Assembly: GCA_025362955.1 (NCBI GenBank) | Contig: JANYFB010000216.1 | Span: 1 to 32,886 of the forward strand | Direction: 5' to 3' | DNA: 32,886 nt | From: Akkermansiaceae bacterium | GTDB lineage: Bacteria > Verrucomicrobiota > Verrucomicrobiia > Verrucomicrobiales > Akkermansiaceae | Shown: positions 1 to 32,886 of the stretch, piece by piece | Layout of the letters: each line of letters opens with the position of its first letter | Position numbering within the stretch: the first letter of the stretch is position 1 | Notes under the pieces: generated by a model | Told to the model about the DNA's origin: nothing | Database searches by the model: none | What the model saw: the letters and a program-made list of their open reading frames with translations, nothing else | Program-made: the position numbers and the translations under genes

Positions 1-795
1 TCCCAGATTCGCGCCATCTTCGGTCGCTTCACCGATCTCATCGAGCCGCTCTCACTTGATGAAGCGTATCTCGATGTCTCCCACCTTCAGAGCAGCGGAG
101 CCGCCATCGCTCGAGAGATCCGCGCCCAGATTTTCGAGGAAACTGGCCTCACCGCCTCCGCCGGGATTGCAGCCAACAAGCTCATCGCCAAGATCGCCTC
201 CGACTGGCACAAGCCTAACGGCCAGAAGCAAATCACCGATGAGGAAACTCCCGCCTTCATCCGCGCCCTGCCCGTCGGCCGCATCTGGGGGGTCGGCAAG
301 AAAATGCGCGAAAAGCTCACCGCCATCGGCATCGAAACCTGCGCCGACCTCCAAGCTTTCGACCAAATCGAGCTCTCCCAACGCTTTGGAAAATGGGGCA
401 TCGAACTCTGGCACCTCTGCCGCGGCATCGACGACCGCCTCGTCACTCCCGACCGCACCCGCAAATCCGTCAGCAGCGAAACGACGTTTTCCGAGAACAT
501 CCAAGTCCTCCCGGCCCTCGTCCCGCCGCTGCAAGGAATGATCGAAGGTCTGCGAGAAGACCTCGCCAAGTCCCACGCGGATCGCGTCATCCGTTCGCTC
601 GTCGTGAAAATGAAATTCGCTGATTTCCACCGCACCACCGCCGAGCGCGCCGGCCACCTTGTCGATTCAGCCATCTTTCAACAACTCCTCACCGAGGCTT
701 GGAAACGCGGCAACCACCGCGCCGTCCGCCTGCTAGGCGTGGGCGTCCGCTTTGAAGACCCGAAGGAAGAGGAGCAAATGGAGTTTTTCGGTTAG
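1..795 (+). CDS. dinB: DNA polymerase IV (Y-family), 5' end cut by window start
   Basis: Frame 1 is open from base 1 (SQIRAIFGRFTDLIEPLSLDEAYLDVSHLQ...TGLTASAGIAANKLIAKIASDWHKPNGQ...GVGKKMREKLTAIGIETCADLQ), with Y-family palm motifs and HhH; ends at TAG 793-795. Confidence 0.95.
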   Translation, partial: SQIRAIFGRFTDLIEPLSLDEAYLDVSHLQSSGAAIAREIRAQIFEETGLTASAGIAANKLIAKIASDWHKPNGQKQITDEETPAFIRALPVGRIWGVGKKMREKLTAIGIETCADLQAFDQIELSQRFGKWGIELWHLCRGIDDRLVTPDRTRKSVSSETTFSENIQVLPALVPPLQGMIEGLREDLAKSHADRVIRSLVVKMKFADFHRTTAERAGHLVDSAIFQQLLTEAWKRGNHRAVRLLGVGVRFEDPKEEEQMEFFG

Positions 796-843
796 CGATT
801 AAATGCTAATAAGTAATTGGCCCGAGAGTGAAAAATTATCGCA

Positions 844-2658
844 TTGTCCATCTTCCATTCTGCGGTTGAATCATCTTCAATTCTCTTCGTGCTCACCCTC
901 GCAAATCCCCTCGGCCTTCTCGCCCTGCTCGGCATCCCCGCCGTGCTGGCGATTCATTTTCTCCAGCGAAAAGCCATCGAGCTCCCCGTCTCCACGTTGT
1001 TCCTGCTAGAACGCACCCAGCGGGATGCCGCCAGCGGACGTCGGTTAGAGCGGGTCATCCCGTCCATTCCACTTTGGATGCAATTGTTAGCCGTGCTGCT
1101 GCTTGCGTGGTTTCTAGCAGAGCCCCGTTTCCAGAAGTCCGGCAGCGTCCAACGGATCGCCATCGTGCTCGATTCCTCGGCTTCGATGGGGGTTTTCAAA
1201 AATGAAGCGATTACCCGCCTCGCCGCCGAGCTTCCGGGTTTTCAAGGGCCGGCCTCCACCGTCGAACTCACCATGATCGAATCTTTGCCGAGCAAACCAC
1301 GACTCTACGCCGGCTCTTCCGTCAAAGAACTCAAAGCCGTATTGGAAAAATGGCAACCGCTCGATGGCCTCACCGATCCCACTCAGGCCCTGCGTCTCGC
1401 GCGTTCGCTGGTATCCCGCGAGGGCACCGTCATTTACCTAACCGACACCCCTGCGGCATCACTGCCATTCGAGGCCAAACTGATCGCAGTCGGCGATCCC
1501 GTGGAAAACGTGGGCTTCACCGGAGTGACCTTTGCAACCGAGGAGGGCACCCTCGTCTGGAGAGCGCTGGTTAGAAATTATAGCAAAACCGCAGTTGATC
1601 GCACTTGGTCGATCCAAACCTCTAACGGCGGGACCGAGCCACGTCCACTTCACCTGGATGCCGGTGCCCTTGTCACCCTCCAAGCTGCCTTCCCCACTGA
1701 CGCGAAAAACGTCCGCCTCGTTCTCTCACCGGATCGCTTTCCATTGGACGACACCCTTCCGTTAGTCGTTCCCATGCCGAAATCCCTCGCGCTTTTCACC
1801 GCCACCTCGCCCTCTTTCGCCGATCTCACCACGAAACTCCTGCGCGCTCTCGATGCCGCAATCCCCACCAATGACGCCGCCTCCGCCGATCTCTCGATCA
1901 CCTCCTACGATCCCCTCGATCCCGTGCTCCCGCCCGGAAACTCCATCATCTTCGTGGAAGACAGCACCCACACAGGAGCCTACCTCAAGGGCGGAATTGT
2001 CGCGGAGCCACACCCATTGTTAGACAATCTGAATTGGCAATCCCTGCTCGTCAGAGAAACCATCGAACTGAATCGCCTCCCCAGCGACACGATCATTCTG
2101 TGGCAGGACAAACGTCCGCTCATTTTCCTCAGAGAAATGCCCGCGACTGAAAAGCAACCCGCCACCCGCCAACTCTGCTTTAACTTCGATCTCCGCCTTT
2201 CCAACGCCTCTAACCAACCCGCCTTCATCGTCCTGCTCCACCGCTTCGCCGAGTCCATCCGCGAGGCCAAGGTCGCCCCTGCCTCCGTCAATCTGGAAAC
2301 CGGCCAACCGATCAAAATCACCTCCGCTCCGAATCTCCCTCTTCAAATTTCCGCCACCGATCTAGCAGGTAAGCCCCTCCCCTCGCCCGCCTCCACCACC
2401 CAAGCCCCGGCCACTCCCTGCTTTCTAACCATCCGCCAGAACGAAACAGCGCTTCTCGACGCCGCCGTCTTCTTCGCCGATACCCGCGAGGCAGATTTCT
2501 CCGCGTGCGGAAAATCCGAACCCACCGCCGCCGCCAATTCCTCCAGCATCGAGCGCCACACCAAGCCCGATCCGCTCTGGCGCGTGTGGATTCTTCTGCT
2601 GCTGGCGGCGCTGTTAGTGTCGTGGAAATTCAACACCTCGAAACTCGCCACCGCATGA
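844..2658 (+). CDS. BatA/vWA-type membrane protein (N-terminal double-TM domain)
   Basis: 604 aa; N-term NPLGLLALLGIPAVLAIHFLQRKAIELPVSTLFLLER resembles the BatA N-terminal domain; MIDAS-like IVLDSSASMGV; C-terminal TM. Exact start uncertain. Confidence 0.75.
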   Translation: MSIFHSAVESSSILFVLTLANPLGLLALLGIPAVLAIHFLQRKAIELPVSTLFLLERTQRDAASGRRLERVIPSIPLWMQLLAVLLLAWFLAEPRFQKSGSVQRIAIVLDSSASMGVFKNEAITRLAAELPGFQGPASTVELTMIESLPSKPRLYAGSSVKELKAVLEKWQPLDGLTDPTQALRLARSLVSREGTVIYLTDTPAASLPFEAKLIAVGDPVENVGFTGVTFATEEGTLVWRALVRNYSKTAVDRTWSIQTSNGGTEPRPLHLDAGALVTLQAAFPTDAKNVRLVLSPDRFPLDDTLPLVVPMPKSLALFTATSPSFADLTTKLLRALDAAIPTNDAASADLSITSYDPLDPVLPPGNSIIFVEDSTHTGAYLKGGIVAEPHPLLDNLNWQSLLVRETIELNRLPSDTIILWQDKRPLIFLREMPATEKQPATRQLCFNFDLRLSNASNQPAFIVLLHRFAESIREAKVAPASVNLETGQPIKITSAPNLPLQISATDLAGKPLPSPASTTQAPATPCFLTIRQNETALLDAAVFFADTREADFSACGKSEPTAAANSSSIERHTKPDPLWRVWILLLLAALLVSWKFNTSKLATA

Positions 2659-2930
2659 GCCGCTGGCCCTGCTTCCCTGCCTACCTCGCCGACGAGGCAA
2701 GCACCTTGGATAAAACGGAGTGATTTCAGGACATATTCTGATCAGGGCGGGTTTCCAGACATCAAGGGAACTGAGTCTGGCACTGGATGCCGCCGCCAAC
2801 CGTCCCGACACGGCAATGATTCTTCCGGACTCCACCTTCACTCCAGCGGTGCCATTGCAGAAAAGTTCGTTTCAAAAGATGCGTGCCAGATCCCACATTT
2901 TGCTGGCCCTGCTTGGCTTGAGAGCCTGTC

Positions 2931-3326
2931 GAGATGGTGGCACTCACGACGACTTCCTTTCTGGCGGACATCGTCGGAATCAAATCAGCCGTGATGATCT
3001 CTGCGAAAATGAACGGCGCATTGCCGACGCCGGAAGACGGGCTGCACGCGCTTGCCCAGCGTCCGACAGGACTCGCGAATGAAATTCCTTGGACGAAAGT
3101 AATGGTGACCGTGCCGGTTGATCCATGGGGCAACGAGTATCGAGTCGTAATCGGAGATAGCTATCCCCAGGGGTTCGGCATCCTTAGCTGCGGCCCGGAT
3201 GCCCCCTCGCTCACCCAAGGCAATGACGCCGATGACAGGAATTCCTGGAGCGAGGATTCACCTAGGACGATCCAAAGGGAACGAACCGGGCACTACCCTC
3301 GGCGGGTAGGAGCAAGGTGGAAATAG
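2931..3326 (+). pseudogene. GspG-like (type II pseudopilin) C-terminal domain without an in-frame pilin N-terminus
   Basis: MNGALPTPEDGLHALAQRP...VPVDPWGNEYRVV...GILSCGPDAPS...DDRNSW matches the GspG C-terminal pattern; the frame is closed by TGA just upstream (ttg-TGA-gag), while a hydrophobic start MRARSHILLALLGLRAC lies in another frame at about 2879. Confidence 0.5.
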
Positions 3327-3389
3327 CCGCTCACGCGAAATTATTTCGCGCGGACGGTGGGGAAATGTGATTCATTTCCGGCGGCTGCC

Positions 3390-3623
3390 ATGAACTCCGA
3401 ATTGACTCATCTCCTCCACCGGCGCGTGGCCATCATCGCCGACCACGCGTGGCGGGACAGTGATGCGGCGGGGCATCTAGACGCGCTGAAAGAGGTCTCA
3501 GAGAAAATTTCTGCATGGACAGCGGCGCATCGAACGGAGGTGGACGGGCGGCTGCGGCATTATCTGGAGAACGCTAGTTTCGCGAAGGCGCTGGAGCACT
3601 TGGAGTCCATGGGAGGACGTTGA
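3390..3623 (+). CDS. small hypothetical protein
   Basis: 77 aa from ATG 3390 (MNSELTHLLHRRVAIIADHAWRDSDAAGHLDALKEVSEKISAW...), compact helical protein between co-directional genes. Confidence 0.55.
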   Translation: MNSELTHLLHRRVAIIADHAWRDSDAAGHLDALKEVSEKISAWTAAHRTEVDGRLRHYLENASFAKALEHLESMGGR

Positions 3624-3683
3624 AGGTGATTTCTGAAATTTCTTTTCAAGGAATCCGCCCATGGCTACGTATCAGTGCAACTT

Positions 3684-4556
3684 ATGAAATTGTTTTACAA
3701 TCTCCTTGGCATGGCGACGGCTGGCGTTTTGGGCTATCTGGCGGAGCCGCACCTGCGGTTTGAACTCACTGGGAAGGCGCCCGGTAAAGTGGAAGTGGCA
3801 CGGGACACGAAGGTCTTGCTCCAACTGCCAGGCGGCGGGCCAATCATCGACCCGTCGAGCCTCACTCCGGAACAACTGCCGCAGCGCATCCTATTGAATA
3901 CAGACGTGAAGGTGTCCGACCCGACATCGGGAGTGACGATGATTCTACAGGCAGGCAACAAGGCGAAGCTGTTACGAATCGAGGCGGGAAATGCGGTGGT
4001 CAGCCCGGGTGAAGGACCGTTCGTGGGGATGGTGCCACTCAACGAAACGGACCTTTTCCAACAAATCGCTGCGAATCCTCCGGTGGGGACTTCGCCTGCG
4101 ATTCCACCGGTAGCCGCAGTGACTCCACCGACCGGGGATTCTGAAGAGCCTGTAAAGATGATTGAGCCGCCGAAAGTGCCGGAACCGGCACCCATTCCTG
4201 AGCCTGCTCCAGTTCCGGCTCCTGCTCCTCCCCCGGAGCCGACGCCAGCACCTACTCCAACTCCCCCACCCGCAGCAGAAGCTGCTCCTGCCGCAAATGC
4301 CGGCCCGGCGGATGTCGTGAAGGCGATGCAGGACAGCATCAAGGCGGCGCAGATCAAAGAATTTACCTTTGCCCAAGTCCTCGAATGGAAAGCGGACGCG
4401 GACGAAACCAGCGATGGCGAGACCTATCAGACGGGTCTGGCCTCTTACAAGGCAGAGACGATTTTCGGGGTGAAGACGATTCAAGCGAAGGCGATGATCA
4501 AGGGCGGCAAAGTCGCACGCTGGGTCTGGCCCAAGAGTGGGATGGAAATCAAGTGA
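3684..4556 (+). CDS. hypothetical protein with N-terminal hydrophobic segment and Pro/Ala/Glu-rich linker
   Basis: MKLFYNLLGMATAGVLGYLAEPHLRFELTG... followed by a low-complexity PEPAPIPEPAPVPAPAPPPEPTPAPTPTPPP segment and a globular C-terminus. Confidence 0.6.
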   Translation: MKLFYNLLGMATAGVLGYLAEPHLRFELTGKAPGKVEVARDTKVLLQLPGGGPIIDPSSLTPEQLPQRILLNTDVKVSDPTSGVTMILQAGNKAKLLRIEAGNAVVSPGEGPFVGMVPLNETDLFQQIAANPPVGTSPAIPPVAAVTPPTGDSEEPVKMIEPPKVPEPAPIPEPAPVPAPAPPPEPTPAPTPTPPPAAEAAPAANAGPADVVKAMQDSIKAAQIKEFTFAQVLEWKADADETSDGETYQTGLASYKAETIFGVKTIQAKAMIKGGKVARWVWPKSGMEIK

Positions 4557-4628
4557 CAGGAACGGGAGTCAATTTTTTCTCCCGCAAACCCTTGCCAGCC
4601 TGCGGGGGCTGGGTTAATTCCCGCGCCT

Positions 4629-6224
4629 ATGGCTAACTTTCGTGTGTTGGTTTCCGATCCCATTTCGGAAAAAGGCGTGGACGCTCTTCGCTCGGTCCCT
4701 GAAATTTCCGTGGATGTGAATACCGGGCTGAAACCCGACGAGCTTCTCAAAATCATCGGCGGCTATCATGGCCTGGTGGTGCGTTCTGAAACGAAGGTGA
4801 CGCCGGAGGTCTTTGCGGCAGCGAAGAATCTGAAGGCCATCGGCCGGGCCGGTGTGGGGGTGGATAATATTAATTTAGGCGCAGCGACCGAGCATGGCGT
4901 CGTGGTGATGAACACACCCAGCGGCAACACGATTTCCACCGCCGAGCACGCGTTCGCGCTGATGCTCTCATTGGCTCGAAATATCGGTCAGGCACATTGC
5001 TCGATGATCGCCGGTCGGTGGGATCGAAAAACCCTGCAAGGCGTGGAAATGTTCGGTAAGCGCCTCGCCATTCTGGGCATGGGCCGGATCGGCACGGAGT
5101 TCGCGAAACGGGCGCAGGCATTCGGCATGACAGTTGTCGCTTACGATCCGTTTCTAACCGCCGCTCGCGCCCAATCGCTCAAGGTGGAGTTGGCAGAAAG
5201 CGCGGCCCTTGCCCTTACCGGGGCCGACGTGGTCACGCTTCACATCCCCCTTACGCCGGAGACTCAGCACATTCTCAATGCCGAGCGCATCGCCCTGATG
5301 AATCCCGGTGCGCTTATCGTCAACTGTGCCCGTGGTGGCTTGGTGGATGAGGCCGCCGCCAAGGCAGCAATGGATGCGGGCCATCTCGCTGGAATCGCGC
5401 TCGATGTTTACGAAGTCGAGCCACCTCCCGCCGATTTTCCGCTGTTCTCGGCGAAAAAGTGTGTTTTCACACCTCACCTCGGCGCATCCACAGCAGAAGC
5501 CCAAGAAAATGTCGGCATCGAAGTCGCCCACCAGGTGAAAAATTTCCTCACCACCGGGGAAATCGTAAATGCTGTGAACATGCCGAATCTTGACAGCCGC
5601 ACCCTCGAAAGCGTTGGCCCCTATCTGGATCTCGCGGACTCGCTGGGTAAGCTGCTTTCGAAAATCGCACCTGCCCAATGCGACGGCATCCGGGTATCCT
5701 ACCTCGGTCCGGTTTCGGAACTCGATACGGAACTGATCACCCGCAAGGTGCTGACCGGCTATCTATCAGCAGCTCATCATGAAGCTCAGGTGAATCTCGT
5801 AAATGCTCCAGCTATCGCCAAGGCGCATGGCATCCGAGTCACCGCATCGACCGTCGCATTGGCGACGAATTGCACGGAGCTCATCGAAGTTTCCGCGATC
5901 AAGGGCGACGAAGTTTGCACCGTGGCCGGAACGTTTTTCGGTAAATCCGCGCGAATCGTCCACATCGCCGGACATAACGTGGAAACGAATCCTAGCGGCA
6001 AGTTCCTTTTCGTGGAAAATGATGATCGCCCCGGAATCGTCGGTACGCTTGGAACTTCGCTCGGTGACGCCTCCGTAAACATCGCAAATATGGCCTTGAG
6101 CCGTAATAGCGACCGCAAACAAGCCGTCACGGTGATTGAGGTGGATACCGAGCCACCTATGGAACTCCTTGAAAAACTGAGGTCCACCCCTGGGATACTC
6201 AGGGTTCTCAGTTTCGAACTGTAA
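4629..6224 (+). CDS. serA: D-3-phosphoglycerate dehydrogenase (long form with C-terminal ACT domain)
   Basis: 531 aa; NAD-binding GMGRIGTEFAKRAQAFGMTVVAYDP; VNCARGGLVDEAA; C-terminal FLFVENDDRPGIVGTLGTSLGDASVNIANM ACT domain. Confidence 0.97.
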   Translation: MANFRVLVSDPISEKGVDALRSVPEISVDVNTGLKPDELLKIIGGYHGLVVRSETKVTPEVFAAAKNLKAIGRAGVGVDNINLGAATEHGVVVMNTPSGNTISTAEHAFALMLSLARNIGQAHCSMIAGRWDRKTLQGVEMFGKRLAILGMGRIGTEFAKRAQAFGMTVVAYDPFLTAARAQSLKVELAESAALALTGADVVTLHIPLTPETQHILNAERIALMNPGALIVNCARGGLVDEAAAKAAMDAGHLAGIALDVYEVEPPPADFPLFSAKKCVFTPHLGASTAEAQENVGIEVAHQVKNFLTTGEIVNAVNMPNLDSRTLESVGPYLDLADSLGKLLSKIAPAQCDGIRVSYLGPVSELDTELITRKVLTGYLSAAHHEAQVNLVNAPAIAKAHGIRVTASTVALATNCTELIEVSAIKGDEVCTVAGTFFGKSARIVHIAGHNVETNPSGKFLFVENDDRPGIVGTLGTSLGDASVNIANMALSRNSDRKQAVTVIEVDTEPPMELLEKLRSTPGILRVLSFEL

Positions 6225-6291
6225 AAAATACGGTCTATTTACGAAAAATCCGTTGCCAACCCCGATCCCGATTACCTACATTCCCCGCAGC

Positions 6292-6720
6292 ATGAAAAAA
6301 CTCTTCGTCATCGCTACCACCTTTGCCGCCCTGAGCGGTCTAGCTGTCGCCGACATCCAAGCATCTCCAGGTTCCACCTACACGTCCTCACGCAAGTTGG
6401 GACGGGCCGTTGACAACATCCTTTACGGATTTATCGAAATTCCGGAGCAAATGTGCCGGAAGAATGATCAATACGGTCGCAAGGCACTCGGTTACGGCGT
6501 TGCCGACGGAACCAGCCGTGCGCTGCGCCGTCTCGGTTATGGGTTCTATGAGCTGTTTACTTTCAACTGCCCGAGCTATCGCGGCACCTTCAAGCCCCCT
6601 TACGAGCGTTGCGGTGAAGACAACCGGATCGAAATGAACGTCAGTGACGGACTTTCCGAATTCCCACCTGAACTTGGTTTCGACGGTGGCTGGTCACACA
6701 GCCGCACTCAGAAATATTAA
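6292..6720 (+). CDS. exosortase system-associated protein, TIGR04073-like
   Basis: Signal peptide MKKLFVIATTFAALSGLAVA, then KLGRAVDNILYGFIEIPEQM...GLGYGFYELFTFNCPSYRGTFKPPYE-like pattern. Confidence 0.75.
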   Translation: MKKLFVIATTFAALSGLAVADIQASPGSTYTSSRKLGRAVDNILYGFIEIPEQMCRKNDQYGRKALGYGVADGTSRALRRLGYGFYELFTFNCPSYRGTFKPPYERCGEDNRIEMNVSDGLSEFPPELGFDGGWSHSRTQKY

Positions 6721-6745
6721 GGTTTAGGCGCTCACCTGATTTATT

Positions 6746-6781
6746 CCCGCCAACGGTTTCTCCGTTGGCGGGATTTTTATT
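6746..6781 (+). terminator. Rho-independent terminator of the TIGR04073-like gene
   Basis: Perfect 11-bp stem CCCGCCAACGG-TTTCT-CCGTTGGCGGG followed by ATTTTTATT. Confidence 0.9.
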
Positions 6782-6830
6782 GGGGGTGATGTGATTATGA
6801 TAGGTTGCCGCACTGTTCTGTGTTTGGACC

Positions 6831-6865
6831 AAAAAAAGCGAGCGCGGATCGTTTCCGATCCGCGC
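6831..6865 (-). terminator. Rho-independent terminator for minus-strand transcription
   Basis: On the minus strand: GCGCGGATCG-GAAA-CGATCCGCGC then TCGCTTTTTTT (10-bp perfect stem, GAAA loop). Confidence 0.85.
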
Positions 6866-7129
6866 CCGAGATTGCACATTTTTCCCCCCAAGGATTCCGG
6901 TTGGCTTTGCTTGGCTTATGATCGTCTTCCCCCCGGAGTTCGATCTGGCCGTAAGCGGTGTTGCCCGGAACAGGATATGTTGGAAAGGTTTTCAGTTCAC
7001 TTACGTGCGCTGTCGCCTTTCGTTGGATGTAAGATGCACTGGAAATTAAAGTTTTGGAAGCAATTAAGACTCCCGTATCCGGCCAGGTAGTCCCAGAATC
7101 GGCCATAACCTGCGGTTTTGAGCAAAAGG

Positions 7130-9028
7130 CTACGGGTTTTTCCCTCGATCCTGCCATTTTTTCCAAGTCGGGGTTTTCGGCTTCCAGGTTGAGGCCGGAA
7201 GTTCGTCATCGAATTCCGAACGCTGCCCGATTCCTCGCAGGAGGCTGCTGATTTCCTTGGCCTCATGAAGCAGTTCCACTACCCGCTCCGCACTCAAGCC
7301 GGGTTGCTTGAGTTCCGCCTTCACCGCCGCATCGCGTCGTTGCAGGACCGTACCGGAAAGCAAGGCCAACGCTTGCTCGGCGGATTGCATTCCATCTAAC
7401 GAAAATTCTATCGGGTTCGCTGTTTCCCGCGCGAGTGCGAGCCGATCCGATTCTGATAGACCGCCGATGAATGCGTTCACCGCCGCGTGGGAGGACGGCT
7501 CCGGCGCTGCTGCTAGAATCGCTTCCAGCAATGGAATTCCCTCAAGCCAACGGTTCGCCTCGTGAAGCGTTTCAAATTGCTCGCCCAGCAAGCGCTGGGC
7601 AGGGCCGGAGGAAAGCGCGAGATGACAGAGAAACGCGACGATTCGATGAAGCCTGGTGGGTTCGGCAGCGAGCACGATTTCTCCCGGTGCCTCGGCGTAA
7701 GCCCGCTTCGGCTGCGACTTGGCGCGGGCGATGGCTTCGCGTAGCGATTGGGTGGAGGTCTGGAGGTGAACGGCGACGACGTTGAGCTGATTATCCTGCA
7801 CGGCGAAATCCGCAATCAGTGCTAACAGCCCCGCGCAATCGTTCAAGGCGGCGGCACGCTCGCCAGGTGAATCCAAGATGCCGTTTGCCTTGGCCCGTTC
7901 GAGTTTGAAATGAAAAAACTCCTTGGCGTTAGCGAGCAATTTTCTGAAAGCATCCTCGCCGTGAGCCTTGAGGAAAGTATCTGGATCATCCCCCGCCGGC
8001 ATTTCTACCACTCTCACTGCCAGCCCTTCCGGCACCAGTTCGCGATAGGCCTTTTCTGCTGCTGCTAGACCAGCAGTGTCCGCATCATAACAGATGAGCA
8101 CGTTGTTGGTATATCGTTTGAGCAATTTGGCATGTTCCCGTGTGCAAGCAGTGCCACAGGTCGCTATGGCGTGTTCGATTCCCAGTTCGTGGCAGCAAAT
8201 TGCATCAATCTGGCCCTCACATAGGAGTGCTGTTTTTTCTTTGAGGATCGGCTTCTTCGCCCGGTCCAAGCCGAAAAACACGCGGGACTTTTTAAAAATC
8301 GCCGTCTCGGGTGAGTTGATGTATTTCCCACTGTTCTTGTTTTCGCGCAGTTGCCGCCCGCTGAAGGCGATCACATCGCCGATTTCATTTCTGATGGGAA
8401 ACATCAGGCGATCTTGAAAACGTACGAATAACCCCGCTTTCGGGTTGTTATCCTCCTTCTGTTTGGCAAGGCCGGAATCTGCCAATTCGCGACCGGAAAA
8501 TTTCCGCGATTTCGCCCAATTTAGGAAAACTTTCGGATTCTCCGGCATCCACCCAATCGACCAACCTGCCGCCATTTCACTGCCGAATCCCCGAGATTTC
8601 ATGTAATCCCTGGCGTGAGCCGCCGCCGGATCCTTCATCAGCAGTTCATGAAAAAACGCGGTCGCTTCGCGGTGAATGTCTAGCAGCTTGCCACGAGTCT
8701 TGCGGGATTTGTCCGCATTCGGGTCAGATGCTTCCTCAATGATATGAATTCCAGCCCGCGACGCGAGTTTTCTAACCGCATCGGTGAACGGCAGGTTTTC
8801 GTAGTCACAAACGAAGGAAATTGCATTGCCACCCTTCTGGCAGCCGAAGCAATGGTAATACTGACGGGAAGGCGTGATCGTGAAGGAGGGCGACTTTTCC
8901 GTATGAAAGGGGCAGAGTGCTTTGAACTGCGAACCTGCCTTTTTCAACTGAATGTAGGACCCGATCAAATCGACGATGTCCGTCGCTTCGAGGACTTTCT
9001 CAATACTTTCTTTCGGAATTAGGGCCAC
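7130..9028 (-). CDS. dnaG: DNA primase
   Basis: 632 aa; zinc-finger CPFHTEKSPSFTITPSRQYYHCFGCQKGGNAISFV; Toprim motif ALLCEGQIDAICCHELGIEHAIATCGTA. Confidence 0.97.
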   Translation of the reverse strand: MALIPKESIEKVLEATDIVDLIGSYIQLKKAGSQFKALCPFHTEKSPSFTITPSRQYYHCFGCQKGGNAISFVCDYENLPFTDAVRKLASRAGIHIIEEASDPNADKSRKTRGKLLDIHREATAFFHELLMKDPAAAHARDYMKSRGFGSEMAAGWSIGWMPENPKVFLNWAKSRKFSGRELADSGLAKQKEDNNPKAGLFVRFQDRLMFPIRNEIGDVIAFSGRQLRENKNSGKYINSPETAIFKKSRVFFGLDRAKKPILKEKTALLCEGQIDAICCHELGIEHAIATCGTACTREHAKLLKRYTNNVLICYDADTAGLAAAEKAYRELVPEGLAVRVVEMPAGDDPDTFLKAHGEDAFRKLLANAKEFFHFKLERAKANGILDSPGERAAALNDCAGLLALIADFAVQDNQLNVVAVHLQTSTQSLREAIARAKSQPKRAYAEAPGEIVLAAEPTRLHRIVAFLCHLALSSGPAQRLLGEQFETLHEANRWLEGIPLLEAILAAAPEPSSHAAVNAFIGGLSESDRLALARETANPIEFSLDGMQSAEQALALLSGTVLQRRDAAVKAELKQPGLSAERVVELLHEAKEISSLLRGIGQRSEFDDELPASTWKPKTPTWKKWQDRGKNP

Positions 9029-9182
9029 GGGTCTTGCTTCGCGGCAGACTACTCCCTGCCCGACTGCCGGGCGAAGCTGGAATTTTAAAATCGGTCAGGA
9101 ACCACTGAATTGCTTGCCAAGTCCCGCCGCGAGCCTTCATTCTGCCGCCCGGCCACAAAGTTTGCGGCCGTGGAATTGGAAA

Positions 9183-9257
9183 GCATGCTTAGCTCAGTGG
9201 TAGAGCACATCCTTCACACGGATGGGGTCGCAGGTTCGAAACCTGCAGCGTGCACCA
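9183..9257 (+). tRNA. tRNA-Val (anticodon CAC), CCA encoded
   Basis: Acceptor GCATGCT/AGCGTGC, D-arm GCTC..GAGC, anticodon stem CATCC-TTCACAC-GGATG, T-arm GCAGG-TTCGAAA-CCTGC, ACCA end. Confidence 0.95.
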
Positions 9258-9280
9258 GCCAAGCAACGCAGTGACGATCT

Positions 9281-10564
9281 TTACGAAATGCGGAGATTTT
9301 CATTCAACGTCTCCACACTTATTTCATTTTCCAAGCGGCTGATCACCACCGTCGCAACGCCATTGCCGATGAAATTGGTGATCGCGCGGCACTCGCTCAT
9401 GAAACGATCAATCCCGACAAGCAGGGCGAGGGCTTCGATGGGGATGCCTGGCACGGCTTGCAAGGTGGCTGCTAGAGTGACGAAGCCAGCACCGGTGACG
9501 CCACTGGCCCCTTTGGAGGTAATCATTGCAACGAGCAGCAGGCTGATTTGATGTTTCAAATCGAGTGGGGTGTTGGTCGCTTGGGCGAGGAAGACGGCAC
9601 CCATGGCCATGTAGATGTTAGTGCCATCGAGATTGAAGCTATACCCGGTCGGCACCACGAGGCCAACTGTCGAGCGGGAGCAACCGAGTCGCTGCATTTT
9701 TTCAATCAGGCCCGGCAATGCGGTTTCCGATGAACTGGTGCCCAATACCAGAAGCAACTCGTCCTTGATGTAGGCAAGAAAACGGAAAATCGAAAATCCT
9801 GATACCCATGCGATCCCGCCGAGTATAACAACAACGAACAATCCTGCCGTTAGATAAAATCCCGTCATGAGCAAGACCAATTTCCCCAGTGCTGCGAGAC
9901 CATAGCTGCCCACCGTGAAGCCCATCGCCCCAAAGGCTCCGATGGGCGCGGCTTTCACCAGAAGGTGCATGAGACTGAAGAAAACTTGTGAGCCATATTC
10001 GATCACTTGCAGCGCGGGTTTTCCGCGCTCACCTAGAGCCGCGATGGCGAAGGCAGTTAGAACGGCGATGAAGAGGACTTGCAATAAATCGCCGGAGACG
10101 AATGCGCCGAAAAAGGTGTCGGGAATGATTTTGAGTAGGAATTCGGTCGTGCTGAGGGCATGAGCTTTCTCGACAAAGTCGTGGCTGGCATTTATAGCGC
10201 TGGCCGTGGCGTGGAAGGTTTCGCCCGCCGGGGTGAAGCCGACACCGGGCTTCATGATATTCACCACTAACAGCCCGATGATCAGCGCGAGGGTGGAGAC
10301 GATTTCAAAATAAAGCAGCGTTTTTGCTCCCACGCGACCGAGTTTTTTAAGGTCGCCCATTGAGGCAATCCCATGGACGACGGTGCAGAATATGATCGGG
10401 GCGATCATCATTTTCACCAATTTCACGAAGCCATCTCCCAGCGGTTTCAGCGATTTACCAAACTCCGGCCAGCCAGAACCGATGACGATGCCGAGCGCCA
10501 CAGCGATGAGCACCTGAATGTAGAGGACGCGATACCAAGGCTGGCGGGCGGTGGGTGCTTGCAT
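9281..10564 (-). CDS. dicarboxylate/amino acid:cation symporter (DAACS family, DctA/GltP-like)
   Basis: [29 protein letters not shown]...[16 protein letters not shown]...[28 protein letters not shown]...[20 protein letters not shown]. Confidence 0.93.
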
Positions 10565-10671
10565 GGGCTGGGCGCGATGCAAACATTTTCCCATCGCGGA
10601 AACAATCCTGGTAAATTTGAAATCATTTCTGGATTCGCCTGCCCTTTCGCTTCTCAGTTCCGGCAGACGCC

Positions 10672-11853
10672 ATGTTTGTTATTTCTATCGCCGCACTGAG
10701 GAGAAACACCGCCATTTTACGCGAAGTGAAGGAGGCGGCGGATTGCCATCTCGTGCTCGCGCTCAAGGGATTTTCCTGTTGGAAGGCCTTCCCGTATTTG
10801 CGAGATGATCTGGATGGCTGCTGTGCCTCGGGCCTGTGGGAAGCGCAGTTAGCACGGGATTATTTTAAAAAGCATGTCGTCACTTATTCGCCCGCTTACG
10901 ATGAAGCAGACGTGACTGAGCTTTGCGAGTTCACGAATCACTTGGATTTCAACTCGCTGTCACAGTGGTTCCGCTTCCGCGAAATGGTGGTGGCGCATCC
11001 CCGTTTCAAAAGTGGCGAATTGCTCTGCGGCCTGCGGGTGAACCCGGAATGCTCGACCGGGGAAACGCCGATTTATGATCCCTGCGTGCCGGGATCGCGG
11101 CTCGGCATCACAGCGGAACAACTCGCGGGAGTTGATCTAACTGGATTGTCCGGCCTCCATTTTCACACCCTCTGTGAGCAGAATTCGGACGATCTGGAAA
11201 AGACTCTTGCCGCCGTGGATGAGAAATTCGGCCACCTGCTCCGTTCCCCGCAATTCACGTATCTGAACATGGGCGGCGGGCATTGGATCACGAAGCCATT
11301 TTATGATCGCGAGCGGTTGGTTCGGCTCGTTAGAGAAACGCGGGAGAAATATGGCGTCGATGTTTGGTTAGAGCCGGGTGAGGCTGTCGCCATCCACACT
11401 GGAGTCCTGCGGGCGACGGTGATGGACGTGTTTGATTCCGCTGGGCATCGCCTCGCCATCCTAAGTATTTCCGCTACCGCACACATGCCGGATGTCATTG
11501 AAATGCCTTACCGCCCCGATGTTTTCTTAGTCGATACCGCGCCATCGGATGGCAAGCCTGCCGTCGTTTTCCAAAGGGAAAACTACCACCTCGCTAACGA
11601 ATCCGGCGAGTGGATCTATCGCCTCGGCGGACCAACCTGCCTGGCGGGCGATGTCGTCGGAGATTTCGCATTTCACCGCGAACTCATGGTGGGCGACACG
11701 TTGATTTTCGATGACATGGCTCACTACACCATGGTGAAAACAACCATTTTCAACGGTGTCAAACATCCCGCCATTGCACTCCAGCATGAGGATGGGAAAC
11801 TGGAAATCCTGCGCGAGTTCAGTTATGCGGATTTCCGGGATCGGCTTTCCTAA
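10672..11853 (+). CDS. nspC: carboxynorspermidine decarboxylase
   Basis: 393 aa; [36 protein letters not shown]...[25 protein letters not shown]...[14 protein letters not shown]. Confidence 0.93.
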
Positions 11854-12683
11854 CGTTTTAGATTGGTAAGTTTCATCTGATGACTACCTGCCATCGCACG
11901 ACTCAGATCATTCGAGTGGCGGTATCCAAGATGATGGGCGACCGCTTTTACCTGCCATCCCTCATCCCGAATGAGTCGCCGCGCTTCTTCCGATTTCACG
12001 CGCCGAAAATACGCGCCCGGTGATAAGCCAGTGTGTGTTCGAAAAAATCGATGCAGCGTGCTGGGCGACATGCGGAGGTAATCGCAAAGCGCAGGGACCG
12101 GGGCGTGAATGGATAAATTCCCCGCCATCCACGTATGAGCCAGCTTCCAGCGCATCTCGTCCTCAGCGGGCGCGGCTTGATTTCCACGCAAAATCTCCAC
12201 TTCCAACAAATCACGCAACGCAGCTAACGTACGGGGCAACTGGCCGTCTGCTAGGGCCACCTCGTCCCGGCAGCGGACGTGTAATTCCGTCAGGGAATCC
12301 ACCAATCGCGCGCGTAAATTCAACGCCATAAATCCACCAGGTCCGGGACGCAATTCTGTCAAGACCGGCTGCCCTTGCCAGATCCACACTAGAATTTCCA
12401 CCGTCGCCCGCTTGGATTGAGTGATGCCAAACGCACAGTCGGGATCAAACATCAAAGCCACCGGGCCACGCACGATTTGGCTTGTTAGGCCTGTGGTCAC
12501 GATGATCTCACCGCTCAGCAAAACATAGTAATTCGTACCCAGATCATGATGGATCGCAAGCGGATCCTTGGCGAAATCCCGTTGCCCCCATCCCAGATAA
12601 AGCAGCGGCAGATCATTTCCCCCGCCCCAGCTCGGGCGGCCCGGTGGCGGTGGAAGCGTACCTTTTGGGATGGGGCTTGTCAT
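11850..12683 (-). CDS. AraC-family transcriptional regulator with N-terminal cupin-like domain
   Basis: C-terminal HTH: LCDYLRMSPSTLHRFFRTHTGLSPGAYFRRVKSEEARRLIRDEGWQVKAVAHHLGYRHSNDLSRA. Confidence 0.9.
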   Translation of the reverse strand: MTSPIPKGTLPPPPGRPSWGGGNDLPLLYLGWGQRDFAKDPLAIHHDLGTNYYVLLSGEIIVTTGLTSQIVRGPVALMFDPDCAFGITQSKRATVEILVWIWQGQPVLTELRPGPGGFMALNLRARLVDSLTELHVRCRDEVALADGQLPRTLAALRDLLEVEILRGNQAAPAEDEMRWKLAHTWMAGNLSIHAPVPALCDYLRMSPSTLHRFFRTHTGLSPGAYFRRVKSEEARRLIRDEGWQVKAVAHHLGYRHSNDLSRAMAGSHQMKLTNLKR

Positions 12684-12703
12684 GATAGCAGTTTATGTCA
12701 TGA
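12678..12703. promoter_or_regulatory. Candidate AraC-family operator (direct repeat TGTCATGA-N10-TGTCATGA)
   Basis: Two identical 8-mers at 12678-12685 and 12696-12703, at the regulator start codon and in the divergent intergenic region. Confidence 0.4.
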
Positions 12704-12777
12704 CTTTAGAATGAGCTAGTTTTTTTCCATGTTCACCCGCCATGGATCGCACTATGAAGGTGTGTTCTTAAACCCGA

Positions 12778-13566
12778 ATGAAAACCGCCATCACCTTATC
12801 GCAAGTCCCGGAAGCGTCGGGAGGGCCGTTTGTTTTTCGCACGCCGTTGCCAGATGCTTTCGCGACTGCTGCTGCCATTGGATTCGATGCGGTGGAACTA
12901 TTTCTGCCCGGCCCGGATTTTATTTCTGATCACGAGGTGAAATCTCTAGCAGCCCAGCATGGACTCGCCATCGCCGCTGTGGGTACGGGCGCGGGAATGC
13001 TCCGACACGGACTCAGCCTAACCGATCCGTCCGAGGAAATACGCGAGGCTGCTTTGGACTTCGTTTTTTCCATGATCGACTTCGGCGGACAACTCGGTGC
13101 CCCGGCGATTCTTGGCTCGATGCAGGGCAAAAGCGGCTCACACGATCACCTCGTCGCGGGCCTCCGCCGTTGCGCGAATCGCGCCGCCACGCACGGTGTC
13201 CCGTTCATTTACGAACCGCTCAATCGCTACGAGACAAACCTTTTCAACCGCCTCGCTGACGCAGCAAAATTCCTCGAACTGCATGATTTGAAAAACGTCG
13301 TTCTGCTCGCCGACCTCTTTCACATGAACATTGAGGAGCGCGATGTCGCCACCGCCATCCGCGAGGCGGGCAGACACATCGGCCACGTCCATTTCGCCGA
13401 TTCTAACCGCCAGGCGATGGGTTTCGGTCACACCGTTGCCGAACCCGTGATTGCCGCGCTCCGGGAAATTCAATACACAGGCTATCTCTCCGCAGAAATC
13501 TTTCCATTGCCCGACCCCGAAACGGCCGCCCGCCAGACGATTTCCTCCATCCGCTCTTTATTCTAA
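12778..13566 (+). CDS. sugar phosphate isomerase/epimerase (xylose isomerase-like TIM barrel)
   Basis: 262 aa; GFDAVELFLPG, FIYEPLNRYETNLFNRLADAAKFL, VLLADLFHMNIEERD, HIGHVHFADSNRQAMG. Confidence 0.85.
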   Translation: MKTAITLSQVPEASGGPFVFRTPLPDAFATAAAIGFDAVELFLPGPDFISDHEVKSLAAQHGLAIAAVGTGAGMLRHGLSLTDPSEEIREAALDFVFSMIDFGGQLGAPAILGSMQGKSGSHDHLVAGLRRCANRAATHGVPFIYEPLNRYETNLFNRLADAAKFLELHDLKNVVLLADLFHMNIEERDVATAIREAGRHIGHVHFADSNRQAMGFGHTVAEPVIAALREIQYTGYLSAEIFPLPDPETAARQTISSIRSLF

Positions 13567-13569
13567 CAA

Positions 13570-14508
13570 ATGAAAACTCGCCCCCTTGGCAACACCGGCA
13601 TCGACCTGCCCATCCTCTCATTCGGTGCCTCGTCGCTCGGCGCGGAGTTCCGTTCGATCACGCTCGACGAGGCGATGCTTTCGACAAAAACCGCCATCGA
13701 CCTCGGCATGAATTTCATCGACACCTCGCCTTACTACGGACGCGGCATGTCGGAAATTATGCTCGGCCTCGGACTGAAAGGGATTCCAAGGAAAAACTAT
13801 CTGCTAGGCACCAAACTTGGTCGTTACTCGGATGTCCATTTCGATTTCTCCGCCAAACGCGTCGAAGAATCCGTTCATGTTTCACTGCATCGGTTAGGCA
13901 CCGACCATCTGGATGTCATTCTGCTGCACGATGTGGAATTCGTGCCGCTCCAACAGATTTGGGAGGAAACGATTCCCGCCGTTCTCAAGCTCAAGGCACA
14001 AGGAAAAGTCCGTGCGGTTGGATTTTCTTGCTACCCGATGAAAACCTTCAACGCTGTGCTCGATCAGGTGGAAAACGACATCGACTGCGTGCTATCCTAC
14101 AACCGCTACACGCTCCAGAACACCACATTCGTCGATGATCTTTTGCCACGATTAGAAGGGAAAAATATCGGTGCCATGAACGCCGGCCCTTTTTCCGCAC
14201 GACTCCTAACAAACGCCGAACTCCCCTCCTGGCTCAAAGAACCCGAGGAAGTAAAAGCCGCCGCCCGTGCGGCCGCGAAGCTCTGCGCGGATCGAGGAAC
14301 GGACATCGCGAAGCTCGCGCTTCAGTTTTCCTGCGAGCATCCCGGACTTGCCACTACCGTCGCCGGCTCTGCGAACCCCGCCAATATCCGCAAGTGGGCG
14401 GAATGGTTAGAAGAACCCATCGACCGCGAATTACTCGCTGACGTCCTCGCCCTTTTCGCCCCGGTCAAAAATACTGGCCACCTCGAAGGACTTACTGAAA
14501 ACAACTGA
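13570..14508 (+). CDS. aldo/keto reductase (L-galactose/L-fucose dehydrogenase-like)
   Basis: MKTRPLGNTGIDLPILSFGASSLGAEFR...GMNFIDTSPYYGRGMSEIMLGLGLKGIPRKNYLLGTKLGRY...LGTDHLDVILLHDVEF. Confidence 0.85.
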   Translation: MKTRPLGNTGIDLPILSFGASSLGAEFRSITLDEAMLSTKTAIDLGMNFIDTSPYYGRGMSEIMLGLGLKGIPRKNYLLGTKLGRYSDVHFDFSAKRVEESVHVSLHRLGTDHLDVILLHDVEFVPLQQIWEETIPAVLKLKAQGKVRAVGFSCYPMKTFNAVLDQVENDIDCVLSYNRYTLQNTTFVDDLLPRLEGKNIGAMNAGPFSARLLTNAELPSWLKEPEEVKAAARAAAKLCADRGTDIAKLALQFSCEHPGLATTVAGSANPANIRKWAEWLEEPIDRELLADVLALFAPVKNTGHLEGLTENN

Positions 14509-15539
14509 TGCAAGCCATTCAATTCACCGCGCCCAAGGAAATCGCAATCATCGACCTGCCGGAACCTCTAACACCCGGACCGGGTGAGGCTCTCGTCCGC
14601 ACTCATCGCATGGGCATCTGCGGGACCGATCTTTCCTGTTATCTCGGGAAATTTCCGTTCTTCGCCTACCCTCGCACGCCTGGCCATGAGCTTGGCTTGG
14701 AGGTCGTCGCGGTGGCCGATGATGTATCTAACGTAAAGCCGGGCGACAAGTGTTCGTTAGAGCCTTACGTCAACGATCCCAGCACTCCCACCTCGCAAAA
14801 AGGCTCGCAAAACTGCTGCCCCGGCGTGCAAGTCATCGGTGTCCACAACAACGGTGGGCTCCGGAAAGGAGTCTTCGCGGTGCCAGCCCGCAAGTTGCAT
14901 CCTGGCAACGATCTTTCCTACGACCAACTCGCGCTCGTCGAGACGCTCGCCATCGGCTATCACGCAGTCCAGCGCGGAACCCCCCAACCCGGCGAGACGG
15001 TTCTGGTCATCGGTGCGGGTCCCATCGGGCTTGCGTGTTTGGAATTTCTCAAACTGATGGAAGTGAAAACCGTGGTTATGGACATGGTTCAGAGCCGCCT
15101 TGATTTCTGTCAGAAAAATCTTGGCATCCACCATGCCATCCAGTTCAAGCCAGACGACTCGCATCTCGCCGAGTTAGAAAAAATCACGGATGGCCAACTC
15201 GCCGATGTCATCATCGACGCGACCGGCAGCCCTAAGTCGATGTCCACCTGTTTCAACTACGCCGCCTTCACCGGCCGCGTCGTCTATGTGGGCATTACCA
15301 CCTCGGATCTAACATTTCCGCATGCCACCGTCTTCCACCGCCGCGAAATCACGCTCATGGCCTCGCGCAACGCAATGCCCGAAGATTTCGATAAAATCAT
15401 CCAGTTGATCCGCGACGGAAAAATCAACACCGACCTCTGGATCACTCACCGCATCGCCTTCGCGGAAGTCCCCACCGAGTTCGACAAATTCACCGATCCC
15501 ACCCTCGGCGCAATCAAAGCCATCATCGAAGTGAATTGA
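14508..15539 (+). CDS. zinc-dependent alcohol dehydrogenase (MDR; candidate sugar-acid dehydrogenase)
   Basis: MGICGTDLSCYLGKFPFFAYPRTPGHELGLEVV; VLVIGAGPIGLACLEFLKL Rossmann; start overlaps upstream stop (TGATG). Confidence 0.85.
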   Translation: MQAIQFTAPKEIAIIDLPEPLTPGPGEALVRTHRMGICGTDLSCYLGKFPFFAYPRTPGHELGLEVVAVADDVSNVKPGDKCSLEPYVNDPSTPTSQKGSQNCCPGVQVIGVHNNGGLRKGVFAVPARKLHPGNDLSYDQLALVETLAIGYHAVQRGTPQPGETVLVIGAGPIGLACLEFLKLMEVKTVVMDMVQSRLDFCQKNLGIHHAIQFKPDDSHLAELEKITDGQLADVIIDATGSPKSMSTCFNYAAFTGRVVYVGITTSDLTFPHATVFHRREITLMASRNAMPEDFDKIIQLIRDGKINTDLWITHRIAFAEVPTEFDKFTDPTLGAIKAIIEVN

Positions 15540-15569
15540 TCCATATTCACTATCTTATCCCTCATCTTT

Positions 15570-15597
15570 TCTGCATTCATCCCGTTCATCTGGGGCT
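15570..15597. repeat. Degenerate dispersed-type intergenic repeat, copy A
   Basis: TCTGCATTCATCCCGTTCATCTGGGGCTG, aligns with 16895-16924 and shows a ~10-bp period. Confidence 0.5.
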
Positions 15598-15618
15598 GAA
15601 AAATCAAAGTCTTCCACC

Positions 15619-16869
15619 ATGAAAACCTGCCCTAAATACACATTCGGCGTCGGCGATCGTTTCGCCAACGGCGCCCACGCCCAGCTCACCGCCTTCATCC
15701 AAGCCAAGAAACTCGGCATCGACATCGTTCCGGTCTGGAACAAGTCGAATCGCGAACACAACATCATCGGCTCCGAACCCATCCAAACCCGGCAGGCCGC
15801 CGACAAGGCCGTCGCAGATCTTGGCTGGACCGGCGAGTATCTGCTAGATGCCGATCACATCAACCTTTTCACCGTGGACCGCTTTGTCGCGCCCTGCGAT
15901 TTTTTCACGCTCGATGTCGCCGATGACATCGGGGAAGCTGCCGATCCCGCCGAGGTGGCAGCGTTTATCGCGAAGCACCCGGAGTTGATAGGAACCGTCG
16001 TCATTGAAGGCATTGCACAGCCGTTTGAAATTTCCCGAGCCGACGTGGAGAAAACAGCAAATCAATTCCTAAAGGCCACCCAGAAAGCCGCCGCCATCTA
16101 TCAGCACATCGTCGCGGCCAAGGGCGACACTGACAATTTCGTGACCGAAGTTTCCATGGACGAAACCGACAGTCCGCAAACGCCGCCGGAAATGCTGATC
16201 ATCCTCGCCGCCATCGCCGACCAAGGCATTCCAATCCAGACCATCGCGCCGAAATTCACCGGTCGTTTCAACAAGGGGGTCGATTACGTCGGCGATCCGG
16301 TCCAGTTTGAAAAAGAATTCAACGACGACCTCGCCGTCATTGCCCATGCGATCAAAACCTACGGCCTGCCACCGGCTTTGAAACTCTCCGTCCACTCCGG
16401 CTCCGACAAATTTTCCATCTACCCGATCATCAAGCGCGCCATCCAGCGCACCGGTGCCGGGCTGCACATTAAGACCGCCGGGACAAATTGGTTAGAAGAA
16501 ATAATCGGTCTGGCAGAAGCCGGGGGCGAGGGACTTGCCCTTGCGAAAAAAATCTACGCCAAAGCTCTGGATAAAAAGGACGCACTTTGTGAACCCTACG
16601 CCACCGTGATCAACATCAATGACGCGAATCTTCCCTCCGCCGATGAAGTCAACGGCTGGACCAGCACCCAATTCACCGACGCGTTACGTCACATCCCGAC
16701 AAACCCAGGTTACAACGCGGACCTTCGCCAACTCCTCCACGTCGGCTTCAAGATCGCCGCACAACTGGGCGACAGCTACATCCAGGCGCTCAAGGATCAT
16801 TCGGAAGTCGTCGCGAAAAACGTTACCGCTAATCTGCTAGACCGCCACATGAAGCCCTTGTTTTTATAA
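15619..16869 (+). CDS. tagaturonate epimerase (UxaE)-like protein
   Basis: GVGDRF, LLDADHINLFTVDRF, EVSMDETDSPQTP, FTGRFNKGVDYVGDPVQFEKEF, LKLSVHSGSDKFSIYPI, HIKTAGTNWLEE resemble UxaE motifs as I recall them. Confidence 0.75.
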   Translation: MKTCPKYTFGVGDRFANGAHAQLTAFIQAKKLGIDIVPVWNKSNREHNIIGSEPIQTRQAADKAVADLGWTGEYLLDADHINLFTVDRFVAPCDFFTLDVADDIGEAADPAEVAAFIAKHPELIGTVVIEGIAQPFEISRADVEKTANQFLKATQKAAAIYQHIVAAKGDTDNFVTEVSMDETDSPQTPPEMLIILAAIADQGIPIQTIAPKFTGRFNKGVDYVGDPVQFEKEFNDDLAVIAHAIKTYGLPPALKLSVHSGSDKFSIYPIIKRAIQRTGAGLHIKTAGTNWLEEIIGLAEAGGEGLALAKKIYAKALDKKDALCEPYATVININDANLPSADEVNGWTSTQFTDALRHIPTNPGYNADLRQLLHVGFKIAAQLGDSYIQALKDHSEVVAKNVTANLLDRHMKPLFL

Positions 16870-16894
16870 CAGCCTCGCATTACCTCCCCGAAAA

Positions 16895-16924
16895 TCTGCG
16901 TCCTTCTGAGTTTATCTGCGGTTC
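16895..16924. repeat. Degenerate dispersed-type intergenic repeat, copy B
   Basis: TCTGCGTCCT/TCTGAGTTTA/TCTGCGGTTC, three 10-bp units. Confidence 0.55.
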
Positions 16925-16942
16925 AGATCGTCTTTTCTCCCT

Positions 16943-17770
16943 ATGATCGACTCCCATCACCACCTCTGGCGCTATTCGGTCGAAGAATATGACTGGATTC
17001 CTCCCGGGTCGCCGCTCGCGCAAGACCAACTCCTCGCCGAGTTGGAATCCGCCACGGCGGCGGGCGGTGTCGATGCCACGGTGGTCGTTCAAGCCCGGCA
17101 AATCCTCGAAGAATCCGATTGGTTGCTCTCTCTAGCAGACCAATCCGAAATCATCGCGGGCGTCGTCGGCTGGGTGCCGTTGATTGACCCGAATGTCGCT
17201 GATCCCCTCGCCCGCCTCGCCGCGCATCCGAAATTTAAAGCTGTTAGGCACGTCCTCCAAGGCGAGCCTGACAGCTATTTCCTCCGTGACGATTTCCATC
17301 ACGGCCTTTCCCTGCTGCCCGATCTCGATCTTCGCTACGATCTCTTGCTCTTCCAAAGACAGCTTCCCGTCGCGATCCAACTCGTTGATCGCCAGCCAGA
17401 TCTCGGTATTATCATTGACCACATCGCCAAGCCGGAAATCCGCAAAGGGAAAATAGACGTCGCATGGAAATCCGGCATGGCGGAACTCGCTAAACGTGAA
17501 AACATCCTAGGCGTAAAGATCTCCGGCATGGCAACCGAAGTGCTAGACGCGGAAATCGACGAGCCAACCCTCCGCGCCTATTTCGAGGAAACCCTCGTTC
17601 TTTTTGGCTCGGACCGCGTGATGTTCGGCACCGACTGGCCGGTGTGCCTGCTACGGATCGATTCTTACAAAGCCTGGGCCGACATGGTCCGTGGCTTCGT
17701 CACCGAGCTAACAACTGACGAACAGCAAGCGATCCTCCATGACAATGCGCTCCGCTGTTATGATCTATGA
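16943..17770 (+). CDS. amidohydrolase-family sugar lactonase (L-fuconolactonase/L-galactonolactonase-like)
   Basis: MIDSHHHLWRYSVEEYDWIPPGSPLAQDQL...FKAVRHVLQGEPD...IIDHIAKPEI...FGSDRVMFGTDWPVCLL. Confidence 0.88.
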   Translation: MIDSHHHLWRYSVEEYDWIPPGSPLAQDQLLAELESATAAGGVDATVVVQARQILEESDWLLSLADQSEIIAGVVGWVPLIDPNVADPLARLAAHPKFKAVRHVLQGEPDSYFLRDDFHHGLSLLPDLDLRYDLLLFQRQLPVAIQLVDRQPDLGIIIDHIAKPEIRKGKIDVAWKSGMAELAKRENILGVKISGMATEVLDAEIDEPTLRAYFEETLVLFGSDRVMFGTDWPVCLLRIDSYKAWADMVRGFVTELTTDEQQAILHDNALRCYDL

Positions 17771-17923
17771 ATGAGAATGTCCGGGTTTGATCGATGGGTT
17801 GCTAGTTACGATCAGCCTATGGAAGCGATACCAGATTGTCATCAGCGAGCGTTGTGAGGGCGGTTTCCAGAACGCGTGGCATTTCCTTTGTCATTCGCTA
17901 AAAATCCGGCACCTTTTCCGCCC

Positions 17924-18556
17924 ATGATTGACCGAATTCTCGCCAAACGTATCGTTCCCGTGGTCGTCCTTGACCGTGTCGAATCCGCCGAGCCATTGGC
18001 CGAGGCACTGCTAGAAGGGGGCCTCGACATTATGGAAATCACCTTCCGCACCGCCGCTGCCGAGGAGTCGATCAAACGCATCGCCGCGCGATTTCCAGAA
18101 ATATTGTTAGGCGCTGGAACCTTGCTTGAAAAAGAACAGGTCCATCGCGCCAAGGATGCGGGGGCCGTGTTCGGACTTGCCCCGGGAATCAACCCTAACA
18201 TCATCGCCGCCGCGAAAGAAATCGGCCTGCAATTTTCCCCTGGCGTGATGACTCCCAGCGATGTGGAACTCGCGCTTTCGTTGGGTTGCAAGCTGTTGAA
18301 ATTTTTCCCTGCTGAGGTCGCGGGTGGCGTGAACATGCTCAAAGCCCTCGCCGGTCCCTACGGCCACACTGGCTTGAAATTCATCCCTACTGGCGGCGTG
18401 TCCTCGGCTAATCTTTCGGACTACCTCAAGCTCCCCGTCGTCGCGGCCATCGGCGGTTCGTGGATGGTGGACAAGCAACTCGTCAACGACGGCAAATGGG
18501 CCGAGATCACCCGCATCACCCGCGAAGCGCTTGCCGCCGCTGCGGCTGCTAGATAA
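17924..18556 (+). CDS. eda: bifunctional KDPG/KHG aldolase
   Basis: MIDRILAKRIVPVVVLDRVESAEPLAEALLEGGLDIMEITFRTAAAEESI...LLGAGTLLEKEQV..AKDAGAVFGLAPGINPN...LKFFPAEVAGG...KFIPTGGVS. Confidence 0.93.
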   Translation: MIDRILAKRIVPVVVLDRVESAEPLAEALLEGGLDIMEITFRTAAAEESIKRIAARFPEILLGAGTLLEKEQVHRAKDAGAVFGLAPGINPNIIAAAKEIGLQFSPGVMTPSDVELALSLGCKLLKFFPAEVAGGVNMLKALAGPYGHTGLKFIPTGGVSSANLSDYLKLPVVAAIGGSWMVDKQLVNDGKWAEITRITREALAAAAAAR

Positions 18557-18565
18557 AATCCAGCC

Positions 18566-19417
18566 ATGATCGCGGGCATCGAACTTGGTGGCACGAAGAC
18601 TGTCGTCGCAATCGGCTCCACGGCCGGGCTGGTCATCGAGGAATGCCGATTTCCGACCACCTCGCCGGACGAGACGCTCGGTTTCGCGATCGACTGGCTC
18701 AGTGCGCGTGGCGAACCGGTGAGCATCGGCATCGCTGCATTTGGCCCCATTGGCATCGTCCCAAATCGAGGAAATTACGGCCAAGTGCTCGCGACTCCCA
18801 AGCCGGGTTGGGCGGGATTTTCCCTAACTGGTGCGTTTGCACACGCGTTTCCAGAAGCTATTCTAACACTTGATACCGATGTCAACGCGGCGGCTCTAGC
18901 AGAAGCGAGAATAGGGGCCGCAGCTGGTTTAGAAGATGTGGTGTATATCACCATCGGCACCGGCATCGGCGGCGGAATTCTATCAGGCGGGCGTTTGATT
19001 CATGGCGCGCTTCACCCCGAGTTCGGCCATCTCAAAGTGCCTCGGATGTCGGGCGATGATTTTCCGGGTATCTGCCCGTTTCATGGCGATTGCCTCGAAG
19101 GATTGGCCAGCGGTCCCGCCATCGCTGCCCGTTGGGGTGCTTCGGCGCACGCACTTTCCGCCGACCATCCGGCATGGGACACGCAGGCATGGTATCTCGC
19201 CCACGGAATCCTTGCGCTGTTAGCCATTGTTTCCCCATCGCGGGTGATCGTCGGTGGCGGAGTGTCGCAAGCGGAGGGATTGCACCGAAGAATCAATGAG
19301 AGGCTGGTGGAAATTGCGGCGGGTTATTTCCCCCAAGTGTTAGAGCCGAATTATGTCGTCCCGCCCGCGCTGGGGCAGGAGGCCGGTATTTGTGGAGCGT
19401 TTATGCTGGTTCGGTGA
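18566..19417 (+). CDS. ROK-family sugar kinase
   Basis: MIAGIELGGTKTVVAIGS; GIAAFGPIGI; VVYITIGTGIGGGILSGGRLIHGALHPEFGHL; CPFHGDCLEGLASGPAI. Confidence 0.92.
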   Translation: MIAGIELGGTKTVVAIGSTAGLVIEECRFPTTSPDETLGFAIDWLSARGEPVSIGIAAFGPIGIVPNRGNYGQVLATPKPGWAGFSLTGAFAHAFPEAILTLDTDVNAAALAEARIGAAAGLEDVVYITIGTGIGGGILSGGRLIHGALHPEFGHLKVPRMSGDDFPGICPFHGDCLEGLASGPAIAARWGASAHALSADHPAWDTQAWYLAHGILALLAIVSPSRVIVGGGVSQAEGLHRRINERLVEIAAGYFPQVLEPNYVVPPALGQEAGICGAFMLVR

Positions 19418-19508
19418 TTTTAACCTCTTGAAGAATCGGGAAGAATACTCGTGCACGCTTCGGTTGACGAATTCCATTCACGGAGGATGTTAGCGGACGG
19501 TAATTTTC

Positions 19509-20366
19509 ATGAACGAAAAAGATCAAACCATCCTGGCGGAAGAGTGGGTGCAAGTGGGGCATTACCCTACCTTGGAACAAGCGTATGACCATGGCTTGGT
19601 GATCCTGGCAATGGGCGAAGCTTGCCGGGTAGAGGCCGCCGCAGTGCCGGGCGAGTTCGATTTGCAGGCGGAGCTTGTCCCGGCAGCAAAAATTTCTGAA
19701 GAACTGCACGCCTACGGGAAGGAAATGGCTTGGCCGGTGAAGCAACCTGCCGCAGCCCATGAATGGGCACGGCACTCTCCGGGATGGTGGATGACGGGAA
19801 TCTGGGCGATCATCCTAATTGGTGTTTTTTACTGGCAGGATCAGGATGCGACATTGATCGACCGGGCTTCATCCTCGAGTGTCGGACTGATTGCGCGGGG
19901 TGAATGGTGGCGACCATTTTCTGCTCTTTTCCTGCACGCGGATCTTGGCCACTTGGTTGGCAATCTTGTGGGCGGGGTGATTTTCGGATCGCTAGTGGCA
20001 AGGTTGATAGGACCGCTGAAGGGATGGGCGCTGATCCTCGCGGGTGGCACCTTGGGGAATACGATCACCTCGCGGCTCATGTTCCCAGAACCATTTGTCT
20101 CACTCGGAGCCTCGACGGCGGTCTTCGCCGCACTGGGAATTCTATCAGGAATGGGCTTGGCGGAGACGCTGCGTGACCGCGCCCATTTGCCGTGGGTGAG
20201 GATCACGGCTCCTATCTTCGGCGGCATCATTCTGCTGGGGTGGTTGGGCGGCGGCCATGACCCGCATACGGACGTGTTAGGCCATGTCTTCGGATTCGGC
20301 GCAGGTCTGGTAACGGGCGTCGCGACCGGTGTGGTTGAAAGAAAACACACCGACATTCGGGTCTGA
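19509..20366 (+). CDS. rhomboid-family intramembrane serine protease with N-terminal DUF2007-like domain
   Basis: FLHADLGHLVGNLVGG, VSLGASTAVFAALGILSG (GxSx), DVLGHVFGFGAGLVTG (His); N-term WVQVGHYPTLEQAYDHGLVILAMGEACRVE. Confidence 0.88.
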   Translation: MNEKDQTILAEEWVQVGHYPTLEQAYDHGLVILAMGEACRVEAAAVPGEFDLQAELVPAAKISEELHAYGKEMAWPVKQPAAAHEWARHSPGWWMTGIWAIILIGVFYWQDQDATLIDRASSSSVGLIARGEWWRPFSALFLHADLGHLVGNLVGGVIFGSLVARLIGPLKGWALILAGGTLGNTITSRLMFPEPFVSLGASTAVFAALGILSGMGLAETLRDRAHLPWVRITAPIFGGIILLGWLGGGHDPHTDVLGHVFGFGAGLVTGVATGVVERKHTDIRV

Positions 20367-20528
20367 CGGAGATGGGATTCGATGATCGGGAGCTTTGCAC
20401 GAGACTATTTTCAATTGGATGCAAAATGCCCGACATTAAAGCCTTTTCGGTTTGTTGAAACCTTGGGGTATCAAGGGTTGGGAAACCGGAACGTGATCTG
20501 CAAAGGAAATCGCGAATCCAGCCCACCC

Positions 20529-20810
20529 ATGAGACAAGACACTACCACCAAACCGGAAGCGGCAACCACTGCATCCCAAGGGCCTGCTGCACACGAGGAT
20601 CTAACCATCGCAGAAGAACTCGAAACCATGCGTGTCCAAGACGAAAGCCGACCCGGTGAACAATGTTTTCTTAATGAAAATGGCGAGAAACGTTGGGTAT
20701 CTGAGAGTGAGGTGAATCGCTTTCTTCGCAGACTGGGAGCGATGCATCCCGCTGTATATCTCGCGACTCATGGGTTCCGGTGGGAACAAAATCTTTTCAG
20801 CGGTTTCTAA
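20529..20810 (+). CDS. small hypothetical protein
   Basis: ATG 20529; MRQDTTTKPEAATTASQGPAAHEDLTIAEELETMRVQDESRPGEQCFLNENGEKRWVSESEVNRFLRRLG... Confidence 0.55.
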   Translation: MRQDTTTKPEAATTASQGPAAHEDLTIAEELETMRVQDESRPGEQCFLNENGEKRWVSESEVNRFLRRLGAMHPAVYLATHGFRWEQNLFSGF

Positions 20811-20834
20811 CATCCTCCACACCACCAATTCACA

Positions 20835-21170
20835 ATGAATACAGAATCCACAATCCACGAGGCCGCTGAACTCAGCGACACCCTTGCCAGCCGGGCAAAA
20901 CCACTGATCAAGTCCTCCCGAGAATCCTGTCAGGCTTTCCGTAGCGAGGCGGGTGACTTTCTCGCCTGCGCGAGCGAACGCATTCGCCAAAACCCGGTGC
21001 CCGCCGTGGCTGGTGCGGTAGCTTTCGGAATTGCCGTCGGCTGTCTCATCATGTCAGGCAGGCATACCGCCACTGCCAGTGAACGCTTCATCAGCGAACC
21101 GCTGGAAGATGCTGGGGATGCGATTTCGGCATCGCTGGGCCGCCTTTTCGGTAACCTCAAATTCTGGTAA
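20835..21170 (+). CDS. DUF883/ElaB-like small membrane protein
   Basis: Amphipathic N-term, AFRSEAGDFLACASERIRQNPVPAVAGAVAFGIAVGCLIM pattern with a single C-proximal TM. Confidence 0.65.
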   Translation: MNTESTIHEAAELSDTLASRAKPLIKSSRESCQAFRSEAGDFLACASERIRQNPVPAVAGAVAFGIAVGCLIMSGRHTATASERFISEPLEDAGDAISASLGRLFGNLKFW

Positions 21171-21174
21171 AATC

Positions 21175-21525
21175 ATGATCCCTCTATCCGCCTCCATCGT
21201 CAGCCCACCCACCATTGAGGACGGGGTGAATGCCTTGTTAGCCGACGCAAAAAGGAAGGTCAGCCAGCGCTACGAAGATTGTGAGCAAAGCGTTCGCCAC
21301 GCGCCGGGTAAAGCGATCCTCATCGCCGTCGCGGCTGGATATCTGATCCATCGGTTGCCAGTTAGATCCCTTCTTGTTTCGCAGGTTCGTCTGTTAGCGG
21401 CACTCGCTCCACCGACTCTGCTTGCTTTCGGAGCCGCGAAACTTTGCGAATTTCTCCAGGAGCAGGCGCGTGAAAAAACTCCTGCCGTCCGCGATCCTCT
21501 TTACACCAGCGGCCCCTACGATTGA
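21175..21525 (+). CDS. small membrane protein
   Basis: ATG 21175 five bases after the upstream stop; MIPLSASIVSPPTIEDGVNALLADAKRKVSQRYEDCEQSVRHAPGKAILIAVAAGYLIHRLPVRSLL... Confidence 0.6.
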   Translation: MIPLSASIVSPPTIEDGVNALLADAKRKVSQRYEDCEQSVRHAPGKAILIAVAAGYLIHRLPVRSLLVSQVRLLAALAPPTLLAFGAAKLCEFLQEQAREKTPAVRDPLYTSGPYD

Positions 21526-21881
21526 TCTCTCACGAAATAGGTGTCCTCATGGGCATACGGCGGTGAGCAACAGCAGAGGAACGTGAGCGGCTCGATGGCG
21601 CGGATCTGATGCCACGCGTTGGGCGGGATGAGAATGGCATCGCCTGACACAATTTCGCTCTCGCTGCCGTCGATCTCCATCAAGCCACGGCCACTGAGGA
21701 TGTAGTAAATTTCCTCACTCAGGAGATGATAGTGCCGTTCGGTTTCCGCGCCCAAAGGCAGGGTCGCTTCGGCAAGACTTTGGTTGCGGACCGGGGCGTT
21801 AGATCGGTCTAGCAGGCTGCGGATCGTGGAGCCGTCCTTGGTGGTGAAAGGGATTTGCTGCGCGTATTTGCGGATTTCCAT
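21516..21881 (-). CDS. cupin domain protein
   Basis: ERHYHLLSEEIYYILSGRGLMEIDGSESEIVSGDAILIPPNAWHQIRA cupin motifs 1 and 2. Confidence 0.88.
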   Translation of the reverse strand: MEIRKYAQQIPFTTKDGSTIRSLLDRSNAPVRNQSLAEATLPLGAETERHYHLLSEEIYYILSGRGLMEIDGSESEIVSGDAILIPPNAWHQIRAIEPLTFLCCCSPPYAHEDTYFVRDQS

Positions 21882-21964
21882 GCGACGAGGGAATCACCGA
21901 ACCCGTAGCAGATCAACCGGGGAGATGATCTGGACATGCGGGGCGCTTGTTTCATGCTACCGCC

Positions 21965-23047
21965 ATGCCATCCGTCCACGTCGATCTCGCTGAACGCGCC
22001 TACAATGTTTTCGTCGAGCCGGGCTTGCTCGCCAAAGCGGGTGAAACCTTGAAAAAAGCGGGAATCTCCGGCTTGCGAGCCGCGGTTATCAGTGACGAGA
22101 CGGTTGCTGGATTTCACGCCGGAGCCTTGATGGAATCGTTGGAAGCTGAGGGTTTCCGGCCGACGCTGCACACGGTGACGGCGGGCGAGGCATCAAAATC
22201 CATGAATCAGGCCGAAACCCTGTGCCGGGAAATGATCCGTGCCGGGCATGATCGGAAATCAATGGTCGTTGCGCTGGGCGGCGGCGTGGTGGGCGACCTC
22301 GCTGGCTTCGTGGCCTCGATTTTTTACCGCGGAATCCCCTTCGTGCAGGTGCCGACGACGATCGTGGCGCAGGTGGATTCCTCGGTCGGGGGCAAGACCG
22401 GCGTGAACGTGGGCGAGGGAAAAAACTTGTTAGGTGCCTTCCATCAGCCGCGCCTCGTCATCATCGACCCTGAAACGCTGCGAACCCTGCCGGACCGCGA
22501 ATATCACGAAGGTTTCGCCGAGGCCATCAAACACGCGGCCATTCGCGACGCCTCGATGTTAGATGACCTCGCCGCGCTCGATCCCGCAACCCGCGATGTT
22601 CCCGCCGAGCTGATCGCCCGCAACATCGCCATCAAGGCCCGCGTGGTGGAGGCCGACGCATACGAGACGCGCGACATCCGGGCGTTGCTGAATTTCGGCC
22701 ACACTATCGGCCACGGCATCGAAGCGGCAGTGCCATACGGTGAGATGCTGCACGGCGAGGCGATTTCCCTCGGCATCCGCGCGGCCTTATTTCTATCAGA
22801 ACAACATGCCGGGCTTTCACCGGATGAAAGCGCGAAGGTGATGGCTCTGTTGGAGAAATTCCACCTGCCGCTGGTCCTTCCGCCGGAAATCACGACGGAT
22901 ACCGTGATGGAAAAACTCGCGCGGGATAAAAAATTCTCCGCCGGAGCGATTCGCTTTGTGGTGTTAGAAGCGCTCGGCAGCGCGAAGGTCATCAACACGG
23001 TCACCGCCAATGATCTGCGGGAGGCAATCGGGCATTTGAGGGCGTAA
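21965..23047 (+). CDS. aroB: 3-dehydroquinate synthase
   Basis: VVALGGGVVGDLAGFVASIFYRGIPFVQVPTTIVAQVDSSVGGKTGVNVGEGKNLLGAFHQPRLVIIDPETL; LLNFGHTIGHGIE. Confidence 0.97.
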   Translation: MPSVHVDLAERAYNVFVEPGLLAKAGETLKKAGISGLRAAVISDETVAGFHAGALMESLEAEGFRPTLHTVTAGEASKSMNQAETLCREMIRAGHDRKSMVVALGGGVVGDLAGFVASIFYRGIPFVQVPTTIVAQVDSSVGGKTGVNVGEGKNLLGAFHQPRLVIIDPETLRTLPDREYHEGFAEAIKHAAIRDASMLDDLAALDPATRDVPAELIARNIAIKARVVEADAYETRDIRALLNFGHTIGHGIEAAVPYGEMLHGEAISLGIRAALFLSEQHAGLSPDESAKVMALLEKFHLPLVLPPEITTDTVMEKLARDKKFSAGAIRFVVLEALGSAKVINTVTANDLREAIGHLRA

Positions 23048-23923
23048 AATCGCTCGGAATTTTCCGCCGATCCAAATGACCGGGCAGATCGGACTGGCAT
23101 CCTTGGGGACATCCGCTATCGCTTCCAGGCCACCGTCGCTTTTCGAGACGACAATCTCGCGCAGCATCGAGCGGACCACCAGATAGCCGCCGGGCATCAA
23201 TACCCTTGCGGCGTGCTCGACAAGATTATCCCAGGCATCCCCATCCATCACATCCAGAAGATTGCTCGCGGAAATCAAGCCCAGCGAGTCGTCCTCGGAC
23301 TCGCGGAGAATTTCCACGATATCCGCAGTTTTCAAATCGATCCGCCCGACCTCGTCTTTCCATTTCAATATCCCCCGCTCGCTCCAGACCTCCGGCACAT
23401 CGCTTCCAAAACGATTTCCCAACAGCACTTGCAGCAGTGGATTCCGTGCCGCGTCCGGTTGCCTCATCGCCTTCTCAAGCCTCCGCCGGATCAACCGGAG
23501 GACGGTGCGATCCAGCTTCCTGCCCGCCTGCCGGCCATGGACCACTGAAACGACTCCATGCAACAGACCCTCCAGTCGATTGGTTAGGAAAACACGGAGT
23601 CTCCCCGGCTGCAATCGCGGCCAGTCCAGGAGCCACGCGAGAAACGGCCCGCCGAGCCGGAGCAATCGATCAACCCGCCCGCGGAAGCAGAGGCTGATCA
23701 GATCATCCGGGCACCGCATTTTCAACCTAACCAGATCGATTTGCGCCGGATTGGAATCCACTGCCATCACCGCCACTTCCGCCCCGGCCAGGGCGAATGC
23801 GAGATCACCACCGGATGCGATCACCAACGCCCGTTTCAACGGCAGACGATCCACCAGCGACAACTCGGCCGAATGATCCTCGTGCATGTGGCCGAAGACC
23901 ACGCGATCATTGCCGGGGTTCAT
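22964..23923 (-). CDS. DUF3419/BtaA-like SAM-dependent 3-amino-3-carboxypropyltransferase family protein
   Basis: RALVIASGGDLAFALAGAEVAVMAVDSNPAQIDLVRLKM resembles the BtaA SGG..AVDxNPAQ..L.ELK motif; C-terminal LGLISASNLLDVMDGDAWDNLVEHAARVLMPGGYLVVRSML. Confidence 0.65.
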   Translation of the reverse strand: MNPGNDRVVFGHMHEDHSAELSLVDRLPLKRALVIASGGDLAFALAGAEVAVMAVDSNPAQIDLVRLKMRCPDDLISLCFRGRVDRLLRLGGPFLAWLLDWPRLQPGRLRVFLTNRLEGLLHGVVSVVHGRQAGRKLDRTVLRLIRRRLEKAMRQPDAARNPLLQVLLGNRFGSDVPEVWSERGILKWKDEVGRIDLKTADIVEILRESEDDSLGLISASNLLDVMDGDAWDNLVEHAARVLMPGGYLVVRSMLREIVVSKSDGGLEAIADVPKDASPICPVIWIGGKFRAILRPQMPDCLPQIIGGDRVDDLRAAERF

Positions 23924-24275
23924 GATTTGCGAGTCCCCAGATCGTCAGGGCGAAAACGAGGTTCATTGTGAGCATCCCGCCGATATCCGGAATCCTGTCG
24001 CCAGCGAAAAGAATGCCAGCCGCGTTCATCGCCACCAACATTCCGATTTGGAGCCATGTGAAAATCCGCTGTTTCCATCCCGACAAAATCGAAATGGCGA
24101 AAAGAGTTTCCAATCCTCCGATCAGCCCCAATGCAAGGCGCGGCGGGAGAAACAAAGGTGCCGCCGCCACGATCTCGATATGTCGCGCATCCACGGCAAG
24201 CAGCTTGTGCCACAAGCCCTGATAGATCCAGACCATCGCGACGGCGACACGCAGCAGGCACCACCAGTTTTTCAT
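23907..24275 (-). CDS. DoxX-like membrane protein
   Basis: MKNWWCLLRVAVAMVWIYQGLWHKLLAVDARHIEIVAAAP...LGLIGGLETLFAISILSGWKQRIFTWLQIGMLVAMNAAGILFAGD. Confidence 0.7.
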   Translation of the reverse strand: MKNWWCLLRVAVAMVWIYQGLWHKLLAVDARHIEIVAAAPLFLPPRLALGLIGGLETLFAISILSGWKQRIFTWLQIGMLVAMNAAGILFAGDRIPDIGGMLTMNLVFALTIWGLANHEPRQ

Positions 24276-24700
24276 GACAGCCACCCCGCTTGCAAAGCGC
24301 CACACGCCCCGAAGACCAGCACGAGGGCAAGCCACACTCCCGAGAACCAGAAGTGCATGAATGTCTCCAAGCGTTTCCCGCGCCAAAGATCCGATCCATA
24401 GACAAACCACTGGCAATACAAACGCAGCAGCCAGAATCCAAAAATCGACCAGGAAGCCCACGCAGCAGCCCGTGATTTCTCAAGAAACACCGCCGGATCT
24501 ACCAGACTTGGCAGACCCGTCATCACCAGCACGACACAAATGAAAAACGCATGAACATGGAAAATCGCGGCATTTTCCGGCGACAGGCGTGCGGCCTGTT
24601 CCCGCCACATCAGCTTGCGGCTGATTGGCACATGCACCAGCGCCAGCAGGATCAATCCGGCACCGGCGGTTCTCAACAGCAGCGGCAATATCTCTATCAT
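24272..24700 (-). CDS. polytopic small membrane protein
   Basis: 142 aa with about 4 hydrophobic segments (MIEILPLLLRTAGAGLILLALVHVPISRKLMWREQAARLSPENAAIFHVHAFFICVVLVMTGLPSL...). Confidence 0.7.
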   Translation of the reverse strand: MIEILPLLLRTAGAGLILLALVHVPISRKLMWREQAARLSPENAAIFHVHAFFICVVLVMTGLPSLVDPAVFLEKSRAAAWASWSIFGFWLLRLYCQWFVYGSDLWRGKRLETFMHFWFSGVWLALVLVFGACGALQAGWLS

Positions 24701-25437
24701 GATTTTTTCAGAACGAATACCCGCACGAAGGGTGTGATCCGGAAACCGTCATTCAATTCCAGCCCGCCAGATTTCCATGACCTTCGCCATGCGGCGACCG
24801 AATGGAAATGCAAAAATCCCGGACCGAACGCCGTGAAATTCGCCAGATCCCGGTTGTGCTCGACCAACACGACCCTGCCGTTGATCTTTAGGCATCGTCT
24901 TGCCTCGGCGAACCACGCCGCCCGTTCCGCATCGCTTCGCAATTCATGGATGGCCAGAATCCCGAAAACCACATCCAAAGAGCCATCGACTAACGGCCAA
25001 CGGTCAAATCGCGCCGCCACCGTCCCGGAGGTCGGAGGAAAGAGCCTTCTCGCCCGCCGGATCGAAGCTTCCGTCATCGTCGCCGGATCGTAGTGGTCCA
25101 ACACCCGCCATTCCGAGATCGGAAATTTCCGCTTCAGCATTTCAGAAGCCTCATCAAAACCGGAGTGGCATAGCGCGAGTATTCCGGCCGGGGAATCCCC
25201 CAAAGCCCGATCCAACCACGACCACCGGTACAGGTCGGAGCAATCATAAACCCAGTGTGACACTCCCAGCGAACCTAACAGGAAATAAGCGCAACCTGTC
25301 AAGACGAGACCACCGCCAACCGGAAAATATCCGGTCACCAAGATTGCTGCCAGCAGAACTCCGCCCGCCATCGCGTAAAACGGCCAGTTGAAGCGGGCGA
25401 TCATCAGCATCCCGTCCCAATTCCCGCGCCCGCTCAT
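24697..25437 (-). CDS. SAM-dependent class I methyltransferase with N-terminal TM segments
   Basis: N-term FYAMAGGVLLAAILVTGYFPVGGGLVLTGCAYFLLG; C-term VAARFDRWPLVDGSLDVVFGILAIHELRSDAERAAWFAEARRCLKINGRVVLVEHNRD. Confidence 0.8.
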   Translation of the reverse strand: MSGRGNWDGMLMIARFNWPFYAMAGGVLLAAILVTGYFPVGGGLVLTGCAYFLLGSLGVSHWVYDCSDLYRWSWLDRALGDSPAGILALCHSGFDEASEMLKRKFPISEWRVLDHYDPATMTEASIRRARRLFPPTSGTVAARFDRWPLVDGSLDVVFGILAIHELRSDAERAAWFAEARRCLKINGRVVLVEHNRDLANFTAFGPGFLHFHSVAAWRRSWKSGGLELNDGFRITPFVRVFVLKKS

Positions 25438-26210
25438 CGAACCCCTCCCCCGGCCATAGGCGTGATCAGACGTCCTCGCTCCCAGCGGTAAGTCACGCCT
25501 TCCACACGGAAGGCGTTTGCCACAACCGGCGTCACGCCGCAGAACGGAGCTTCATCGAAGAGCCCCACTTTCCAAGCGGTGATTCGCACCGGACGTGGCG
25601 ACCACTCCTCCCGTTTCCCTTCGATGACCACGAAGCGTCCATCCGCTTCGGCATCAAACGTGAAGGGCATCGGTCCAGCGAAATTCCTAGCGGCACGCAG
25701 GTCCGCGAACGGGGAACCCTCGGGCGGTGAATCGGGTTCATCCGTTAGATCAAACGATAGGTCCAGGGTTTCCCTCCCGTCTGGCAGCCACGTCCTGACA
25801 CGCGAATCCGATTGTTCGAGTCTCACCCGCCGGTAGTTGTAGTGCGTCAGCAGATTCCCGGATAGAACCATCCGAGCCTTGTCCGTCTCGCTCCGTAAGA
25901 TTTTCAATCCTCTCAAACGCCGCCCCTTCTCATCCCTCAGCCGCGTGAAAACCCGATAACCCGCTAGGAAAAAGTCCTGCCCGAGGAACCCTGGGAAAGC
26001 CGCAGGCCTCAGTCCTTGGGTCCACACCAGAGCGACCGTGACAAATCCGCAGCCATCGTGGGAATCAATCTCCAGCGGCGCCGGCACCAGCGGTCGCAGG
26101 ACATCTTCCGGAAATGCGAATGAAACCGCCAGCACCCGGTCAAACCATGCGACCACGGGAAACGGATGACGTTTCAACCGGTTCGCTAGATCACTCCATT
26201 TGGAATTCAT
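25434..26210 (-). CDS. DUF2071 family protein (YqjF/acetoacetate decarboxylase-like fold)
   Basis: VAWFDRVLAVSFAFPEDVLRPLVPAPLEIDSHDGCGFVTVALVWTQGLRPAAFPGFLGQDFFLAGYRVFTRL. Confidence 0.75.
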   Translation of the reverse strand: MNSKWSDLANRLKRHPFPVVAWFDRVLAVSFAFPEDVLRPLVPAPLEIDSHDGCGFVTVALVWTQGLRPAAFPGFLGQDFFLAGYRVFTRLRDEKGRRLRGLKILRSETDKARMVLSGNLLTHYNYRRVRLEQSDSRVRTWLPDGRETLDLSFDLTDEPDSPPEGSPFADLRAARNFAGPMPFTFDAEADGRFVVIEGKREEWSPRPVRITAWKVGLFDEAPFCGVTPVVANAFRVEGVTYRWERGRLITPMAGGGVR

Positions 26211-27622
26211 TTAGGATAGACCGGTTGAGACGGGATCCGCGATACTTCATTCACGATGCTAACCGTTTCCCCATCCGCAAATCTGGAGCGGATGAGATCG
26301 CCGGACTTGAGCGATGCCGCCGAGGTTACGACTTTTCCATCCGCTGCGAGGGTGATGGAAAATCCGCGTTGGAAGGCGGATTCCGGTCCCAGCGTCCGCA
26401 GCAGGCCTTTCAAGCGTCCGATGCGCTCGGCCCGCCGAAATAGACCCTCCTTACCCGACCGTTCCAAGCGTTGGTGCAAGCCCGCGACCGTCTCCATGCG
26501 GCGCTCCAAGACGTTCGATGGCTGATAAATCTTGTGCCTGCCCCGCGCATCATTCAGGCGGACGGCCAACGCCTCCAGCGACGAGCGCATGGCCTGGGAA
26601 AGCTGACCACGGGCGGAATCCAGCCGCATCACCGACTCGCGCAGGAGCTTTTCGCCATCGCGTTGCAGGGCACCGCGTCTGAGGGAATCCACCGCGAGTT
26701 GGGAACGCATCAGCCGCTCGCGGGTGACACGGACCATGCGTCTGCGGATTTGCGCGAGACGGGCTAATAACTCCGCTCCGTCCGCCACGGCCAGTTCCGC
26801 AGCGGCGCTCGGCGTGGGTGCCCGGAGATCCGCCACGAAGTCTGCGATGGTGAAGTCGATTTCATGGCCGACGGCGGAAATGATCGGGATCGGGCAGGCC
26901 GCGATGGCCCGGGCGACGACTTCCTCGTTGAAATTCCACAAATCCTCGATGGAGCCACCGCCGCGACCGACGATGAGCACATCGCAGCGCGGATAACCGA
27001 AAGCCTCGGGCCGCCCCATTTTCCCGATGGCCTGGGCGATTTCCAACTCCGCTCCCCTGCCCTGCACCCGCACCGGAAAAAGCACCGGCTGGACCCAAGG
27101 CGCACGACGTGTTAGAACATTCAGGATGTCTTGAAGCGCCGCGCCAGTCCCGGATGTGATGATCCCGATGACCCGTGGAAATGGCGGGATCGCCTGCTTG
27201 CGGTCGGCATCGAAGAGCCCCTCGGCATTTAATTTCCGCTTCAGCGCCTCGAACTTCGCTTGCAAATCTCCGGCCCCTGCACGCTCGGCTTTCTGAACGA
27301 TGATTTGAAGCTGTCCCCGCGCTTCATAGACGCTCGCCTCGGCGAAAACCCGGACCTTCGCGCCGTCCTCCAAGGCGTCCGCACCCTCGCGCTTGCGGGC
27401 GCCGAACATGGCGCACGAAATCTGCGCGCCCTCGTCCTTGAGCGAGAAATACCAGTGCCCGCTGCCTTGTTTTCTGAGATTTGAAACCTCTCCCTCCACC
27501 CAAGTCTCGCCGATCTGGAGTTCCAGCAGATTTTTCATCCGCCGCAGCAACTGCGTGACGGAAAGCGCTTTTTCTTCCGATGTCCGGGGTTTAGAAAACA
27601 AATCCACACCGCAATCTGGCAA
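26207..27622 (-). CDS. xseA: exodeoxyribonuclease VII large subunit
   Basis: ALSVTQLLRRMKNLLELQIGETWVEGEVSNLRKQGSGHWYFSLKDEGAQISCAMFG; VIGIITSGTGAALQDILNVLTRRAPWVQPVLFPVRVQG; VLIVGRGGGSIEDLWNFNEEVVARAI. Confidence 0.97.
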   Translation of the reverse strand: MPDCGVDLFSKPRTSEEKALSVTQLLRRMKNLLELQIGETWVEGEVSNLRKQGSGHWYFSLKDEGAQISCAMFGARKREGADALEDGAKVRVFAEASVYEARGQLQIIVQKAERAGAGDLQAKFEALKRKLNAEGLFDADRKQAIPPFPRVIGIITSGTGAALQDILNVLTRRAPWVQPVLFPVRVQGRGAELEIAQAIGKMGRPEAFGYPRCDVLIVGRGGGSIEDLWNFNEEVVARAIAACPIPIISAVGHEIDFTIADFVADLRAPTPSAAAELAVADGAELLARLAQIRRRMVRVTRERLMRSQLAVDSLRRGALQRDGEKLLRESVMRLDSARGQLSQAMRSSLEALAVRLNDARGRHKIYQPSNVLERRMETVAGLHQRLERSGKEGLFRRAERIGRLKGLLRTLGPESAFQRGFSITLAADGKVVTSAASLKSGDLIRSRFADGETVSIVNEVSRIPSQPVYPK

Positions 27623-27700
27623 GTCAGCGGGAGATTTCGAGCGGGAAAAACTAAGAACTCATCGCCGAGTGTTTAAGTCGGCATTCTGTCAGAATCTACC

Positions 27701-27767
27701 AAGGAGTCGCGACATTCCTGTCGCGAGGCAATCCAGTCTTGTGGCGACAGGAATGTCGCCACTCCTT
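27701..27767. repeat. Pair of REP-like palindromes in opposite orientation (BIME-like)
   Basis: AAGGAG-TCGCGACA-TTCC-TGTCGCGA (27701-27726) and the inverted GTGGCGACA-GGAA-TGTCGCCAC-TCCTT (27741-27767). Confidence 0.9.
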
Positions 27768-28365
27768 ATTTCACGGCTTGCGCCCGGGGGCCTTCCCACA
27801 GGGTGAAAGTCCCCGCCCGCAGCTTCGCCGGATTCCGGCGGATGTATCTCACCGCGTTCGCGAAATGCCCGCCATCCCGGATCATCGTGTCCCGATAGTT
27901 TTTCTGCCAGATCTTCCCTTGCCCGATCCGCCGGGAGCTTACGCCTTTCCAGACTTGCATCAGTTTCTCAAGCGGTGCCAGCGGCGTGAAAACCAGGTGC
28001 AGGTGGTTCGGCATGATCACCCACGCGTGATGCTCCACCTTCTCTCCCTGGAAACGCATCAACACCGCTTCCATCAGCGCCCGGTTGGCGGGTTCCTTGA
28101 GCAAACAGGACCCAGCTCCCTCATCCAGCCACCCTTCCAACCTCCGGGTGAAGCGCTTGTGATACTCCTTCTCCACTTCCGCCGACCGTGGCTGCGGATG
28201 GACTTTTTGCCAGATTTCACGCTCTTCCTTCCATTGGCGCAGCTTTCCCGCAGGCATCGAGTCGCCGAGCCGGAACGTGACGAACTGCATCGCATCCCCC
28301 TGTTGCCAATGAGGCAGCTCCTGCCCGTGCTTCAGGATCTCGCCGGATGGATTCAGATAGTCCAT
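27766..28365 (-). mobile_element. REP-associated tyrosine transposase (RAYT, Y1/HUH)
   Basis: HHAWVIMPNHLHLVFTPLAPLEKLMQVWKGVSSRRIG (HUH), Tyr/Arg region GGHFANAVRYIRRNPAKL; flanked by REP palindromes at both ends. ORF track starts upstream inside the REP; ATG at 28365 preferred. Confidence 0.92.
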
Positions 28366-28374
28366 GAGCAGCAA

Positions 28375-28405
28375 AATAAGGAGTAGCGACATTCCTGTCG
28401 CTACC
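28375..28405. repeat. REP-like palindrome at the 5' end of the RAYT gene
   Basis: AATAAGGAG-TAGCGACA-TTCC-TGTCGCTA-CC; 9-bp stem GTAGCGACA/TGTCGCTAC with the same TTCC loop as 27715-27718. Confidence 0.92.
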
Positions 28406-28420
28406 AAAATCCCCGGTCCA

Positions 28421-28448
28421 CCCGAGTAAAGATTCGCCGCAGATGTCG
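28421..28448. repeat. 28-bp direct repeat, copy 1
   Basis: CCCGAGTAAAGATTCGCCGCAGATGTCG; 26/28 identical to 29172-29199. Confidence 0.9.
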
Positions 28449-28462
28449 GAGGGCGGCCATAA

Positions 28463-29014
28463 TTATCGCAGCAGTTCTTGGATTCGATTCGCGATCTCCT
28501 GCGGCAAGTAGGCTCTCGCCGCCGTCACCCGCAGCAGCGGCAGTCCGGCGGCAGAGAACGCGCGGTTCTTGAAGTCGTCGCTCTCCTGGCTGTCCTTTCG
28601 CTTGTGACTCGCATCGTCCAGTTCAATTGCCAGCAACGGCTGCATCGAGCCGCCGTCGCATACCACGAAATCGACGTGCTTGCCGTCCGTCCGGTTGCGT
28701 GCCGCTTGGTTCACGTTCGGTTGTTTCACGTAAAACAGGTCGGACAGCCGGACCTTGGTGATCAGGTAATGCCCCGGCTGCATCACCCCCTTGAGCACGT
28801 GAAAAAACGAAATCTCCGCCGGACTCAGGAACTCATCCCTCAGGCCATAGGGATAGGTAATCTCCTTCTGCGCGGAAACGGGAAGCGCCGGAGGCAAGGC
28901 ACCCGGGCTGGCGGAACTATTGGAAACACCTCCAGTCGCGGACCTCGTTGGCCCGAAACCCAGCATGTTGAGAAGTATCCCTAGGCACCCGCTGTTATTA
29001 GATGAATCGCTCAT
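28463..29014 (-). CDS. DUF2726-like protein (putative nuclease-fold domain)
   Basis: FLSPAEISFFHVLKGVMQPGHYLITKVRLSDLFYVK...GKHVDFVVCDGGSMQPLLAIELDDASHKRKDSQESDDFKNRAFSAAGLPLLRVTA. Confidence 0.82.
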   Translation of the reverse strand: MSDSSNNSGCLGILLNMLGFGPTRSATGGVSNSSASPGALPPALPVSAQKEITYPYGLRDEFLSPAEISFFHVLKGVMQPGHYLITKVRLSDLFYVKQPNVNQAARNRTDGKHVDFVVCDGGSMQPLLAIELDDASHKRKDSQESDDFKNRAFSAAGLPLLRVTAARAYLPQEIANRIQELLR

Positions 29015-29134
29015 GTTTCTGTGATGGAAATGTGATAGATCTCTGCCGGTGGCAATCCGTATCGCCAATGAACCGCCCTGTAGCGTCGCTCTATGAGCGT
29101 CGATGCCCAGGAGATGTCAATCAGGACTCCGCAA

Positions 29135-29860
29135 CTAACGAACCCACTCCCAGAACACGCCCCCATCCTCTCCCGAGTATAGATTCGCCGCAGTTGTCGT
29201 GTGGTGGCAAAGGTAGGCCCACGGCACGGGTTCCTGTTTGTCGATGATTAGAACTTCGAGCGATGCGTGGACCTGTTCGCGCCATGTGTGATCACCCACA
29301 AGCCATTCGAGTAGAAACCGGAATGGGGTGGGATCAGAAGGAACTTCGGGCGCGAGTCTCGCGAGCAATCTCGGCTTGCCAGACCGTTTCACCATCGCGC
29401 GGAGATGCTCGCGGTCCTCGGCCACCGGAGCGACGATGATTTCAGGAGGCTTCCTCAACACGATTCCAGACGGCGTGATGGTGGTTCGATCAAGCAAGTA
29501 TTTCGGAATGGTTGGAGGCGGAAGTTTCTCCGTCTCGATCCCCAGCAGCTTGTTCCCCCACAATTGGATTCCCTGAACCGTGTTGATAATTGCGGTGTGA
29601 CGCCCGAGTTCCACCCCGTCGCGAAAGAGAATGAGCGTGGGAAACGCCCGGATCTGCCGCCGGATCCAATCGTCATCCGTTCCCGGCGTCTCCACACTGC
29701 TGTAGGAACGGAACGTCCACCCGGCGGCGGCCGCCGCTTCCATGGCGGCACGAAACAAGTAACCATAAATGATCCCATCCGCTCCGTCGCGCAGTGGCCA
29801 TGATAGATCGAAGTGTTCGAGGAAGACTCCGGGCGTCGTTTCCGGGCGTGGGTGGGTCAT
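29135..29860 (-). CDS. hypothetical protein with thioredoxin-fold-like N-terminal half, no CxxC
   Basis: 241 aa; AFPTLILFRDGVELGRHTAI resembles the thioredoxin cis-Pro/beta segment; no CxxC pair upstream. Confidence 0.6.
   Translation of the reverse strand: MTHPRPETTPGVFLEHFDLSWPLRDGADGIIYGYLFRAAMEAAAAAGWTFRSYSSVETPGTDDDWIRRQIRAFPTLILFRDGVELGRHTAIINTVQGIQLWGNKLLGIETEKLPPPTIPKYLLDRTTITPSGIVLRKPPEIIVAPVAEDREHLRAMVKRSGKPRLLARLAPEVPSDPTPFRFLLEWLVGDHTWREQVHASLEVLIIDKQEPVPWAYLCHHTTTAANLYSGEDGGVFWEWVR
29172..29199. repeat. 28-bp direct repeat, copy 2 (inside 3' end of the thioredoxin-fold CDS)
   Basis: CCCGAGTATAGATTCGCCGCAGTTGTCG; 26/28 identical to 28421-28448. Confidence 0.9.
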
Positions 29861-29909
29861 GAAGCTTTGAGTAATCAGGTGTCTTGATAGGGATTCGACA
29901 TTCCTAAGA

Positions 29910-30995
29910 CTACCGCTTGTCCCGCAGCACCATGTTGTAAACTTTCTCCAAGTCGGTTGAAGACAGTTCCTTGAGGGATGCGAACGGTTTCATCTTCAGG
30001 CGTCTGGCAACTTCAGGATAATATGCTTCCTTTGTGACCCCCATGGTTCTCATGCCTGCCATGATGGCTCCAATTAGAGAAGATGAATGGATCGCTGGAG
30101 ATTTTCTCTTTGCCTTGCGCACCAGCTTGGCTTTCTCGACCAAATACCAGTCCTTAACAAGCGGCATTTGTTCGACATGCAACGCATCATAGCGGGGAAC
30201 TTCAAATCGATTTTTTAACCGGGATCTCCAGCCTTTGATGCAGGTTGCGTATGGCTTTTTTTCTATCTCCTCGGAAAGCTTGGCCAATTCATCAGTCCAA
30301 TCCAAAACCCGCTTTTGATCTGCCGGCAAAATATGGTCGGGATGCCGCTGTATCGTGATTTCCGGCTTCTTCGGCAGGTTGATATTGAAAACATTTTTGT
30401 CGCCTGCGGACTGAATATTGCCATCTCCTTTCGCCTTCTGATTGATGCTCTTTTTACCGACCGTCTTCTTCGGCGCAGCGATTTTCGCCAGGATGTCGCG
30501 CACAGCAAGGTCGAGATGGATTTCTAAAAGCTTTCTGAATTCGTGCCGGCTTTTGAATGCGAAGCTCAATCCCGTATCTTTCATTTTGTCGCGGAATGCT
30601 TCGAGCTTTTTCATTTGTTCGAAGTCAGTCACAATGTGGGGAGCCTCAAGATTTGAGAAATAAGACATCACCCGGATACCTCGGGCCATTCCTCGTGTTA
30701 TCTCTTCCACGGTGCCTGACTCTGCCAAACCTGTTGGCGTTCCAAGGCGGGTCCAAAGGATGGCGACAAGAATTTGAGATTCATCGATCATCTGTCGGTT
30801 AATTGCAGCCTGGCCGCGTTCATCCATAGTGGGAGCGCAGTCAGTGCTCCAATGCCGCGCTTTTATATGCCATCCAGTGGAATCCTCATGCCGTTGGTTC
30901 CACGCGTCGATCACCTCGCGAGCAATAACGATTTCTCTCTCCACGTCACCTGGGCAACAGATGGTTACGTTCAGTATTTTCAATGTTTTGGTCAT
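29910..30995 (-). CDS. DUF4062-like N-terminal domain fused to an ORF6C-like C-terminal region
   Basis: N-term LKILNVTICCPGDVEREIVIAREVIDAWNQRH...INRQMIDESQILVAILWTRLGTPTGLAESGTVEEI; linker GDGNIQSAGDKNVFNINL; C-term CIKGWRSRLKNRFEVPRYDALHVEQMPLVKDWYLVEKAKL. ATG at 30995 chosen over the upstream alternative. Confidence 0.72.
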   Translation of the reverse strand: MTKTLKILNVTICCPGDVEREIVIAREVIDAWNQRHEDSTGWHIKARHWSTDCAPTMDERGQAAINRQMIDESQILVAILWTRLGTPTGLAESGTVEEITRGMARGIRVMSYFSNLEAPHIVTDFEQMKKLEAFRDKMKDTGLSFAFKSRHEFRKLLEIHLDLAVRDILAKIAAPKKTVGKKSINQKAKGDGNIQSAGDKNVFNINLPKKPEITIQRHPDHILPADQKRVLDWTDELAKLSEEIEKKPYATCIKGWRSRLKNRFEVPRYDALHVEQMPLVKDWYLVEKAKLVRKAKRKSPAIHSSSLIGAIMAGMRTMGVTKEAYYPEVARRLKMKPFASLKELSSTDLEKVYNMVLRDKR

Positions 30996-31075
30996 AGCGC
31001 CGACGATCCTAGCATGGAAAATCCCCAAAGTGCCAGAATGGGCGACAAATTAGATTTTGGCAGTCCTACATCCAT
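30992..31075 (-). CDS. putative 27-aa leader peptide ORF, translationally coupled to the DUF4062-like gene
   Basis: AAGGAG-ttacg-ATG; MDVGLPKSNLSPILALWGFSMLGSSAL*, with TGA overlapping the downstream ATG as ATGA. Absent from the ORF track because of its size. Confidence 0.5.
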   Translation of the reverse strand: MDVGLPKSNLSPILALWGFSMLGSSAL

Positions 31076-31218
31076 CGTAACTCCTTAAATTTTCGCTATT
31101 TAGGATAGGCAATTATTTTTAATCTGAACGGCTGATTGTGCACATTCATTGCTAGAAGTCTCCCTTTACTAACGAAATTTATTCTAGGGTGGGGTCGAAG
31201 AAGCGCTAGGCGCGAGGT

Positions 31219-32886
31219 TCAGTTCGGCTTCGGAATAGGCATCCGCGGCGGGGCGGTGGCCCACATAAGCTCAATCTCTTCCGGCGTTAGCCCGTAGGCT
31301 TCGTTGACGAGGTCGCTAAGTTCACGCTCCAGCTTCAGGGCCTCGGCGGCGAGGGCGCGGGCGGGTTCGATGGTGCGGGTGTATTCCTCGCGGAGGGCTT
31401 GCAGACCGGCGGCGGTAAGCGGGAGTTTTTTGCCCCGGATGTGCTTCACTTCGGCAATGAAGCTGTCGAGGTCGAGGGCGGTCAGGTTCTGGAGTTTGTT
31501 GGTCGGCTTTTCGATGGAGTATTCAACGCGCAGCCAGTCTAGAATCGTGTGTTTCGTTTTTTGCTGGCCGACTTGTATTTCGATCAGGCGGCGGGCGGCA
31601 TTTTCAGCTTGTCTCCTAGTTGCGGCTGTGGGTTCTGCTATGGGCAGTTCGGTCATTTTGAATGCTACAGGAGACAGCGCCTCATCTTTCATGTGCGGAA
31701 GGTAGCGCCAGTTGTGCCACCACAGTAGCGGTGAGTTCAGAACGGCTAGCAGATAAAGATCATCCGTGCTCAGTAAGAAAGTTTTGTTATTGCCATGGTT
31801 CCCCGCAGTATCCAGCGAGTAGGAGGGATGAAACTGGATCTCCTGGTAAATAATCTTGGGTTTCTCGAAGTCATCCCAAAAGGCGCATGAACTCAACTCC
31901 CACCAATGCCTTACCTGATTCTTTCGAGCGCGAAGCTGCGCCTCGTAAGGCTTCATGTGCGCGTGGATGCTGGGATAAGTTTTTTGGAACAACGCCTCAG
32001 CCGCCACACCATCCAATCCCTCACCGGACCAAGGCCATGTGAAATTGTTGCTCGACTTCATTACGATCATGAATTGACCGCTTTGCTCGGTATGCCAGCG
32101 CCCAAGGTCCTGCCCCCGGAAGTACGGACGGATAATCTCTGCACAGTTTGGGTCTGCTTTCACGACTTCCCCATGTTTTTGCGCGTCCAGAAGGAAAGCA
32201 TCATTGAAACCGGTCATTGTTCCCCGTTTCGGTGCTATTCCGAGAAACTCTCCCAGAGTTTTCCGATTTGAGCTGATCTTTTGATAAAGCTGGCTGACTT
32301 TGGGGGACTCGAGTTGCCAGTCTTGGACGCCAAGCTGCTGCAATTCGATTTCCGCGCCTTCAGTCTCGATTTGCACACTAAGATCGTTAACGCGAAGCTG
32401 TTCACGCGGGATCGTGCACAGCCGGGCAGTTTTGGGTTTCTCGTTACTCGTTGGCTTTTCGGCGACGATGATGCAGGGAAACACATCCGCATCTTCGAAG
32501 ATCTGTTTGGCATGGCCGAAATCGACAACCGACTTGATCCACGATTTCTCACTGAAGAAGCGGCGCAGCGGCTCGCCATAACCTGCCTTCATCCATTTGT
32601 TAGTGACGATGTAGGACATCAATCCACCGGGTTTCAGCAGGCGCACGCCGAGTTCGTAGAAATAGACGTAGAGGTCGGCCATGCCGTGGAAGCTCTGATA
32701 GTTCGCCTGCATCCATGGCTTGTAGGGAGTTAGAAGTTCCTGCCTAACATACGGCGGATTTCCCACCACGACATCGAAGCCGCCTTCCACGAAGACTTCG
32801 GGAAACGCGGCTTGCCAGTCGAAGGCTTTCGGATGGACAGCGGGATCGCTGACGACGCTGTTTCCCTCGCGGATGGTGTGATCCAG
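31219..32886 (-). CDS. type IIG-like restriction-modification/Eco57I-type N6-adenine methyltransferase, N-terminus beyond window
   Basis: FDVVVGNPPYVRQELL (NPPY motif IV), LLKPGGLMSYIVTNKWMKAGYGEPLRRFF, TaqI-like C-terminal specificity region (PYFRGQDLGRW...IIYQEI...LLAVLNSPLLWWHNW). Frame stays open to the window edge (LDHTIREGNSVVSDPAVHPKAFDWQAAFPEVFVEGG). Confidence 0.9.
   Translation of the reverse strand: MDHTIREGNSVVSDPAVHPKAFDWQAAFPEVFVEGGFDVVVGNPPYVRQELLTPYKPWMQANYQSFHGMADLYVYFYELGVRLLKPGGLMSYIVTNKWMKAGYGEPLRRFFSEKSWIKSVVDFGHAKQIFEDADVFPCIIVAEKPTSNEKPKTARLCTIPREQLRVNDLSVQIETEGAEIELQQLGVQDWQLESPKVSQLYQKISSNRKTLGEFLGIAPKRGTMTGFNDAFLLDAQKHGEVVKADPNCAEIIRPYFRGQDLGRWHTEQSGQFMIVMKSSNNFTWPWSGEGLDGVAAEALFQKTYPSIHAHMKPYEAQLRARKNQVRHWWELSSCAFWDDFEKPKIIYQEIQFHPSYSLDTAGNHGNNKTFLLSTDDLYLLAVLNSPLLWWHNWRYLPHMKDEALSPVAFKMTELPIAEPTAATRRQAENAARRLIEIQVGQQKTKHTILDWLRVEYSIEKPTNKLQNLTALDLDSFIAEVKHIRGKKLPLTAAGLQALREEYTRTIEPARALAAEALKLERELSDLVNEAYGLTPEEIELMWATAPPRMPIPKPN

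Follow-up and report, generated by a model that had tools for sequence, protein, structure and literature searches.

What does a bacterial protein do that joins a DUF4062-type N-terminus to a C-terminus related to phage regulators, and which of its two ends senses and which one acts? The question arises from a gene that follows a restriction-modification (RM) gene in an Akkermansiaceae bacterium. The original prediction, made by eye, had proposed a DUF4062 sensor domain joined to an ORF6C-like region of the phage-antirepressor kind, together with a phage-sensing or decoy role in defence. The window that we analysed comprises 32,886 bp and is one whole contig of a 3.9-Mb draft assembly in 352 contigs.

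The gene and its neighbours

The genes considered here form a co-directional block:

31219..32886, minus strand: type IIG restriction enzyme-methyltransferase, C-terminal 555 aa; its N-terminus lies past the contig end
29910..30995, minus strand: DUF4062-ORF6C-like protein, 361 aa, an open frame with ATG at 30995 and stop at 29912-29910
29135..29860, minus strand: hypothetical protein, co-directional, starting 49 bp downstream of the DUF4062 gene
28463..29068, minus strand: DUF2726 protein, nuclease-like, the last gene of the block, 66 bp past the hypothetical-protein gene

The predicted gene is real: the minus strand, which had not been specified before, reads from 30995 to 29910 as one open frame with an ATG start, while the plus strand there is full of stops. 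The RM neighbour is likewise of type IIG, as had been supposed, with matches to Pfam Eco57I (125 bits) and TaqI_C (26.5 bits) and to PADLOC REase_MTase_IIG (3e-69). Its methyltransferase and TaqI_C-type domains are seen in the window, the nuclease part would fall past the contig end, and 223 bp separate the end of this gene from the DUF4062 gene, which follows on the same strand. On the downstream side, the nuclease-like gene is confirmed as DUF2726 (Pfam, 104 bits), with a weak match to REase_MTES_1575. The gene in between, earlier described as thioredoxin-like, bears that likeness by eye only and returned no family match in profile searches. A simple promoter scan of the co-directional block found no promoter-like site, which is weakly suggestive of one transcript. 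Just past the block, positions 27766-28407 encode an IS200-like (Y1) transposase domain protein.

Full-length homologues were found by genome scan in Spartobacteria, at around 42% identity, and in two other families of the same phylum; the Spartobacterial relatives point to Verrucomicrobiota. Genome G215 carries a second copy (L015:8100-9197, on G215:C4) that is interrupted by an in-frame stop, and a further copy of the Spartobacterial type (L085:8670-9461) is degenerate; such broken copies are signs of decay or of selection against the gene. A whole-protein search of phage records gave no match, and searches of solved-structure sequences with the whole protein and two module alignments gave chance matches only. 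Each domain was modelled separately, because a mixed full-length alignment misplaced phage modules onto the wrong domain. The parts of the protein are as follows:

30471..30995, minus strand: DUF4062 (TIR-like) domain, aa 1-175, the predicted effector (PADLOC PDC-S60 at 5e-29, alignments, AlphaFold)
30702..30704, minus strand: codon of E98 in SGTVEE, the putative catalytic glutamate (invariant in DUF4062 alignments; a conserved Glu is needed in published relatives, PMC13174449)
30381..30428, minus strand: linker GDGNIQSAGDKNVFNI, aa 190-205 (recurs in DUF4062, HNH and phage-type relatives; low-confidence AlphaFold segment)
30105..30326, minus strand: ORF6C-like helical part of the C-terminal module, around aa 224-297 (relatives over the PF10552 cut-off, hhalign, helices at pLDDT around 90)
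29916..30098, minus strand: C-terminal three-helix part, around aa 300-360 (AlphaFold; weak Foldseek likeness to the Red-beta C-terminal domain)

The DUF4062 domain as a predicted effector

The match to PDC-S60 covers aa 6-172. Pfam DUF4062 (PF13271) gives the protein 13.2 bits, below the cut-off of 24.7 bits, and an annotated E. coli DUF4062 protein likewise falls under that cut-off with 21.3 bits. Plasmid relatives at 32-38% identity carry the annotation "DUF4062 domain-containing protein", and an 11-sequence alignment that includes annotated DUF4062 proteins has 14 invariant columns. The Glu of the GTxxE motif (E98) is unchanged in 11 of 11 and in 16 of 16 aligned DUF4062 domains. Judged from these comparisons, the DUF4062 assignment of the original prediction is correct, the curated Pfam profile is insensitive, and the protein belongs to the DUF4062 NADase family. 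The AlphaFold model of the domain is confident (pLDDT 89.9, pTM 0.85) and alternates strands and helices. Its 12 significant Foldseek matches in the PDB include plant TIR domains and also other alpha/beta proteins, at TM of around 0.4-0.5, so that the fold alone is no proof of TIR. PADLOC matches to JetA and PglZ (E 0.002-0.01) were treated as chance.

According to a preprint of May 2026 (PMC13174449), the antiphage system Swarozyc uses DUF4062 as its effector, a TIR-like NADase. In KpSwz, a C-terminal winged-helix domain mediates activation by the phage portal, after which the protein consumes NAD+ and the infection is aborted; both a conserved Glu and the auxiliary domain are needed. Because that work shows an NADase function for the family, the N-terminal domain studied here is, by analogy, most likely an effector rather than a sensor. 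The original prediction had therefore assigned the roles the wrong way round, and a DUF4062 sensor was rejected in view of the published enzyme data.

A scan of viral contigs with the E. coli DUF4062 domain found no relatives. As separate observations, a DUF4062 gene that is cut by an IS3 element lies right after the terminase genes in a Salmonella prophage-like region (L026:3252-6727), and 14 further DUF4062 loci were recorded in viral contigs (L059-L072).

A C-terminal module shared with phage repressors

Searched alone against Pfam, the C-terminus of the window protein has no match, ORF6C (PF10552) included. Nevertheless, homologous modules exceed the Pfam ORF6C cut-off of 22 bits (28.4 bits for L049 and 25.9 bits for a phage repressor), the six sequences of the first module alignment each match PHROG_17822, and the sole significant Foldseek match of the module among viral structures is an "ORF6C domain-containing protein" (E 5.9e-8). 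Whole-protein searches also returned homologues that share only aa 182-358. For instance, one module-bearing protein (L019) has an HNH-like nuclease N-terminus (HNH_2 at 14.7 bits, below cut-off, with the canonical motif recognised by eye), and its module matches the C-terminal part of a CI-like repressor, that of the Mu-like Pseudomonas phage Gregale (OR683403; tblastn E 7e-14), in which the repressor gene adjoins a Ner-like gene and a transposase. The window module matches HNH-fused modules by BLASTP at 3e-15, and hhalign joins DUF4062-type modules to phage repressor modules over 161 columns (probability 96.5%, E 9.7e-10). On these alignments, the module and the C-terminal part of Mu-like phage repressors are homologues. 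Thus, the proposed ORF6C type stands, but the nearest annotated phage kin are CI-like repressors of Mu-like phages and not antirepressors.

The phage CI-like repressors begin with an XRE helix-turn-helix (HTH), whereas no HTH match was found in the DUF4062-ORF6C-like protein, and the idea that the gene encodes a transcriptional regulator was rejected on this ground. AlphaFold models the module as all-helical, with a low-confidence and probably flexible GDGN linker; the middle motif that had been noticed by eye, GDGNIQSAGDKNV, does occur, and it is found again in homologues and in related proteins. A 55-residue stretch of the module is weakly like the Red-beta C-terminal domain (Foldseek E about 1, prob 0.97), a domain whose binding partners are lambda exonuclease and SSB (PMC8303780). 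Its length would place this stretch on the C-terminal three helices, and we take the modelled likeness as a lead only. A viral-contig scan with the HNH-fused module found no relatives, and a literature search for what the phage ORF6C domain does found no reports.

One module, several N-terminal domains

A search with the module found it in 10 of 340 genomes of the phylum, and a broader profile over 390 genomes returned the same 10. The family is small, at around 3% of the sampled genomes of the phylum, and the six lineages discussed below are a small sample; the sampling was much thinner outside the phylum. The N-terminus on the module is DUF4062 in the window, Spartobacteria, G406 and G355, a canonical TIR in G239 (TIR_2, 55 bits) and G572 (89 bits), and an HNH domain in G372 (31 bits) and G030. 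Other module proteins begin with unknown helical regions, and in phages the module is fused to an N-terminal XRE HTH. Since relatives keep the module and change the N-terminus (DUF4062, TIR, HNH), the N-terminus would be an exchangeable effector and the module its regulator or sensor. We regard this role of the module as likely from the architecture, a constant C-terminus with interchangeable enzymes being the usual sensor-effector layout. The idea of a phage-sensing or decoy effector thus survives in its probable defence role, with the difference that the phage-type module, and not DUF4062, is the likelier sensor.

The HNH-ORF6C-module gene of G372 (L050:6408-11251, on G372:C101) belongs to a row of genes that includes a DarT-like one (1.5e-6) and, by eye, an ADP-ribosylglycohydrolase-like gene, a UvrD-like helicase and a DprA-like gene.

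Linkage to RM and methyltransferase genes

In each of the six lineages whose module bears a TIR-like or TIR effector, the gene lies at or near DNA methyltransferase or RM genes:

Window lineage: type IIG gene upstream
G572: TIR-module gene preceded by a SIR2-like gene and, before that, by a type IIG gene that a transposase gene interrupts
G355: type III mod and res genes, followed by the DUF4062 gene
G239: TIR-module gene between the type I HsdM and HsdS genes
Spartobacteria: methyltransferase and helicase gene of around 1,700 aa directly upstream, at all four loci with full upstream sequence
G406: C5 methyltransferase 4 kb away, with an HNH-like gene adjacent

When three Pfam families were counted, four of the six genes lay within 5 kb of a methyltransferase, a result with a chance of around 3e-6 given the measured density; two methyltransferases of the six escaped the Pfam models used. 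By way of control, the 9-19 kb around five class relatives that have DUF4062 without the module were examined by motif and by eye, and no methyltransferase motif was seen. A sixth supposed module-less relative (G099) is in fact a degenerate member of the Spartobacterial type behind a methyltransferase-helicase gene. The linkage could reflect general defence-island clustering.

Several of these neighbourhoods hold further genes. The TIR of the G239 gene inside hsdM-hsdS (L052:1502-3884, on G239:C48) matches Thoeris ThsB at 1.7e-39, and a literature search for TIR genes embedded in type I RM found no reports. In G572 (L084:973-7586, on G572:C3), the SIR2-like gene is in two overlapping frames, and RM, SIR2 and TIR stand in a row. 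An Avs3a homologue (1294 bits) follows a DUF4062-module gene in G215 (L017:8717-13699, on G215:C11). In G258 (L016:3604-8845, on G258:C2), PAPS-reductase-like and DGQHR (DndB-like) genes, recognised by eye, adjoin a DUF4062-module gene in what is possibly a DNA-modification defence cluster.

A proposed mechanism and its alternatives

Taken together, we consider it probable that the DUF4062-ORF6C-like protein is an abortive-infection NADase coupled to the adjacent RM gene, with a sensor unlike the winged helix of Swarozyc. Observed here were the homologies, the unchanged Glu, the exchange of effectors and the linkage to RM genes, while NADase activity and abortive infection were shown for DUF4062 relatives elsewhere (PMC13174449). 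The catalytic chemistry of the domain is accordingly proposed from those relatives, and the sensing role of the module from its architecture; we infer that the window copy is active and that the RM and DUF4062 genes act together. The DUF4062 domain would be a TIR-like NADase that is normally kept off. The ORF6C-type module would hold it off, oligomerise it or both, and would receive the infection signal. Upon RM failure or a trigger, the module would rearrange and the DUF4062 domains would become active, NAD+ would be consumed, and the cell would die or stop before phage release, the NADase serving as a second line behind RM. For the trigger, the main alternatives would be a protein of phage regulation or recombination, the condition of the RM enzyme, or, as in Swarozyc, a structural protein. 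The genomic context lends support through the SIR2-like gene beside one TIR member and the Avs3a gene after one DUF4062 member. A more elaborate version, which we put forward tentatively and think unlikely to hold as a whole, is a two-tier unit in which RM acts first, followed by a suicide effector that can be exchanged (a TIR-like NADase, a TIR or an HNH domain) and that sits on a repressor-type module sensing prophage induction or phage recombination upon RM failure. If true, this would be, to our knowledge, the first known use of a repressor regulatory module as an immune sensor.

Other readings differ mainly in what the module would respond to. It might be a decoy that mimics the repressor C-terminus, senses antirepressors, prophage induction or a phage recombination protein or SSB, and turns the NADase on. 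The collinear homology with Mu-like phage repressors fits such a decoy, as does the 55-residue weak structural likeness to the Red-beta C-terminal domain, a binder of lambda exonuclease and SSB (PMC8303780), although this last match stands at E about 1; we hold the decoy to be a possibility worth pursuing, if a doubtful one. Rather unlikely, in our view, is a PrrC-like guard of RM, in which the methyltransferase or RM complex would keep the protein inactive, a phage anti-restriction protein that disables RM would fire the effector, and the module would bind the RM enzyme and not a phage component. The tight co-directional linkage to unrelated RM types, the insertion between hsdM and hsdS and the place directly after type III res all suit a guard, but the module is also present in phage repressors and in HNH proteins next to which no RM gene was seen by eye, and the docking of one module onto such different RM enzymes is unlikely.

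The two remaining readings give the protein a more familiar identity. With the same N-terminal domain and the same overall layout, it might be a plain case of Swarozyc, with phage portals sensed by a C-terminal AUX domain that is a diverged winged helix; however, the window module has no similarity to the C-terminus of the E. coli DUF4062 protein, for which there is a weak winged-helix match, and its model is all-helical and matches ORF6C, so that we find this improbable. We give very little credence to a repressor-like regulator of the RM operon in which DUF4062 would be a ligand-binding domain and not an enzyme. The RM linkage and the phage-repressor homology of the C-terminus would be in keeping with such a regulator, but the protein is without the repressors' N-terminal HTH, DUF4062 has been shown elsewhere to be an NADase (PMC13174449), and a regulator would not account for the exchange of the effector for HNH or TIR.

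If the protein is indeed an RM-coupled NADase, DUF4062 NADases would gain a second, unrelated sensor type, which phages carry in their lysogeny repressors. The module family occurs at loci where RM or methyltransferase genes of at least five kinds are found, and TIR and DUF4062 exchange on the same module. What ORF6C-type modules recognise, and how cell suicide backs up RM, are thereby made testable.

Comparison with known systems

The closest system is Swarozyc, as represented by KpSwz (PMC13174449), with which the protein shares an N-terminal DUF4062 domain with a conserved Glu, a C-terminal auxiliary domain, a single-protein layout and defence neighbourhoods. In Swarozyc, however, the auxiliary domain is an HTH or winged helix, whereas here it is of the ORF6C/phage-repressor type and accompanied by RM or methyltransferase linkage, and portal sensing is not expected. 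In a comparison with the E. coli DUF4062 protein as representative, in place of KpSwz, the window module is unlike the C-terminus, and the Swarozyc-type auxiliary domain is thus absent. Because its auxiliary domain is of a different type, the protein falls outside the definition of Swarozyc. The description of the protein as undescribed therefore needs qualifying: DUF4062 defence was reported in May 2026, but with a winged-helix sensor, and the main text of that preprint makes no mention of ORF6C, repressor or restriction, which its supplement with domain architectures may do.

PADLOC PDC-S60, a phage defence candidate and the best profile for the N-terminus, is a model of 906 aa of which only the first 174 positions are covered. 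Thoeris comes into view through the G239 relative, which has a ThsB-like TIR on the same module in a single protein and no ThsA partner gene seen next to it. PrrC and RloC are tRNA-cleaving anticodon nucleases found in RM operons. As with the DUF4062 gene, a toxic effector gene there travels with RM, but these enzymes are unrelated to TIR-like NADases. Finally, Gregale-type CI-like repressors (PHROG_17822, PF10552) carry a module that is homologous and collinear and is preceded by an Asn/Gly-containing linker; in the phage, this module follows an N-terminal XRE HTH, whereas here it follows a TIR-like enzyme and the locus is an RM locus of the host.
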